A stretch of DNA of 64,000 bases, taken from Melioribacteraceae bacterium (GTDB lineage: Bacteria > Bacteroidota > Ignavibacteria > Ignavibacteriales > Melioribacteraceae). The stretch is from positions 124,001-188,000 of the forward strand of contig JAFGMI010000012.1 in assembly GCA_016927595.1 (NCBI GenBank), read 5' to 3'. The position numbers and the translations under genes were made by a program. Under the pieces are notes generated by a model that saw only the letters and a program-made list of their open reading frames with translations, ran no database searches and was not told the DNA's origin. This document shows, one piece after another, positions 1-64,000 of this stretch (within the stretch, counting starts at the first letter, position 1; each line of letters begins with the position of its first letter).

Positions 1-479
1 TCGATCTTGTGGAAAGAGGTCATAGGCTGGTTGCCGATGATTTAGTGATTTTAACTAAAAAGGGGGAAGGAATCTTAATGGGTTCCGGAACCGATCTGGT
101 GAAACACTTTATGGAAATAAGAGGCATCGGAATTATTGATATAAAAAGTATGTTTGGTGTCAGGGCGATCAGATTCCAGAAAAGGCTGGAAGTAGTACTT
201 GATCTTGAAATCTGGAATGACAATTCGAATTATACCAGGACTGGTCTGGACGGAAGCACAAGAAATATACTCGATGTTGAAATTCCCTGTGTAAAGGTAC
301 CTATTGTGCCTGGGAAAAATATTACAGTAATATCGGAAGTAATTGCATTGAATTATCTTTTGCAACATTACAATTATGATGCGGCAAAAGTTTTTCAGGA
401 TAAATTGAATCAGAGAATATTAGAAAAATCAAAGGATATTGACAGAGCAATTGATTATTTTGAGCACGATTTTGAATAA
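1..479 (+). CDS. hprK: HPr kinase/phosphorylase, C-terminal part (5' end outside window)
   Basis: The reading frame is open from base 3, so the gene begins before the window. The visible part starts DLVERGHRLVADD, the segment that follows the P-loop in HPr kinase/phosphorylase. It continues with LVKHFMEIRGIGIIDIKS, then TGLDG, then the conserved C-terminal loop with ILDVEIPCVKVPIVPGKN and a helix containing EVIALNYLL. In this family the bifunctional enzyme phosphorylates and dephosphorylates a serine of HPr or an HPr-like protein. In bacteria without a sugar-importing PTS it is thought to have a regulatory role. No HPr or PTS enzyme lies in this window. The P-loop cannot be checked here because it is upstream. 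Confidence 0.93.
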   Translation, partial: DLVERGHRLVADDLVILTKKGEGILMGSGTDLVKHFMEIRGIGIIDIKSMFGVRAIRFQKRLEVVLDLEIWNDNSNYTRTGLDGSTRNILDVEIPCVKVPIVPGKNITVISEVIALNYLLQHYNYDAAKVFQDKLNQRILEKSKDIDRAIDYFEHDFE

Positions 480-544
480 TACATTATGTTTTTTTGCTAT
501 TGCTTTAAATTATACTAATCGTTAATTTCGCATCCGAATTTATT

Positions 545-1483
545 ATGAAAAACTTTTATTACTTTTCCAAAAATAAGCTGAAATTTGTCGAAATAAGAAA
601 CTTTTATAAAAAGTTTCTATTTCTTCTGTTATTTTTCTCTTTTCTAATCTCGTTTTTTCTCTTCGGGGCATACTTTATTATTAATGAGTTTGTCAATCCT
701 GATGCCGAGGTTAAAACTCTGCAGGCTGAAAATAGGGAATTAAAGCAGAAACTGACATTTTTTGCTGATAAATTTGAAGATTTTGAAAATCAACTTGCCG
801 AGCTTTCGGAGACAAATGATGAATTACGCCTGGTCGCAAATCTCGATCCACTTGAGGATGAAGATCGTACATTCGGAACAGGAGGCAGCATTCTCGAAAA
901 TATAAATCTTTCAACGTCCGAAGGTGTGGATTCTCTCTTAAACGATCTCAACGGCTATGTAGACAAGATAATTCTTTCACTAAATTTTGAGAAAAATAAT
1001 TATTCAGAAATAAAAACCACTTTAGAAAATAACAGCAAGCTTTATGATGCAATACCTGCACTCAAACCTACAATCGGCAGGTACGGCGATAAATTCGGAA
1101 TGCGCTATCATCCTATTCTTAAGATCCGTAGAATGCATTATGGAATAGATATACTTGCAAATCGTGGTACTGAAGTCTATGCCCCTGGGGCGGGTGTCGT
1201 TGAATTTGTAGGTAGAAAAGGGGGGCACGGTAATACTGTAATTATCAATCACGGATTCGGTTACAAAACCTTATATGCTCACCTGTCCAAGTTCAAAGTT
1301 AAAAAGGGACAATCGGTTAAAAGAGGTGATTTAATTGCTCTGTCAGGAAGCTCAGGTTCTCTTGCCACTGGTCCCCATCTTCACTACGAAGTAACGCACA
1401 ACGGTATTGCGTTAGACCCCAGAAATTTTATTTTTGACGACGTAAAAATTTTTGAATTCAAAAAACAACTTGCATCTAAATAA
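545..1483 (+). CDS. Membrane-anchored M23 (LytM-type) peptidoglycan endopeptidase
   Basis: A 312-residue protein with a short basic cytoplasmic N-terminus, one membrane segment at about residues 24-46, and a coiled coil at about 55-100. An M23 domain follows from about 175. The Zn ligands are visible as H198-xxx-D202 (MHYGID) and the H278-L-H280 motif in GPHLHYEV, so the domain is predicted to be catalytic rather than an EnvC-like degenerate activator. The family cleaves peptide cross-links of peptidoglycan in the periplasm. The single anchor and coiled coil resemble cell-division or shape-linked M23 proteins. It lies 65 bp after hprK and 18 bp before the DUF2795 gene. The exact bond cleaved cannot be read from sequence. 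Confidence 0.93.
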   Translation: MKNFYYFSKNKLKFVEIRNFYKKFLFLLLFFSFLISFFLFGAYFIINEFVNPDAEVKTLQAENRELKQKLTFFADKFEDFENQLAELSETNDELRLVANLDPLEDEDRTFGTGGSILENINLSTSEGVDSLLNDLNGYVDKIILSLNFEKNNYSEIKTTLENNSKLYDAIPALKPTIGRYGDKFGMRYHPILKIRRMHYGIDILANRGTEVYAPGAGVVEFVGRKGGHGNTVIINHGFGYKTLYAHLSKFKVKKGQSVKRGDLIALSGSSGSLATGPHLHYEVTHNGIALDPRNFIFDDVKIFEFKKQLASK

Positions 1484-1501
1484 AAGTTAGGAGTATACTG
1501 A

Positions 1502-1729
1502 ATGATCTGGACCGTTGAACTCGCCTCTTACCTGGATGATGCTCCATGGCCGGCAACTAGAGACGAATTGCTCGATTATGCTGATAGAATAGGGGCACCT
1601 ATTGAGGTCCTTGAAAATCTTAAAGAAATTGAAGATAGCGAGGAAGTATTTGAAAGTATTGAAGATATATGGCCCGATTACCCCAGTGATGAAGAATTCT
1701 TTTATAATGATGATGATGATTATAATTAA
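1502..1729 (+). CDS. Small acidic DUF2795-family protein
   Basis: A 75-residue protein with the compact helical DUF2795 core: YLDDAPWPATRDELLDYADR, then GAPIEVLENL and EDIWPDYP. It ends in a very acidic tail of Asp runs, encoded by a short GAT repeat near 1707-1722. The start has an AGGAG Shine-Dalgarno 8-9 bases upstream. This short protein is widespread in Bacteroidota, Chlorobi and relatives. As far as I know it has no established biochemical role, although the acidic tail could support protein-protein contacts. It sits between the M23 peptidase and holB on the same strand, 11 bp before holB. Confidence 0.88.
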   Translation: MIWTVELASYLDDAPWPATRDELLDYADRIGAPIEVLENLKEIEDSEEVFESIEDIWPDYPSDEEFFYNDDDDYN

Positions 1730-1740
1730 CCAACCATATA

Positions 1741-2847
1741 ATGTCTAATTTTCTCGATAGAGTAACTGGTCAATCAAAGGCAATTACTCATCTAAAAAAA
1801 AATATCAGTTCCAACCGTATTCCTCATGCCTTTCTCTTTACCGGACCGAGAGGAACAGGTAAATATTTTACTGCAATACAATTTATAAATGAGATATACG
1901 TAAATAGTGGTTATATAAATTTCAATGAGCAACGTATATCAAATTTAGAGGAACCGTTTATAAAATTTATTACTGCATTACCGCGTTCTAAAAATGAAAG
2001 CGGAGATGATGCACCTCTTGCTAAACTTGATTCATCGGTCATTGAAATTATTAACAATGAGCTTTCGATTAAGAAAAGAAATCCGTATTACGAGATAAAT
2101 ATTGATAAAGCACAGAACATTAAAATCAGCAGTATACGTGATGTAAAAAAAAACCTGGCGATGGATTATGATGAAATACCAAAAAGATTTGTTTTAATTC
2201 ATGAAGCCCAGAATATGAGTATAGATTCGCAGAATGCACTTCTAAAAAGTCTCGAAGAGCCTCCCGAAAATGTGATTTTTATACTTCATTCTTCCAATCC
2301 GAATATGCTTCTGCCTACAATAATATCGCGATGTCACGAGGTTCAATTCCAGGCACTGGATCGTGAAAGTCTGATAAGAATTCTTAAGCAATATTTCAAT
2401 TACAATGATAACGAAATTGAATTGGCTTCCTTTTTTGCTGATGGAATGGTTACAAAAGCAGTTAAGTTGATAGAACAGGGGATAGAAGAATTCCTCGATA
2501 AATGCATAAATATTCTCAGGTATTCTCTTGCTCGCCGCTACAATACTGCGCTGAAATATTTTGAAGAAATTACAGAGCAGATGGGTGATGAAGGCTTCCA
2601 CTCTGTTTTAGATATTTTGCAGAAATGGTTTATCGACACTTTAAAAGAGCGGCTAATGATTGAAAATGAATATTTCGACAAATACAATGATACCATTAAA
2701 AAATTCAACGATCGTTACAAACAATACGATATTAACAAAATCATTTTAAAAATCGATTATCTCAAAAATTTAAAAAACCAAAATATTAACTTGAATGTAT
2801 GTATCTCTAATGTTATATTAGAAATCGGATATATAGGTATTGGTTAA
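1741..2847 (+). CDS. holB: DNA polymerase III delta-prime (clamp loader) subunit
   Basis: A 368-residue AAA+ clamp-loader protein. It has RIPHAFLFTGPRGTGKY (residues 26-42), then HEAQNMSIDSQNALLKSLEEPP (sensor/SRC region) and IISRCHEVQF, all typical of the DnaX/delta-prime family. It lacks the zinc-binding cysteines of DnaX, and the Walker A box ends GK-Y instead of GK-T/S, so it probably does not hydrolyse ATP, as expected for the delta-prime stator. The downstream neighbour ricT starts 5 bp after its stop, the same holB-yaaT order as in Bacillus. That order supports delta-prime rather than gamma/tau. Confidence 0.9.
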   Translation: MSNFLDRVTGQSKAITHLKKNISSNRIPHAFLFTGPRGTGKYFTAIQFINEIYVNSGYINFNEQRISNLEEPFIKFITALPRSKNESGDDAPLAKLDSSVIEIINNELSIKKRNPYYEINIDKAQNIKISSIRDVKKNLAMDYDEIPKRFVLIHEAQNMSIDSQNALLKSLEEPPENVIFILHSSNPNMLLPTIISRCHEVQFQALDRESLIRILKQYFNYNDNEIELASFFADGMVTKAVKLIEQGIEEFLDKCINILRYSLARRYNTALKYFEEITEQMGDEGFHSVLDILQKWFIDTLKERLMIENEYFDKYNDTIKKFNDRYKQYDINKIILKIDYLKNLKNQNINLNVCISNVILEIGYIGIG

Positions 2848-2852
2848 TACAG

Positions 2853-3713
2853 ATGTATAATATAGATTTATCATTTCTTTCGAGTAAAGAACTCGAGGGG
2901 AACTATATCGATCACGAACTCCGTTACAATTCGCTTTACAAAACTAATCTTATCAATAAGATATGCCCGAATTTTTATTCCGAATCTGATTGCCAGGATT
3001 GCGATATACATGAAAATATTTTGGTTGAACCTGATCCTAGAAATATGATTGAGGTTAATTGTCATGGGCTAATCGGTCATAATTTCTGTGAAGTTCCTAC
3101 TAATAACACTTTTGAATTACAGAAAAACGATATTGTTATTCTTCAGTTGGACGATTGTGTTGAGATAGCTGTTATCGACGAAGTCGGCGATATTGTGAAA
3201 TTCCGGAGACAAAGACTCGGTTTGCTTGGTGAGAATGTTCCTGTTTTACTGCGCAAGGCTACCGACGAAGATTTGAGTAATTACAACAAAAATATTGACG
3301 AGGAAGTAAAAGCAAAACCTATTTTCAGAGAGAAAGTCGAAAAATTTAATCTCAGCATGAAACTTGTTGACATTCATTATCAGTTCGACAAAAAAAGGCT
3401 GTTCTTTTTTTATACTTCCGAAGGAAGAGTTGATTTCAGGGAGCTCGCTAAAGAATTAGCAGGAATCTTTAAAACACGAATTGAACTCAGACAAATCGGT
3501 GTTAGGGATGAAGCAAAAAGAATTGGAGGTCTTGGTGCCTGCGGAAGAGAATACTGCTGCTCGTCCTTTTTGTATAATTTTAAAAGAATCACCACTCAAA
3601 TAGCTTCTGATCAAAATTTATCAAACAACCTTTCAAAATTAAGCGGACCATGCGGAAAACTTAAATGCTGTCTGTCATTCGAACTTGACGACGAAGGAAA
3701 TTCAAAAGAATAA
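2853..3713 (+). CDS. ricT: PSP1-domain protein, RicT/YaaT-like
   Basis: A 286-residue PSP1-domain protein. The C-terminal signature has GGLGACGREYCCSSFL and GPCGKLKCCLSFEL, a set of cysteines known in RicT to bind an [4Fe-4S] cluster. The N-terminus adds cysteines at 38, 47 and 50 and the CHGLIGHNFC segment. In Bacillus, RicT acts with RicA and RicF and with RNase Y in mRNA maturation and developmental phosphorelay. In Bacteroidota the same family is present without the full Ric complex. No RicA or RicF gene is nearby. The holB-ricT order is conserved. The family assignment is firm; the role in RNA processing is transferred from homologues. Confidence 0.87.
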   Translation: MYNIDLSFLSSKELEGNYIDHELRYNSLYKTNLINKICPNFYSESDCQDCDIHENILVEPDPRNMIEVNCHGLIGHNFCEVPTNNTFELQKNDIVILQLDDCVEIAVIDEVGDIVKFRRQRLGLLGENVPVLLRKATDEDLSNYNKNIDEEVKAKPIFREKVEKFNLSMKLVDIHYQFDKKRLFFFYTSEGRVDFRELAKELAGIFKTRIELRQIGVRDEAKRIGGLGACGREYCCSSFLYNFKRITTQIASDQNLSNNLSKLSGPCGKLKCCLSFELDDEGNSKE

Positions 3714-3793
3714 TATTATCTGATACTACTTTCGTGTCATCCTCCTTTTCCTTAAATTAATATCAGTATTACATATATGATAAAGAGGGATTA

Positions 3794-4969
3794 ATGAAAA
3801 AAGTTGTAATTGCAGCTGCATGCCGTACTGCGATTGGTTCATTCCAGGGTGAACTCTCAGGCTTTAAAGCTACAGAACTCGGCACTGAAGTAATTAAATC
3901 TGTAATATCTCGCTCTGGTATAAATGTTCATGATGTGGATGAGGTAATAATGGGTAATGTTCTAAGCGCGGGTACTGGACAAGCACCAGCGAGGCAGGCA
4001 GCGTTATTTGCAGGCATGCCGGACAAAACGGAATGCCTCACTGTTAATAAGATGTGCGGAAGTGGTATGAAAGCAGTAATGCTGGCAGATCAGGCGATTA
4101 AATGCGGTGATGCTGATGTTATAATTGCAGGTGGGATGGAAAGTATGACAAATGCACCATATATTCTTCAGGAGGCACGAACAGGCTACAGGCTGGGACA
4201 CGGTAAAGTATGGGATTCGATGATAACAGATGGTCTATGGGATGTATACAATAATATTCATATGGGATCGTGTGCTGAAAGCTGTGCAAAAGAATTTAAA
4301 ATGAGCAGGGAAGAGGTAGATGCTTTTGCAGTTGAATCATATAAAAGAGCTTTGAAGGCACAGGAATCGGGGAAATTTAATGAAGAAATTACTGAGCTGA
4401 TAAAACAGGATAAAAAAAATGAAACAGTAATTAAAGAAGATGAGGAACCGAAAAAAGTAAAATTTGAAAAAATACCAAATCTTAAACCAGCATTCGAACA
4501 AGACGGTATAATAACAGCCGCTAATGCATCAAAGATTAATGATGGAGCAGCAGCACTGCTTGTCTGTTCGGAAGATAAAGCTAAACAATTAGAATTACCT
4601 ATTCTTGTTGAGATCATTTCTCAGTCTTCGTCTGCAAAGGAACCGGTTAATTTTACAACTGCACCAGCAGATGCGATACAAAAGGTTTTAAAAAAGGCAA
4701 CTATGACAATAAATGATATAAATTTGTTTGAAATAAACGAAGCCTTCGCAGTAGTTTCGATTGCAGTTGCCAGATTATTGAATCTTGACCAATCTAAAGT
4801 AAATGTTAATGGCGGCGCTATTGCTCTGGGTCATCCTATAGGAGCAAGCGGAGCACGGATATTGGTTACTTTAATTCACGAAATGAAAAGAGAGAATTAT
4901 GAATTCGGATTGGCATCGCTCTGTATTGGAGGCGGTGAAGCATCAGCTGTAATTGTAAAAAATTATTAA
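3794..4969 (+). CDS. thlA: Acetyl-CoA C-acetyltransferase (thiolase)
   Basis: A 391-residue thiolase, the usual length. The nucleophile is C88 in NKMCGSGMKA. The catalytic histidine is H347 in LGHPIGASGAR and the acid/base cysteine is C377 in SLCIGGGEAS. It condenses two acetyl-CoA or cleaves acetoacetyl-CoA. The start has a GAGGG ribosome site. The next gene, 20 bp on, is a 3-hydroxyacyl-CoA dehydrogenase, so the pair performs the first two steps from acetyl-CoA to 3-hydroxybutyryl-CoA, or the last two steps of beta-oxidation. No crotonase or acyl-CoA dehydrogenase is adjacent, so the direction cannot be decided. Confidence 0.94.
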   Translation: MKKVVIAAACRTAIGSFQGELSGFKATELGTEVIKSVISRSGINVHDVDEVIMGNVLSAGTGQAPARQAALFAGMPDKTECLTVNKMCGSGMKAVMLADQAIKCGDADVIIAGGMESMTNAPYILQEARTGYRLGHGKVWDSMITDGLWDVYNNIHMGSCAESCAKEFKMSREEVDAFAVESYKRALKAQESGKFNEEITELIKQDKKNETVIKEDEEPKKVKFEKIPNLKPAFEQDGIITAANASKINDGAAALLVCSEDKAKQLELPILVEIISQSSSAKEPVNFTTAPADAIQKVLKKATMTINDINLFEINEAFAVVSIAVARLLNLDQSKVNVNGGAIALGHPIGASGARILVTLIHEMKRENYEFGLASLCIGGGEASAVIVKNY

Positions 4970-4989
4970 AAATATGTAAAGAGGAGCAA

Positions 4990-5838
4990 ATGAAAATTAA
5001 TAATATTGCCGTAATTGGAGCTGGTACTATGGGAAATGGAATCGCACACGTGCTTTCACTGATAAATAAAAACACATTTCTCATTGATGTAGATGAACAA
5101 AGGATAGACAAGGCATTGTCTGTTATTTCAAAAAATATGGACAGACAAATTACAAAAGGTTTGATTAGTGATGACGATAAAAGAAATGCTCTTAACAATA
5201 TAAAAAAAATAGTTCAAGTTGAAAATATTCCAGATGATATGGATCTTATTATTGAAGCGGCAAATGAAGATAAAAATATTAAAAGAAATATTTTTGACTT
5301 AGTAAATAAGATAGTCTCTGATGATACAATTCTTGCAACTAATACGTCATCGATTTCGATAACAGAACTTTCGCGTGGCTTAAATCAGGAAAAATTTATT
5401 GGAATGCATTTTATGAATCCCGTACCTGTAATGAAATTAGTTGAAATTATACGAGGATATTCGACAAGCGACGAGACTTTCGAGAAAATAAAAAACCTAG
5501 TGATTGAGTTAGATAAAACTCCCGTTGAGGTTCATGATTATCCGGGCTTTATTTCAAACAGAATAATAATGCCAATGATAAATGAAGCAATATTCTCATT
5601 GTATGAGGGTGTGGCAAGTGCCGAGGATATCGACACAGTTATGAAACTGGGGATGAATCATCCAATGGGACCGCTGACTTTGGCAGATTTTATTGGGCTA
5701 GATGTATGCTTATCTATAATGAATGTTTTATATGAAGGTTTTAATGATTCCAAATACCGAGCATGTCCATTACTTAAAAAGATGGTTGCAGCCGGTAAAC
5801 TCGGAAGAAAATCAGGAGAAGGATTCTTTAAATACTAA
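4990..5838 (+). CDS. hbd: 3-hydroxybutyryl-CoA dehydrogenase
   Basis: A 282-residue single-domain-pair enzyme. The N-terminal Rossmann fold has VIGAGTMGNGIAH. The catalytic region shows ATNTSSISI and GMHFMNPVPVMKLVEII with the essential histidine H140. The C-terminal all-helical domain has HPMGPLTLADFIGLD and ends GRKSGEGFFKY, as in clostridial Hbd and not the large FadB fusion. It reduces acetoacetyl-CoA with NAD(P)H or runs the reverse. A GAGGAG ribosome site sits 5-6 bases before the ATG. It forms a two-gene unit with the thiolase and ends facing a convergent gene. Confidence 0.94.
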   Translation: MKINNIAVIGAGTMGNGIAHVLSLINKNTFLIDVDEQRIDKALSVISKNMDRQITKGLISDDDKRNALNNIKKIVQVENIPDDMDLIIEAANEDKNIKRNIFDLVNKIVSDDTILATNTSSISITELSRGLNQEKFIGMHFMNPVPVMKLVEIIRGYSTSDETFEKIKNLVIELDKTPVEVHDYPGFISNRIIMPMINEAIFSLYEGVASAEDIDTVMKLGMNHPMGPLTLADFIGLDVCLSIMNVLYEGFNDSKYRACPLLKKMVAAGKLGRKSGEGFFKY

Positions 5839-5912
5839 TCGAGCAGGCGCATAATGTATATTATGTAAACTAGTATATTGATAATTATAAATATATTAAA
5901 TGACGGATGCAC

Positions 5913-6122
5913 CTAATCTACCACCCCTTGAAATCTCAGATAGATATATATTACGATAAGTATAAGTACAAGCCAAATTATTGGCGATCGTGTCTTACGT
6001 TTATAATTTCTGTGATACCTGAATTTCAGTTTTCGTTTTCTACGTTCCTTTTCATCTTCCTCAGGTTTATAATATCTTGGCGTATAATCAAATATACGGT
6101 GTGAAGGTTTTTTTAGAAACAT
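5913..6122 (-). CDS. Small basic single-pass membrane protein
   Basis: A 69-residue protein with a strongly basic N-terminal half (RIFDYTPRYYKPEED, then clusters of Arg/Lys) and one C-terminal hydrophobic helix, about residues 46-63. Short proteins with an R-F/I-DYTPRYY motif and a C-terminal helix recur in Bacteroidota-related genomes, which favours a real gene over the overlapping frame on the other strand. It starts 1 bp before the lipid kinase stop, so it is probably co-transcribed with that gene. The function is unknown. The charge pattern suggests an N-in orientation with the basic region on the cytoplasmic face. Confidence 0.68.
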   Translation of the reverse strand: MFLKKPSHRIFDYTPRYYKPEEDEKERRKRKLKFRYHRNYKRKTRSPIIWLVLILIVIYIYLRFQGVVD

Positions 6123-6123
6123 A

Positions 6124-7038
6124 TTAATTACTTATAAAATTAAGTTTATTGCACAATACTTGAATTTTTAATTCGATACAATTATCAGAGACACACTCTC
6201 CATCGGCATGAACATAATAGGGATGGTTTAATTTTATGCTGATTTCATTAAATTTGCCAAAGATAGCATCTTTATAATTTTTTAATTTATTATTAAATGC
6301 TTTGGGAAGATGACGAATCAAATTAAGCCTGGAAATTCCCTGAATAATTGTATAATTAAGGAAACAATCATTTATTTGAGCATCAGGAGTTAGATAAAGT
6401 CCGCCACCAGCAGTTTTCCCGTTGCCGATAGCCATAAAAATTACGTTATGACGAAACGATTTACCCGCATTAAGTGCCTCAATCTCGAATATTTTTAATT
6501 TTATGAGAGCTTTAAAAATAGAATAAATGTATGAAAACTTTCCCTTCAGTTTTTTATTATTTTGATTCAAATAAGCAACATATGCATCGAATCCGATACC
6601 ACAACTATTGGCAAATTTTCTGCTTTTTACATTGTTTCCTGCATCTTTCAAAGTAACACACGCAATATCGCATTTACTGATACGCAGATTATCAGAAAAT
6701 ATATCATTCAAAAAAACTGATAAATTTGAAATATGTGGAAAATTCTTGATAAAATCATTTCCTGATCCGACAGGTATTAAACCGATATTCGTCTTGAAAT
6801 TCTTTAATCCATTTATAGCCTCATTAAAAGTGCCGTCACCGCCACATACAAAAATATGAGTAAAATTGCTTTCTTCCCTATCAATTATTTCTGTAGCATG
6901 ATCCGGATATTCAGTTAAAATTATTTTTGCGCCGGAATTACTTAATATTACATCACGGAAATTTCTAAAAAATTTCAGTCCACTTCCGTTCCCGGCAACT
7001 GGATTTATAAGAAATAAGTATTTATTCAAGTTATTCAT
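6124..7038 (-). CDS. YegS/BmrU-like lipid kinase (diacylglycerol kinase catalytic family)
   Basis: A 304-residue protein of the DAGK catalytic family. It has INPVAGNGSG at residues 11-20, the nucleotide-binding GGDGT at 66-70 followed by FNEAINGL, and IPVGSGNDF. This is a cytosolic ATP-dependent kinase acting on lipids such as diacylglycerol or phosphatidylglycerol. The exact lipid cannot be inferred. Upstream on the same strand lie ftsY and a CDP-alcohol phosphatidyltransferase-like gene, a membrane-biogenesis setting. About 46 bp separates it from ftsY. Sphingosine or ceramide kinases share the same fold and cannot be excluded. Confidence 0.88.
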   Translation of the reverse strand: MNNLNKYLFLINPVAGNGSGLKFFRNFRDVILSNSGAKIILTEYPDHATEIIDREESNFTHIFVCGGDGTFNEAINGLKNFKTNIGLIPVGSGNDFIKNFPHISNLSVFLNDIFSDNLRISKCDIACVTLKDAGNNVKSRKFANSCGIGFDAYVAYLNQNNKKLKGKFSYIYSIFKALIKLKIFEIEALNAGKSFRHNVIFMAIGNGKTAGGGLYLTPDAQINDCFLNYTIIQGISRLNLIRHLPKAFNNKLKNYKDAIFGKFNEISIKLNHPYYVHADGECVSDNCIELKIQVLCNKLNFISN

Positions 7039-7084
7039 TATAAATAAGCCATTAAGATCTTATAATATAATGGAATTAAATGGG

Positions 7085-8032
7085 TTAATTAAATAATGCG
7101 TTAACATAAAGTTCTGGAATAAAGGATTGAAGATCCTCCATCGTTTCTCCGACACAAATAAAATTCACAGGTATATTTAATTCAGAACAAATTTGAAAAA
7201 TAACACCTCCTTTTGCTGATCCATCGAGTTTGGTAACAACCAATCCTGTAATTTCTATAAATTTGGTAAATTCTCTTGCTTGAATAATAGCATTTTGACC
7301 AGTATTCCCGTCAACTACAAGTAATGTTTCATTTGGAGCATGGATAACAACTTTTTTAATTACTTTTTTAATCTTTTCTAATTCCTGCATTAAATTCTGT
7401 TTTGTGTGTAGCCTGCCGGCAGTATCAATAATTACAATATCTATTTTATTCGTTTTGGCGTATGAAAGGGTTTCGTATGCTACAGAAGATGGATCTGCTC
7501 CCGGATTTCTTTTAATAACTTGAACATTTGCTCTTTTAGCCCAAATATCCAATTGCTCATTTGCAGCTGCTCTAAAAGTATCTGCAGAACCTATAAGAAC
7601 GCTATATCCATCTAGTTTGAATTTATTCGCAAGCTTACCAATAGTTGTTGTCTTCCCCGCTCCATTTACACCAACAACCAAGATTACATATGGAGCATAT
7701 TTTGCTATTTTATCTTTTGAAATATTAGATATATCCGGATTTGAGCTAGATAATAAAATATTCTTCATAACGAGTTTCAGATTCGATATGATATTTTCGT
7801 AGGTCCTGTCATTAATATTTTTTAATTGATTTCTTGTTGTTTCGATTATTTTTGTAGAGGTTTCCAGACCAATATCACCTGATATCAGGATTTCCTCAAT
7901 TTCGTCGAGAACGGTTTCATCAAGAACAGCTTTTCCACTAACTGCTTCGGAAATATTATCAAATATTTTTTTTCTGGTTTTTGTTAAACCTTCTTTTAAT
8001 CTCTTGAAGTTAATATTATTCAGAAATCCCAT
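7085..8032 (-). CDS. ftsY: Signal recognition particle receptor FtsY
   Basis: A 315-residue SRP-receptor GTPase with N and G domains only and no long acidic A domain. The G motifs are GVNGAGKTTT (121-130), DTFRAAANEQL, DTAGRLHTK and TKLDGSAKGG. It docks ribosome-SRP complexes at the membrane for co-translational insertion. The ATG overlaps the end of the upstream phosphatidyltransferase-like gene by 17 bp, suggesting translational coupling. The short N-terminus means membrane contact would rely on the N-domain amphipathic helix. Confidence 0.96.
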   Translation of the reverse strand: MGFLNNINFKRLKEGLTKTRKKIFDNISEAVSGKAVLDETVLDEIEEILISGDIGLETSTKIIETTRNQLKNINDRTYENIISNLKLVMKNILLSSSNPDISNISKDKIAKYAPYVILVVGVNGAGKTTTIGKLANKFKLDGYSVLIGSADTFRAAANEQLDIWAKRANVQVIKRNPGADPSSVAYETLSYAKTNKIDIVIIDTAGRLHTKQNLMQELEKIKKVIKKVVIHAPNETLLVVDGNTGQNAIIQAREFTKFIEITGLVVTKLDGSAKGGVIFQICSELNIPVNFICVGETMEDLQSFIPELYVNALFN

Positions 8033-8576
8033 TTATCTTGTACCATTTTAATATATCAGATGCTCTTATTACATAGCCGACGGCAGATAATATAATAGTA
8101 ACCAGGCTAAAGTAATACAATAATTGCAAAATTAAGCTTTCATTTGGTACTTCCAATATAAACATGAATATATACGATGATATCATAACCATTGTTAACC
8201 TTCCCAAACGATTTGGTGGCATTAAAAGATTACTCTTAAGTTTAATATAAAGTGAAATCAGAACTAAAATTATCTCTCTTCCAATGAATATCCAAAACAA
8301 ATTTTCAGGAAAACCTCTAAAAATTAACAAAAGGAACAGCAATACACCGATAAAAATATTATCTGATAATGGATCAAAAATCTTTAAAAAATCGGATTTT
8401 TTGTTGAATTGGCGTAAAAGAAAAGTGTTTATAATGTCTAGTAAAAAAGAAAATAAGACAATAACACTTAGCATGCTCCCGTTTTTAGTTGTACTTTCAA
8501 TACCTAATACATAATAAATTGGTAGTAATAGGAGAACTCTCAATATTGATATTGTATTTGGTAAAGTTACAGTCAA
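8016..8576 (-). CDS. CDP-alcohol phosphatidyltransferase-like membrane protein with degenerate active-site motif
   Basis: A 186-residue polytopic protein starting LPNTISILRVLLLLPI, the typical PgsA-type N-terminus. The start is TTG at 8576, with an in-frame stop seven codons upstream and the next Met only at codon 35. The family motif D-x2-DG-x2-AR-x8-G-x3-D-x3-D aligns exactly but is partly lost: D47, R55, D68 and D72 are kept, while the second Asp is N50, the first Gly is T51, Ala is L54 and the second Gly is L64. Canonical enzymes make phosphatidylglycerophosphate or related lipids using all four aspartates. This copy may be inactive, altered in substrate, or structural. It overlaps ftsY by 17 bp. 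Confidence 0.78.
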   Translation of the reverse strand: MTVTLPNTISILRVLLLLPIYYVLGIESTTKNGSMLSVIVLFSFLLDIINTFLLRQFNKKSDFLKIFDPLSDNIFIGVLLFLLLIFRGFPENLFWIFIGREIILVLISLYIKLKSNLLMPPNRLGRLTMVMISSYIFMFILEVPNESLILQLLYYFSLVTIILSAVGYVIRASDILKWYKINGISE

Positions 8577-8670
8577 TGTTAACTTAAATTACTATTAAAC
8601 TATTGAATTAAAAGAATACAGATAACTAATTATAATATTATATATTAGATGATTATTTATATGAGATTAT

Positions 8671-10164
8671 TTATGGAATATCATCATATTCTTCTTTGGA
8701 GTAAGTGGTATCAACCGAAGTTGGATAATCACCTGAAAAACATGCAGTACAAAAATGCTCCCGATCATGATCCACCATAGCTTCAAGCAGTTCATCAATT
8801 GACATATACTCGATACTATCTACACCCAAATATTCTTTAATTTTATTAATATCACTATTCATTTTATAAGCTATCAATTCTTCACGCGAAGGAAAATCCA
8901 TACCGTAGTAGCAAGGGAAAAGTATTTGTGGCGACGATATTCTTATGTGAATTGCTTTCGGATTTGCTTCTTTTATCAGATTAACAAGTTGTTTTGAAGT
9001 AGTTCCTCTCACAATTGAATCATCAACAAGAACTACTGTTCTTCCTTCCAAAACGCCTTTAACAGTGTTAAATTTTATTCTAACACCAATTTCTCTTCTC
9101 TTTTGACCTGGCAGAATAAAAGTTCTTCCAATATAATGGCTTCTTATTAATCCAATTTCTAATTTTGCAGGAATTCCTAGTTTTTCAAGTTGATTTTCAT
9201 AACCTATTGCTGCTGTATTTGAACTGTCAGGTACACTGATCACAATAACTTTGTCGCCGTCCTTATCTGCTACAGGATGTTTCTGAGCCAGTACTTTTCC
9301 AAGCTTACGTCGTATTTTATCCACATTAGAGCCAAAAATTCTACTGTCTGGTCGCGAAAAATATATATATTCAAATATACAATGTTTTGTTTTAGTATTA
9401 GAATCTAAATTATTGTTATAGTATGACTTAATATCATCTTTCTCAAGTGTATTCTTATCGATAACGATTATTTCACCTGGTTCAACGTCACGGATATATT
9501 GAGCGGCATTTATATCAAGAGCACAAGTTTCAGAAGTCACGATATATGATCCGTTCATTTTCCCGATGCATAACGGTCTGAATCCATTCGGATCACGAGC
9601 TGCTATTAATTTGTCGTTTGTAAGAATTACAAGACTGTATGCTCCCTCAATTTTTTTGAGTGCCTCTTTAATTTGCTCAATCTGATCATTTAATTTACAT
9701 CTTGCAATAAGATGAAGTATTACTTCAGTATCACTTGTGGTCTGAAAAATAGCACCGTCATTAACCAGTTCATTCCTTAGTTTACGGGCATTGGTAAGAT
9801 TTCCGTTATGGGCAACAGCTAAATTTCCCATTCTATAAGTAACAAAAAAGGGCTGAATATTTTTTGCAGAATCAGACGCACCAAAAGTTGAATATCTGTT
9901 GTGTCCTATGGAAGCAAAACCTTTAAGCTTTTCCTCAAATAATTTTTTACCTGCGAATACTTCGGAGACTAATCCCATTCCTTTATGAACAGAGAATATT
10001 GGCTTGTCATTTTGTAAATAAAGAGAGATAATTCCGGCAGCTTCCTGACCCCTATGCTGAAGTGAATGAAGACCATAATATGTATTTATAGCGGTATCAT
10101 CGGTTTTGCTGAAAATTCCGAAAATACCACAATTACACTGAGGTTTATCAAGTAAACTATCCAA
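8671..10164 (-). CDS. purF: Amidophosphoribosyltransferase (Fe-S type)
   Basis: A 497-residue enzyme for the first committed step of purine synthesis, PRPP plus glutamine to phosphoribosylamine. A short propeptide precedes the glutaminase nucleophile, C12 in CNCGIFGIF. The PRPP loop is VVLVDDSIVRGTT. Cysteines in HCIFEYIYFSRPDS, PQILFPCYYG and HFCTACFSG match the four ligands of the [4Fe-4S] cluster in the Bacillus-type enzyme, so oxygen-sensitive maturation is expected. The start appears to be TTG, because a TAA lies three codons upstream and no ATG intervenes. It is probably co-transcribed with the tRNA-Pro and MerR genes just upstream. Confidence 0.95.
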   Translation of the reverse strand: MDSLLDKPQCNCGIFGIFSKTDDTAINTYYGLHSLQHRGQEAAGIISLYLQNDKPIFSVHKGMGLVSEVFAGKKLFEEKLKGFASIGHNRYSTFGASDSAKNIQPFFVTYRMGNLAVAHNGNLTNARKLRNELVNDGAIFQTTSDTEVILHLIARCKLNDQIEQIKEALKKIEGAYSLVILTNDKLIAARDPNGFRPLCIGKMNGSYIVTSETCALDINAAQYIRDVEPGEIIVIDKNTLEKDDIKSYYNNNLDSNTKTKHCIFEYIYFSRPDSRIFGSNVDKIRRKLGKVLAQKHPVADKDGDKVIVISVPDSSNTAAIGYENQLEKLGIPAKLEIGLIRSHYIGRTFILPGQKRREIGVRIKFNTVKGVLEGRTVVLVDDSIVRGTTSKQLVNLIKEANPKAIHIRISSPQILFPCYYGMDFPSREELIAYKMNSDINKIKEYLGVDSIEYMSIDELLEAMVDHDREHFCTACFSGDYPTSVDTTYSKEEYDDIP

Positions 10165-10203
10165 TAATATTTACCAGTTTTTAAAATTGAAGGAATGAAA
10201 AAC

Positions 10204-10280
10204 TGGTCGGAACGGCGGGATTTGAACCCGCGACCACTTGAACCCCATTCAAGTACGCTACCGGACTGCGCCACGTTCCG
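10204..10280 (-). tRNA. tRNA-Pro (anticodon GGG)
   Basis: The minus strand reads CGGAACG at the acceptor 5' side, a D arm with GCGCAGTCCGGTAGCGT, an anticodon arm CTTGA-ATGGGGT-TCAAG with GGG in the middle of the 7-base loop, a T arm GCGGGTTCAAATCCCGC, and CGTTCCG closing the acceptor. Discriminator A and an encoded CCA follow. The length is 77 bases. The anticodon GGG reads CCC and CCU proline codons. It sits 5 bp after the MerR stop and 39 bp before purF. Confidence 0.97.
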
Positions 10281-10285
10281 ATCAA

Positions 10286-10690
10286 TTATAATTTAGAATA
10301 TAAATCTAATAAAAAATTTTTTATTTCCTCAAGGTCTTTTATAAGTGTTGATGTTCCGGTGTGGTTATTTGTAGGAGTTGAAATAGTTTTAATATGATCG
10401 TTTTTATTATTTAATTGTTGAAACTGATTTGCAGAATCCTCAATAGATGGATCGGTTAAAATTTTTTTTGCTCCCTCAATGGTATATTTTTCTTCACGTA
10501 GAAGTTTTTTAATTTTTAATATTGTTGTAATATCTTTATTGGTATAAATTCTGTTGCCTGCTCTGTTTTTAGATGGTTTCAATTGATCAAATTCAGTTTC
10601 CCAATACCTGAGTATATATTGCTCCAATCCTGTTAGTTTACTTACTTCACTAATAGAATAATATAACTTTTTCAAGCCAAAGTCTTTCAT
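10286..10690 (-). CDS. MerR-family transcriptional regulator
   Basis: A 134-residue protein with an N-terminal MerR winged helix: YSISEVSKLTGLEQYILRYW, then NRAGNRIYTNKDI, residues about 9-80. The C-terminal part is short and low in complexity, with no effector-binding domain and no conserved cysteines, so it is not a metal- or oxidation-sensing member of the known types. Such stand-alone MerR proteins are a conserved single-copy feature of Bacteroidota and Chlorobi genomes. The target is unknown. It lies immediately upstream of tRNA-Pro on the same strand. Confidence 0.88.
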   Translation of the reverse strand: MKDFGLKKLYYSISEVSKLTGLEQYILRYWETEFDQLKPSKNRAGNRIYTNKDITTILKIKKLLREEKYTIEGAKKILTDPSIEDSANQFQQLNNKNDHIKTISTPTNNHTGTSTLIKDLEEIKNFLLDLYSKL

Positions 10691-10814
10691 TAGTATATCT
10701 CAATTATTTTTCAAGGAAAATAAATAATGCGGTGAAATAAATCAATATTTATTTTATTAGTTGATAAGTTACTTTAAGCAGTGTGGCTATTATTATGCTG
10801 AAGTATATATTCAG

Positions 10815-11246
10815 TTATTTATTTGCAATCAGTATTTTAGCAAGATATACAGCTGCGAAATAAGAATACTTTTTAAAACCTGATATATAACCATTTGTTT
10901 TTGATGCTGTTATGCTTTTGGACCTAAAATCTTCCCGATCAGAAATATTTGAAAGGTGGACTTCAATTTTAGGGATTTTGCAAATTTCTAATGAGTCTCT
11001 AATTGCAACAGATGTATGAGAGTAACCCGCTGGATTAATTATCAGTGCATCATAATTATCAGATGCTCCTTGTATGAAATTTATTATTTCTCCTTCCAAA
11101 TTTGATTGAACGAATACAAAATCTACATCCTCAAAATTTCTTTTCAATTCAGATTCTAAATTTTCAAGGGATTCTGTTCCATACTGATGATGGTCGCGTG
11201 CTCCCAGCATATTAAGATTTGGGCCGTTTATTACAATTATTTTCAT
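10815..11246 (-). CDS. aroQ: 3-dehydroquinate dehydratase, type II
   Basis: A 143-residue type II dehydroquinase for the third shikimate-pathway step. It has INGPNLNMLG, the lid residues R17 and Y22 (catalytic Tyr) in ARDHHQYG, QSNLEGE, INPAGYSHTSVAIRD and the catalytic H97 in IEVHLSNI. The first four bases of its ATG overlap the stop of the upstream 90-residue gene (ATGA), indicating coupled translation. The type II enzyme forms dodecamers in the cytosol. Confidence 0.95.
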   Translation of the reverse strand: MKIIVINGPNLNMLGARDHHQYGTESLENLESELKRNFEDVDFVFVQSNLEGEIINFIQGASDNYDALIINPAGYSHTSVAIRDSLEICKIPKIEVHLSNISDREDFRSKSITASKTNGYISGFKKYSYFAAVYLAKILIANK

Positions 11247-11515
11247 TTTACTTCCGACATCTCCTCTATTACTTCCCGGATTTTTGGCGGCAAGTATATC
11301 TCCTCAATACCCAATTCTTTTAAGGCAGCAGCTAAGGTAACTACTTTTCTCTGTAAATTTGCCAATTTATTAATGACTATTACTTTACTTTCCTTTACAA
11401 TACAATATCCGCCTTTGAAATCGCCTCTCTCAAAACGTACTTTTGCTCCCATCTGCAGCGCAAGAGATTTTAAATCTTCAAGCACTATCTCAAATTCTTT
11501 TTCCTTAATTTTCAT
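11243..11515 (-). CDS. Conserved small protein of unknown function upstream of aroQ
   Basis: A 90-residue protein, mixed alpha/beta, with a hydrophobic strand pattern in YCIVKESKVIVINKLANLQRK and a helix ending ALKELGIEEIYLPP. It has no membrane segment and no obvious catalytic motif. The ATGA overlap with aroQ shows that the two are translated together. I do not recognise a named family, though a protein of this size and pattern next to aroQ may be conserved in related genomes. It begins 51 bp from the divergent Ppx/GppA gene, so the interval 11516-11566 must carry both promoters. Confidence 0.72.
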   Translation of the reverse strand: MKIKEKEFEIVLEDLKSLALQMGAKVRFERGDFKGGYCIVKESKVIVINKLANLQRKVVTLAAALKELGIEEIYLPPKIREVIEEMSEVK

Positions 11516-11566
11516 GTTTCAATAGGAAGTTTTTAATTTTCAATATACTAAAAATACTTATTTTTT

Positions 11567-12490
11567 ATGAATGTAGCATCAATTGATATTGGAAGCAACA
11601 CTGTTCTGCTGCTGATTGCAAAAGTCGATACTAAAACAAGAACTTTCGTCCCGTTGAAAAATATTTACCGCATACCTAGATTGAGTCAGGGATTGGAACT
11701 TAACCATAAAATTCGACAGGATAAATATTTTTTATTAAGAGATATTATTCTGGAATACAAAAAAAATGCCAATTATTTTAATTGCGAACACATTATTTTA
11801 ACTGCTACTAATGCCTTTCGCGTTGCTAAAAATGCCGGCGAAATAATTTCTCAAATATATAAAGAAACCGGGCTGACTATCGATGTTGTTACAGGTGAGC
11901 ATGAAGCTTATCTTTCATATCTTGGTGCGATATCAACACTACCAATCAAGGATGAACAATTTGTACTGGATATTGGAGGAGGTAGTACTGAATTTATTCA
12001 CGGAAACGAAAAAGAAATTATTTACAGGAACAGCTTCCCGAGAGGTGCTGTGAACCTCACTGAAATACATTTTAATACTTTTCCTGTTGATGAAAATGAC
12101 ATCGATAACATTATCCATGATATCAGATCAGTATTTTCTCCAGTTAAAAAATTCAATGGTATTAAATCGCCTTTGATTGCAGTAGCAGGCACACCAACAA
12201 GTCTTGCATGCATTAAATCCGGATTAAATGATTATGATGAAAAATTAATCGAAGGTTCAGAATTGTATCGCGAAGAACTTGCAGACATAATTAAATTGCT
12301 TAGCGGCATGAAGCCGGATGAGATTTATAAAATGTTCGGGAAAGTAGTGGAAGGACGCGAAGATGTTCTTCTTGCCGGATCATTGATCCTGCTGAATATA
12401 ATTGATTTTCTGAATCATGATAAAATAATTGTCAGTGGGAAAGGGCTGAGATACGGTGCAATAACCGAATTTATTGCAACTAAAATATGA
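11567..12490 (+). CDS. ppx: Ppx/GppA phosphatase-family protein
   Basis: A 307-residue ASKHA-fold protein with the phosphate-1 motif IDIGSNTVLLLI at residues 6-17 and phosphate-2 motif VLDIGGGSTEFI near 133. The family includes exopolyphosphatases and guanosine pentaphosphate phosphatases. The length matches the short, catalytic-core-only form without the C-terminal HD domain of enterobacterial Ppx or GppA. Polyphosphate and pppGpp cannot be told apart from sequence. It overlaps the convergent Yip1-family gene by 11 bp at the 3' ends. Confidence 0.9.
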   Translation: MNVASIDIGSNTVLLLIAKVDTKTRTFVPLKNIYRIPRLSQGLELNHKIRQDKYFLLRDIILEYKKNANYFNCEHIILTATNAFRVAKNAGEIISQIYKETGLTIDVVTGEHEAYLSYLGAISTLPIKDEQFVLDIGGGSTEFIHGNEKEIIYRNSFPRGAVNLTEIHFNTFPVDENDIDNIIHDIRSVFSPVKKFNGIKSPLIAVAGTPTSLACIKSGLNDYDEKLIEGSELYREELADIIKLLSGMKPDEIYKMFGKVVEGREDVLLAGSLILLNIIDFLNHDKIIVSGKGLRYGAITEFIATKI

Positions 12491-13175
12491 AAAATCCAAC
12501 TCCCGCTATTAGAAAAACATCAACGATAATTGCAGCAAAAATTGAAAAAAGGATGCTCCTGGTTTGAACATATAAAGCTGTTGTAACCAATATAACTTGC
12601 CAGATGAGGAACAGCAACTCCAACCCGCTTATTATCAGAGCAGAGTTAAATTTAATCAAAAACGGTGAAGGATTAAAAGATATCCAGTAACCGCCGAATA
12701 TTCCATACTCTATCGGGAATAAAATAAGCAAAGCAAGAATTAATGGTACATTTGCGTAGATTAGTATTGAGAAATTATCTTTTATTCTGGTATTTACATT
12801 CAGTAATCTTAGGATAAACTTAAGTATTACAGCTATTATAAATAATAGAGCCGGTACATAGCCCAATGAAATAAGAATATTCAATAAAGTATTGCTATCA
12901 GTATTGTTACTCGGCAAGATCAGATTGGAAATAAAATTAGAAATTATAAATACTTTGACACCGGCAAGAAGAACAAGAAACACAATAAAATTTTTATGTT
13001 CTGCGTGCACAATATTTTCAAATGCTTTTCTGGGAAATTCAACCAACTGCCAGATAGTACTCCAAAGATCAATATTTACAACCCTTGATCTAAGAATAGC
13101 TCCGCACTTAGTACAGTTCATCTTGTAAAAATCATTATCCGTCTTACAGTTCGTACATTCAATAAAATTCTTCAC
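12480..13175 (-). CDS. Yip1-family membrane protein with N-terminal zinc ribbon
   Basis: A 231-residue protein. The N-terminus has two CxxC pairs (C7/C10 and C21/C24, in CTNCK and CTKCG) forming a likely zinc ribbon. About five hydrophobic segments follow, in the pattern of Yip1/DUF1282 proteins. The start is GTG at 13175, preceded by an AGGA ribosome site just after the DUF5683 stop region in reverse. Bacterial Yip1 proteins have no settled function. It lies 7 bp downstream of the DUF5683 gene and is probably part of the parAB transcript. Confidence 0.78.
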   Translation of the reverse strand: MKNFIECTNCKTDNDFYKMNCTKCGAILRSRVVNIDLWSTIWQLVEFPRKAFENIVHAEHKNFIVFLVLLAGVKVFIISNFISNLILPSNNTDSNTLLNILISLGYVPALLFIIAVILKFILRLLNVNTRIKDNFSILIYANVPLILALLILFPIEYGIFGGYWISFNPSPFLIKFNSALIISGLELLFLIWQVILVTTALYVQTRSILFSIFAAIIVDVFLIAGVGFFIF

Positions 13176-13182
13176 AGAGATC

Positions 13183-13677
13183 CTATCTGATTGGAAATTT
13201 AATTTTTAATTGTGGTTGACCAATTAATAGATCTACTGATACATCAAAATCAAACAAATGAGCATCAACATAAGCATCCACCATTGTTAAAAAGTATGCA
13301 AGTCCTATATAAACTGCAAACCTGTCTCTCTGATCCTTATAAAAGTCCCTGTTTCGTTTATATAATGAAATTGTGATTCCCGATTCGATACTGTTAGAAT
13401 ATAACTCTTTATATTTATCGTACAGTTGATTCTGGTCAATCCACACCGATATATAATAACCCAAAAGCCCCCATATGACAGGAATTTTCCAGTAAGATTC
13501 ATTATAGAACTGACCCCAACCGGGAATAACCGCACTTCTTAGAACTGCGCCCCATGGTGATTTAGTCATCTCAAATACTGTATCAGATGTTTGGACGGAT
13601 TGAGTGGTATCTTGTTCCGTTTGAGGATAGATTACAGAAGTTAAAATAATTATGATAATCGCTGTTTTAATCGCCAT
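13183..13677 (-). CDS. DUF5683 outer-surface/membrane protein
   Basis: About 164 residues from the ATG at 13677; a TTG three codons earlier is also possible. It has a signal-type hydrophobic N-terminus, then the DUF5683 hallmark SPWGAVLRSAVIPGWGQFYN with WKIPVIWG, and later GLAYFLTMVDAYVDAHLFDFD. The family is typical of Bacteroidota, Chlorobi and Ignavibacteria and often lies after parB, as here, where it overlaps parB by 11 bp. The function is unknown. The DAYVDAHLF segment is the most conserved part. Confidence 0.85.
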   Translation of the reverse strand: MAIKTAIIIIILTSVIYPQTEQDTTQSVQTSDTVFEMTKSPWGAVLRSAVIPGWGQFYNESYWKIPVIWGLLGYYISVWIDQNQLYDKYKELYSNSIESGITISLYKRNRDFYKDQRDRFAVYIGLAYFLTMVDAYVDAHLFDFDVSVDLLIGQPQLKIKFPIR

Positions 13678-14617
13678 ACTTTTCAATTATATCAAACAGT
13701 TCAATAAGTCTTTCAAGTTCATCCCTTGAATAAAATTCAATTTTAATATCGCCGGTACCGTCTTTCTTCTGTTTCAACGATACCTTCGTTCCCATAACTC
13801 CTCTGAGTCTGTTTTCAATATTAGTTAAAGGCAGATTAACCGTAGTGTTACTGTTTTTATCTGTATTTGATTTGCGCTTTTGTTTTTTCCCCGTAATTAT
13901 ATCCTTAACGATCTGTTCGACTTTCCTGACTGATAGTAATTCTTTGATTATCTTATCTGCAATTTCGATCTGAAGATTTTCATTCTCCAGATTAATCAGT
14001 GCTCTGGCATGACCCTGAGTTACCGTACCTTCTATAAGATACTTTTTAATCTTTTCAGGCAGCTTTAAGAGTCTCAGCGTATTCGTAATTGTTGTTCTGT
14101 CCTTCCCTACTTTTATAGCAACTTCCTCCTGGGAAAGCTTACATTCTTCAATCAATCTCTTATATGCTTCCGCAATTTCAATCGGATTCAGTTTCTCACG
14201 CTGAATATTTTCGATGAGTGATAAGGCAAGCATTGCTTCATCGGTATCAACCTGAATTACATATGCGGGAATATTCTTATACCCTATTTCTCTACATGCC
14301 CTAAATCTTCTTTCTCCAGAAATCAATTCATAAATGCCGTTCTTTCTTCTCACAGTAACAGGCTGAATTAATCCGTTTGTAAGTATTGAGTTTTTGAGTT
14401 CATTCAATGCTTCAGCATCGAATTCTACCCGGGGCTGAAAAGGATTTGGTACAATTTTATCGATATCAATCTTTGCTAAAATATCGACTGACTTACCGTC
14501 ATCATCTTTTAATTCGGTTTGAGAGATGCTAACGGGTTCATTAATATCTTCCTTAAAATTCGGATTAATTAATGCATCCAATCCCCTTCCTAATCCGCCT
14601 GGTTTTAACTTTGTCAT
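13667..14617 (-). CDS. parB: Chromosome partitioning protein ParB (CTPase)
   Basis: A 316-residue ParB. The N-terminal CTP-binding fold has NPFQPRVEF and [15 protein letters not shown] helix-turn-helix for parS follows, in [20 protein letters not shown] variable linker precedes the dimerisation domain at the end. It loads at parS and spreads as a CTP-gated clamp, working with ParA. The ATG overlaps the parA stop by 4 bp. I saw no clear parS 16-mer within this window, although a systematic search was not possible. Confidence 0.95.
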
Positions 14618-15396
14618 TTGTTTTCTAACGTTTTTGTTAAATTATTTCTTTCAATTAATTCAGCTGCCAGGTTCATATAATTTTGAGCACCGACTGAGAT
14701 GGAATCGTACAATATTACCGGTTTTGCGTGACTAGGAGCTTCAGAAACCCTTACGTTCCTGTTTATAACTGTTTTAAAAACTTTTTCACCAAAATATTTT
14801 TTCACTTCTTCACGCACCTGATGCGATAACCTTAATCGTGTATCAAACATAGTTAAAAGAACACCTTCGATACTAAGGTCGGTATTTAAATGTTTTTTGA
14901 CAATATTAATAGTATTTAATAGTTGTCCTAATCCTTCGAGTGCAAAATATTCACATTGAACAGGTATCAGCACAGTATCAGCGGCTGTTAAAGCATTCAG
15001 AGTTAAAAGACCAAGGCTTGGTGGGCAATCGATAAAAATAAAATCATAATTATCTTTGATCACCGAAATATTTTCGAGCAGCTTCTTCTCTCTGTTTTCC
15101 ATTGATACCAGTTCAACTTCTGCTCCAACTAAATTAATATTTGAAGGAATAATATCAAGAAACGGCATATATGTATTCAGTATAACCTGGTCTACATCTT
15201 TTATGCCCTCGATTACCTCATAAATGGAATCTTCATTCTTATTGATACCTAATCCGGATGTGGAGTTAGCCTGAGGATCTATATCGATAAGAAGTGTCTT
15301 AAATTCAGCAGCCGCTACAGATGCCGATAGATTTATTGAAGTTGTAGTTTTACCCACGCCTCCCTTTTGATTTGCAATAGAAATTATTTTCGACAT
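14614..15396 (-). CDS. parA: Chromosome partitioning ATPase ParA/Soj
   Basis: A 260-residue ParA with the deviant Walker A box [15 protein letters not shown] at residues 8-22, Walker [13 protein letters not shown], and the switch region DIDPQANST. It has no N-terminal DNA-binding extension, so it is the chromosomal Soj type. It forms a DNA-bound ATP dimer that positions ParB-parS complexes. It is the first gene of the parA-parB-DUF5683-Yip1 unit and lies 27 bp after the metallo-hydrolase gene. Confidence 0.96.
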
Positions 15397-15423
15397 TAAG
15401 TTTCCATTAGATTGAGTACATAA

Positions 15424-16101
15424 CTATAGACTTATTTCCTCTCCGTACTGCATAACCATGCACACTTTCCCGATTTCAGCAACTTTATTTTTAAATTCTT
15501 CAGGATCAACAGTAATAACCGGGAAGGTATTATAGTGCATTGGAATAGCAACGCCGGGGTTGGTCAATTCGACAGCTTTTACAGCATCAGTTATTCCCAT
15601 TGTAAAATTATCACCGATTGGCAGGAGCATATAATCCACAGGATTCATTTCACCAATTAATTTCATATCGTAAAAAAGTCCCGTATCACCGGTGTGATAT
15701 AATGTCTTTCCATCTGCTGTAATTAAAACTCCCGAGGGTTCACCGGTGTATTGATTATCAGGCGTAAGTGAACCGTGATGAGCAATAGTAAATTTCACAC
15801 GACCGAATTCAAAATTATACGCACCACCGATGTGCATATTATGAGCTTTAAAACCGTTTTTCGCACAGTAATCAGCCAGTTCGTTTACACAAATAAACAA
15901 TGGGTCCGAACGTTTTGCTATTTTGAATGCATCCCCTATGTGGTCGCCATGTCCGTGTGTTAAAATTATATAGTCTGCGGTTACATCATCTGATTTAACA
16001 GGTGAAGTTGGATTCCCATCAAGGAAAGGATCAATTAGGATTATCCTGCCGCTGTCCGTAGTAATCTGAAAAGAGGAATGTGAAAAATATCTTAACTTCA
16101 T
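15424..16101 (-). CDS. Metal-dependent hydrolase, metallo-beta-lactamase fold (UPF0173/YtkL type)
   Basis: A 225-residue MBL-fold protein. It has HSSFQI near the start, the metal motif LTHGHGDHIGD, HHG, GDTG and the terminal HYNTFP. This arrangement matches the UPF0173 group, whose substrate is unsettled. It overlaps the CHAD gene upstream by 4 bp (ATGA) and lies 27 bp before parA. It is cytosolic with no signal peptide. A lactonase-like role is possible but cannot be shown here. Confidence 0.88.
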   Translation of the reverse strand: MKLRYFSHSSFQITTDSGRIILIDPFLDGNPTSPVKSDDVTADYIILTHGHGDHIGDAFKIAKRSDPLFICVNELADYCAKNGFKAHNMHIGGAYNFEFGRVKFTIAHHGSLTPDNQYTGEPSGVLITADGKTLYHTGDTGLFYDMKLIGEMNPVDYMLLPIGDNFTMGITDAVKAVELTNPGVAIPMHYNTFPVITVDPEEFKNKVAEIGKVCMVMQYGEEISL

Positions 16102-16562
16102 TTCGCCTCCCTTTTCTTTGTGAATTTAGTAATCGTTTTGCTTTCCTTAAATTTAATTAATTCTTCTTTAATTTTTCTTCTCATATTCATCCTGTTATTG
16201 TCAATGCTGTCGAAAAAATTCTTGGGTACTGAAATACCTAAATCGTTCCCGATTTCTTCCACCTTTATTCTCATTACATCCATATCCCTTCCTTCACCTA
16301 TAAGATCCTGCAGGAATTTTAATTTATTATAAAGTGATACATAACTGTTGTTAGTATATGTTATTCCGAATACTTCCATTGTATAGCGAAGTTTTCTTAC
16401 AGCTATCCTTAAGTTATGAAGGGATTTATCTGAATCATTTTTAAAAAATTTATCGATAAGATTAAAAATACCGACTAATTTGGTCCTTATAATTATTCCT
16501 GCAGCCTTTTTTAATGTTGTTTGCTTTTTAAGTCCGTTTATTTTCCATTTTTTGGGTATCAT
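16098..16562 (-). CDS. Short CHAD-domain protein
   Basis: A 154-residue protein with the CHAD signature SDKSLHNLRIAVRKLRYTMEVF. This basic helical segment with a conserved histidine binds inorganic polyphosphate in characterised members. CHAD domains usually run above 200 residues as two four-helix bundles, so this is a half-size form. A Ppx/GppA protein, the possible polyphosphate hydrolase, lies about 3.6 kb away. Translation is coupled to the downstream MBL hydrolase. Polyphosphate binding is inferred from the family. Confidence 0.8.
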   Translation of the reverse strand: MIPKKWKINGLKKQTTLKKAAGIIIRTKLVGIFNLIDKFFKNDSDKSLHNLRIAVRKLRYTMEVFGITYTNNSYVSLYNKLKFLQDLIGEGRDMDVMRIKVEEIGNDLGISVPKNFFDSIDNNRMNMRRKIKEELIKFKESKTITKFTKKREAK

Positions 16563-16678
16563 GTTGTAATTTCTACTTAATAACTTAATTGTTTTATTTT
16601 AACAGGAAATTGTTTTTGCTGGCAAATTCTAAAAACCGGCGTGTATTATATTAAATTTTAATGCGATAAATAGACTCT

Positions 16679-17497
16679 TTATTTTTGCCTGAAAAATTGT
16701 TCAAATATTCCTCTCAGCCCCTTTTCTCTAGTAATCTTAGTATTTTTGAGAAGATAATTCCTTAAAGTCTCTTTTGATAATCCCCTGATAATTTTTCCTT
16801 TATCGGCAATTGAAATACCGCCTGTTTCCTCCGATACTATAAGACTGATTACATCTGCTGTTTCAGAAATTCCAAGTCCTGCTCTGTGTCTCATACCCAA
16901 CGGGGTACCCTCGAAACTGGTAATCTGAGACAACGGCAGCGTGCATCTGGCAGCTTCAATGACATTTCCTTTAATAATAACAGCACCGTCATGAAGTGGT
17001 GAGCGTGGAAAGAATATGGACCTTAATAAATTTTTATTAACTCTGGAATTTATAATTTCTCCGGTCTCAACCACACCCTTAATTCCAGCCGATCTGACAA
17101 TAACTATAAGAGCACCGTGCTGGTTTTGAGCGAGTTCGAATGCGGTTTCAGTAAGTAAATCAGCCAGATTGTAACCTCCACCCCTCAGAAAAAGCCTGCC
17201 TAATGGGCTGGTACCGAGCATCACCAGTACTCTTCTTATCTCAGGCTGGAAAAGAATTATAAAAGCAATGACCCATATATCCGTTATTAGTTTTAACAAC
17301 CACCCTAAGGCTTTTAAGTCTGCAGCCTGGGCTAGAAATGAGAGCAGCAAAACAATTATTAATCCTATGAAAATCTGAGCTGCAATGGTACCTCTGATAA
17401 CCGTATAGAGTTTATAAATTAAAAAAGTAACCAGAAAAATATCCAGGATATCAAAAAAAGATACCGTAAGAAAGCCTATTTTGAAGAGATCAAACAT
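16679..17497 (-). CDS. cdaA: Membrane diadenylate cyclase CdaA
   Basis: A 272-residue protein with three N-terminal membrane helices (about 15-85) and a DAC domain. The catalytic DGA is at 170-172 in LHDGAVII and RHR at 203-205 in GMRHRAGLG. It makes cyclic di-AMP from two ATP. In Firmicutes cdaA is followed by cdaR and glmM. Here it instead overlaps folP upstream by 8 bp and no glmM is present, so the cell-wall operon link is absent. This folP-cdaA order has been seen in Chlorobi/Bacteroidota relatives as far as I recall. Confidence 0.95.
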   Translation of the reverse strand: MFDLFKIGFLTVSFFDILDIFLVTFLIYKLYTVIRGTIAAQIFIGLIIVLLLSFLAQAADLKALGWLLKLITDIWVIAFIILFQPEIRRVLVMLGTSPLGRLFLRGGGYNLADLLTETAFELAQNQHGALIVIVRSAGIKGVVETGEIINSRVNKNLLRSIFFPRSPLHDGAVIIKGNVIEAARCTLPLSQITSFEGTPLGMRHRAGLGISETADVISLIVSEETGGISIADKGKIIRGLSKETLRNYLLKNTKITREKGLRGIFEQFFRQK

Positions 17498-18668
17498 TGT
17501 TCACTTTTTCAGAATTACTAACAAACTTAACAATTTTTTTTAATTTAACAGCATTTTTTACATTGTGAGTCCTTATAATTCTTGCACCATTAGTAACTGC
17601 GATTGTTTCTGCAATAACTGTGGCGGCATCCCTTTGATCAACATCTAAATTTAACGCTTTTCCCAGCATTGATTTTCTGGATACACCCGCTAAAATGGGA
17701 TAACCTATTGTCTTGAATTGGCTTAACTTGGAAAGCAGCTTGTAATTATCCTGTAGTCTCTTGCCAAAACCAAATCCCGGATCTATTATAATGTTCTGTA
17801 TTTTGTTTTTCCTTGCGAAGATCACCCTATCGTATAAAAATTCGTATACTTCATTAACAACATCCTCATAATCAGGATTTTCCTGCATCGTTTGAGGATT
17901 TCCCTTCATGTGCATTAGAATAACAGACAGTTTATATTTAACGGCAATATCAATCATATTGTTGTCGAATGTAAGGGCACTTATGTCATTAATTATTGCA
18001 GCACCGTTTCGGGCGGCTTCATCAGCCACTTCGGGTTTTGTGGTATCGATAGAAATAACTGCATCAGGTCTTCGGTTAATTATTTCCTTAATTACAGGAA
18101 TTACTCTATCCAGTTCTTCATTTAATGAAACTGGTTTTGCGCCCGGTCTAGTGGATTCTCCGCCTACATCAATAATATCTGCACCATAATCAATCATACT
18201 TAATGCATGATCGACTGCTGCATCGGTAGTAATATACTTACCGCCGTCTGAAAACGAATCCGGGGTTACATTAAGAATTCCCATTACGGCTATTTCATCA
18301 GGCTCAATTTGTTTTGATCCCAAAGACAGAATTTTAGAATCATATGATTCGTAGTTCCGTATTCTATCGGCTATTGCATGTCCAATTTCTTCGCTCACAA
18401 CTGACTTCACTTGATTTGAGTTTTCTTTCAACTTGCTTATCGGACCGATAGTAAGAATATCTGAGTGTGAATTTTCTTTTTTAACCATGTAACAGAGCTC
18501 ACCGTTTTTCAATAATAGCTGGTAAATCTTATCAGCGTTATCTGAGTTTATATTTTTTATTTCAAGTCCGTATGAACCTGCATCATAAAGATCCCTGAAA
18601 ATATTATACTTTTTACTCAGCAACATGAAATCGTTAAACGATGAAATGCTCATTAGTTTTACTAACAC
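17490..18668 (-). CDS. folP: Dihydropteroate synthase with N-terminal extension
   Basis: A 392-residue enzyme whose DHPS barrel begins near residue 125 with AVMGILNVTPDSFSDGG. It continues with DVGGESTRPG, IDTTKPEVA, LMHMKG, DPGFGFGK and GVSRKS. The first ~120 residues form an extra domain absent from the standard 270-280 residue enzyme; long DHPS forms exist in several anaerobic lineages. The start is GTG at 18668 with GGAG six bases upstream, although an ATG five codons in is possible. It makes dihydropteroate for folate. It is coupled to cdaA by an 8 bp overlap. Confidence 0.92.
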   Translation of the reverse strand: MLVKLMSISSFNDFMLLSKKYNIFRDLYDAGSYGLEIKNINSDNADKIYQLLLKNGELCYMVKKENSHSDILTIGPISKLKENSNQVKSVVSEEIGHAIADRIRNYESYDSKILSLGSKQIEPDEIAVMGILNVTPDSFSDGGKYITTDAAVDHALSMIDYGADIIDVGGESTRPGAKPVSLNEELDRVIPVIKEIINRRPDAVISIDTTKPEVADEAARNGAAIINDISALTFDNNMIDIAVKYKLSVILMHMKGNPQTMQENPDYEDVVNEVYEFLYDRVIFARKNKIQNIIIDPGFGFGKRLQDNYKLLSKLSQFKTIGYPILAGVSRKSMLGKALNLDVDQRDAATVIAETIAVTNGARIIRTHNVKNAVKLKKIVKFVSNSEKVNNV

Positions 18669-18709
18669 TTATTTCTCCGGGGGATCTTGTTTAACAGAAG
18701 ATCTATATA

Positions 18710-19867
18710 TCACAATTTATGCTGATAAGCAATTTTACCATTTAAAATCGTCATTTCAACATTGTAATTCTTATCCATTACAACCATATCGGCAGTTTTC
18801 CCTGCGGCGATAATACCAGCGCCGGCATTGATTACTTTAGCACCGTTCAATGACGCCATTCTTACCGCATCGGTTAATCTTGTATCTGTTGTTTCTACAA
18901 TATTTTTAATTGCGAGATTCAAGGTAAGCGTGCTCCCTGCAAGAGTGCCATCTTCGAGGAATGCCTTCTTGTCCTTCATCAGAACTTTTTGATCGGAAAA
19001 ATGATACTCACCTTCGTGCATTCCACCAGCCCGTATTGAATCGGTTATGAGTACAATACCCTTTGGCGATTTTACTTTTAGCAGTAATTCCATTATTGCA
19101 GGATGAACATGAAAAGTATCGGCAATAAGTTCTATTTTTAATTCATCTCTCAATAATGCAGCGGTAACTACACTTGGGAAGCGGTGATGGAATGGTTTCA
19201 TTGCATTAAACATATGCGTTACATGTGCCGCGCCGTAATCGATTGCCTTATCAATATCTTCATAGCTTCCCGTGGAATGACCGATGGAACAGACAACACC
19301 GTGAAAAGATGCCTCACGAATAACTTCAAGTGCTCCGTCAAGTTCCGGTGCAATAGTCATCATTTTCATTAATCCTTTTGACGCATCCCATAATTTAAGA
19401 AAAGATTCAACTGATGGTTTCCAGAGATATGATTCATTCATTGCGCCTTTTAACGCGGGATTCAAAAATGGTCCTTCCATGTGAATCCCTTTTATATTAG
19501 ACTGTGGATTCCTAGTAATATAATCAGACAATAACTCCATATCATGCAAAAGCTGATCTTCAGGTTTTGCATGCAGACTGCCCAATATATGCGTTGAACC
19601 GTGTTCCAGGAAGTATTTCCCGATTTTTTCGTAACTCTCGAAGGTACCGTCTGCAAATCCGTATCCTCCGCCGCCATGTACAAGCAAATCCACAAATCCA
19701 GGACAAATTATTCTCCCGCTTATATCAATAACTTCCGAATTATCTGGGATTTTTGTTGATTGAATACTTCCAACTTCATAGATTGTTTCATCAAATGTAA
19801 TGATGGCTCCGTTCTCAATTTTTCTGAAAGGAGTAACAACGGTACCACCTACTAAAGCAATATTCAT
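18710..19867 (-). CDS. nagA: N-acetylglucosamine-6-phosphate deacetylase
   Basis: A 385-residue amidohydrolase. H64 lies in VDLLVHGGGG. The metal ligands are E131 in IHMEGPFLNP, H197 in GHSTG and H218 in VTHMFNAM, and the catalytic Asp is D276 in LITDSIRAGG. It removes acetate from GlcNAc-6-P to give glucosamine-6-P, the substrate of NagB, whose gene lies on the other strand at 24412. It acts in amino-sugar recycling or catabolism. It is 10 bp downstream of rpe. Confidence 0.94.
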   Translation of the reverse strand: MNIALVGGTVVTPFRKIENGAIITFDETIYEVGSIQSTKIPDNSEVIDISGRIICPGFVDLLVHGGGGYGFADGTFESYEKIGKYFLEHGSTHILGSLHAKPEDQLLHDMELLSDYITRNPQSNIKGIHMEGPFLNPALKGAMNESYLWKPSVESFLKLWDASKGLMKMMTIAPELDGALEVIREASFHGVVCSIGHSTGSYEDIDKAIDYGAAHVTHMFNAMKPFHHRFPSVVTAALLRDELKIELIADTFHVHPAIMELLLKVKSPKGIVLITDSIRAGGMHEGEYHFSDQKVLMKDKKAFLEDGTLAGSTLTLNLAIKNIVETTDTRLTDAVRMASLNGAKVINAGAGIIAAGKTADMVVMDKNYNVEMTILNGKIAYQHKL

Positions 19868-19877
19868 ATTGTGCTTG

Positions 19878-20534
19878 CTATATTTTGATTAGATTTTTCA
19901 GTTCAACTGTGGATGCGGTTATATTATCGGATTTTACTATTGAAGAACCAATAACAAACATATCACATCCGGCTTTCGACAGTTTTTGTATATTCGATTT
20001 GTCGATTCCCCCGTCAACCTCGATTAGAAATTCCAGGTCGTAATCATCCCTCATCTTCGCAAGTTTTGCAACCCTTCGAAAAGTTGATTCTATGAATATT
20101 TGTCCGCCGTAACCAGGATTTACAGACATGATAAGAACATAATCGATATATTCGAGAATTTCAGTAAGAGATTCGACTGGGGTTGACGGATTGATAACTA
20201 CACCTGCTTTAGCTCCCAGGTCTCTTATATAATTAATTGTTCGGTTCAGATGTACAACTTCCTCCTGATGCACCGAAATATAGTCTGCGCCTGCATTCCT
20301 GAATGCTTCAATATAATTATCAGGATCTTTTATCATGAGGTGAACATCAATCGGCAACTTTGTTGATTTACGCACAGCTTTTACAACAGGCGTACCGAAC
20401 GATATATTTGGTACAAATCTGCCGTCCATTATATCGCAGTGTATTATATCTGCTCCTCCCATCTCGATTAGTCTTATTTGCTGAGATAACTGGGAAAAAT
20501 CTGCAGACAAAATTGATGGTGCTAATAATTTCAT
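19878..20534 (-). CDS. rpe: Ribulose-phosphate 3-epimerase
   Basis: A 218-residue TIM-barrel epimerase. It starts LLAPSILSADFSQL and has HCDIMDGRFVPNISFG, VHLMI, MSVNPGYGGQIF and EVDGGI, all family signatures including the metal-binding His and Asp residues. It interconverts ribulose-5-P and xylulose-5-P in the pentose phosphate pathway. It lies between the PASTA gene (12 bp) and nagA (10 bp) on the same strand. Confidence 0.96.
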   Translation of the reverse strand: MKLLAPSILSADFSQLSQQIRLIEMGGADIIHCDIMDGRFVPNISFGTPVVKAVRKSTKLPIDVHLMIKDPDNYIEAFRNAGADYISVHQEEVVHLNRTINYIRDLGAKAGVVINPSTPVESLTEILEYIDYVLIMSVNPGYGGQIFIESTFRRVAKLAKMRDDYDLEFLIEVDGGIDKSNIQKLSKAGCDMFVIGSSIVKSDNITASTVELKNLIKI

Positions 20535-20546
20535 GATTCTATCCGT

Positions 20547-21272
20547 TTAATTACTTTTTGCCACCCAAACATTTACACTATCGCCGATATTCAGCAGAGT
20601 ACCTTCCGGGGGACTCTGATCGATTATGGTATTCGTTAAAAGTGTCGATTCGACATATGTCTGAATCCCTAATTTTAAATTATTTCTTCTCAGCATTTTA
20701 TCTGCTTCAGAAACCGACCTTGCGATAATATTCGGAACAGCTATCATTCCGATCCGGGGACCAATACTGATTTTCAGATCAACCGAATCCCCTCTGGCAA
20801 GCAGTGTGCCTTCTTCAAATTCCTGTTCGACAATTATATCAGCAGGCAGATCAGATTTAACTTCCTCTAGATCTCTTATAAACAAACCGAGCCTTTGAAG
20901 TGTTATCATTGCATCACGGGATGTTTTCTGCCTTAGATTCGGCATTTTTACCATTGGTTCGCCACCGCTGACAAGCAGGTATATTCGTCTGTTTTTTTTG
21001 ACGGTTTTTCCTGCTGAAGGATTCTGAAACATAACATGATCGGCTTCATATCTGGCATCATACCTTGGTTCCTGAAGAACAGGATTTAATCCCAGATCAG
21101 TCAGTTTTTTAATGGCATCGTCTTTATGCCAGTTTAAAACGTCGGGTATTTCAATTTCTTCCGCTGATACATACCACGGCATATAAAAGTTGTCGAACAG
21201 TAGTAAAGTTCCGCCAATTATTATAATGCCGACAAGACCGGAGAAAAAAAGCTTTTTTATAGTATTTTTCAT
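20547..21272 (-). CDS. Membrane-anchored PASTA-repeat protein (no kinase domain)
   Basis: About 241 residues from the ATG at 21272. An in-frame TTG 12 codons earlier is less likely because the membrane anchor starts right after MKNTIKKL. One N-terminal transmembrane helix is followed by three PASTA repeats, each with a P-[ND] opening (EIPDVLNW, KMPNLRQ, AVPNIIA) and closing in L-x-[IV]-S/K patterns. In other bacteria PASTA repeats sense muropeptides or lipid II, usually fused to a Ser/Thr kinase or a PBP. Here the protein has only the external repeats. Such stand-alone forms are common in Bacteroidota. Confidence 0.85.
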   Translation of the reverse strand: MKNTIKKLFFSGLVGIIIIGGTLLLFDNFYMPWYVSAEEIEIPDVLNWHKDDAIKKLTDLGLNPVLQEPRYDARYEADHVMFQNPSAGKTVKKNRRIYLLVSGGEPMVKMPNLRQKTSRDAMITLQRLGLFIRDLEEVKSDLPADIIVEQEFEEGTLLARGDSVDLKISIGPRIGMIAVPNIIARSVSEADKMLRRNNLKLGIQTYVESTLLTNTIIDQSPPEGTLLNIGDSVNVWVAKSN

Positions 21273-21529
21273 TGAAGCAAAAATACTAAATGGTCTTATG
21301 TTTACCAAATATTTGAATTTATCGGTTTTATTATTTCTTATTTTAAAGGTATTAAAAATGCATAACGTGTTTGCTGAAAAAAATAGTTCATTATTTGTTT
21401 TTATTTTCTGAGGTAATGCCTATTTTAATAGCCAATATTTGAATCGGTTCATGCTGAAATTCAAAATTTATTATAAGAAATATAACCTCCAGTTCAGCTC
21501 GCCCTTTTTTAAAAATAGAAGGAGTATAT

Positions 21530-23032
21530 ATGTTCAAAAATCATCCTAAGGGACTGTCAGTTCTTTTCTTCACCGAAATGTGGGAGCGGTTCGGGTTCTA
21601 CACTATGTTAGCCGTTTTTGTTTATTATCTGCAAGCAAACTTCGGATGGGATCAGGCTACTGTCACAAATATTTACGGGATTTTCTTAGCTGGTGTATAT
21701 TTTACGCCGATATTAGGTGGATGGATTGCTGATAATCTGCTTGGATACGGAAAGACTATCATGCTTGGGGCAATAACGATGGGAGTAGGTTACGGATTAA
21801 TGGCTATGCCTACTGATTCTCCTGTTTTTGTCTACACTGCGCTTATAGTTGTTGCTATTGGGAATGGTCTTTTTAAGGCTAATATTTCGGTTCTCGTCGG
21901 TAACTTATACAGTCATTCTCAACCATCCCTTAAAGATGCCGGATTCAATATATTTTATATGGGAATTAATATCGGTGCATTTTATGCACCCTATGCCGCT
22001 TCGGGTATAAGAGAATTCTTTATGGATAATTTCGGTACCACCCTAGCTCAGGGTTATAATGCCGCTTTTGGCGTGGCATCGGTGGGAATGGTTATTTCGT
22101 TGATCATTTTCTTTTTATTCAGAAATAAGTACAAGGATGCGGACTACCAGTCTAAAAAGGAAACAAAATCCGAAAAAGATCTGGTACTTACACCTCATCA
22201 GGAAAAAGAAAGAATAATAGCATTATTAATAATCTTCGCAATCGTTATTTTTTTCTGGATGGCTTTCCATCAGAACGGCGCTGCTTTATCTCTGTTTGCC
22301 CGTGATTATACGCATCAAATTGTCAGTAAATTTACATTTATACTTTTCGACATAGTAGGATTACATGCAATACTTGCGATACTGCTGGGTGGCGCAGCTG
22401 CCCTTAAAAAATCCGGCAGCACCAGAATGAAAACCATCGGCAGTTCATTCGCGATTGCCGGTTTAGCTCTTTTAATATATAAGATATATTCCCTCCCTTC
22501 TACAGGTGAGATATCCCCCGAAAACTTTCAGGCTTTCAATCCGATGTTTATAGTTTTGATGACACCCGTTATAGTTGGTATGTTTGCATGGCTGAACAAA
22601 AGAGGTAAAGAACCGTCTTCACCGGCAAAAATAGGAATCGGTATGCTTATAACAGCCCTGGCATACGTAATTATGGTTGTTGCATCTGTAGGTTTAGCTC
22701 CGGTACATTCACTGAACGGGGGCACATCCCCCATTACAGTTTCTCCTTTTTTCCTTGTTAGTACATACTTCACTTTAACAATTGCAGAACTTCATTTAAG
22801 TCCGATGGGACTTTCATTTGTATCCAAAGTTGCGCCACCCAGGATGAAAGGTCTATTGATGGGCGGCTGGTTCGGAGCCACAGCGATTGGCAATTATCTG
22901 GCTGGATTCGTAGGAAGGTTTTATCAGGAATGGGAATTATGGCAGTTCTTCCTGATTCTTATTGTTTGTGCATCTTTAGCAGCACTTATGGTACTGTTAG
23001 CTTTAAAAAAACTAAAAAGAGCAACCGAATAG
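21530..23032 (+). CDS. Proton-coupled oligopeptide transporter (POT/PTR2 family)
   Basis: A 500-residue polytopic protein with the POT signature E16-xx-E19-R20-F21-x-FY in TEMWERFGFYTM. It also has GGWIADNLLGYGKTI and FYMGINIGAFYAPY. It imports di- and tripeptides with protons across the inner membrane. A good Shine-Dalgarno (AAGGAG) precedes the ATG. It sits alone, with a 221 bp upstream interval shared divergently with the PASTA gene and a strong hairpin terminator after its stop. Confidence 0.94.
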   Translation: MFKNHPKGLSVLFFTEMWERFGFYTMLAVFVYYLQANFGWDQATVTNIYGIFLAGVYFTPILGGWIADNLLGYGKTIMLGAITMGVGYGLMAMPTDSPVFVYTALIVVAIGNGLFKANISVLVGNLYSHSQPSLKDAGFNIFYMGINIGAFYAPYAASGIREFFMDNFGTTLAQGYNAAFGVASVGMVISLIIFFLFRNKYKDADYQSKKETKSEKDLVLTPHQEKERIIALLIIFAIVIFFWMAFHQNGAALSLFARDYTHQIVSKFTFILFDIVGLHAILAILLGGAAALKKSGSTRMKTIGSSFAIAGLALLIYKIYSLPSTGEISPENFQAFNPMFIVLMTPVIVGMFAWLNKRGKEPSSPAKIGIGMLITALAYVIMVVASVGLAPVHSLNGGTSPITVSPFFLVSTYFTLTIAELHLSPMGLSFVSKVAPPRMKGLLMGGWFGATAIGNYLAGFVGRFYQEWELWQFFLILIVCASLAALMVLLALKKLKRATE

Positions 23033-23039
23033 AATTTCA

Positions 23040-23072
23040 TTAAAAGGGATCTACTTTAATGATCCCTTTTAA
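23040..23072 (+). terminator. Hairpin terminator after the peptide transporter
   Basis: A perfect 12 bp inverted repeat: TTAAAAGGGATC at 23040-23051 and GATCCCTTTTAA at 23061-23072, with a 9-base loop. The GC-rich centre flanked by A/T arms gives a rho-independent terminator shape. It lies 8 bp after the transporter stop and about 44 bp before the GlmU-like gene. Confidence 0.82.
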
Positions 23073-23115
23073 ACTACTTGCTTCTTTCAAAATGAAAATA
23101 TAGCTGGAGAATAGT

Positions 23116-24384
23116 ATGGTTGATACCATCTGCATTATCGAAGGAATTTACTATTCCAGATTATTGCCCCTGGTGTATTTCAGACCAATCTATAATTTGC
23201 GGTGCGGGATACTCTCATTGAAAGAAAAAATCCAGTTGTCGTATCCCGGCATCCCGATTGCGCTTCATACCCGCTCCTACCTTTCTGATTCTCTTCGTGA
23301 GAAAAATCCCGGACTAAAAGTGAATGAACTTGATACAAATATTAAGAGTTGTCTTTTTATTAATGGCAGGGTTCTGGCCGATGAAGAATTTTCGAAAAAA
23401 ATTACACCTGACGGAGAAGATACCCTTTTTGTAGACGGTGATACTATTATTGCAGCGAGAGTCAGCGGATACAATCTTGAAAATCTTAAACGGTCTATGA
23501 ATGATGTTTTTACTATATCGGATTTTATTGGTCTATTTAAACAACAAGTTGATGTTAAATATATTAATTACCCATGGGACCTGATAGCAAATAATTACGA
23601 ACAGATTCAAAAAGATTTCAGCAGACTGGTGAACCGAAATGAAAAACTGATCAATGGCATTGTTTATGACGGAGCACATCTTATAAATCCGGACGAAATC
23701 TTTATAGGTGAGAATGCAAAAATTAAACCCGGCGCTGTCCTCGATGCCGAGAAAGGATCAATTTACATCGCGGAAGGAACAGTAGTTTATCCTAATGCTG
23801 TAATAGAAGGACCCTGCTACATCGGTAAAAATTCCCAGGTTAAAATCGGAGCCAAAATTTATAACGGGACTAGCATCGGTGAAGTATGTAAAGTCGGGGG
23901 TGAAGTTGAGAATTCGATTATACATTCATATTCGAACAAACAACACGACGGATTTCTGGGTCATTCATACCTCGGCAGCTGGGTTAATCTGGGTGCAGAT
24001 ACTAATAATTCCAATCTTAAGAATAACTATGGCAGTATCAAAGTTATCGTCAATGATGAGCAAATCGACAGCGGATCAATGTTCGTGGGATTAACTATGG
24101 GTGATCATTCAAAAAGTTCAATTAATACCATGTTTAATACAGGAACCGTTGTTGGCATTTCTTCAAATATATTCGGATCAGGATTTCCTCAAAAGTATGT
24201 CCCATCTTTCTCCTGGGGCGGATCGGAAAATATGACTACTTATGATCTGGAAAAGAGTATTGAAGTAGCCAAACGCGTCATGACAAGAAGAAAAGTCCAT
24301 TTCAGTTCTGCGGATGAGAGAATATTCAGAAAAGTCTTTGATCTTACAAAAGAGGAAAGGAAAAAAAGAGGTATGCCTAATTAA
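23116..24384 (+). CDS. GlmU-like sugar nucleotidyltransferase with left-handed beta-helix (Bacteroidota type)
   Basis: A 422-residue protein. The N-terminal half is a divergent nucleotidyltransferase-like domain (VYFRPIYNLRCGILSLKEK). The C-terminal half has hexapeptide repeats ([LIV]-G-x4), including EGPCYIGKNSQVKIGAKI and a late GHSYLGSWVNLGADTNNSN. This matches the alternative GlmU family described in Bacteroidota (TIGR03991 by my recognition), proposed to convert GlcN-1-P to UDP-GlcNAc. A GGAGA ribosome site precedes the ATG. It is followed after 27 bp by nagB, so amino-sugar supply is a coherent theme. Enzyme activity is inferred, not proven from motifs. Confidence 0.85.
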   Translation: MVDTICIIEGIYYSRLLPLVYFRPIYNLRCGILSLKEKIQLSYPGIPIALHTRSYLSDSLREKNPGLKVNELDTNIKSCLFINGRVLADEEFSKKITPDGEDTLFVDGDTIIAARVSGYNLENLKRSMNDVFTISDFIGLFKQQVDVKYINYPWDLIANNYEQIQKDFSRLVNRNEKLINGIVYDGAHLINPDEIFIGENAKIKPGAVLDAEKGSIYIAEGTVVYPNAVIEGPCYIGKNSQVKIGAKIYNGTSIGEVCKVGGEVENSIIHSYSNKQHDGFLGHSYLGSWVNLGADTNNSNLKNNYGSIKVIVNDEQIDSGSMFVGLTMGDHSKSSINTMFNTGTVVGISSNIFGSGFPQKYVPSFSWGGSENMTTYDLEKSIEVAKRVMTRRKVHFSSADERIFRKVFDLTKEERKKRGMPN

Positions 24385-24411
24385 TCACTAAAATTCAGAT
24401 ATGGGTGTAAT

Positions 24412-25224
24412 ATGAGATTGATTATTCAACCGGATTATAATCTGGTTTCAAAGTGGTCGGCAAATTATATAGCAAAAAGGATTAATAGTTTTCATCCGAC
24501 ACATGAAAAACCTTTTGTAATCGGATTGCCGACGGGCTCTTCGCCGATGGGTTTATATAAGGAGTTAATTGAACTGAACAAAATCGGTAAGGTCAGTTTT
24601 AAAAATGTCGTTACGTTTAATATGGATGAATATGTTGGAATTCCTGAAGACCATTCTGAAAGCTACCACTCATTTATGATGAATAACTTATTTAATCATG
24701 TTGATATAAACAAAGATAATATCAATATTCTGAACGGAAATGCGGCGGATCTTGAGAAGGAATGCGAAGATTATGAGAGGAAAATTGAAAGTTATGGCGG
24801 AATTAACCTGTTTATCGGCGGAATCGGTCCGGATGGACATATTGCTTTTAATGAACCGGGATCATCGTTGGGATCCAGAACAAGAGTCAAAACTTTAACT
24901 ATGGACACGATAATAGCTAACTCAAGATTTTTTGACAATGACATTAACAAAGTCCCTAAAACCGCGCTTACAGTCGGTGTTAAAACCGTTATGGACGCTG
25001 ATGAAGTTTTAATAATTATAAGCGGTCATAAAAAAGCCAGAGCTTTGTCAAAAGTTGTTGAAGAGGGATTAAACCATATGTGGACGGTGAGTGCTCTGCA
25101 AATGCATCCGAAAGGGATAATAGTATGCGATTATGATGCAACTTATGAACTTAAAGTTGGTACTGTAGAATATTTCAAGGATATTGAAAAACCCAATCTT
25201 GATCCCTCCTCCCTGCTCGACTGA
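24412..25224 (+). CDS. nagB: Glucosamine-6-phosphate deaminase
   Basis: A 270-residue enzyme of the NagB family with [22 protein letters not shown] carrying the catalytic Asp, [17 protein letters not shown] with the catalytic His, and SGHKKA near the C-terminus. It converts glucosamine-6-P to fructose-6-P and ammonia, completing the NagA-NagB route. It lies between the GlmU-like gene and the NFACT gene. Confidence 0.95.
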
Positions 25225-25292
25225 GGTATTAAGGGGGAATGTGTAAGAGTTCCATTCCTTTACTAACTTTTAAGTTAATAATCCCGGGGAAA

Positions 25293-26912
25293 ATGTTTAA
25301 AGACTATCATTATTTATTACGCTGTGTCCTCGAACTCAACATTGAACTTAGAGGGCAACTTATTATTGAAGCCTTTTCTCAGGAGAGGGATATTATATGT
25401 TTTCATGTACCGGATAGTCAAAACGAGAATAAACATCTTTTAATATCTTGCAATCCTCAACTTCCCTATCTGTATATCAGAAAGAATTTCAGAAAAGCTA
25501 AGAAAAATGCAGTTAATTTTTTTAAGAAATATTTACCGGCGAAGATAAACGACATAAGAATTTCGGATTCCGACAGAATTGTTAATATATCAACTTCGAG
25601 CGGGGACTTTTTTATTACTATCCGGGGTTCAAAAACAAATCTTATATTCACCAATAGCTATGAACTCGATTCATTTCTGAAGTCTGAAAATATCGGATCT
25701 ATTTATAAGGAAATTATTGCGAATAACTATATCACCTCTGCCGAGGAACTAGAAATTCCAGTAAATATTATTTCAACGCAACCTGAGTTTAGAGAAGCGC
25801 GAAAAAATATCCCATACCTCAGCAGAAAACTTTACAATGAAATCCAGGCAAGATTCACGAAAAACGTTTACGCAGAGAATATAATTTCAGAATGTATCCG
25901 CGATATTCTGGAATCGGATATTGCTGTTTTTTATAATGAAGATAGCGACCAATGGGATTTTGTGCCTGTCACCTTCAACATTTCTGAGAAGGATTATGAA
26001 ATCTTTCAGAATTACAATAGCGCTCTGGGATTTTTAATCAGCAATATTTTTAAATCTGATAAACTGCAAGCCTTAAAAAAAATACTCCGCATAAAAGTGA
26101 CAAAAGAAATTGAGGGTCTGTCATCAAAATTGAATAAATTGAAAGAAAGATTAGATAATGGAAGTAAAGAGGATTTGTACTATAAATATGGTAATCTGAT
26201 AATAAATAATTTACACGACCTGAAATCAGGAATGGGTAGCATAATTCTGAATGATTATTCGACCGGAAAGAATATCGAGATTCAATTGGATCAAAAACTA
26301 AATCCTGCTGAAAATGCTAATAAGTATTTTGAAAAAGCAAAGGATGAGAAGAAAAATTATGCTCATTCGCAGGAATTGTATAATTTATCGAGAGATAAAT
26401 TTGATTTTTTATCAAGACTTTCTGAAGAGATTGACTGCATCTCGGATCTTGATCAACTTCTGAATATTAAAAAAAGGTTAAATATTAAAACCGATTCCAT
26501 GAAAAATAAGATGGAATTAAGTATCAGTTACTACGAATACATTGTTGATGATAAATTTCACGTCTTCGTCGGGAAAGACAGTAAGAGTAATGATTTGCTA
26601 ACTACCAGATTTGCGAAACAGAATGATTACTGGTTCCATGCGCGTGGACTTCCGGGATCACACGTTGTGTTAAGAGTAGATAATACCAAAGAAGGAGTTC
26701 CGAAGAATGTGCTTATTAAAGCAGCTTCGCTGGCTGCGTTCTACAGTAAGGCGAAAACTGCCGGACTTTCTCCAGTCTCATATACTCTTAAAAAATTCGT
26801 CAGGAAAAATAAAAATATGAATCCCGGTCAGGTTTTACTTATGAAAGAAAATGTTCTTCTTGTAAAACCGGAAATTCCTAAAAATACAAGACTTGCAGAT
26901 GAGGTAAAATGA
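25293..26912 (+). CDS. NFACT-family ribosome quality control protein (RqcH/Fbp-like)
   Basis: About 539 residues from the ATG at 25293. I prefer it to the ATG at 25239 because MFKDYHYLLRCVLELN matches the usual NFACT start; both have G-rich upstream sites. Domains run NFACT-N (with the D-R pair in SDSDRIVNIS, residues 94-95), a coiled-coil middle at about 260-420, and NFACT-R (VGKDSKSNDLLTTRFAKQNDYWFHA, GSHVVL). In RqcH the D-R pair is needed to recruit Ala-tRNA for alanine tailing on stalled 50S subunits. The match supports RqcH function here, by homology. It overlaps the rhodanese gene by 4 bp. Confidence 0.87.
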   Translation: MFKDYHYLLRCVLELNIELRGQLIIEAFSQERDIICFHVPDSQNENKHLLISCNPQLPYLYIRKNFRKAKKNAVNFFKKYLPAKINDIRISDSDRIVNISTSSGDFFITIRGSKTNLIFTNSYELDSFLKSENIGSIYKEIIANNYITSAEELEIPVNIISTQPEFREARKNIPYLSRKLYNEIQARFTKNVYAENIISECIRDILESDIAVFYNEDSDQWDFVPVTFNISEKDYEIFQNYNSALGFLISNIFKSDKLQALKKILRIKVTKEIEGLSSKLNKLKERLDNGSKEDLYYKYGNLIINNLHDLKSGMGSIILNDYSTGKNIEIQLDQKLNPAENANKYFEKAKDEKKNYAHSQELYNLSRDKFDFLSRLSEEIDCISDLDQLLNIKKRLNIKTDSMKNKMELSISYYEYIVDDKFHVFVGKDSKSNDLLTTRFAKQNDYWFHARGLPGSHVVLRVDNTKEGVPKNVLIKAASLAAFYSKAKTAGLSPVSYTLKKFVRKNKNMNPGQVLLMKENVLLVKPEIPKNTRLADEVK

Positions 26913-27406
26913 GTTTTAAGAAGCTGCTTATTATAATCGTTAGCTCAGCCGCACTTTCCTTTCTATACAATTCTCTTTCATCCGGCGGACTACCCTTGTC
27001 CCGTCCTGAAATTAAAATTGAATTTGAAGAAAATATTTCAAAAGGTTCGGATAATAATTCAAATGTTATCAAAGCTATTGCTTTAGAAGAAGCCGTAAGA
27101 ATATTCAATAACGAACATGCAGTTTTTATTGATGCAAGGGATCAATGGGATTATGCCGAAGGACATATTGCCGGAGCTATAAATATTCCGGAATTCAGTT
27201 TCGATTACAAAAGTCCGGAAGTTATTTCTCTGAATAAGGACGCAACATACATTGTTTATTGTGACGGGGATGATTGTGATGTCAGTAAACGGTTGACGAT
27301 GCAGCTGCAGAGAATGGGTTTCAAAGAAGTCTATGTCTATTTCGGCGGATATAATGAATGGCAGGACAACGGATATCCTGTTGAATCGGAGGAAACAAAT
27401 GAATAA
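26909..27406 (+). CDS. Membrane-anchored or exported rhodanese-like protein
   Basis: A 165-residue protein with an N-terminal hydrophobic helix (about 5-20) followed by a linker and one rhodanese domain: AVFIDARDQWDYAEGHIAGAINIP, then IVYCDGDDCDVSKR with the presumed catalytic C118 and a nearby C123, then FGGYNEW. A single rhodanese domain outside the membrane suggests persulfide or disulfide chemistry in the periplasm. It overlaps NFACT by 4 bp and the MauE/DoxX gene by 8 bp, so all three are probably translated in series. The substrate is unknown. Confidence 0.86.
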   Translation: MSFKKLLIIIVSSAALSFLYNSLSSGGLPLSRPEIKIEFEENISKGSDNNSNVIKAIALEEAVRIFNNEHAVFIDARDQWDYAEGHIAGAINIPEFSFDYKSPEVISLNKDATYIVYCDGDDCDVSKRLTMQLQRMGFKEVYVYFGGYNEWQDNGYPVESEETNE

Positions 27407-27842
27407 GATCTTATCAGACAGATACTTTCTTCTTTGCATCAGAATAGTAGTAGGATTTGTATTTATATTTGCCGGAATTGAAAAAATATCATCACCCGAG
27501 CATTTTGCCGTTTCAATAGAAAACTACAGGGTTTTTCCTGACTTTACAATCAACATAATTGCAATTTATATACCATGGCTTGAACTTCTGACAGGTATAT
27601 TATTAATCTTTGGTATCGCTGTTAAGGAAAATGCATCCATAGTCAGCGCCTTGCTTGCAATATTTATTTTACTTGTTTTCTCGGCTGTAGTTAGAGGTCT
27701 TGACATTGAGTGCGGGTGTTTCGGAACAAGCGACGGACAAAAAGTCGGCTTATTAAAAATTGCTGAAAACCTTTTTCTTTTTGTTGCAGGAATAATTATA
27801 TATTTAAGAGATCACAATCCAATATCATTAGCTTCAAAATGA
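27399..27842 (+). CDS. MauE/DoxX-family membrane protein
   Basis: About 147 residues from the ATG at 27399, chosen because a strong GGAGGAA site precedes it; a longer frame from 27333 has no such site. Four hydrophobic segments, with FAGIEKISSPEHF after the first, give the DoxX/MauE pattern. A C-G-C-F-G motif (C105, C107) lies near the third helix, as in MauE proteins linked to thiol-disulfide chemistry. It forms a pair with the upstream exported rhodanese, consistent with electron or thiol transfer across the membrane. The role is inferred. Confidence 0.84.
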   Translation: MNKILSDRYFLLCIRIVVGFVFIFAGIEKISSPEHFAVSIENYRVFPDFTINIIAIYIPWLELLTGILLIFGIAVKENASIVSALLAIFILLVFSAVVRGLDIECGCFGTSDGQKVGLLKIAENLFLFVAGIIIYLRDHNPISLASK

Positions 27843-28696
27843 AATTACTAGAGCGCTATCATGTTTATAAAAGACCGCTTGTTTTGGACGGTGCAATTGG
27901 AAGCTACCTGGAATCAATCGGACTTACACAAAAAGATTCGTTATGGTCTACCCGTGCACTCATAGATGATCCGGATAAACTTACCGGACTATACAAGCGT
28001 TATATCGACGCCGGAGCAGATATACTTACAACAAACACTTTTCGCACGAATCCGCATTCTTTGGAATTGTCCGGTATAAAGACTGATTCATTTAAATTGG
28101 TTAAAAATGCATGCCGACTCATAAAATCGCTCCCGGGTGAATTTATTGTTGCAGGATCAAATGCTCCTGCAGAAGACTGCTATCAGCAGAAAAGAACAAT
28201 TCCATTTAATCTGCTTGAAGAAAATCATTATAAACATATTGAAGCGCTAGCCGACAACGGCGTGGATTTTATTTTAAATGAAACCCAGAGCCACTGGGAT
28301 GAGATTGAGTTAATTTCAAAATATTGCTCAACAAATAATATACCCTATGTAATCAGCCTATATTTTGCAGAAGATCTTACAATTCTGAGCGGACAAAATC
28401 TTTACGAGGTTTTAAGTCTGGTGTGGAATTATAATCCTGTGTGCATTTCCTTCAACTGTATAGCTAAAAATATTTTTGACAAATTACCGTTAGAACTTGT
28501 ATCCAGGCACTTGTGGGGTTTTTATTTGAACTGTTTTCCGAATAACGTAATGCCAGAATTGACTCCGGTATTATACAGTGAATTATTGAATAACACAGTT
28601 CTTGAAAATTTATTGTTTGTGGGATCGTGCTGCGGATCAGGTCCCGAACATACGAAAAAAATTAAGGAAACTATACTTGCAGAATATTCAGGTTAA
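27839..28696 (+). CDS. Homocysteine S-methyltransferase family protein
   Basis: A 285-residue barrel protein. It opens LVLDGAIGSYLE and has TLYKRY-type helices and ILTTNTFRTNP. The zinc cysteines are visible: one in ISFNCIA and the adjacent pair in VGSCCGSGPEH. The family transfers methyl groups from S-methylmethionine, SAM or betaine to homocysteine. The donor cannot be read from sequence. It overlaps the MauE/DoxX gene by 4 bp and ispE by 20 bp. The MetH cobalamin domains are absent, so it is not a truncated MetH. Confidence 0.88.
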   Translation: MKLLERYHVYKRPLVLDGAIGSYLESIGLTQKDSLWSTRALIDDPDKLTGLYKRYIDAGADILTTNTFRTNPHSLELSGIKTDSFKLVKNACRLIKSLPGEFIVAGSNAPAEDCYQQKRTIPFNLLEENHYKHIEALADNGVDFILNETQSHWDEIELISKYCSTNNIPYVISLYFAEDLTILSGQNLYEVLSLVWNYNPVCISFNCIAKNIFDKLPLELVSRHLWGFYLNCFPNNVMPELTPVLYSELLNNTVLENLLFVGSCCGSGPEHTKKIKETILAEYSG

Positions 28697-29531
28697 TTCA
28701 CCGGCAAAAATTAATTTTTGTTTAAATATTCTTTCAAAGAGAAGTGACGGTTTTCATAACTTGTGGACACTGTTATTTCCATTACTTGATCTTTATGATG
28801 TGATTTCATTCAGGAAAGCCAACTCTGATTCATTTAAGTATAATAAAACAATTAAAGAACTCGGCGAAGATAATCTGATAATTAAAGCTAAAAAAATTAT
28901 CGAAACTCATTGCGGTAATAAACTTCCGGTTGAGATTGAGTTGACGAAGAACATTCCGATCGGTGCAGGTATGGGCGGAGGCAGTTCAAACGCTGCATCT
29001 ACACTGTTAGCGATCAACAGGTTATTTGAATTAGATCTGGAATATGAACAGCTTGCAGATTTCGCACTTGAACTTGGATCAGATGTGCCATTTTTCCTGA
29101 ATCCAAAACCGTCTATCGGCGAATCAAGAGGTGAGATTCTGCGTGTTGTGGATTTTCAGATTAATTTTCCCATATTGATTGTAAATCCCGGTATACATGT
29201 ATCAACAAAAAATGCTTTTGAAAATATTAAAACTTACAAAACACAATTCAAAATAGAATTGAATTCACCAAAGAATTTCTCGGAAATAATTAATCTTGGC
29301 AGATTATTCACAAATGATTTTGAAGATTTTATCTTTGAAAAATTTCCCGAAATAGAAGAAATAAAAAAAATGCTATACAAAAACGGTGCAGGGTTTTCAA
29401 TAATGACCGGGACAGGTTCAACAGTTTTTGGAATTTTTGAAAATGTGAATGATGCGGAGAGTGCTGCTAAAATGTTTCCCGATAATTATTTTATATTTAT
29501 AAGCCTCCCGACAAGGGCTCGAGCGATGTAA
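28677..29531 (+). CDS. ispE: 4-diphosphocytidyl-2-C-methyl-D-erythritol kinase
   Basis: A GHMP kinase of about 284 residues. It has VNSPAKINFCLNILSKRSDGFH at the N-terminus, split here as SPAKIN and KRSDGFH motifs, then IPIGAGMGGGSSNAAS (ATP loop) and TGTGSTVFGIF. I place the start at TTG 28677, with AAGGAA seven bases upstream. The only ATG, at 28602, would add 25 unusual residues inside the previous gene. It acts in the MEP isoprenoid pathway, phosphorylating CDP-ME. It overlaps the preceding gene by 20 bp and, convergently, the histidine kinase by 35 bp. Confidence 0.92.
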   Translation: MQNIQVNSPAKINFCLNILSKRSDGFHNLWTLLFPLLDLYDVISFRKANSDSFKYNKTIKELGEDNLIIKAKKIIETHCGNKLPVEIELTKNIPIGAGMGGGSSNAASTLLAINRLFELDLEYEQLADFALELGSDVPFFLNPKPSIGESRGEILRVVDFQINFPILIVNPGIHVSTKNAFENIKTYKTQFKIELNSPKNFSEIINLGRLFTNDFEDFIFEKFPEIEEIKKMLYKNGAGFSIMTGTGSTVFGIFENVNDAESAAKMFPDNYFIFISLPTRARAM

Positions 29532-30921
29532 TTCTATCATCTTCTTCAATGATATAGGGAAGCTTAATAATGAATGAAGATCCGGGATGTTTGTCATCAC
29601 CGATTCCCGATGGACTTTCAACTTCAATTGTACCGCTGTGATGATTTATAATTTCTTTCACCAGCGACAAACCCAAACCGCTGCCTTCCGATTTGTGACG
29701 TCTTGTATTACTTGCCCGATAAAACTGGTCGAAAATTCTTGGCAGATCTTTTTCAGGGATACCAATACCATTATCAGCGAACTCAATTCGTAGAAATTGT
29801 TCCTCGTATTCTATTGTTATATTTATAAGTCCCCCTTCTCCAACATATTTTGCCGAATTCGACATAATATTTGATATGGCTAGCTGCAGTAATTCCTCAT
29901 CCCCTGACACAGGACGTCTGAATTTTCTCTTGTCATTAATACTGATAGTAATTCTTTTGCTCTTCAAATCGTCCGAATGATTTTCCACATAATCTGCAAT
30001 TATTTCCCCGATAAAAATCTTCCTGTTATCTCTTTTCTCAAGAAGTTTTAACTTAGAAATTTTGAGGATACTGTTAATAAGATACAGCCCTTCGTTTGAC
30101 CTTTCCCTTATCCTTATAAGTTTATCTTCCACCGGTTCTGATACAGGACCCAGAAATTTCTGTAATATTATATCTACTATCGACTTTATTGCTGTTATTG
30201 GTGTCTTAATTTCGTGAACTACACCGATTAGATATTTCTGCTTAGACTTTTCAACCTCATTTAGTTTTAAAAGTGTCTGACGGAGTTGTTCCTCTCTCCT
30301 TAAAAGGTTTTTCGCTATCTGATTGGTTATAAGTACTGTAATAATCATCATTGAAGCGAAAACTACTATAAACAAAATGTCATAATTCCAGGGTCGAACA
30401 ACATTTTCTGAAATACCCTTTATCAGAAAAGTATCTACTATATCAACTCTCTGAAGAAATACAAGCAGCGCGTAAATTGATATATAGATAACGCATATAG
30501 CTTTAATTAAGATACCGGGAAGTATAAGACTTCCAATAACCATATGGAATATAAAAAAGACATGCAGCGGAGATTCGATTATTCCGGTGAAATATATAAC
30601 CAGCATCAAAGTCGAAAGATCCAGAATCATTTGCACGAGTGAAAGATGAAGAGCATTAAACCGGATTGGATCGGTTCCAACCTTTGGTCTTATAAGGTGA
30701 ATAATAACATTGTAAAGAAATATGCTTATTGCGATGATAATAAAAGCAATAATCTGTGTCTGGTTTAACTGAAAATCAAGCAGATACTCTCCGAGTAAAA
30801 GAAATGCCAGTACAGACAAAGAAGCGAGGTAACGAATTTTAATAAGCCATAGATTACGGCGGCGGATTGTACTCCAGAATTCCGGATAATCATACGCCCA
30901 CCCCGGGACTAACTTAATCAT
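29497..30921 (-). CDS. Membrane sensor histidine kinase
   Basis: A 474-residue kinase with about six transmembrane helices (roughly 33-200), a short coiled linker, HisKA with phospho-acceptor H236 in GVVHEIKTPITA, and a HATPase domain with NIMSNSAKY, DNGIGIPEKDLP and GSGLGLSLVKEI. The sensory part is entirely membrane-embedded, with no PAS or periplasmic domain, as in intramembrane-sensing kinases. No DNA-binding response regulator is adjacent. It is 108 bp upstream of, and on the same strand as, the hydrogenase operon end, but a hairpin lies between. The signal is unknown. Confidence 0.9.
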   Translation of the reverse strand: MIKLVPGWAYDYPEFWSTIRRRNLWLIKIRYLASLSVLAFLLLGEYLLDFQLNQTQIIAFIIIAISIFLYNVIIHLIRPKVGTDPIRFNALHLSLVQMILDLSTLMLVIYFTGIIESPLHVFFIFHMVIGSLILPGILIKAICVIYISIYALLVFLQRVDIVDTFLIKGISENVVRPWNYDILFIVVFASMMIITVLITNQIAKNLLRREEQLRQTLLKLNEVEKSKQKYLIGVVHEIKTPITAIKSIVDIILQKFLGPVSEPVEDKLIRIRERSNEGLYLINSILKISKLKLLEKRDNRKIFIGEIIADYVENHSDDLKSKRITISINDKRKFRRPVSGDEELLQLAISNIMSNSAKYVGEGGLINITIEYEEQFLRIEFADNGIGIPEKDLPRIFDQFYRASNTRRHKSEGSGLGLSLVKEIINHHSGTIEVESPSGIGDDKHPGSSFIIKLPYIIEEDDRITSLEPLSGGL

Positions 30922-30990
30922 AAGCAGACTCTACTAGATAAGTAACACGAATCTAAATCCAATATATCGAACATTACTCAGAATAACAAT

Positions 30991-31020
30991 TTGAAGAACC
31001 GGTTTAACCCGGTTCTTCAA
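30991..31020 (-). terminator. Hairpin terminator at the end of the hydrogenase operon
   Basis: A perfect 12 bp inverted repeat: TTGAAGAACCGG at 30991-31002 and CCGGTTCTTCAA at 31009-31020, with a 6-base loop. It lies 7 bp after the last hydrogenase gene's stop on the minus strand and is followed on that strand by T-rich sequence. It separates the hydrogenase operon from the downstream histidine kinase. Confidence 0.8.
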
Positions 31021-31027
31021 AATATGA

Positions 31028-32941
31028 CTATGCTATATACTTGCCACGTTTTGTATAATGTGTATGCAGTAATTTATGCGATAAATGGCTGCACGGTCCG
31101 TCTGTTAAAAATTCATTATATAGTTTAATAATGTATGGATTGTCGTGCGATTTTCTGATCTCCAGCGATTCATCTTCCGCATAAATTGCCTGTGCACGTT
31201 TCATTCTTATTTCTTCATTTGTGGGAATAGGCTGCCCGCCACCACCAAGACATCCGCCAGGACAAGCCATGAACTCGATAAAATGACATTCGCTGAATTT
31301 ACCGCCTGCTTTTATATCTTCCATAATTTTCTTTGCATTTGCAGTTCCGTGAGCAACCGCAACTTTCAGGGTTGCACCTTTCAGCCAGTTCCAATCCGGG
31401 ACAAGGTGTTTAATAAGTTCGGGAACAGGTCCGACTTTATCCCCGATTGGGAATTCAACATATTTTATCCCTTCGAAACCTCTTACAGGCAGAACGTTTG
31501 CATTTTCAAAAATATCTTCCGTTTTATTTCCAGTCACGAATTCTACAACAGTCCGTATAGCAGCCTCCATAACACCGCCGGTGGCACCGAATATTAAACC
31601 TGCACCGGACGCATCGCCGAAAGGATTGTCGAAATGAGATTTCGGCATTTCAGGTAAATGTATACCAGCTTCTCTTATCATTTTTGCAAGTTCGCGGGTT
31701 GTTAAACCATAATCAACGTCCTTGTATCCGCTGTCTACCATCTCCGGTCTGTTGCATTCAAATTTCTTTGCAGAGCATGGCATCACAGCAACGCTGACAA
31801 TATCCTTCGGATCTATACCGGCTTTTTCGGCATAATGGGTTTTAATTAATGCACCGAACATTTGCTGAGGTGACTTTGCGGAGCTGAGGTTTGAAATATA
31901 TTCGGGATAGAAATGTTCGAGATATTTTACCCATCCTGGCGAGCACGATGTAAACTGAGGAAGTGCAACTTCCTTCTTTTCAACAAGTGCCTGATAAAGC
32001 CTTAAAATAAGCTCGGTTCCTTCTTCTATAATAGTCAGATCAGCTGAAAAATTTGTATCAAATACCTTATTAAATCCTATCCTTCTGAGTGCAGTATTTA
32101 GTTCACCCGTCATCGAATGACCTGCTTCAAGACCGAATTCCTCACCTATAGCAGCACGGGGTGAAGGTGCCGTCTGAATTACTACATGTTTATCCGGATC
32201 TTCAATAGCTGCCCATATCTCATCAGAAGGATCATTAGTATATAAAGCTCCCGTAGGACAACGGTTAATACACTGCCCGCAGTTTATGCATATAACATCA
32301 GCCAGATCTTTATCCATGAATGTTGATATATGAGTATTGTCACCCCTTCCGATGGATTCCAGGACTCCGACTTCCTGAAGATCAATACAGGTTCTCACAC
32401 AGCGTTTGCACAGAATACATTTGTCGTTATCACGATGGACAGAAAATGAAGATTCGTCTACAGGATATTTGGATTTGGTTACGTGACCGAAAGTGAATCC
32501 ATCAACTCCGTATTCCTGCGCAAGATTCTGCAGTTCACAGTTCTTGTTTCGCACGCATGAATAACACTCACCGTAATGCTCACTGAGCATTAAGTCGAGT
32601 ATATGACGTCGGGCTTTCCTTACTGTCTGTGACGAAGTTTTTACTTTTATTGGAGCTGTTATTGGAAATGCACATGCTGCCTGAAGAGTTCTCATGCCTT
32701 CAACTTCAACAACGCATATCCTGCATACGCCTGCAACGCACAAATCATCGTGATGGCAAAGTGTCGGAATATGAATGCCGGCTTCCCGGCATGCTTCGAG
32801 TATGGTTGTTCCCATAGGTACAGTAATTCTCTTCTCGTTTATTTCTATAGTAACGGAGCCGCCTATATGTTCAGGATGATCGGGTATTGTTACTTTGTGT
32901 GCTTTCTGACTTACGGGTGCCCTTTGATTTTTATCTTCCAT
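31028..32941 (-). CDS. hydA: [FeFe]-hydrogenase catalytic subunit, NADH-linked trimeric type, second set (HydA/HndD)
   Basis: A 637-residue subunit. The NuoG-like N-terminus binds [2Fe-2S] (C62, C73, C76, C90), then a His/Cys [4Fe-4S] site (H122, C126, C129, C135) and two ferredoxin-type clusters (CILCKRCVRTC, CINCGQCINRCP). The H-cluster domain has L1 TSCSPGW (C333, S334), L2 VMPCSAKKFE (C389) and L3 FMACPGGCLGGGGQP (C560, C564). In the clostridial CpI enzyme the second Cys of TSCCPGW is a cluster ligand, and here it is Ser. It is the last gene of the operon and overlaps hydB by 11 bp. It makes or oxidises H2 with electrons passed through HydB/HydC. Confidence 0.92.
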   Translation of the reverse strand: MEDKNQRAPVSQKAHKVTIPDHPEHIGGSVTIEINEKRITVPMGTTILEACREAGIHIPTLCHHDDLCVAGVCRICVVEVEGMRTLQAACAFPITAPIKVKTSSQTVRKARRHILDLMLSEHYGECYSCVRNKNCELQNLAQEYGVDGFTFGHVTKSKYPVDESSFSVHRDNDKCILCKRCVRTCIDLQEVGVLESIGRGDNTHISTFMDKDLADVICINCGQCINRCPTGALYTNDPSDEIWAAIEDPDKHVVIQTAPSPRAAIGEEFGLEAGHSMTGELNTALRRIGFNKVFDTNFSADLTIIEEGTELILRLYQALVEKKEVALPQFTSCSPGWVKYLEHFYPEYISNLSSAKSPQQMFGALIKTHYAEKAGIDPKDIVSVAVMPCSAKKFECNRPEMVDSGYKDVDYGLTTRELAKMIREAGIHLPEMPKSHFDNPFGDASGAGLIFGATGGVMEAAIRTVVEFVTGNKTEDIFENANVLPVRGFEGIKYVEFPIGDKVGPVPELIKHLVPDWNWLKGATLKVAVAHGTANAKKIMEDIKAGGKFSECHFIEFMACPGGCLGGGGQPIPTNEEIRMKRAQAIYAEDESLEIRKSHDNPYIIKLYNEFLTDGPCSHLSHKLLHTHYTKRGKYIA

Positions 32942-34139
32942 TAGTACCTCCGTTACCTTTGTTCAGAATCTCATCTTTAAAGTTATCCAGTATTGAAATG
33001 AAAGGATTAGGACTTGACTGACCTAATCCGCATTTCGAAGCTACTTGCATAGTTTTACCAAGCTCCTTCAGCTGATTGATATAAGCAAATGTAAAGTTGC
33101 CCGATTCAATCATCCTTACTCCTTCAAGAAGTTTTGTGTTCCCGATTCTGCATGGGGTACATTGTCCGCAGGATTCCTCGACAAAAAATTCCATAAAGTT
33201 TTTAAGGACATGGAGCATGTTTCTGTTTTCGTTGAATATAATAATTGAACCGCCCGTAGCAGCGTCTTCGTAAGCCAGTTGCCTGTCGAATTGGGTTTTA
33301 TTCAAACAAACTCCGGAGGCACCTCCGACCTGAACAGCTTTAGTGTTTTCAGCCTCAACTATCTTCAGCAATTCGTTTATTGTTGTGCCCCAAGGAAGTT
33401 CATATACACCCGGTTTTTTACAGTCACCGGATATTGAAAATAATTTTGATCCTGTTGACTTATCAGTGCCGTGTTGTTTAAACCATTCTCCGCCTTTTTC
33501 AACAATCTTGGCAACACAGGCTAGAGTTTCAACGTTGTTGACTACAGTAGGTTTTCCCATAAATCCGGTTGTAACAGGAAACGGAGGACGGTTTCGTGCT
33601 TCTCCTCTGTGTCCTTCAAGTGATTCAATAAGTGCTGTTTCTTCTCCGCATACGTAAGCACCGTTGCCTAGTCTAATACTTATTTCAAAATCAAATCCTT
33701 CCTTTCCGCAGATATTTTTACCAAGAAGATTATCATCTCTCATTCCCTGAATATAATCAAGCAGCGGAAAGAGCATATATTCATATTCACCTCTAAGATA
33801 AACAATGCCTTCTTTTGCTCCAATTACGTAACCTGCTATAACCATTCCGTCGAATACCAGTTCCGGGTACTCCAGCAAAAGAACCCTGTCTTTAAATGTA
33901 CCCGGTTCCCCTTCATCCGCATTACATACAACATATTTATCCTCACTTCTTGCGGCTGCTGTAAGCATCCATTTTGTTGATGTGGGAAATCCTGCTCCGC
34001 CTCTCCCCCTTAATTTCGATTCCTTGATTTCGAGAAGTATATCATCACGTTTCATCGAAACAGCTTTATTTATCGATTCACCCCTCGTGTATTTTGTAAA
34101 TAATACTTTACCGCTTCTTTCAGATTTTTTGTTTTCCAT
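32931..34139 (-). CDS. hydB: Hydrogenase NADH-binding subunit, short form, second set (HydB/NuoF-like)
   Basis: A 402-residue NuoF-type flavoprotein. The FMN/NADH site is in LRGRGGAGFPTSTKW (43-57) and GAYVCGEETALIESLEG. The [4Fe-4S] ligands are C324, C327 and C330 (ESCGQCTPCR) and C370 (SKCGLGQ). It lacks the N-terminal thioredoxin-like [2Fe-2S] domain and the C-terminal Zn/2[4Fe-4S] ferredoxin module found in the usual ~600-residue HydB of bifurcating hydrogenases. Those missing modules make simple NADH-linked rather than bifurcating chemistry plausible; this is inference. It lies 7 bp after hydC and overlaps hydA. Confidence 0.92.
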   Translation of the reverse strand: MENKKSERSGKVLFTKYTRGESINKAVSMKRDDILLEIKESKLRGRGGAGFPTSTKWMLTAAARSEDKYVVCNADEGEPGTFKDRVLLLEYPELVFDGMVIAGYVIGAKEGIVYLRGEYEYMLFPLLDYIQGMRDDNLLGKNICGKEGFDFEISIRLGNGAYVCGEETALIESLEGHRGEARNRPPFPVTTGFMGKPTVVNNVETLACVAKIVEKGGEWFKQHGTDKSTGSKLFSISGDCKKPGVYELPWGTTINELLKIVEAENTKAVQVGGASGVCLNKTQFDRQLAYEDAATGGSIIIFNENRNMLHVLKNFMEFFVEESCGQCTPCRIGNTKLLEGVRMIESGNFTFAYINQLKELGKTMQVASKCGLGQSSPNPFISILDNFKDEILNKGNGGTNGR

Positions 34140-34146
34140 ATCCGCC

Positions 34147-34620
34147 TCATTTTACCTGATTTAAAATTTGTACTGCTTTTTCAGGCGTTAGGTTTGTATA
34201 TACCTTCTCGTTTACCGCCATTGCAGGGCTTATATCACACAATCCAAGGCAGTTGGCAAACTCCAGATGGAATTTTTTATCCTTGCTTGTTTCCCCAAAT
34301 TTACAACCGATTTCTCTTTCAATTGCGTTGCAAACAGCCTGTTTGCCCTGAAGGTCGCAGGTAATACTCTGGCAAACTCGTACAATATTTCGTCCCTTTG
34401 GTTCGGTATTTAGGAATGCATAGAACGAAATAACACTGTAGACTTCAACAGGATGAATATCCAGTAATCGGGCAATTTCCTGTTGAGCAAAATCTGGAAT
34501 ATGTCTGTGTTTCTTCTGAATTTCATGCAGGATTTTAAGCAGAGATGAACGTTGTTTACCGAACTGCTCAACTAATGCTTCAATCTCCTCAGTCATTGCG
34601 TTTTTTTCTACTAACAACAT
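34147..34620 (-). CDS. hydC: Hydrogenase [2Fe-2S] subunit, second set (HydC/NuoE-like)
   Basis: A 157-residue NuoE-type protein. A helical N-terminus is followed by a thioredoxin-fold domain whose cluster ligands are C83 and C88 (VCQSITC) and C124 and C128 (NCLGLC). A GGGGAG site lies about 9 bases before the ATG at 34620; an ATG eight codons on is possible. It transfers electrons between HydB flavin and partners. It is 16 bp downstream of a receiver gene, showing that signalling and catalytic genes share the transcript. Confidence 0.92.
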   Translation of the reverse strand: MLLVEKNAMTEEIEALVEQFGKQRSSLLKILHEIQKKHRHIPDFAQQEIARLLDIHPVEVYSVISFYAFLNTEPKGRNIVRVCQSITCDLQGKQAVCNAIEREIGCKFGETSKDKKFHLEFANCLGLCDISPAMAVNEKVYTNLTPEKAVQILNQVK

Positions 34621-34636
34621 TAACGATGGCTCCCCT

Positions 34637-35008
34637 TTATTTTTCTTTTAATAAATTATTCACTTTTTCAACTAACTGATCCGGTGAAATAGGTTTTTCG
34701 ACAAAGTCGTCAACCGGAACCATTTCGCCGGCGCCATACTCGAAACCAATGGTTTTTGAGACAGATGTATACATTAGTATCGGTGTTTCAAATCCTTCCC
34801 TTCTGAATTTCTGAGCGAGGAAAAATCCGTCGTCAGGTTCGTCCATCATTACATCAAGTATTATAAGGTCAGGATTATTCTCCTCAACAATTTTAAAACC
34901 ATCATCAGGATTACCTGCAGATAAAATATCGTGTCCCTTTGATTTCAGTACTAACGAACTGGCTTCGATGATATCAGGATCATCGTCGATAATCGCTATT
35001 AGTGCCAT
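34637..35008 (-). CDS. Stand-alone response-regulator receiver
   Basis: A 123-residue CheY-like receiver with the acidic pair in IIDDDPD and phospho-acceptor D52 in LIILDVMMDEPDDG. The conserved switch Thr/Ser and Lys are in LMYTSVS and VEKPIS. A DEPDDG insert after D52 is longer than in typical CheY. It has no output domain. It is 16 bp before hydC and 22 bp after the hybrid kinase in one operon, so it is probably a phosphorelay partner of the neighbouring kinases. Confidence 0.9.
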   Translation of the reverse strand: MALIAIIDDDPDIIEASSLVLKSKGHDILSAGNPDDGFKIVEENNPDLIILDVMMDEPDDGFFLAQKFRREGFETPILMYTSVSKTIGFEYGAGEMVPVDDFVEKPISPDQLVEKVNNLLKEK

Positions 35009-35030
35009 TTTTACTCCCGTTTTTTTTCTT

Positions 35031-36506
35031 TTATTTATTTATTGGTAAATGAACAATAAATGTCGAACCTTTTTCAAATACGCTCTCCACTTCGACCTTA
35101 CCATGATAAGATTCGATTATTTTCTTTACTATACTTAATCCTAAACCTGTTCCTGTTATCTCACGTGTATATTTATTTTTTGCCCTGAAAAATTCCTGGA
35201 AAAGTTTTTCTTTTTCTTCGGGCTGCATACCTATTCCTGAATCACTCACCTTAATAGTCAGGTAATTCCCGTTCTCAGAACAATCAATATCTATAAATCC
35301 TTTTTCTTTATTGTACTTAATTGCATTACTGATAATATTTGTGAAGACTCTTATAATTTCATTACGGTCAGCTTTTATTACAGGGAGTTGATCTGGAAAA
35401 TTAATATTAACCAGTAATTTCGACTTTGCAATCTCGAATTCCAAAAATTTAATCGTGTTTCTTATAATTTCTTTTATATCTAATTCCTCTATTTCTCTAC
35501 CGACCTTTTTCTCTTCCATTCTTGATATGTCCAGTAAATCATTAACGAGATCAAGCAAACTGTTTAATCTTGAACGTGAACGTGTTAAAAATTCATCCTG
35601 CTGTGATTCGGAAATGTGTATACTTTCATCCTGCATTATTCTGATATAACCCAGCACTGCTGCAAGAGGTGTCTTTAATTCATGTGCAACCATAGACACA
35701 AACTGATTTTTAATTTTTTCAATCTTTTTAAAACCAGTGATATTTTTCAAAACTATTACAACTCCCGCTACAGTCCCGTCGTGCTGCGGAACTGGGGAGC
35801 AGGTAGCATCTATATACATGTCCCCGTTATTAATTTCATACTGAGTCGTAAATGATTTGTTCACTGTTTTTTTCTCAGACAACATCCTTGTAACAATATC
35901 AGTCAGCCCGTCAGGTAATTTATCAAGAGAGTACTGACCTATCTGAAGATCATCAATCGCAAGTTTATTTAATGTGGCATGATTATAATAAACAACTTCT
36001 CCACCGGTATTAACGAGCAGAACACCACTGCTTATCGATTCAATTATTGTTTTTAGACGTGACTTTTCATGTGCCACTTCCAGAAGAGATTCCTCGCGTT
36101 CTCTTTTGAGTCTTTCAGCTTCAAGGAGAAGCTGCCTGTGTTTTAGTCCTTTTTCCAGATTGAAAATCAGTTCTTCAGGGGTAAAAGGTTTCGGTATATA
36201 GCTGTATGCCCCAAGTCTGGTTGATTCAACGGCTGTTTCATAACTTGCATATGCAGTGGCTATAAAACAAACACTGTTCGGACGCAGTCGTTTTATTTCG
36301 GTAAGCACATCGAGACCATCAATATCGGGCATTTTTAAATCAATAATTACAAGATCGTATTCGTTATCTTTGACTAATAAAATGCCGGTTGCACCGTTTT
36401 CAGCGGTATCAACTATATAACCCTCGTTCATGAGAAGCCGTTTGGAACCCTCACGCAGTCCTTTCTCGTCGTCAATTATTAATATGGTCGGATTTTCAGT
36501 ATTCAA
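35031..36506 (-). CDS. Receiver-PAS-histidine kinase hybrid
   Basis: A 491-residue soluble protein. An N-terminal receiver (D56 in LVIIDLKMPDIDG, K106 in YIPKPFTPEE) is followed by a coiled linker and a PAS domain (about 148-260, with ISSGVLLVNTGGEVVYYN). Next come HisKA with H275 in SMVAHELKTPLAAV and a HATPase domain (NIISNAIKY, DSGIGM, GTGLGLSIVKKI). It has no membrane segment. The apparent start is TTG at 36506, since upstream bases offer no ATG. An N-terminal receiver on a kinase usually means it is controlled by an upstream kinase, for which HydS three genes upstream is the obvious candidate. Confidence 0.9.
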   Translation of the reverse strand: MNTENPTILIIDDEKGLREGSKRLLMNEGYIVDTAENGATGILLVKDNEYDLVIIDLKMPDIDGLDVLTEIKRLRPNSVCFIATAYASYETAVESTRLGAYSYIPKPFTPEELIFNLEKGLKHRQLLLEAERLKREREESLLEVAHEKSRLKTIIESISSGVLLVNTGGEVVYYNHATLNKLAIDDLQIGQYSLDKLPDGLTDIVTRMLSEKKTVNKSFTTQYEINNGDMYIDATCSPVPQHDGTVAGVVIVLKNITGFKKIEKIKNQFVSMVAHELKTPLAAVLGYIRIMQDESIHISESQQDEFLTRSRSRLNSLLDLVNDLLDISRMEEKKVGREIEELDIKEIIRNTIKFLEFEIAKSKLLVNINFPDQLPVIKADRNEIIRVFTNIISNAIKYNKEKGFIDIDCSENGNYLTIKVSDSGIGMQPEEKEKLFQEFFRAKNKYTREITGTGLGLSIVKKIIESYHGKVEVESVFEKGSTFIVHLPINK

Positions 36507-36523
36507 TGATTTTCTGTTATATT

Positions 36524-36922
36524 TTAATTTTTATAATTATCTAATTTTGCCTGCAATTCATCTACGGAAACCGGTTTGTTCAGAACTCCATCGCATTTTA
36601 TCCATTCCTTTTCTTCTTCTGTCGTTGCACTAAACTTAAAACCTGTATCATAAGTAGCTGAAGTTAGAATAAAAACCGGTATATTTTTCCCGTGATCCGT
36701 CTTTTTAATACGATAACATAAAACAAACCCGGAATCTCTCTCCTCCATAATTAAATCAACAATAACAGCATCGGGTTTTATGTCATTAAACAATTTCAGC
36801 CCATATTCACTAGACTCAGCTGTGTATATTTTATAACCTTTTTTTTCGAGAAGTATTTTATTCTGTTCAAGTAAATCGATATCATCATCTATAAGAAGTA
36901 TCGTGTGGTAATTATTAGTCAT
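36524..36922 (-). CDS. Stand-alone response-regulator receiver
   Basis: A 132-residue receiver with LIDDDIDLLE, phospho-acceptor D56 in AVIVDLIMEERDSG, and TSATYD and LNKPVSVDEL for the switch and Lys. As in the other stand-alone receiver of this operon, the loop after D56 is long (EERDSG). It has no DNA-binding or enzymatic output. It lies 12 bp after HydS, which makes it the most probable direct phosphate acceptor of that kinase. Confidence 0.9.
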   Translation of the reverse strand: MTNNYHTILLIDDDIDLLEQNKILLEKKGYKIYTAESSEYGLKLFNDIKPDAVIVDLIMEERDSGFVLCYRIKKTDHGKNIPVFILTSATYDTGFKFSATTEEEKEWIKCDGVLNKPVSVDELQAKLDNYKN

Positions 36923-36934
36923 TATTTTCTCTTG

Positions 36935-38908
36935 TCATTTTAATTTTAAATCATATTTATTGCTTACAGGTAAAACGATATTAACCGTTGTGCCTTTATT
37001 TAATTCACTCTCTATAGTGATATCTCCCTTGTGCATTTTAATGATCCCATAAGAAATTGCCAGACCAAGTCCTGTCCCTCTACCGATTTTCTTTGTAGTA
37101 AAAAACGGTGTAAAAAGTTTATTTATATTTTCTTCTTCAATACCGCACCCGCAATCGATAATTTTTATAAATATTTTTGAATCATCGTTGTTCAGAATAA
37201 TTCTCAATTTTTTCTCATCGCGTGATTCCATAGCTTCGATTGCGTTATTGATAATATTAATGAATACCTGCTTGAGCTGGTCTTTATCAGCCTTTATAAT
37301 AATATCCTCCGCATTATCTTCCAATTCAATTAGCAGATCATTCCCATTTGTATCGGTAACTATCTTTATAACTTCGGACAGTACATTTTTAATTGAAACT
37401 TCCGCTGGATTTAATTTCCGCTCTCTTGCGAAGTTCAGCAGATTAGATACTATTCCTCTGCATCTTTTTGCTTCATCGAGAATCATATCCACATCGCCGC
37501 AGTCTTTCTCAATTTTCTGAAGTTCATTTCTGATTAAAGAAGAGTATAATATTATTGTTCCTAAAGGATTATTAAGTTCATGCGCAACACCTGCAGCAAG
37601 CTGACCAATGGAGGCGAGCTTCTCGGCATTTGTGAGCTGTTCCTGTGTATTCTTTAATTCGGTGTAAGCGGATTCCAGTTTATCTATAAGATGCGGCAGA
37701 CACATCTCATCTTCAGCCAATCCTTTCCCGAAAGCGATTGCATATTCGCGGCAGGTGTCGTATCCGCAGGCTCCGCAATTCAATTCATCTATTTCACTAT
37801 ACTTATTAGTTCTTCTGAGTATTTCTGCGATCTGCTCCTCTGACGGCATTGGTCTGCGTCTGTTTTCAGGTGTGAAAATCCTGTTAAGGTCCAACTCCCT
37901 GCTGTTATAAATTTCGCTGTTCCATACATTCCGGTCAGTATGACTCTGATTCTTCTCAATAAATTCTATAACCTTTTCGCGACGAGCATAATGGTTTAAG
38001 TCACTATCTATTGCAGGTCCGTTTATACACCCTTCGCAAAAAAGTATGTCAATAAATTTTGATTTTATTTTACCATCTGCTATGTCATCGATTATCTCTT
38101 TCACTTTCGATTTGCCTTCAACAATAATAAGATCCTTCTCAAGTATGTTGCTTTCTATACCGGCTGTTTTAAGCAAGCCTCCTGAAATTGCATATGACTT
38201 TCCCATCGCAGCATGCGGCGGATCGAACTCGATTGTATCAAGGTTATCCAGTTCAATATTATTTGAGTTAAATATTTCCTTGATTTCAGAGAATGTAAGA
38301 ACAGCGTCTATTGCATCATTTACTTCGAGATCCCGGTACTCACTTTTCTTTGCAATACAGGGACCAATGAAAACAATTTTAGGATTACTGTAATTTGCTT
38401 TCAAATATCTGCCCATAGCAATCATAGGTGAAACGATTTGAACAAGATTAGGCACCAGTTCAACGAAATACTTTTCAATATAATTATATACAGCCGGGCA
38501 TGGCGTGCTGATCATAGTTTTTTTATTATTCGCAATGATATCTTTATATTTCACATTAATAAGATCAGCACCGAATGCAGTTTCAGAAACTCTTTTAAAG
38601 CCCAGTTTTTTCAGTGCAGCGGGTATTTTATCGTAATTTTCCGGGAATGAAGCTGCAAAAGACGGAGCCACTATTGCAAATGTATCGAACTGTGGAATGA
38701 GTTCATCAAAAACTTTTATGTTATCACTTTCTACAGATTTCGCATGCTGGGAACATACTTTCAGACAGTGACCACAGCTTATGCATCTTTCTTCGATCAC
38801 AACTGCCTGACCATCAATAACCCTGATAGCATTAGCCGGGCATTCTCTTATGCAGGAGTAACACCTTTTACATTTCTGACCGATTGTGCTTACAATACCC
38901 GTGTACAT
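36935..38908 (-). CDS. Sensory [FeFe]-hydrogenase / histidine kinase fusion (HydS-like)
   Basis: A 657-residue fusion. Domains: two ferredoxin [4Fe-4S] motifs (CKRCYSCIRECP, CISCGHCLKVC; residues 13-52), then a hydrogenase large-subunit-like domain (70-345). The H-cluster motifs are altered: TPCPAVY (C137) for TSCCPGW, IGPCIAKKSE (C183) for MPCxxKxxE, and CEGCINGP (C291, C294) for the C-xxx-C motif. A four-Cys cluster (C378, C381, C386, C403) follows, then HisKA with H443 in GVAHELNNPLG and HATPase. There are no membrane helices. Histidine-kinase-linked [FeFe] hydrogenases are a known putative H2/redox-sensing group. Its place between two catalytic sets supports that role. Confidence 0.88.
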   Translation of the reverse strand: MYTGIVSTIGQKCKRCYSCIRECPANAIRVIDGQAVVIEERCISCGHCLKVCSQHAKSVESDNIKVFDELIPQFDTFAIVAPSFAASFPENYDKIPAALKKLGFKRVSETAFGADLINVKYKDIIANNKKTMISTPCPAVYNYIEKYFVELVPNLVQIVSPMIAMGRYLKANYSNPKIVFIGPCIAKKSEYRDLEVNDAIDAVLTFSEIKEIFNSNNIELDNLDTIEFDPPHAAMGKSYAISGGLLKTAGIESNILEKDLIIVEGKSKVKEIIDDIADGKIKSKFIDILFCEGCINGPAIDSDLNHYARREKVIEFIEKNQSHTDRNVWNSEIYNSRELDLNRIFTPENRRRPMPSEEQIAEILRRTNKYSEIDELNCGACGYDTCREYAIAFGKGLAEDEMCLPHLIDKLESAYTELKNTQEQLTNAEKLASIGQLAAGVAHELNNPLGTIILYSSLIRNELQKIEKDCGDVDMILDEAKRCRGIVSNLLNFARERKLNPAEVSIKNVLSEVIKIVTDTNGNDLLIELEDNAEDIIIKADKDQLKQVFINIINNAIEAMESRDEKKLRIILNNDDSKIFIKIIDCGCGIEEENINKLFTPFFTTKKIGRGTGLGLAISYGIIKMHKGDITIESELNKGTTVNIVLPVSNKYDLKLK

Positions 38909-38923
38909 AAAATTCGTATGATT

Positions 38924-40651
38924 TTATTTTATAAACTGTCTGTTATAATAATGCGTATGCAAAATATCATGCGCACGATGACTGTTTGGATATTCCAGGT
39001 AATCTTCATATATCTTAATAACCGATTCATTCTCATGCGACATTCTATGCTTCGACTTTGTATCGATCTCGTAAAGTGCCTGAACCCTTTTCAGAATTTT
39101 ATCTTTCTGCTGATGAAGAGGTTGCCCGCCACCGTTTATACAACCTCCGGGACAAGCCATAACCTCGATAAATTTATAATCACACTCACCTTTTTCTATC
39201 CTATCCAGTATCTCGCCAACATTCCCGATGCCGTTAACAACTGCCACTTTAATTTCCTTACCGTTCATAATAACAGACGCTTCTTTTATTCCACCCATAC
39301 CTCTGAGATCATGCAATTCGAGGTCCTGCATATACTTCCCTGTAATCTTAAAGTACGCGGTTCTTAGTGCAGCCTCCATTACACCTCCGGTCGTTCCGAA
39401 AATAACTGCAGCCCCTGTTGATTCGCCAAGTGGATTATCGAAATTATCATCGGGTAAATCATTAAAATCAATACCCGCCATTTTAAATAACCTGACAAGT
39501 TCTCTTACGGTAAGAACAGCATCTACATCAGGCAGTTTTTCCTCAGTCAGTTCCGGTCTGGTTGATTCATATTTTTTAACGGTACACGGCATGATTGAAA
39601 CAACAAACATGTCTTCAGAATTTATTCCCGTCTTTTCGGCATAGTACGTTTTTAATAATGCACCCTCCATTTCATGCGGTGATTTGCATGAAGAAACATG
39701 GTTCAGCAGGTTAGGTCTGTTTTGCTCAATATATTTAATCCAGCCAGGGCAGCAACTTGTGAACATTGGAAGCACACCGTTATTTGATAACCTGTCAATA
39801 AGCTCGGAGCCCTCTTCCATAATGGTTAAATCTGCTCCGAAATTGGTATCGAAGACTTTATGAAATCCCAGTCTTCTTAATGCGGTAACGAGCTTCCCGG
39901 TAACATTTAGTCCTATCGGCATATTAAATTCCTCACCTATTGAAGCTCTGACGGCAGGTGCTACCTGAACAATGCAAAGTTTTTTGCTGTTATTCAGAGC
40001 GTTTGTCACTTCTTTAAGATGACTTTTTTCTCTTAATGCAGCTGTAGGACAAACAAGTATACACTGTCCGCAGAGTATACAATTACTTACATTCAATCCT
40101 TTGTTGTAAAATGTACCTACACTGCTGTTAAAACCCCGGTTGGTAAAATCAATTGCCCCGATCTTCTGGATCTCGTTGCATACTCGTACACATCTTCCGC
40201 AGAGAATACATTTTGCAGGATCTCTTTCCAACGATGAACTTGAAATATCAACTGCGTGAGATTTTGATTCACCGCTGTATCTGTGTTCTCTGATACCGTA
40301 TATTTCTGATAAATCCTGCAATTCGCAATTTTTATTTCGCACACATATAAGACAATCCTGGGGGTGGTTTTCAATCAACAATTCAACGATTGTTTTACGT
40401 GCTCTCCTCACCCTTGGTGAATTAGTCTGGACATTCATACCGTTGGACACCGGGTAAGCACATGAAGGAATAAGACCTTTCATTCCTTCCACTTCAACGA
40501 CGCAAATTCTGCAGGCTCCGCTAGGGAACAAATCTTTCATGTGACAAAGAGTTGGAATTTTTATCCCTATTGTCTTTGCAGCTTCCAGAATTGTTAATCC
40601 TTCTTCTGCTTTCAGATGTATATTGTTTATTGTAATATCTACGGTTTTCAT
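38924..40651 (-). CDS. hydA: [FeFe]-hydrogenase catalytic subunit, first set (HydA/HndD)
   Basis: A 575-residue HydA. [2Fe-2S] ligands are C36, C47, C50 and C64. The His/Cys [4Fe-4S] site is H96, C100, C103 and C109. Two ferredoxin clusters follow (CILCGRCVRVC, CILCGQCILVCP). The H-cluster motifs are fully canonical: FTSCCPGW (C300, C301), IMPCTVKKYE (C356) and VMACPGGCINGGGQP (C500, C504). It should be catalytically competent once matured by HydE, HydF and HydG, which are not in the window. It lies 16 bp after hydB of the first set and 15 bp before hydS. Confidence 0.95.
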   Translation of the reverse strand: MKTVDITINNIHLKAEEGLTILEAAKTIGIKIPTLCHMKDLFPSGACRICVVEVEGMKGLIPSCAYPVSNGMNVQTNSPRVRRARKTIVELLIENHPQDCLICVRNKNCELQDLSEIYGIREHRYSGESKSHAVDISSSSLERDPAKCILCGRCVRVCNEIQKIGAIDFTNRGFNSSVGTFYNKGLNVSNCILCGQCILVCPTAALREKSHLKEVTNALNNSKKLCIVQVAPAVRASIGEEFNMPIGLNVTGKLVTALRRLGFHKVFDTNFGADLTIMEEGSELIDRLSNNGVLPMFTSCCPGWIKYIEQNRPNLLNHVSSCKSPHEMEGALLKTYYAEKTGINSEDMFVVSIMPCTVKKYESTRPELTEEKLPDVDAVLTVRELVRLFKMAGIDFNDLPDDNFDNPLGESTGAAVIFGTTGGVMEAALRTAYFKITGKYMQDLELHDLRGMGGIKEASVIMNGKEIKVAVVNGIGNVGEILDRIEKGECDYKFIEVMACPGGCINGGGQPLHQQKDKILKRVQALYEIDTKSKHRMSHENESVIKIYEDYLEYPNSHRAHDILHTHYYNRQFIK

Positions 40652-40667
40652 AAATATCCCCGGGGAA

Positions 40668-42626
40668 TTAATTCGTAGTTATAGCATTAAACCGGCAAGT
40701 CTCGACACACAAACCGCACTTAATACATTTGCTCTGAACGATGTAATGAGCCTGCTTCTTTTCACCCACAATTGCGCCCACCGCACATTTCCTTGTGCAT
40801 AAACCGCAACCAGTACAAATTTCATTATCTATATTATATGTTAAAAGTTCTTTACAGACATGAGCTTCGCATTTTCTGTCATAGATATGTGCTTCATATT
40901 CTTCCCGGAAATATTTAAGACCGGAAAGAACCGGATTAGGTGCACTTTGACCCAGTCCGCATAATGAGGTGTCTTTTATCACCTCTGCCAGCCTCTTAAG
41001 GTGTATTATACCTTTAAATCGCTGAAATGCATCATGACCATTGCCGTTGTTCTCATAATTTTGTGTTATTCTCTCAACAATTTCGAGCATTCTCTTTGTC
41101 CCTTCTCGGCAAGGGACACATTTCCCACAGGATTCATTCTGTATAAAAGTAAGAAAGAATTTTGCGACATCTACCATACAAGTCCCTTCATCCATAACAA
41201 CAAATCCTCCGGAACCCATCATAGCTCCCACATCCTTCAGTGATTCATAATCGACAGGCGTATCCATAACAATCTCTGGCAGACAACCGCCGGAAGGTCC
41301 GCCTATTTGAACCGCCTTAAATTTTTTCCCGTTGGGAATACCACCACCGATTTTAAAAACAACATCACGTAATGTTACTCCCATAGCAACTTCTACAAGA
41401 CCCGTATTCTTAACATTTCCGCTTAATGCAAATACCTTAGTGCCTTTACTCTTTTCCGTACCGATAGATGAGTACCAGCCGGATCCTTTTTGTATAATCA
41501 TGGGAACATTAGCAAAAGTCTCAACATTATTAATTACTGTTGGTTTTCCGAATAAACCCGATTCACTAGGATACGGAGGTCTCGGCTCAGGCATTCCTCG
41601 TCTGCCTTCGATTGATGCTATCAGAGCGGTCTCCTCTCCACAAACGAATGCACCTGCTCCTTTTTTTATTTTTAACTCAAAACCGAATCCGCTGTTTAGT
41701 ATATTCTTACCAAGCAAACCATATTCTTTAGAATGTAAAATTGCATTCTCAAGTTTTTTTATTGCAAGCGGATATTCTGCTCTGCAGTATATATATCCTT
41801 CTGATGCACCAATAGCATATGCGGCTATTACCATACCTTCAATTACCTGGAATGGATCACCTTCTAGAATCGAACGGTCCATAAATGCACCCGGATCGCC
41901 TTCATCTGCATTGCAAATAACATAACGCTTATCAGCCGGATTTTTAGCAGTTAATTCCCACTTCTTGCCGGTTGGGAAACCGCCTCCACCCCGTCCCCGC
42001 AAACCGCTATCCAAAACTTCTTTGATAACATTCTCCGGTGACATCTCATTCAAAACTTTTGAAAGACCAAGAAAGCCACCTGAAGCAATGTACTGATCGA
42101 TTGAGTCCGGGACAATTCTACCGCAGTTTCTGAGAACAACTCTTAACTGATGCCTGAAGAATTCGGTTTCGTCAATATTTCTTACGAACTTATTTGTAGC
42201 ACCATACGTTGCAAAGACTTTTTTCGTGAAGATTTGTTTATCTACAGTTGTGGTCTTTATTAATTCTTTTACATCATTGACTGTTATTTCACCGTAAATG
42301 ATACGATCGGAACCAGGGAGTTTAATATCAACTACCGGTTCAATAGCTCCATAACCAATACCGCCTGTATTCACAATTTCCGCGTCGACACCTAAGCTAT
42401 TCAATTCCTTTTCAATTTCGTGACGCACTTTTGCAGCACCTGATGCAAGTCCGCTGGTATCCATACCTATAAATATCACCGGTCGATCATGTTTTTTATA
42501 TTTCAGCAATGATATATATTCTTCAAGTTCATTTTGAACCGAAGGAGTAATTTCAGGATTTATACAGCGTTCAATGAACTCACAGGGCGGAAAATCCAGT
42601 TTTAATATTTCCAGAAAACTTTCCAT
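40668..42626 (-). CDS. hydB: Hydrogenase NADH-binding subunit, full-length, first set (HydB/HndC)
   Basis: A 652-residue HydB. NuoF core: LRGRGGGGFPTGKKW (209-223) and GAFVCGEETALIASIEG, with [4Fe-4S] ligands C500, C503, C506 and C556. A Zn-type motif (C586, C591) and two [4Fe-4S] ferredoxin motifs (C604-C614, C634-C644) complete the C-terminus, as in electron-bifurcating HydB. The N-terminal thioredoxin-like domain (about 48-125) keeps the fold pattern, with ASGAAKVRHE and NTGGIGYGAIEPVV. However, all four [2Fe-2S] cysteines are replaced, the usual C-x-G-x-C of the second pair reading G-IG-Y-G. The flavin and distal clusters are intact. It is adjacent to hydC without a gap. Confidence 0.93.
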   Translation of the reverse strand: MESFLEILKLDFPPCEFIERCINPEITPSVQNELEEYISLLKYKKHDRPVIFIGMDTSGLASGAAKVRHEIEKELNSLGVDAEIVNTGGIGYGAIEPVVDIKLPGSDRIIYGEITVNDVKELIKTTTVDKQIFTKKVFATYGATNKFVRNIDETEFFRHQLRVVLRNCGRIVPDSIDQYIASGGFLGLSKVLNEMSPENVIKEVLDSGLRGRGGGGFPTGKKWELTAKNPADKRYVICNADEGDPGAFMDRSILEGDPFQVIEGMVIAAYAIGASEGYIYCRAEYPLAIKKLENAILHSKEYGLLGKNILNSGFGFELKIKKGAGAFVCGEETALIASIEGRRGMPEPRPPYPSESGLFGKPTVINNVETFANVPMIIQKGSGWYSSIGTEKSKGTKVFALSGNVKNTGLVEVAMGVTLRDVVFKIGGGIPNGKKFKAVQIGGPSGGCLPEIVMDTPVDYESLKDVGAMMGSGGFVVMDEGTCMVDVAKFFLTFIQNESCGKCVPCREGTKRMLEIVERITQNYENNGNGHDAFQRFKGIIHLKRLAEVIKDTSLCGLGQSAPNPVLSGLKYFREEYEAHIYDRKCEAHVCKELLTYNIDNEICTGCGLCTRKCAVGAIVGEKKQAHYIVQSKCIKCGLCVETCRFNAITTN

Positions 42627-43118
42627 CTATTCTCCGATAGTCTCCATTATTTCAATATTTTCTTTTACACTCTTATTCCTGAAATTTTTAATGATTTTTG
42701 GAATTTCCTTAACCGTAAGTCTTCCGAAATATTCATCATTAACGCTTATTACAGGGGCAATGCTGCATGCACCAATACATGCTACGGTTTCAATGGTAAA
42801 CAGTTTATCCCTTGTGGTACAACCCGCTTTTATACCGAGTTCAGTCTCCAGTGCCTGAAGTATACCTGCCGAACCTTTTACGTGACAAGCAGTTCCCCTG
42901 CAGACTCGTATAACATACTTCCCCAGAGGAGTAAGCCTAAACTGATTATAGAAAGTAGCAATCCCGTAAATGCTGCTTAAGGGCATACCCAAATGAATTG
43001 ATGCTTCCTGCAATTCCTGCTCAGGCAAGTAGCCGAATTTATCCTGGATATCCTGCAATAAAGGTATGATTGAACTGCGATCATTTGCAGTGTAATTGTT
43101 AACTATACTCTTATCCAT
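42627..43118 (-). CDS. hydC: Hydrogenase [2Fe-2S] subunit, first set (HydC/HndA, NuoE-like)
   Basis: A 163-residue NuoE-type subunit. The N-terminal helical part has FGYLPEQELQEAS and YGIATFYNQF. The thioredoxin-fold [2Fe-2S] ligands are C73 and C78 (VCRGTACH) and C114 and C118 (ACIGAC). It is the first gene of the ten-gene hydrogenase operon, and its stop abuts the hydB start. Because the fused [2Fe-2S] site in HydB is lost, HydC may be the only [2Fe-2S] relay on the HydB side. Confidence 0.94.
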   Translation of the reverse strand: MDKSIVNNYTANDRSSIIPLLQDIQDKFGYLPEQELQEASIHLGMPLSSIYGIATFYNQFRLTPLGKYVIRVCRGTACHVKGSAGILQALETELGIKAGCTTRDKLFTIETVACIGACSIAPVISVNDEYFGRLTVKEIPKIIKNFRNKSVKENIEIMETIGE

Positions 43119-43355
43119 AATTAATCCAAAATTTGATTAGCAATAAAATTCCAAATTGTATGCCAATAAATATTTAATTGAAAACGTCATTTATTTAACA
43201 TTTTCAAGCATTATATTTTACCGTGTAAATCATTTTCCTACTGCTAAGAAACCCGTAAATCGATTTTTCCAATATGTGATATGCCCAAAATATCAGTTTT
43301 TAGTTGTCATCAGTCCGATGTTTTTTCTATGTTTGATTAGAACAATAGGCAGTAT
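43119..43355. promoter_or_regulatory. Divergent control region between the hydrogenase operon and the CDF exporter
   Basis: A 237 bp AT-rich non-coding interval, one of the largest in the window, which must hold the operon promoter (minus strand) and the CDF promoter (plus strand). On the minus strand a TATAAT lies at 43215-43210, about 92 bp before hydC, but no convincing -35 box sits at the right distance. TTTGATTAG occurs twice, near each gene start. I see no clear Rex or FNR palindrome. The assignment rests on position, not on a recognised site. Confidence 0.45.
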
Positions 43356-44348
43356 ATGGCAACAGAGAACCTTAAAATTAAAACTGCATGGCTTTCATTG
43401 ATTGTGGGGCTTGCAATTTTCTCGGGTAAAATTACGGCATTTCTTCTTACCTCTTCGGCAGCTATATATTCCGATGCGGCGGAGTCTGTCGTTCACATAA
43501 TTGCGACTTTAGTTGTTGTTTACAGCATCTATCTTTCAAATAAACCGCCGGATAGATCACACCTCTATGGTCATGGGAATGTTGAGTATTTTTCTGCAGG
43601 GATTGAAGGATTACTCATAATAATTGCTGCATTTACAATCATATATGAAGCCATTATGGATTTGATATACGGCACCGAACTGAAAAATCTGGATATTGGT
43701 ACGTTTATCATCGGAGCGGCAGGTTTCATCAATCTCTATCTAGGCTACTTCATTGTGAAACGAGGAAAAATAACCAATTCAACAGCTCTTATTGCCGATG
43801 GAAAGCATATTCTAACCGATTCATTTACAAGTCTGGGAGTTTTATTTGGATTAATTCTGATTCTGTTAACCGGACTGAAAATAATCGATCCGATAATCGC
43901 GGTGATAGTAGCTGTAAATATTCTTTTTACAGGATACAAATTAATTAGAGAATCGATCGGTGAATTGATGAATGAAACTGACATGGATTTATTAAACGAA
44001 ATATCCCGATTGTTTCAAAAACTAAAAAAGGAATACTGGATTGATATGCACAATCTGAGGTTCTGGAAATCAGCCGACAGAATATTTATAGACTGCCACC
44101 TCACGCTCCCCTTCTACTTCACTATTAAAGAATCTCATATTGAAGAGGAATTTATTTCGAGCGAGCTTCAAAAATGGAACGAGAAATCTGAGATCAGAAT
44201 TCATTTCGACTACTGTACTTACCAGCTTTGCAGAAACTGCGAATACAGCGATTGTACTATGAGAAAAGAAGACTTTGATCAGAAAATTGAATGGTCTGTC
44301 AACAAACTAATAGGCGAACCGATAAACTTAAAAACTCACATCTCATAG
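43356..44348 (+). CDS. Cation diffusion facilitator with C-terminal cysteine motif
   Basis: A 330-residue CDF exporter with six membrane helices and a cytoplasmic C-terminal domain. The TM2 metal motif reads E43-S-V-V-H47 where the common form is D/H-x3-D. The TM5 motif is H-ILT-D in DGKHILTDS. HLYGHGNVEYFSAGIEG is the conserved loop. The tail has four cysteines, C287, C292, C295 and C300 (C-x4-C-x2-C-x4-C). It exports divalent metal, likely Zn or Fe, with protons. The E-x3-H/N form belongs to a subgroup seen in Bacteroidota as I recall. It is divergent from the hydrogenase operon. Confidence 0.88.
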   Translation: MATENLKIKTAWLSLIVGLAIFSGKITAFLLTSSAAIYSDAAESVVHIIATLVVVYSIYLSNKPPDRSHLYGHGNVEYFSAGIEGLLIIIAAFTIIYEAIMDLIYGTELKNLDIGTFIIGAAGFINLYLGYFIVKRGKITNSTALIADGKHILTDSFTSLGVLFGLILILLTGLKIIDPIIAVIVAVNILFTGYKLIRESIGELMNETDMDLLNEISRLFQKLKKEYWIDMHNLRFWKSADRIFIDCHLTLPFYFTIKESHIEEEFISSELQKWNEKSEIRIHFDYCTYQLCRNCEYSDCTMRKEDFDQKIEWSVNKLIGEPINLKTHIS

Positions 44349-44368
44349 TTTACCGACAGACATAAAAA

Positions 44369-44860
44369 TTAATATTCGAGATTACTGTTTTTATTCATCG
44401 ATTCAACTGCAATTTTTTTCTTGTAATCTATCAACTTCGACTGAAGATTCTGATCGGCAGTAGCCAGAATTTGAATTGCAAGCAGTGCTGCATTTTTTGC
44501 TCCATCTATAGCTACCGTAGCAACTGGAATACCCGGAGGCATCTGTACTATTGAGTAAAGTGCATCGTTCCCCTCGAGTGATTTCCCTTTCATAGGTACA
44601 CCTATCACAGGCAGAATTGTCTGTGCGGCGGTTACACCCGGGAGATGAGCTGCCATACCGGCGGCAGCGATTATTACTTTTAAACCTCTTGATGCTGCAT
44701 TTCGTGCCCAATCTGCATGCTGATCGGGTGTTCTATGTGCAGATAATATTTTCAACTCAAACGGTACGTCAAATTCCCGGCATACATCAACTGCCTTCTT
44801 CATTATCGGCAGATCAGAATCACTGCCCATTATTATTCCAATTAATGCCTTAGTTGACAT
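44369..44860 (-). CDS. purE: N5-carboxyaminoimidazole ribonucleotide mutase (class I PurE)
   Basis: A 163-residue class I PurE with MGSDSDLPIMKKA, the catalytic H42 in LSAHRTPDQ, AAGMAAHLPGV, PVIGVPMKG and QMPPGIPVATVAI. It rearranges N5-CAIR to CAIR in purine synthesis, which implies a PurK partner elsewhere. It stands alone, ending 20 bp from the convergent CDF stop. purF lies 34 kb away, so the purine genes are dispersed. Confidence 0.96.
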   Translation of the reverse strand: MSTKALIGIIMGSDSDLPIMKKAVDVCREFDVPFELKILSAHRTPDQHADWARNAASRGLKVIIAAAGMAAHLPGVTAAQTILPVIGVPMKGKSLEGNDALYSIVQMPPGIPVATVAIDGAKNAALLAIQILATADQNLQSKLIDYKKKIAVESMNKNSNLEY

Positions 44861-44978
44861 TTATTCATCCTTTCATAATTATTGATTTTAAGGTAAGTAA
44901 AAATATCTTAATAATCTGAGGCAATCAAATCTATGAAAAATTTATTTTATGAATTTAGGCGCGGTATCTCCCGTTAAT

Positions 44979-45629
44979 TTATCTGCTGCTGATACTTGCG
45001 ATTCCCGAAACATCGGTTCGGATATCCTCGGGATCACCGTAGAATCTGATTTTTGCCACTCCTGAAGCTTCAGCATCAAGATATTCTCTGGCGAAAATTT
45101 CTGCTTTCGATGCCCCGCTGCACCCGATTTTAACTTTTTCACCTCTCAAATCATATGCAAACAGTTTTGTAGCACCTGAAAGTTCTGCCGATAACCTGTC
45201 TGTTACACCGTCCAGTTCTGCTTTGCATGCTCCGCTAAGATTAATTACAAAGCTTTCTGAATCAATACCCCTCACTTTAATATTGTTAGCACCGGATGCA
45301 TCAATTCTTTCAAGATAATCGGTTGTAACAAATATTTTCATTTCCTTCCTTGTATTGATATTTTTACGAGTGTCAATTATCAGACGATTTCCCCTCACCC
45401 TTGTTCGTACAAATTTTAACAAATTATCGTCACCTGTAATTTTTAGACTGGGCGATTCACCAACAAGTACATTAAGGTAGAAAGCTCCTGAAATCTCGAT
45501 TTCATCAAAACTCTCAATGTCTCTGTATTCATCTGCCATATCACCGCTTCCCCTTATGCCGTCCCAGTGATAGCAACCCGTAATTATGATTGCAAATGCA
45601 GAAAGTATTGCGATCAGTTTATTCTTCAT
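44979..45629 (-). CDS. DUF2807 (head-GIN type) lipoprotein
   Basis: A 216-residue protein with a lipoprotein signal: basic start, hydrophobic core, and lipobox ITGC (Cys at about 18). The rest is a repetitive beta-helix of the DUF2807 type, with recurring short strands around GSGDM, ISGAFYLNV, DASGANNIKV, LSGACKAEL and CSGASKAEI. The family is very common in Bacteroidota and is exported to the envelope. No function is established for it. It shares a 131 bp divergent upstream region with the AAA+ gene. Confidence 0.88.
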   Translation of the reverse strand: MKNKLIAILSAFAIIITGCYHWDGIRGSGDMADEYRDIESFDEIEISGAFYLNVLVGESPSLKITGDDNLLKFVRTRVRGNRLIIDTRKNINTRKEMKIFVTTDYLERIDASGANNIKVRGIDSESFVINLSGACKAELDGVTDRLSAELSGATKLFAYDLRGEKVKIGCSGASKAEIFAREYLDAEASGVAKIRFYGDPEDIRTDVSGIASISSR

Positions 45630-45760
45630 TGTGAACTCCCCTTATCTGAAAGGTTATTTTTTCGATAATACATTTTTACAGAAGTTAATTATATTTCATT
45701 ATAATTATTATATTTAGACTTACTTAAACCAGAAAAGTTTGTATTAATTCCGGATTTAAT

Positions 45761-48700
45761 TTGAATCAGATTGAATTAAATAAGCTTCAGTCTGAAGCAT
45801 ATGATCACCTTTGGAACGGCAGGTTCAGACTGGCATTAAAGTCTGCAAAAACCTTATTCCGTGAAAGACCAAATGACAGTGAAGCAGCTATCTGCCTGGC
45901 ATGGGCGCTGCTCGAAAACGGAAGTCCGACCAAAGCGATGGATTATGCAAATCTGGCTGTGGAGCTGCAGGGCGATTCAATACGCACACACCTCTGCCGC
46001 GGATATGTGCTGATGCGATTAAGTATTTTTGAAGGATCGATCGCTGATCTTGATCAGACTATTGATGACCAAAAGGCTCTTCTTTCATGGTCATATCTTA
46101 ATAAAGCACGTGCACTTGCCGGCATGGGGAATATTAAAGATGCAAAGCTTTCACTCAAACTTTGTCAGTTAATTGATAACCGGAAAGGCTCAAACTGGAA
46201 AGAAATTACAAATTATTATGATATTGCTGAAAGCCTGAAAAGTAAGGGTGAAATAAAAGAAAAGGACGTGAAAAGGCTCCTTGCTCTTGCAGATTCCGCG
46301 CTAAAAGATAAAGAAAACTGGTTCGCTTTATGTGTATCTGAATTTATTCAAACCAACGAAATGCTGAGCAAATATCATGATGAAGCCCTCCTTTTAGATC
46401 TCGATGCAATGCTGCACCTTTTCAGATTCAGACCTGCACTAAAAAAAGCGGAAAGTCTGAAGAGTAAATTCAAAGGCAATAAAAAGTTCAAGCAGATTTA
46501 TTCTGCCCTGCAGAAAATGCAGGATGAAGATTCCCGGGAAGATGAGCTCCAAATACTGCCGCCGATCAGGAAAACGTTAATAGAAGAAAAACCGGATACA
46601 TCATTAACAGAAAAACACGTACTTAATGCAAAGAAAACTGATGCCTGTTATTTTGTCAGCGATCATGCACAGGTCTTCTCTGTTAAAATGTTTGATATGA
46701 CTGTTCTTCAGTCTGATAAGGTGATGCATTATTATGATCAGTTTGATATTTCAAAAACAAAAGAGATCGGTATTGAGGTGGTTTTTAATAATCCCTTCTT
46801 CAGGCAGAAAACGAACACTTATAATTGTGAAGCCAGGTGGTATCTGAACGATTTTGAAATCCATGCAAATAAGTTTTCGCTTCAGGTAGACAAAGACTGG
46901 GATTCGGTTATTTTCAACCAGCAGTGCGGCGATACCGAAGAAATTAACCTGGCAACAGGTCAGGCTAAGATTGAAATATATATTGAAGGGTTTAAAGTCT
47001 GTGAAAAGTGGTTCCTTCTGGATTATGAATATGTTGCTGACAAGACTTTGCCCACAGCCGAAGTAGGTGAAGATCAGAAAACGGATGAGAAAACAGAACA
47101 GCTTAAAACAGAAACAAGACCTATCGAGGAGTTGCTAGAGGAACTGGATAGCTACATAGGACTGGAAAGTGTCAAGCAGTCTGTAAGAACTTTCATCTCA
47201 TTCCTCACATTTCAGAATGAAAGGCAAAAAAAGGGTTTGAAATCAGAGAGTAGTTTATCGCTTCATACGGTTTATACCGGTAATCCGGGTACAGGTAAGA
47301 CAACTGTTGCAAGATTAATGGGTGAGATATTAAGATCACTCGGAATACTTAAAAAGGGGCATGTTGTTGAGGTTGACAGAGCAGGTTTAGTAGGTCAATA
47401 TATTGGTGAAACAGCCCAGAAAACCGAGAAGGTGCTGGAAGAGGCTATGGGAGGAGTTCTTTTCATCGATGAGGCATATACACTCGTTAAGAAAGGCGGC
47501 TCACAGGATTTTGGTCAGGAAGCTGTTGATACGATTTTAAAAAGAATGGAAGACAGAAAAGGTGAATTTGCTGTATTTGTCGCAGGATATCCTGAAGAAA
47601 TGAACAATTTTCTTGAGTCAAATCCGGGATTAAAATCGAGATTCAATCATACTTTCAATTTCGAGGATTATACGCCCGATGAATTGATGAAGATATTCGA
47701 CATGTATCTTTCAAAGGATGAATATTCTATTAACGAGGATGCAAAGGAATTTCTTAGTAAACACCTTATCAAACAATATAGATCGAGAGATAAATCATTT
47801 GGTAACGCACGTCTTGTAAGACAAATTCTCGATAGAATAAAGCTTCAACTTAGTCTCCGCTTTTCAAAAATTGAACTGCAAGAAGTTTCGGATGAGTTTT
47901 TGACTGTGATAACCCTTGAGGATATTGATGAGGTACTTAAAGGCAGCGATGAGAAAACTGTATCACTCCCGATCAATGAAGAAGAACTTGAAGAAGCGCT
48001 TAGAGAGTTAGACTTACTGATAGGACTTGGCAGCGTTAAAAACGATGTTAATGATCTTATAAAACTGGTTCGCTATTTCATGGAGAAAGGAGATGATGTA
48101 AAGGACAAGTTTTCCAATCACATACTGTTTCTTGGCAATCCCGGTACCGGAAAAACAACAGTTGCAAGGATTCTCGGAAGAATATATTCAGCTCTTGGCA
48201 TTTTACCCAGAGGTCATCTTATTGAAACTGACAGACAGGGACTGGTTGCTAATCATATAGGCGGTACTGCTGAAAAAACAAAAGTTGTAATCGATAAATC
48301 AATAGGCGGTACGCTTTTCATTGATGAAGCCTATACACTTGCGCCGAAAGATTCGGGAGCTCAGGATTTCGGCAAAGAAGCGATCGATACTCTGCTGAAA
48401 CGTATGGAGGACGACAGGGGTAAATTTATAGTTATTGCTGCAGGATACACGAATGAAATGAAAACCTTCATCGAAAGTAATCCGGGTATACAATCACGTT
48501 TCACCAAAACATTTACATTTGAAGATTATATACCAGAAGAATTAATTGAAATCGCTCTCGGTATAATGAAAAAGCAGTCAATTGCATTGGATGATGATGC
48601 AAAAGAACTGCTGGACAAGCATTTAAATGATATCTACCGTTCAAGGGATAAACATTTCGGCAACGCGAGAGTTGTGAGAAATATACTCGACAAAGCTTTA

Positions 48701-49672
48701 CAGAGAAGACTACTCAGGCTTGCGGAACATCCTTCTGAAGAACGCAAAAAAACCGAGAGTGAAAACTTGATTCGTGAAGATATAGAACAGGCTATCGGTA
48801 AAGGACAACAGGTAAAAACATACGACATTCATGGTGATCCGGAGAAGCTTGAATTACTTTTAAAGGAATTGAAAGGACTGATAGGATTAAACAGTGTGAA
48901 GGAAAATGTAGAGAAGCTGATAAGCAGCCAGAAAGTAAATAAGATGAGAAAAGAACGCGGACTAAAGGTGATCGATAAAAGCCTTCACTCCGTATTCATA
49001 GGTAATCCCGGAACCGGAAAAACAACAATTGCAAGACTATTGAGTAAAATTTATAAGGAGATGGGACTTATTGAGAAGGGGCATCTTGTTGAAGTTGACC
49101 GATCAAATCTTGTAGCAGGATATCAGGGTCAAACTGCGATTAAAACCGATAAAATCATTAAGGATGCCATTGGAGGGACACTGTTTATAGATGAAGCATA
49201 TACATTATCCCGCGGTCCGAATGATTTCGGTCAGGAAGCTATTGATACACTACTGAAGCAGATGGAGGATCACAGGGATAATCTTATAGTAATAGTTGCG
49301 GGTTATACAAATGAGATGAACAAATTCCTGGAATCAAATCCCGGTTTAAAATCACGCTTCACCAACTTTTTTACATTCGAAGATTACACTCCCCGTCAAT
49401 TACTTTACATTGCTGCAGATATCGCTGAAGAAAACGGCTATAAATTAGATGAAGGCGCTTTGCAATTGCTACTTGAACTGTTTTCTAAACTGTATGAAGA
49501 ACGGGACAGAAATTTCGGTAATGCGAGAATTGCACGGAATATACTTTACAGCGCAATCAGTAATCAGGAAGAACGTATCTCATCTATGTATGATTACAGT
49601 GATGAGGATTTAATGACCATTAATTTCGACGATGTGCATAACATCGATATCAATCAGTTGTCATCAAACTAA
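45761..49672 (+). CDS. TPR protein with three CbxX/CfxQ-type AAA+ domains
   Basis: A 1303-residue soluble protein. Start TTG 45761: a TAA lies 12 codons upstream and the next ATG is codon 62. N-terminal TPR-like helices (about 1-250) are followed by a beta-rich region (about 295-430). Three CbxX-type AAA+ modules follow, with Walker [10 protein letters not shown] near residues 507, 791 and 1080 and Walker [10 protein letters not shown] near 565, 851 and 1139. Each has an ESNPG-[LI]-[KQ]-SRF motif and a DRNFGNAR-type arginine segment. CbxX relatives remodel Rubisco (CbbX) or, with N-terminal TPR, act in type VII secretion (EccA). Three modules in one chain could form a built-in partial ring. 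An ABC exporter follows directly. The substrate is unknown. Confidence 0.9.
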
Positions 49673-49682
49673 ATTCATTATT

Positions 49683-50414
49683 ATGCTTCAGATAAAATCA
49701 TTATCAAAAAAATTTGAATCATTTACTGCTGTTGACAATATAACACTGTCTATAAATCCAGGTGATCTATATGGTTTCTTAGGTCCGAACGGAGCAGGAA
49801 AAACAACAACGATAAAGATGATTGTCGGACTTTACGCGCCCAGCAGCGGAGAAATTATTATCAACGGTATGAATTCCAGAACAAATGGCACAGAAGTAAA
49901 AATGGATATCGGTTACATACCGGATCAGCCATTTTTATATGATAAACTTACTGGCTATGAGTTCCTTCTTTTCTGCGGTGGTCTATACGGTATAAGCAAA
50001 GATCAGCTTAAGAGACGAGTTAACGAACTTGTTGATTTACTGAAAATTGAAGACTGGCTTAATAAAAGAACTGAAGAATATTCACAGGGTATGAGACAAA
50101 GAATTACTATAGCCTCCGCCCTTTTGCACAAGCCGAAACTAATAATAGTCGACGAACCGATGGTAGGTCTTGATCCGCAAAGTGCGCATGTAATCAAGAA
50201 TGTATTCAGAGATTATACCAATGAAGGCAATGCAGTGTTTATGTCTACTCACTCATTAAACGTTGTAGAAGAAATCTGCAATCGTGTTGGTATAATAAAA
50301 AAAGGGCAGATTATTTTTGATGACGCTATCGGAAAGCTCCATGCATTAAAACAGGAACACGACAGAAATATTGAAGAGCTATTTATTCAATTAACACATG
50401 AAGAGCCTCTTTAA
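49683..50414 (+). CDS. ABC transporter ATP-binding protein
   Basis: About 243 residues from the ATG at 49683, 10 bp after the AAA+ stop. Walker A GPNGAGKTTTI, signature YSQGMRQRI, Walker B LIIVDEPMVGLDP and the switch H in STHSL show an active ATPase of the DrrA/CcmA-like exporter class. It pairs with the membrane protein that starts 5 bp later. Operon position suggests it works with the upstream AAA+ protein, but this is inference. Confidence 0.95.
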   Translation: MLQIKSLSKKFESFTAVDNITLSINPGDLYGFLGPNGAGKTTTIKMIVGLYAPSSGEIIINGMNSRTNGTEVKMDIGYIPDQPFLYDKLTGYEFLLFCGGLYGISKDQLKRRVNELVDLLKIEDWLNKRTEEYSQGMRQRITIASALLHKPKLIIVDEPMVGLDPQSAHVIKNVFRDYTNEGNAVFMSTHSLNVVEEICNRVGIIKKGQIIFDDAIGKLHALKQEHDRNIEELFIQLTHEEPL

Positions 50415-50419
50415 GATAT

Positions 50420-52090
50420 ATGAAACAATTATTCCACATTCTTAAATATAAAGTTAAAATTAATTCCCGGATAGATCTTAAACTTTCAGTTGCAAGTTTT
50501 GTTAAAGAATTCGGAAGCTTTTTGGTTTATGCCGGTTTTGCAGTAGGCGCTTTCATTTTCTCAAAGACGGCTCTTCACATTCTTCTCGAAAATTTTAGGA
50601 TCGGATTCTTTTTATTACATCAGTTTCTTTCAGTCGTTTTTTTCATCTTTTTCATTTCAATCAATGTTGGCAATATAATTGTATCCTGGTCGACTCTCTA
50701 TAAATCCGAGGAGGTAATATTTTTCTTTTCGAGACCTGTACACTCATATAAAGTATTTCTTGTAAAATTCCTTGACAATATTTTCTACAGTTCTTCTACA
50801 CTTTTTCTTGTGTTAATTTCAGTGTTTCTCGGTTATGCGGTGTATTTTAATCTTTCCGTTCTTCAGTTAATATATATAGTTGTTTTCAATCTTCTGCCAT
50901 TTATACTGACTGCTGCGTCGCTTGGTATAATTATTTTACTGCTGATTATTAAGCTGGCTTCAAAAATAGGTGCGAGAAATTTAATTCTGACATTAGCATT
51001 ATTATACTTCGGCAGTGTTATAATATTTTTCAAATCATTATCACCCCTTCATCTTGTTTATAATGTACTGGCATATTATCCGAACGTGGATCAGTATTTT
51101 GGCTATTTGCTGCCAGGTATTTCTTCCTATATGCCTAATCAATGGTTTTCTGATACACTTTACTGGATTGTCAGCGGTAACTTTAAATTATCTGCTGTAA
51201 ACAGTTTGAAACAGATATCGGTCAGTATAATACTATTATCCTTAGCTACATATCTCGGGAAATTGTGGTATTATGAAACATGGCTTAATCAAAGCAGACT
51301 TACTTTCAGACTGAGCAAAAAAAGCAAATTGTCGTCTAACCATCTATTTAATAATTCAAGCAGGACTACTTCTGTAATCATCAAAGATATTATGCTATTT
51401 TTAAGAGACTCTACACAGGTTCTGCATGCAGTTGTTCTGTTGATTTTGTTGATTATCTTTATGATAAGTTCATCGGGCATATCATATCTGCATTTCGAAG
51501 ATATTCGTTTGGCAGGCACCATATACTTATCAATTTTTGCTTTTAATGTTCTATTGGTATCCACGCTTTCACTTAGGTTTATATTCCCGATTATTAGTCT
51601 GGAAGGAATGGCATTCTGGAAGATTAAAACCGCACCGATCAAAAATAATCCACTACTTAACACAAAATTATTACCTGCCGCTTTTCTTATAATTCTGATT
51701 TCAGCAGTACTTGCTTTCGCATCACATCTTAAACTTGCACCTCATCTTATACCACATGCTGTTATTTCGCTTGCGTGTATCTCATCCGGCTTAATTATAA
51801 TGAATTTCTGTATGGGAATAATATTTGTCCGATACAGGGAGAAAAATGCTATCAGAATTGCATCGTCGAAAGGAGCATCCTTAACATTTTTATTCAGCGT
51901 CATTTATCTGGCGGTAATTGTCGGAATTTTATATAATCCGGTACAGGAACATTTTTATATAGTATTAAATAGCGCCTATTATCAGTATAAGTATCTTAAA
52001 ATGGCATTTTATTCTGTGAGCTTATTTTCATTATTGGTGGGCTTATCGTTTTATGTTTTAGCCAATATTTCTTTTCAAAAAGATTATTAG
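50420..52090 (+). CDS. ABC-2-type exporter membrane subunit
   Basis: A 556-residue protein with about 12 hydrophobic segments in two halves separated by a charged loop near 300-320. An early SRPVHSYKVFLVKFLDN matches the coupling region after the first helices seen in large ABC-2 permeases. It lacks an extracytoplasmic solute domain. Together with the preceding ATPase it would make a homodimeric-ATPase exporter. The substrate is unknown. The gene starts 5 bp after the ATPase stop. Confidence 0.86.
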   Translation: MKQLFHILKYKVKINSRIDLKLSVASFVKEFGSFLVYAGFAVGAFIFSKTALHILLENFRIGFFLLHQFLSVVFFIFFISINVGNIIVSWSTLYKSEEVIFFFSRPVHSYKVFLVKFLDNIFYSSSTLFLVLISVFLGYAVYFNLSVLQLIYIVVFNLLPFILTAASLGIIILLLIIKLASKIGARNLILTLALLYFGSVIIFFKSLSPLHLVYNVLAYYPNVDQYFGYLLPGISSYMPNQWFSDTLYWIVSGNFKLSAVNSLKQISVSIILLSLATYLGKLWYYETWLNQSRLTFRLSKKSKLSSNHLFNNSSRTTSVIIKDIMLFLRDSTQVLHAVVLLILLIIFMISSSGISYLHFEDIRLAGTIYLSIFAFNVLLVSTLSLRFIFPIISLEGMAFWKIKTAPIKNNPLLNTKLLPAAFLIILISAVLAFASHLKLAPHLIPHAVISLACISSGLIIMNFCMGIIFVRYREKNAIRIASSKGASLTFLFSVIYLAVIVGILYNPVQEHFYIVLNSAYYQYKYLKMAFYSVSLFSLLVGLSFYVLANISFQKDY

Positions 52091-52205
52091 AGGGATTGAA
52101 AAATTCACCGTATACGATTAAAATTATAAAATATTTATATAACCATTTTTAATCCAATTTAGTATATTAATTGTATTTCTACATTTCGCACAACAAGGAG
52201 GTCAC

Positions 52206-52667
52206 ATGGTTACAGCTGAAGATATATTAAATGAAAAAGAATTAGGTATGATTTCTGTCCCGTCAACCACACTGATTAAGGATGCTCTGAAGACCATGGT
52301 TGATAAAAAAATCGGTTCAATGCTGGTGAAAGATTCTGATAATATTATAGGCATATGGACAGAAAGGGATTTGATGCGTAACGTTATAGATGAAAAATGT
52401 GACTTAAACTCAGCCAAAATAGGCGATTACATGACATCAACAATTAAAACTGCACCACATGATGCAACTCTCTATCAACTTCTCGATATATTTTTGGGCA
52501 AAAGATTCAGACATATCCTCATCGAAAAAGATGGTTCTCTAATAGGGCTTCTTTCTATGGGGGATGTAATTAAAGCCGATTTGAACAATAAAACCAAGGA
52601 ACTAAAAAGTCTTAAAGCTACTGTAAGCTGGGAATATTACGAAAACTGGAGGTTTAAGAAGAAATAA
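52206..52667 (+). CDS. Tandem CBS-domain protein
   Basis: A 153-residue protein made of one CBS pair (Bateman module): MISVPSTTLIKDALKTMVDKKIG with GIWTERDL, and TIKTAPHDATLYQLLDIF with GLLSMGDVI. There is no fused effector. CBS pairs bind AMP, ATP or other adenosyl ligands and regulate partners. A textbook Shine-Dalgarno AAGGAGGT lies 4-5 bases before the ATG. It is separated from the exporter by 115 bp and from the TraB gene by 45 bp. Confidence 0.93.
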   Translation: MVTAEDILNEKELGMISVPSTTLIKDALKTMVDKKIGSMLVKDSDNIIGIWTERDLMRNVIDEKCDLNSAKIGDYMTSTIKTAPHDATLYQLLDIFLGKRFRHILIEKDGSLIGLLSMGDVIKADLNNKTKELKSLKATVSWEYYENWRFKKK

Positions 52668-52712
52668 TTTTGTAGTTTGCATGACTATTTTCAGCATTAA
52701 TTGCAGGTAAGA

Positions 52713-53894
52713 ATGCAGACAGAGAATAATTACCCGGCAGATGTTCAAATTCTCACTCAGAATAATAAGCAATATTTCATAGTCGGTACGGCACATATTT
52801 CAAGAAAATCAGCCGATTTAGTCCGCAAAGTAATTGAAAATGAAAAACCGGATAACGTATGTATCGAACTTGATGAACAGAGATACAAGGCTTTATCAGA
52901 GAAAAAGAAGTGGGAGTCTCTTGATATTAAAGAGGTTATTAAAAACAAGCAGTTAAGTACGCTTCTTATAAACATTTTACTGGCTTCATATCAAAAAAAA
53001 TTGGGCGAAAAGCTGGGGGTTGAACCCGGTATTGAGCTTCTGGAGGCAGCTAAGGTAGCTCAGGAAAACAATATTCCTATCACCCTTTCAGACCGTGAAG
53101 TAAGAATTACACTCAGGAGAGCCTGGAACTCAATGTCGTTCTGGCAGAAATTTAAATTCATGTCCGTTGGGCTGGCAAGTATTTTCGAAAAAGAGGAAAT
53201 AAGTGAAGAGAAACTTGCTGAAATAAAAGATAAAGACGTTCTTACAGAAATGATGAATGAACTTGGTAAAGTAATGCCAATTCTCAAACGAGTGTTAATA
53301 GATGAACGCGATCTTTACCTGGCTCAGAAATTAATGCATGCAGAAGGTGAAAAAATTGTTGCAGTTGTAGGTGCGGGACATGTACGGGGCATAATCGACC
53401 ATATAGAAAGGCAGACGGAAAGTGATTTAAAATCTATAGAAATTATACCTAAATCCAGTACTGCAATTAAAGTTATAGGCTGGGCAATACCGTTTATTAT
53501 TATTGCATCAATCATTTACATAGGTTTTGATAAAGGTATTACTGAAGCCAGGTATAATGCAGTTTTCTGGATTCTGGCAAATGGAATCCCGAGCGCAATC
53601 GGTACTGTTATTGCTATGGGGCATCCTTTAACCATTTTATCTTCTTTTTTAGCCGCTCCAATAACCAGTCTCTCCCCTCTTATCGGGGCTGGATATGTTG
53701 CAGCATTTGTTCAGACACTTCTTGTACCTCCGGTGGTAAAAGAATTTCAGACTGTCAGTGAAGATGTTGGCAGATTAAAAAAGTGGTGGAGCAACAGATT
53801 ACTTCGAATAATTCTTGTATTTATTTTGTGCGGTCTGGGTAGTGCTGTAGGGACTTATGTAGGAGCCTATGAGATTATTTCAAATCTGTTCTAG
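52713..53894 (+). CDS. TraB/PrgY-family membrane protein
   Basis: About 393 residues from the ATG at 52713, with an AGGTAAG site before it; a TTG at 52701 is less likely. The TraB domain has VGTAHISRKSADLV, CIELDEQRY and VVGAGHVRGI, with the conserved Glu/His residues of the proposed metal-dependent peptidase-like (EreA/ChaN-superfamily) fold. Four C-terminal hydrophobic segments anchor it. PrgY of Enterococcus limits pheromone activity, but broad-distribution members have no settled role. Its stop is 1 bp from the convergent thrC stop. Confidence 0.9.
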   Translation: MQTENNYPADVQILTQNNKQYFIVGTAHISRKSADLVRKVIENEKPDNVCIELDEQRYKALSEKKKWESLDIKEVIKNKQLSTLLINILLASYQKKLGEKLGVEPGIELLEAAKVAQENNIPITLSDREVRITLRRAWNSMSFWQKFKFMSVGLASIFEKEEISEEKLAEIKDKDVLTEMMNELGKVMPILKRVLIDERDLYLAQKLMHAEGEKIVAVVGAGHVRGIIDHIERQTESDLKSIEIIPKSSTAIKVIGWAIPFIIIASIIYIGFDKGITEARYNAVFWILANGIPSAIGTVIAMGHPLTILSSFLAAPITSLSPLIGAGYVAAFVQTLLVPPVVKEFQTVSEDVGRLKKWWSNRLLRIILVFILCGLGSAVGTYVGAYEIISNLF

Positions 53895-53895
53895 A

Positions 53896-55197
53896 CTATT
53901 GCTCTAAAAGGAATTCTTTAAATTCATCAAAATTACCTGATAATTTTATTGAATGTTTTTTCTTCTCTAAACTTGTCTTTAATCTTTCGGGCAACTCAAT
54001 TTCAATTCCAAGAGTTTCCTCAACAATATCCCTGAACTTTGCAGGATGAGCCGTTTCGAGAATAACATAATTGCATGACTCAGTTAACATATCTTTATAA
54101 TCCATTGCTGCCAGATACCCTACTGCACCATGCGGATCAATTATGTAATTATATTTTTCGTATACTTCTTTTATACCTTCTAACGTATCATGATCAGTGT
54201 GGGAAACGGAAAAAATATTATCACGTATATTAAAAATATCTGCATCATACAGTGTTTTGATTCTATCAAGATTGCTTGGGTTGCCAACATCCATCGCATT
54301 TGAGTATGTTCTGTGAGACGATACAGCTTCGAATCTGCCAGTTTTTATATATTTTGTGAATGTATCGTTCGAATTCGTCGCACCTATAAACTTTTTAACT
54401 GGTAAACCCATTTTATGCGCAATAATTCCTGCTGTAAGATTGCCCAGATTTCCGGAAGGGACTGAGAATACAGTACCTTTGTCTTTGTTCTCAAGTTGTT
54501 TATACGATTCGAAATAATAAACGGACTGGGGCAGCAGCCTGGAAATATTAATCGAATTCGCTGAAGACAGATTCATTCGATTTTTTATCCCGGGATCAAC
54601 AAATGCCTGCTTAACCAACCGCTGGCAATCATCGAAAGTACCATTAATCTCAAGTGCCGTGATGTTTTTATCGAGTGTTGTTAACTGTTGTTCCTGAATA
54701 AAACTGACCTTACCGCTTGGATATAAAATATAAACATTTATACCCTCAACATTATAAAATCCGTTAGCAACTGCACTTCCTGTGTCTCCGGATGTGGCAA
54801 CAAGGATGTTTAATACAATATTTCTTTTCTTCACAAAGTGTTCCATGCATCTTGCCATGAATCTCGCTCCGAAATCCTTAAATGCAAGAGTAGGTCCGTG
54901 AAAGAGTTCAAGAATACACTTACCTTTTTCCAGCTGATATAATGGAGCCTTGAAAGTGAAGGATGAATTTATTATTTCCTGAAGATCAGGTTCTTTTATT
55001 TGATCACCTGTAAAACGTGAAATGATGCGGAAAGCAATTTCATTAATGTTGTATTCATTAATCTTATCGAAAAATGAAGAATCGAGCACTGGAATTTCCT
55101 CGGGCATATATAAACCGCCATCTGGTGCAAGTCCGTTGATTACTGCTTCTTCAAATCCGGTATAAATATTTTTATTATGTGTGCTGAAAAATTTCAT
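53896..55197 (-). CDS. thrC: Threonine synthase
   Basis: A 433-residue PLP enzyme of the class with an N-terminal extension: YMPEEIPVLD, FHGPTLAFKDFGARFM carrying the Schiff-base lysine, VATSGDTGSAVANGF and FSVPSGNLGNLTAG. It converts O-phosphohomoserine to threonine. It is last in the thrA-asd-thrB-thrC operon, 4 bp after thrB. No terminator hairpin is evident between it and the convergent TraB gene. Confidence 0.96.
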   Translation of the reverse strand: MKFFSTHNKNIYTGFEEAVINGLAPDGGLYMPEEIPVLDSSFFDKINEYNINEIAFRIISRFTGDQIKEPDLQEIINSSFTFKAPLYQLEKGKCILELFHGPTLAFKDFGARFMARCMEHFVKKRNIVLNILVATSGDTGSAVANGFYNVEGINVYILYPSGKVSFIQEQQLTTLDKNITALEINGTFDDCQRLVKQAFVDPGIKNRMNLSSANSINISRLLPQSVYYFESYKQLENKDKGTVFSVPSGNLGNLTAGIIAHKMGLPVKKFIGATNSNDTFTKYIKTGRFEAVSSHRTYSNAMDVGNPSNLDRIKTLYDADIFNIRDNIFSVSHTDHDTLEGIKEVYEKYNYIIDPHGAVGYLAAMDYKDMLTESCNYVILETAHPAKFRDIVEETLGIEIELPERLKTSLEKKKHSIKLSGNFDEFKEFLLEQ

Positions 55198-55201
55198 CCG
55201 C

Positions 55202-56128
55202 TTAAAGAACTATTGGTCCTTTTTCATTGATTCGGGAAATATATGTTTTATTTCTGCTTGTAAATTTTGCGGAAGCCTTCTTCATTGCCTCAGCTATACT
55301 ATAAGCTTTGTCTTCAGATTCACAAAAAGAAAACATAGAAGGTCCCGAACCGGTAATATTACAGTTTATTGCTCCTTCTGCTAATGCCGATTCTCTGATA
55401 ATATCGTAACCGGGAATAAGAAATTTTCTGTATGGTTCGGCAAAATGGTCTATCATGGAACGTCCAAGCAGTTTATTGTCTCCGGTAACCAACCCGGTTA
55501 TAACACCAGCTGAGTTACCGGCTTGTGCTACAGCTTTTTTTATCGGGATTTTATTTTTAATAATCTTTCTTGCTTCAGATGTTCGTATTTCAATGTCCGG
55601 ATATAAAACTGAACAGAACAATTTATTACGCGTTTTAATTTTTATTATGTCCAATGGGTCATAACTCCTTATAAGCACAAAACCACCATATAACGCCGGT
55701 GCCACATTATCTGCGTGATAAGCCTGACTTGCAATATATTCGCCCGCCATAGCGTGGTATAACAATTCCTCTCTTCGCAGATTTAGTCCGAGCAGCTTAT
55801 TCACAGCATACACACCTCCGACAGCACTTGCTGCACTTGAACCTAATCCGCTTCCAATACCCATCCTCTTTTTAATGGAAACAGAGAGCCCGATTTTAAT
55901 ATTGTATGCATCGAGCAAGGATTTAATTGCTACAGTTGCAGTATTTTTTTCAGGATTTAAGGGAAGTTTCTTCCCGTCACCGGTAATTTTTGATATTACA
56001 ATTTTCTTGTGATTGTCTAGTTTTACCATAATTTCATCACCCGGCTTATATAAGGCGAATCCCATTATATCAAAACCAGGACCAACATTGGAAATGGATG
56101 CAGGAGCAAAAATCTTTATATTCTTCAT
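55202..56128 (-). CDS. thrB: Homoserine kinase
   Basis: A 308-residue GHMP kinase. It has ASISNVGPGFDIMGFAL, the ATP loop GIGSGLGSSAASAVGG, and ITGSGPSMFSF near the C-terminus. It phosphorylates homoserine. The ATG overlaps the asd stop (TAATG), so translation is probably coupled. Order and spacing in the threonine operon confirm the assignment over other GHMP kinases such as mevalonate kinase. Confidence 0.95.
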   Translation of the reverse strand: MKNIKIFAPASISNVGPGFDIMGFALYKPGDEIMVKLDNHKKIVISKITGDGKKLPLNPEKNTATVAIKSLLDAYNIKIGLSVSIKKRMGIGSGLGSSAASAVGGVYAVNKLLGLNLRREELLYHAMAGEYIASQAYHADNVAPALYGGFVLIRSYDPLDIIKIKTRNKLFCSVLYPDIEIRTSEARKIIKNKIPIKKAVAQAGNSAGVITGLVTGDNKLLGRSMIDHFAEPYRKFLIPGYDIIRESALAEGAINCNITGSGPSMFSFCESEDKAYSIAEAMKKASAKFTSRNKTYISRINEKGPIVL

Positions 56129-57177
56129 TATGCCAATACCTTTTCAAAGTAGCCTTGTTCTTTCATTAATTCGGCAATAAGAAGTGTTCCTCCTGCAGCA
56201 CCTCTTATTGTGTTATGTGAAAGCACTACAAATTTTATATCAAACAAGCTGTCTTCTCTTAGTCTACCAACCGATACCGACATACCTTTCCCTTCATTTC
56301 TATGAATTTTGGGTTGCGGGTAATTATCTTCATCAAAATACATTATAGGATATTCAGGAGCAGATGGAAGCTTTAACTCTTGTGGAAGAGATTTGAATTC
56401 TCTGAGTATTTTTTTTAATTCATAAGCATCGGCGTTCTTTTTCATTTTTAACTGTACACATTCCATATGACCATCATTTACAGCAATCCGATTACACTGT
56501 GCGCTTATTTTTATTTCCGCATTCGAAACTGTCTTGCCATTCAATGAGCCAAGGATTTTCAGAGGTTCTGATTCCATTTTTTCTTCCTCTCCGCTAATAA
56601 ACGGAATTGCATTGTCCAGAATATCCATACTTGGTACTCCGGGGTAACCTCCGCCCGAGATCGCCTGAAGTGTTACAACATTAATTGACTCGATTCCGAA
56701 TAGATCCTGAATGGGTTTTAGTGCAAGCACCAAACCTATTGTAGAGCAATTTGGATTTGTAACTATACAACCTTTGGTTTTCTGTGTCTCCACTAATTTA
56801 AGATGATCGGGATTAACTTCCGGTATTATTAACGGAACGTCCGGATCAAAGCGATGATTACGGGCATTTGAGATAACAATATAACCAGCTTCAGCAAATC
56901 CTGATTCTATTTGTCCCGCTACACCGGCATCAAGACCGCTAAACACTATTTTTGACTCAAGTTTTGTGTCGCAATTTTTAACCAACATATTACCGTATTT
57001 ATCATTCAACCTGCTTTGCATTATCCAGTTGGTCGCATCCTTGTACAATTTGCCGGCAGATCTTCCGGATGCAGCAACTTCATGAAGTTCGAACCATGGA
57101 TGATCGGACAATAATTCAATAAACTTTTGACCTACACTGCCGGTTGCACCCAATACAGCAACTTTAATTTTATTCAT
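56128..57177 (-). CDS. asd: Aspartate-semialdehyde dehydrogenase
   Basis: A 349-residue enzyme with the NADP loop LGATGSVGQKF (9-19), the catalytic C144 in TNPNCSTIGL, AISGGGYPGVPS and HMECVQLKMK. The sequence fits the archaeal/eukaryal-like group of Asd with the PNCST signature. It makes aspartate semialdehyde for threonine, methionine and lysine. It lies 4 bp after thrA. Confidence 0.95.
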   Translation of the reverse strand: MNKIKVAVLGATGSVGQKFIELLSDHPWFELHEVAASGRSAGKLYKDATNWIMQSRLNDKYGNMLVKNCDTKLESKIVFSGLDAGVAGQIESGFAEAGYIVISNARNHRFDPDVPLIIPEVNPDHLKLVETQKTKGCIVTNPNCSTIGLVLALKPIQDLFGIESINVVTLQAISGGGYPGVPSMDILDNAIPFISGEEEKMESEPLKILGSLNGKTVSNAEIKISAQCNRIAVNDGHMECVQLKMKKNADAYELKKILREFKSLPQELKLPSAPEYPIMYFDEDNYPQPKIHRNEGKGMSVSVGRLREDSLFDIKFVVLSHNTIRGAAGGTLLIAELMKEQGYFEKVLA

Positions 57178-57181
57178 AATA

Positions 57182-59641
57182 TTATCCGAGATAATTTGAT
57201 GTTCGCATTATATCTACAAGGACACCGAAAGCTGTAAAACTTGCTCCTGCGCCGGGTCCCTTTATAACAAGCGGTTTATCATTATAATTTTTAGTTGTAA
57301 ATGATACAATGTTATCTGTTCCGCTTAAATTATAAAACGGATGATTATTGTCAATTTCTTCAATACCGACTTTTGCAATCCCGTTCTCATATCTTGCGAT
57401 ATAACAGAGTTTTTTATTTTTCTTATCGGCTGAATTTAGTCTCTCCGCAAACTTTGGGTCTTTCTGTTTCAATATTCTCATGAATTCATCAACGGATTTT
57501 ACCTTACGTGCTTTAACAGGGACAAGGTTTTCAACTTTTATATTTTTCATTTCATATTTTATACGTGACTCCCTTATAAGAATTATTAATTTTCTCGCTA
57601 CATCAAGTCCGCTTAAATCATCACGCGGATCGGGCTCGGTATATCCTTTTTTTCTGGCATCCAGAACGACATCACTGAATTTAGTGCCGGTATTCAAAGA
57701 ATTGAAAATATAGCTTAGAGTACCTGAGAGTACGCCTTCAATTTTTACAATTTCATCGCCGTTATTTACAAGATCTCGTAGAGTATTTATAATTGGCAGG
57801 GCTGCACCTACATTTGTACCATATCTAAACTGGATATTATTTTTAATTGCGGTTTCCCTCAGCAGATTAAATTCTTCCTGACTACCCGAATTGGCAATTT
57901 TATTGGGCGTAACAATTGAAATTGGTGTTGAAAGAATAGATTTATAGCACGGAACATAAATATTCTTCGCTGTACAATCGACAAAAATGGAATTCCCCAG
58001 ATTCATTTCCTTCATCTTATCGATAAATTTTTTAGGATCAGATTTTTCCGGGGATTCATGCAGAATCTTTTGCCATTCACTTATATTAATTCCTTCCTCA
58101 TTAAAGGTCATTTTCCTGCTGTTTGCCAACCCTACTACCCGAATATTTGTGTTCAGTCTGCTTTTTATTGACTCAAGTTTTTTATTTATTAAAGTCAGCA
58201 ATTCGGAGCCAACAAGTCCCGGACCCGTCATAAAAATATTGAGTGTCTGACGTGTTGCGATGAAAAGATCGTCGTGCAGTATATTTAATGCCTTGTGCAA
58301 ATACAATTTCGATATGACCAGCGATATATTTAATTCTGAAGAACCTTGGGCAATTGCATGGATATTAATACCGTTTCTGCCTAGTGCCTGAAATACTCTT
58401 CCTGAAACACCGGGAGTTTGTTTCATATCTTCGCCAACTACTGCAATTATCGACAATCCATTCTCCACTATTGCTTCAGCAATTTTTCCTTCAATAATTT
58501 CATACTTGAATTCATCATAGATAGCTTTTTGGGCTTTCCCGCCGTTATCAGGTGTAACTGCGAAACAGATGCTATGTTCGGATGAACCCTGTGTTATAAG
58601 TATGATATTTATATTGTTCCTTGCAAGTGCTCCGAAAAGCCGTGATGCAATACCTGTAACGCCAACCATTCCACTTCCCTGCAAGCGTACAAGTGAAATG
58701 TCATCTATTGATGATATCCCTTTCATATTAAATTTTACAGATGATTCTCTTTCAAGTATAACTGTACCCGGAAATTCAGGTTTAAATGTATTTTTAATTC
58801 TTATTTTAATTTTACTCTTTAGTGCAGGGTGCATTGTAGGGGGATGAATTACCTTTGCACCGAAATGTGAAAGCTCCATTGCTTCTTCGTAGGTAACAGC
58901 TTTTAGTGAAAAAGAATCTTTAACTTTGCGCGGATCGGCAGTAAGTATACCGTCTACGTCCGTCCATATCTGGATTTCCGAAACATTTAATGCGGCACCG
59001 AAAATCGATGCGGTATAATCCGAACCCCCTCTACCCAAAGTAGTTATTTCATTATCAGCTGAGGAAGCTATAAAACCGGTTATAATCTGTGTCTTGGTGG
59101 ATTTCTTAAAATACTGTTTTATATTTTTATAAGTTTCATCAAAGTTTACCTTCGCATTTCCGAATCCATCGTCGGTTTTTATAAGTCTGCTGCTGTCGAG
59201 GTATTCGGTTGGATATTTTTTCATTCTCATAGTTTCAGCAATAATTAAGCATGACAGTCTTTCGCCGAAGCTCATCAGATAATCGAGTGTACGCAGCGAG
59301 AGTTCCCTTACAAGAAAGATACCGTCCGAAATCTCTGCCATTGAATTGAAGAAAGGGACTGCCTTGTTCTTAATAGTTGTTGCAGCACTTGTCGTATTTA
59401 ATTTATCGATGATATCTGTATGCAGTTCAATCAGCTCATTTAATTTTCTCTTGTAATTTTCATCTCTTCTTAATGAGAGTTTACCGATTTCAATTAATTT
59501 ATCGGTTACGCCTTGGAATGCAGAAAATACAACAGCAATCTTTTCGTTCTTTGATAAGTAATACTTATCAAGTATGTTTATTACATTGCTTATTCTTTCG
59601 GCGTTTCCAACACTAGAACCGCCATATTTTAATACTTTCAT
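57182..59641 (-). CDS. thrA: Bifunctional aspartokinase / homoserine dehydrogenase
   Basis: An 819-residue fusion. The aspartokinase domain starts VLKYGGSSVGNAERI and has TLGRGGSDYTAS and WTDVDGILTADPR. Two ACT repeats follow (about 305-460), with GMVGVTGIASRLF and TPGVSGRVFQALG. The homoserine dehydrogenase half starts near residue 465 with FMTGPGLVGSELL and has EGVLSGTLSYIF and DARKKGYTEPDPRDDLSG. ACT domains imply feedback by threonine or lysine. It opens the threonine operon, 64 bp downstream of pduT on the same strand. Confidence 0.96.
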   Translation of the reverse strand: MKVLKYGGSSVGNAERISNVINILDKYYLSKNEKIAVVFSAFQGVTDKLIEIGKLSLRRDENYKRKLNELIELHTDIIDKLNTTSAATTIKNKAVPFFNSMAEISDGIFLVRELSLRTLDYLMSFGERLSCLIIAETMRMKKYPTEYLDSSRLIKTDDGFGNAKVNFDETYKNIKQYFKKSTKTQIITGFIASSADNEITTLGRGGSDYTASIFGAALNVSEIQIWTDVDGILTADPRKVKDSFSLKAVTYEEAMELSHFGAKVIHPPTMHPALKSKIKIRIKNTFKPEFPGTVILERESSVKFNMKGISSIDDISLVRLQGSGMVGVTGIASRLFGALARNNINIILITQGSSEHSICFAVTPDNGGKAQKAIYDEFKYEIIEGKIAEAIVENGLSIIAVVGEDMKQTPGVSGRVFQALGRNGINIHAIAQGSSELNISLVISKLYLHKALNILHDDLFIATRQTLNIFMTGPGLVGSELLTLINKKLESIKSRLNTNIRVVGLANSRKMTFNEEGINISEWQKILHESPEKSDPKKFIDKMKEMNLGNSIFVDCTAKNIYVPCYKSILSTPISIVTPNKIANSGSQEEFNLLRETAIKNNIQFRYGTNVGAALPIINTLRDLVNNGDEIVKIEGVLSGTLSYIFNSLNTGTKFSDVVLDARKKGYTEPDPRDDLSGLDVARKLIILIRESRIKYEMKNIKVENLVPVKARKVKSVDEFMRILKQKDPKFAERLNSADKKNKKLCYIARYENGIAKVGIEEIDNNHPFYNLSGTDNIVSFTTKNYNDKPLVIKGPGAGASFTAFGVLVDIMRTSNYLG

Positions 59642-59679
59642 AAATATTATATCTTTAATAATACAATAAACAATTAGGG

Positions 59680-59702
59680 TTCTCTCAGGAATAGTAAGAG
59701 AA
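59680..59702 (-). terminator. Weak hairpin between pduT and thrA
   Basis: A 6 bp inverted repeat, TTCTCT at 59680-59685 and AGAGAA at 59697-59702, with an 11-base loop. It lies just after the pduT stop on the minus strand. The stem is short and AT-rich with no long T tract, so it may attenuate rather than terminate, or be chance. Confidence 0.28.
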
Positions 59703-59705
59703 GAA

Positions 59706-60251
59706 TTAAATCATTTCGGTGAGTAATTCCCTGCGTGGTTTCGGAATTACTACCTTATTAACAAGTAATCCTTTTTCAGAGATTATATGAGCACCGGCAT
59801 CTACAGCACTTGTTACTGCGGCAACCTCACCTGTTAAGGTGCAGAATGCTTTACCGCCTAACGCCATAGCTAACCTTATTTCAATCAGTTCTACGTTTGC
59901 CGCTTTTACCGCTGCATCGGCTCCTTCAATAAGCGAAGCTACAGAAAAAGATTCTATTATTCCAAGTGCCTGCAGTTCAGCAACCTTGCTGTGCCCGGAA
60001 AGTGCAGGGAATATATCGGGATGTACATGAGGTATCACGAATGTATCGATTACTGCAAAGTCTATCTGTGTTGATGCTGCATCTACAGCGGTTTGTACCT
60101 CTGCAACGTCGCCACCGATCAGTACCATATACTTACCCGAACAGATCGTCCTGGAAATGATCAGTTCAACTTCCGAAGTTTTTAACATAATATCTGCTGC
60201 CTGCATTCCTGCTGCGATACTTGTCATTTCAATGAGTCCTATGGAATTCAT
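59706..60251 (-). CDS. pduT: Tandem-BMC-domain shell protein, PduT-like
   Basis: About 181 residues from the ATG at 60251; a TTG two codons earlier is possible. It has two BMC domains, the first with SIGLIEMTSIAAGMQAADIM and the second with QALGIIESFSVASLIEGADAA. C37, in SRTICSGK, matches the PduT cysteine that ligates a [4Fe-4S] cluster at the centre of the pseudohexameric trimer. The end, GLLVNKVVIPKP, also follows PduT. Such shells pass electrons through the compartment wall. Its partner PduS is the adjacent upstream gene (26 bp). No other shell or diol-dehydratase genes are in view. Confidence 0.92.
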   Translation of the reverse strand: MNSIGLIEMTSIAAGMQAADIMLKTSEVELIISRTICSGKYMVLIGGDVAEVQTAVDAASTQIDFAVIDTFVIPHVHPDIFPALSGHSKVAELQALGIIESFSVASLIEGADAAVKAANVELIEIRLAMALGGKAFCTLTGEVAAVTSAVDAGAHIISEKGLLVNKVVIPKPRRELLTEMI

Positions 60252-60277
60252 TTCCAAACTTTCTTTCCTATGATAAA

Positions 60278-61603
60278 TTAAAATGCATTGATGCGAACAT
60301 AATCATCTGTGACGTGAGTTACAATACCTGATACGGGAGAATGTATATTTGCTCCCAGATCTTTTATATCAACTTCACCTATTTTGTCACCTTTATTCAC
60401 CTTCTGATTTATTGAGACGACAGGTTTTGCTGTCTGACCAACATGCTGCTTTAAATAAACTTTTACTCTTTCAGGATCAGGTGATTTATTAGTGAATGGA
60501 GTTTTTGAATCATACTGAGCAATATTTAATTTTTTCATTAACTGTTTCAATGGTACTCGTCTTCCCTCTTTAATAGGATGCACTTTTACCGGTTTTTGCT
60601 GTTCGTATCTTATGCCGGATGCCCTCATTTCATATTTGCTTTGGTCACATGCTTCTCTTGGATAAAGGTCTTCCGGACAAGCATATAGTGAACATAAACC
60701 GCATGAGCAGCATAAATCTGCATACTGATTCCATAATTCTTTCCCGGACTTGGTGAAAACCAAAGTACGCATTACTTTGTGGGGTTGAACATCGTAACCG
60801 AGCAAATATCTAGGACAAAACTCGGTGCAATAGCTGCACTGGTCGCAGGCGGACTTGCCGATTCTGTTCATATCTGCTTTCGACCTCTGCTGTCTCATCA
60901 CAAGGTAATGATCTGCTGGTAACACAATTATGCCTGCAGTAGTCTTAGTAACAACATCGGTGGTATCGAATGTTAGTTTTCCCATCAGTATTCCACTTAC
61001 AAAAATAGCATAATTATCGGTAGCAGCACCTCCGCAAAACTCGATAAGTTCTTTAAATGATGTCCCGATTGGTGTAAAAAAGGATGAAGGATTTTTTACC
61101 ATTCCGGTAACGCAAACGAACTTGTCGGTAACCGGTATATCGTTTACAGCGTTAAATATATTATAAAATGTTTCAACATTATTAACGACGCAACCTACAT
61201 CTAAAGGGAGTCCATGAGGTGGTATGAGTCTTTTTGTAGCATGGTAAACCAGCTCATATTCATCTCCAGAGGGATAAAAATCACCGAGAAAACTCATCTC
61301 AATATTGCTACCGTTAAGCTGGCTTTCTATAGCTTCAATAGCGAGAGCATTCTTCTCTTTTATACCAAAATACCCTTTCCTTGCATTAGTGGATTTAATC
61401 ATATGTTTCATACCTTCAATAATTTCTTTCGATTTATTGAGCATGATCTCATAATCCTTATGAATTAACGGCTCGCATTCAGCTCCGTTTGCAAGTACAA
61501 ATTCCACGTTCGATTTTGCTTTAACATGAGTAGGGAAACCAGCTCCGCCAGCCCCTACTACCCCGGCATTAAAAATTTTTTCGCTAAAATTCATTATTAT
61601 CAT
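60278..61603 (-). CDS. pduS: PduS-like flavin/Fe-S oxidoreductase (RnfC-related)
   Basis: A 441-residue protein. It has the flavin/NADH motif VVGAGGAGFPTHVK, then NGAECEPLIHKDYEIM and VGCVVNNVETFYNIF. An SLBB-type region and two [4Fe-4S] motifs follow (CDQCSYCTEFCP and CCSCGLCSLYACP, residues about 260-320). A lipoyl-like C-terminal domain has GANIHSPVSGIVTHV. PduS reduces cobalamin cofactors or shuttles electrons in propanediol microcompartments and binds PduT. The first of two nearby ATGs (61603, 61594) is reported. It overlaps the phosphatase gene by 20 bp. Confidence 0.91.
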   Translation of the reverse strand: MIIMNFSEKIFNAGVVGAGGAGFPTHVKAKSNVEFVLANGAECEPLIHKDYEIMLNKSKEIIEGMKHMIKSTNARKGYFGIKEKNALAIEAIESQLNGSNIEMSFLGDFYPSGDEYELVYHATKRLIPPHGLPLDVGCVVNNVETFYNIFNAVNDIPVTDKFVCVTGMVKNPSSFFTPIGTSFKELIEFCGGAATDNYAIFVSGILMGKLTFDTTDVVTKTTAGIIVLPADHYLVMRQQRSKADMNRIGKSACDQCSYCTEFCPRYLLGYDVQPHKVMRTLVFTKSGKELWNQYADLCCSCGLCSLYACPEDLYPREACDQSKYEMRASGIRYEQQKPVKVHPIKEGRRVPLKQLMKKLNIAQYDSKTPFTNKSPDPERVKVYLKQHVGQTAKPVVSINQKVNKGDKIGEVDIKDLGANIHSPVSGIVTHVTDDYVRINAF

Positions 61604-62831
61604 CCCGCTTGATAACCACTACTGTTTTATCGTCCTGGTACTTGCTGTCCTGAGTAGTAAATCTGTTAAGATCGTCCAATATTTTGTAAGTTATTTCCTT
61701 AGGCGTTAGCGATGCATTTTTAAGTATAATTTCTTCCAGTCTGTTCTCACCGTAAAATTCGAATAGATTATTTGCTGTCTCCACTATACCGTCCGTATAA
61801 ATTACAAGTATATCTCCCGATTCTATATTTATACTGTCCGTCTCATATCGTGAATTTGGAGCGGGACCAAGCAACGGACCGGTAGGCTCAAGGTATAATA
61901 TTTTTCCGGTTCTCTTTTTATACAGCATTGGTGAATTATGACCTGCGTTTGCATACAAAAAAAGCCCTTTCTTATCAGTTGAAAGTTCACCGTAAAACAG
62001 TGAGGTAAATCTGTCATCACTGAATATCTTATTTATAAGATTGTTCAGCCGGAACATCATCGGCGATATTTTCAATTGGAATGTGCTTGCCATCCTGATT
62101 GCGCCTGAAATGTACATCGCCTCGGCAGCCGCACTTAATCCGTGAGATGCAGCGTCTCCAACTGTAATGCCGATTCTGTCTTCATCATATCCTATAGGAA
62201 GATAATCGAAATAATCACCTCCTATTATTTCCGAAGGTATTGTAACACCAAACATTTGGTAGCCGTAAAATCTATTCTCATGTTCGGGCAAAATACTTTT
62301 TTGCAATTCACGTGCTTTATCAAGATCCTGAATAAGGTATTGCCTGGATTGAGAAATCTTTCTTTCTCTTATTTTTGACGTTAGAATTGTTGCAACTATG
62401 TTTAACACGTATCTTAATTCGTCGTCTATTACATCACTGTTGAGCGCAAGGAGATATTGATAATACTGCTTCTTACCAATTTTTATTTTTGAACCTACAC
62501 CTGAAATAGAAAAAAAGTAAATGCCTTTGTCGCGTAACATTTCATTAGTTTCCTGGGCAAGAATAGTTCTCTCTCTGCTAACTTTTTCAAACAATGGGTA
62601 TTCGTCGATCTTGATTGAAAATTTTTCATCCAGCTTTGCAGTTTTACCTTCCTGCAGCAATAATTTGTACGCTTTCTGTGCGACATCAAGCTTCCATATT
62701 CTTCCGCCGGTAACATTAACTTCTTCATCCTCAACAATTTTTATGAGAATTTCATTTAGCATTTCCCTGGTTGATGAAAATTTTTTAGACGCAAATTTTT
62801 CAAGATTTCGTATAAGTGTTTTCTGACGCAT
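61584..62831 (-). CDS. PP2C-type serine phosphatase (SpoIIE/RsbU-like) with N-terminal sensory region
   Basis: A 415-residue protein. An N-terminal region (about 1-170) has a GAF-like alpha/beta pattern with no membrane segment. The SpoIIE phosphatase domain (about 185-410) has the metal-binding motifs GGDYFDYL, VGDAASHGLSAA and YTDGIVE. The family dephosphorylates anti-anti-sigma factors in partner-switching. No anti-sigma kinase or STAS protein is adjacent. Its 20 bp overlap with pduS links it to the shell pair. An output in BMC or general stress control is possible but unproven. Confidence 0.92.
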   Translation of the reverse strand: MRQKTLIRNLEKFASKKFSSTREMLNEILIKIVEDEEVNVTGGRIWKLDVAQKAYKLLLQEGKTAKLDEKFSIKIDEYPLFEKVSRERTILAQETNEMLRDKGIYFFSISGVGSKIKIGKKQYYQYLLALNSDVIDDELRYVLNIVATILTSKIRERKISQSRQYLIQDLDKARELQKSILPEHENRFYGYQMFGVTIPSEIIGGDYFDYLPIGYDEDRIGITVGDAASHGLSAAAEAMYISGAIRMASTFQLKISPMMFRLNNLINKIFSDDRFTSLFYGELSTDKKGLFLYANAGHNSPMLYKKRTGKILYLEPTGPLLGPAPNSRYETDSINIESGDILVIYTDGIVETANNLFEFYGENRLEEIILKNASLTPKEITYKILDDLNRFTTQDSKYQDDKTVVVIKRDDNNEF

Positions 62832-62839
62832 ACAGCAGC

Positions 62840-64000
62840 CTATTTCCCGGAATAAAATTTAATTAGTCTTTCTATCGCCTGTACTGACGGTTCGTTGAAA
62901 CTTTCTGCTGAAAGCACCCTCATTATACTGCTATGAGTCGGACGGTAAACACCCTTATTAACATAACCTGCACCTTCAAATAATCCTACTACATCGTAAT
63001 AGTCTTTTTCATCTGGTGTCGGTACCGGTGTGGATTCTTGGATCATATTTTTCCATTTCTTATCAAAGTCGACAAGAGTTGTTATATTCGGTTCCCATGG
63101 TTCAGTATCCAGCGGATAAAATTCATTATACGTATCATCTGCACCGTATTCATCTGCAAGACCGGCGAATCCATGCCCGAATTCATGCACGAATACTCTG
63201 TTTGCTCTTTCATCATTTGCGCATGTTATGGAGTAATAATTATAGATTCCACCACCGCCGTATTTCTCTGAATTTACAAGAATTACAATTTGCTCATATG
63301 GTGCATTTGAGGCAACATCCCTTACATTCTTAACAGAGGTTTTCATCAAATATCTTTCACTGTTAAAAGTGTAGTACGATGAGTTCACAAGAGTATTGAC
63401 CCACTTGTCATCACCCGGAATATCGGCTCCCTGTTCCAGAGATGGAGCCATCACAGCCCAGACGTTAATCGAATTCTTGTAATTAATGAAAGGATCGTAA
63501 GTGAATAAATATTCGACCATACTTTTACATTTATCGATGAAGTTATTAAGCTGATCTTTTGTATAACCTTCCGGGATAAATACAATGTCAAGGTTTTCAG
63601 AGGGATCGCCCGAATAATGGATTTTTTTAGTTTCGAATTTTAATTTTTGTTCAGTTCTGATAAAATAATCATCAGGATCAATTTCCAGTTCAAATTTCTT
63701 TTCAAATATTTTTTTCTTATTCCTGCTTAATATCTCCAGTCTTATTTTATTCCTGGGATATGGGAATACGATTGTTTCTTCAAAAGATCTTTTCAGAATT
63801 TTTGCCTCGTCCGTAGTCTGCCATTCCTGGAACAGACTTGAGAAACCTTTTGAATAAAGCAATGTATTGCTCGAATAATCGTATACATTAAAAAAGTGGT
63901 TTCCATAAAAGAAAGTATCAATCAGTGCTGTTTTCGTTCCGGGATAAATTGGCTCCTCTATAATTTCGTCAAGGATATATTCTTCATTATTATCGGTCCC
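62840..64000 (-). CDS. Peptidase family M64 (IgA-peptidase-like) metalloprotease, N-terminus outside window
   Basis: The frame is open to base 64000, giving 386 visible residues without the start. The last visible part upstream of the catalytic domain is beta-rich. The M64 domain has DIVFIPEGYTKDQ, YDPFINYKNSINVWAV, and the zinc motif HEFGHGFAGLADEY with three metal ligands plus catalytic Glu. Family members are usually exported. The signal peptide, if any, is beyond the window. It is 8 bp upstream of the phosphatase gene on the same strand. The physiological substrate is unknown, and the IgA name is historical. Confidence 0.9.
   Translation of the reverse strand, partial: GTDNNEEYILDEIIEEPIYPGTKTALIDTFFYGNHFFNVYDYSSNTLLYSKGFSSLFQEWQTTDEAKILKRSFEETIVFPYPRNKIRLEILSRNKKKIFEKKFELEIDPDDYFIRTEQKLKFETKKIHYSGDPSENLDIVFIPEGYTKDQLNNFIDKCKSMVEYLFTYDPFINYKNSINVWAVMAPSLEQGADIPGDDKWVNTLVNSSYYTFNSERYLMKTSVKNVRDVASNAPYEQIVILVNSEKYGGGGIYNYYSITCANDERANRVFVHEFGHGFAGLADEYGADDTYNEFYPLDTEPWEPNITTLVDFDKKWKNMIQESTPVPTPDEKDYYDVVGLFEGAGYVNKGVYRPTHSSIMRVLSAESFNEPSVQAIERLIKFYSGK

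Follow-up and report, generated by a model that had tools for sequence, protein, structure and literature searches.

The AAA+ proteins of the SpoVK-CbbX-EccA clade are described, in the part of the published account that we draw on (PMC10659427), as dedicated chaperones with narrow clients, recruited by diverse N-terminal domains; the same part reports no peptidase partners for the clade. Its signatures are given there as a GY motif carrying the sensor-1 tyrosine, a second arginine finger and the spacing of an asparagine to the first arginine finger (PMC10659427). The passages on SpoVK of Bacillus subtilis state that it activates MurG, that its N-terminal domain is short and that it is confined to sporulating Firmicutes (PMC10659427).

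Here we analyse a gene in a 64,000-nucleotide stretch of DNA from a Melioribacteraceae bacterium (the window). The gene encodes a single chain in which a TPR region and an Ig-like domain, the latter predicted by modelling, are followed by three CbxX-type AAA+ modules. The modules and the clade were known already; the three-module chain with TPR and Ig-like domains is new as far as the literature searched goes.

Results

Domain organization of the three-module chain

The gene occupies positions 45761..49672 on the forward strand of the window and reads as one open reading frame encoding 1303 residues, with a TTG start that aligns with the N-terminus of a relative (L032). Profile matches place an N-terminal TPR region, a putative site of client or adaptor binding, at 45761..46612 (residues 1 to about 284). 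The Ig-like beta-sandwich domain, putatively client-binding, matched by profile A1 and supported by an AF2 model and fold matches, lies at 46625..47095 (residues 289-445). By their profile borders, the AAA+ modules 1, 2 and 3 follow at 47114..47944 (residues 452-728), 47978..48805 (residues 740-1015) and 48839..49651 (residues 1027-1297), all on the same strand. Pfam AAA and AAA_lid_6 each match the chain three times, and the three modules are 49-52% identical to one another in pairwise comparison. The original prediction of a TPR array, a beta-rich region and three CbxX modules on one chain is thus borne out by Pfam, by the profiles and by the reading frame, and so is its contention that the architecture differs from those of CbbX and EccA, which have one module each.

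All three modules of the window protein retain Walker A (GNPGTGKT), Walker B (FIDEAYTL), sensor-1 AGY, NPGxxSRF and GNAR motifs, and inspection of these motifs agrees with the earlier claim that the Walker A, Walker B and arginine segments are complete throughout. For comparison we used a family set of 111 distinct proteins with the beta domain and three full modules, drawn from the loci fetched. The sensor-1 tyrosine of the GY signature is present in all three window modules and in modules 1, 2 and 3 of 111, 104 and 67 family members, respectively; the second arginine finger (sensor 2), seen as GNAR in all window modules, is an arginine in 110, 105 and 78. These are two of the three clade signatures listed in the relevant part of PMC10659427. 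The asparagine that opens NPGxxSRF sits six residues ahead of the SRF arginine; it is present in all window modules and in 108, 105 and 89 of the 111 proteins.

The sole unusual motif of the window protein is the histidine at the pore-loop position of module 2, where modules 1 and 3 have the aromatic tyrosine. At this position of module 2 the 111 relatives have tyrosine (59), phenylalanine (27), histidine (19) or other letters (6), so that 25 of them, the window protein included, have neither tyrosine nor phenylalanine. The linkers are short and vary little in length: modules 1 and 2 are 10-12 residues apart in 108 of the 111 proteins, and modules 2 and 3 are 10-13 residues apart in 100.

Relationship to SpoVK, CbbX and EccA

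The whole chain matches the SpoVK, EccA and CbbX models, in three stretches each, as well as the CbbX and EccA1 structures; NCBIfam TIGR02881 (SpoVK) is the top-scoring model. It is not SpoVK proper, given its three modules, its long N-terminal part and its relatives in the Ignavibacteriales. Markers for the systems of the other two proteins were searched for in 58 genomes, its own and those of relatives. The RuBisCO marker PF00016 was found in none of the 58 (controls were positive in 5 of 14 known genomes). Nor was the WXG100 family PF06013, a short family whose distant members can be missed and whose controls were positive in 2 of 14 genomes, in one of them above the cut-off. The earlier remark that no Rubisco or ESX gene lies nearby thus extends, for these two marker families, to the genome scale, and the protein is therefore neither CbbX nor an EccA serving ESX.

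The TPR half points the same way for EccA. The TPR match itself is modest (TPR_16, E 9.1e-8, residues 12-70), and the TPR regions of 13 family members matched 17 families at E <= 0.1, among which the EccA model TIGR03922 does not figure (0 of 13 members). A PDB profile search for a specific TPR partner returned SRP72 and general TPR proteins, too generic to be of use. The missing RuBisCO and WXG100 markers, a TPR region unlike that of EccA and the traits of the clade together lead us to read the protein as a dedicated remodelling chaperone.

A predicted Ig-like domain that accompanies CbxX modules

The beta-rich region had been flagged as unrecognised. This stands as far as Pfam is concerned: the best match of the window protein is DUF4427 at E 0.057, and no Pfam family is matched by more than one of 30 relatives' beta regions at E <= 1. 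It does not stand for the fold, which is now predicted to be an Ig-like sandwich common to other CbxX proteins. An AF2 model of residues 287-432, built with eight sequences, is a confident beta sandwich (pLDDT 85.3, pTM 0.80). In a Foldseek search the top hits are chains of UNC119, PDE-delta and RhoGDI (E from 9.9e-6, TM about 0.5), whereas the high-ranking hits of VIA-align include GH2 Ig-like domains and the Wzt carbohydrate-binding domain (Z about 9-10). Since the two rankings disagree on the nearest kin, we limit the assignment to a predicted Ig-like beta sandwich and dropped the attempt to derive a ligand from its fold relatives. A profile search of the PDB with the domain gave nothing convincing (best E 0.12).

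The domain was found in 30 of 296 sampled genomes of the phylum, 24 within the order and six outside it. In all six proteins from outside the order it is doubled, and in five of these the pair precedes CbxX modules, two modules in four proteins and one in the fifth; the sixth protein (L114) lacks an AAA module and begins with a leader-like sequence. Such beta-beta-CbxX-CbxX proteins of other Bacteroidota (L034-L036, L115-L118) share no common gene context in the loci listed. Within the order the doubled domain was matched in 8 of 164 genomes. The beta domain is a travelling partner of CbxX modules, one that probably serves client binding.

Distribution and ancestry of the array

The genome of the window has one three-module gene; a second match is short and weak and lies in another AAA protein. 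Some match to the three-module protein occurs in 52 of the 58 genomes. Across the order Ignavibacteriales, to which named relatives such as Melioribacter belong, a match at E <= 1e-60 is found in 133 of 164 genomes, of which at least four have a two-module, doubled-beta protein as their best match. In these four (G332, G336, G413 and G414), which belong to the eight with the doubled domain, the best match is a full-length beta-beta-CbxX2 copy. It might have taken the place of the three-module gene, a tentative suggestion given that the four genomes are 77-93% complete.

In a quick tree of 103 modules, with SH-aLRT supports only and some weak inner forks, module 2 of all 22 sampled proteins forms one group (99% SH-aLRT); beside it stand the second modules of the doubled-beta proteins L034 and L035 and the only module of L119. 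Modules 1 and 3 likewise cluster by position, and with them fall the modules of L077, L086 and L087, three two-module relatives from which module 2 is gone outright. The modules are orthologous by position, which argues that the array is old and was inherited as a whole; by the sequences compared, the three-module array is an old, conserved family.

Some fungal proteins also bear several CbxX modules. Our search for papers on three-module CbxX chains, which extended neither to most subscription journals nor to the clade architectures of Figure 3A in PMC10659427, returned none, and no report of the TPR/Ig-like three-module chain, its spread, its decay pattern or its operon contexts was found in the literature searched.

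Decay of individual modules and the wiring of the ring

Across the 111 proteins the scored motifs are intact in module 1 of 110, in module 2 of 104 and in module 3 of 69; the corresponding counts of broken Walker B motifs are 1, 7 and 41. Thus, the earlier concern that modules 2 and 3 might lack key residues does not apply to the window protein, in which module 3 is intact, but it does apply to the family, where Walker B of module 3 is broken in 41 of 111. In 47 of the 49 modules with a broken Walker B the arginine finger is lost as well, both exceptions being third modules; the 49 include kindred proteins counted repeatedly and represent few independent events. The neighbours of a decayed module are mostly sound. 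Of the 41 proteins whose module 3 is broken, all 41 have an intact module 1 and 35 an intact module 2; the remaining six, all of genus g44, have lost both modules 2 and 3 so that only module 1 is live. One protein (L070) has lost module 2 alone and another (L089) module 1 alone. On a FastTree tree built from the part of the protein before module 2, in which several branches are long, the decay of module 3 takes eight changes, of which well supported branches force at least four; that of module 2 takes two.

This pattern bears on how the modules would be arranged. In fused AAA+ rings such as dynein, midasin and the clamp loaders, the finger of a dead module acts on the live module beside it and is therefore expected to persist. 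That trait is not seen here, the finger having gone with Walker B in nearly every decayed module. The joint loss of Walker B and finger beside mostly intact neighbours suggests rings of like with like, and hence tiers; judged by these residues, homotypic rings stacked in tiers would be the likelier wiring. The original prediction had a covalent trimer making half of a hexameric ring, so that two chains would place six modules in one planar hexamer and each finger would serve the next module. Three modules per chain do divide six, and the short, constant linkers would suit neighbours within a ring. The same joint losses next to working modules nevertheless tell against it, as do the two-module relatives and the six g44 proteins with module 1 alone live, and we consider the half-ring unlikely and its earlier proposal unsupported. 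With the three modules modelled as one chain of 870 residues the pTM is 0.37, too low for module orientation to be read from the model.

Neighbouring genes

Downstream of the three-module gene, 10 nucleotides past its stop codon, lies an ABC transporter ATPase gene (49683..50414, forward strand; the start was chosen by eye as an internal ATG of the reading frame 49632-50414), and 5 nucleotides after this follows a gene for an ABC permease-like protein of PF16949 (50420..52090, forward strand). Of the 62 loci with flanks, 20 have the ATPase gene next to the three-module gene on the same strand; by family, these are 10 of 22 in f1, none of 5 in f2 and 10 of 35 in f3. The gap is at most 57 nucleotides in 18 of the 20 and 129 and 140 nucleotides in the other two (that of the window was taken by eye), and the outer flanks of these loci differ between f1 and f3. 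Where present, the ABC pair is an operon partner.

Such an operon invites comparison with EccA, a putative secretion chaperone of ESX. By analogy, the three-module protein could unfold or deliver a substrate exported by the neighbouring ABC transporter, or assemble the transporter itself, and the close spacing in two families with different outer flanks speaks for this. However, the pair is missing from 42 of the 62 loci, including all of f2, and the TPR region does not resemble that of EccA. Relatives of PF16949 occur in 26 of the 58 genomes, in 19 of them beside the three-module gene; of the genomes that carry this gene only 24 of 49 have such a relative, vs 2 of 9 of those that do not (Fisher p = 0.17). 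Absent from about half of the gene-bearing genomes, the pair cannot be the general client, and a role as its secretion chaperone appears improbable.

A signalling role is suggested by relatives of the array rather than by the array itself. A second copy occurs in eight loci (L065, L067, L086 and L203-L207), downstream of a SiaC gene in all eight; the SiaC of L067 is a Pfam assignment, and those of the other loci were recognized by BLAST against it. A conserved protein of 77-85 residues ends 0-9 nucleotides before this paralogue in 8 of 8 loci (seven by script, one by eye), and in L065 and L067 Pfam identifies response regulators with SpoIIE, kinase or DUF6272 domains. Proteins of a third kind join a zinc ribbon to an array of four to six CbxX modules that opens with a divergent one. 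Their operon, with domains assigned by Pfam in L078, also encodes a zinc-ribbon protein, a Ser/Thr kinase, a zinc-ribbon/FHA protein and a PP2C phosphatase; the full set of five genes stands in 5 of 7 loci, and the remaining two loci are cut or incomplete. The three-module array might by extension be an effector under a phosphoprotein switch that acts by remodelling a regulatory complex. Yet SiaC was found in none of the 62 main loci, and a gene of the histidine-kinase type adjoins the three-module gene in only three (L070, L076 and L208), so this reading is doubtful for the main family.

The upstream side differs between families. In f1 and f2 a gene with a GIN domain (DUF2807) is next upstream in 24 of 27 loci, and none of the 27 has a groEL neighbour; in f3 groEL lies at most two reading frames upstream, on the same strand, in 23 of 35 loci. 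The f3 chaperonin operon mostly carries a CIRCE-like box: 20 of the loci scanned contain a perfect match to the CIRCE pattern, and in one of these 20, L210, groESL stands on the gene's opposite flank. The groESL operon appears to be the only one, with a single GroEL match per genome in 20 of 20 genomes checked. In the loci inspected for terminators (17 of the 23), one was found between groEL and the three-module gene, in 15 by script and in two by eye as a hairpin with a T run, and the two are therefore not called one operon. A general proteostasis factor that works with GroEL is, despite the f3 neighbourhood and its CIRCE matches, very improbable given these terminators and the f1 and f2 loci.

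Discussion

Taken as a whole, stacked rings included, these observations are best explained by a dedicated AAA+ remodelling chaperone of the SpoVK-CbbX-EccA clade, an explanation in which we place moderate confidence. The TPR and Ig-like domains would pick up one kind of client, and the AAA+ modules would hydrolyse ATP and pull a segment of it through a central pore whose lining is made by the pore-loop aromatics. Each ring would most likely consist of six copies of one module, each copy from a different chain, and six chains would make a three-tier stack of about 0.9 MDa as estimated from their length. Tier 1 would be the indispensable motor, tier 2 the usual helper and tier 3 often a structural element only. 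Threading needs aromatic pore loops, and the second modules that have neither tyrosine nor phenylalanine (25 of 111) count against it. The client may be linked to the membrane or to signalling, in view of the ABC pair here and the SiaC phospho-switch of the paralogue.

In its most detailed form the proposal is more tentative: six chains forming three homotypic hexamers stacked on one axis, with tier 1 as the motor and tier 3 repeatedly made passive, would possibly be the first described example of TPR/Ig-like CbxX arrays, some of which would be under SiaC or kinase/FHA/PP2C switches.

The best known members of the clade, CbbX, SpoVK and EccA, each use one module and serve one narrow client, and here three modules are maintained order-wide. 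One module is often dead beside live neighbours, which makes the family a natural test of whether AAA+ rings are wired like with like or with modules in turn, and it supplies paired live and dead tiers that can be used in experiments. The Ig-like domain that accompanies CbxX modules in Bacteroidota offers a handle for finding the clients of a little-studied chaperone clade.

With SpoVK, a single-module protein, the window protein shares the AAA+ signatures of the clade and the logic of a dedicated chaperone; it differs in carrying three modules after about 450 residues of TPR and Ig-like sequence, and in its occurrence in Ignavibacteriales. CbbX (PDB 3syk, 3zuh) is matched best by module 1 (E 1.7e-61) and has one module in a chain of 289-309 residues, in contrast to three. 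EccA (PDB 9lur), matched by module 3, likewise has a TPR N-terminus followed by an AAA+ module of the clade, but only one, and the best stretch of the window protein covers only positions 273-550 of the 557 in the EccA model (TIGR03922). The beta-beta-CbxX-CbxX proteins of other Bacteroidota have the same beta domain, doubled, with two modules and no TPR match noticed. The two-ring machines p97 and Cdc48 resemble the window protein by mechanism only, with tandem modules on one chain and weak sequence matches; p97 has two tiers, and the window protein would have three.

Neighbourhoods of the CbxX genes

In family f3 of the Ignavibacteriales, 23 of the 35 loci (L059, L062, L068, L073-L075, L077, L208, L211-L215, L217 and L219-L227) have groEL on the upstream side of the CbxX gene, at a distance of no more than two ORFs. 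In most of these groEL-linked loci a perfect box resembling CIRCE is found 5' of groES. A terminator separates the CbxX gene from groEL in all 17 of the 23 loci inspected, 15 of them by script and two by eye.

CbxX paralogues with three or two modules occupy a different setting, in which a SiaC gene (recognised by Pfam in L067 and elsewhere by BLAST to L067) is followed by an unnamed protein of 77-85 aa and then by the paralogue, an order preserved in 8/8 loci (L065, L067, L086 and L203-L207). The genes upstream include response regulators, which in L065 and L067 were assigned a SpoIIE, kinase or DUF6272 domain by Pfam.

A further operon (L078:1709-13130, with counterparts in L079-L084) encodes a zinc-ribbon protein, a Ser/Thr kinase with a long C-terminal part, a protein combining a zinc ribbon with 4-6 CbxX modules, a zinc-ribbon/FHA protein and a PP2C phosphatase. 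The five-gene set is complete in five of the seven loci, and the first CbxX module of the array is strongly divergent in all seven.

The protein at L085:6397-9018, comprising TPR, DUF7477 and two CbxX modules, is a further architecture of the CbxX motor within the Ignavibacteriales. At L193:1330-3057, a TrkA_N and RyR-domain protein directly adjoins a gene for a doubled Ig-like domain before two CbxX modules. The doubled Ig-like domain also occurs without any AAA module, in L114 (also in L201) and in 279-aa ORFs of genomes G127, G215 and G410; the leader-like N-terminus of the L114 protein suggests export.

Other genes in the window

A histidine kinase (HisKA, HATPase_c) fused to an [FeFe] hydrogenase large-subunit domain (36935-38908) is adjoined by a hydrogenase cluster (38924-43118). 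At 59706-61603, a tandem-BMC microcompartment shell protein adjoins an RnfC/Nuo51-like protein, which resembles PduS.
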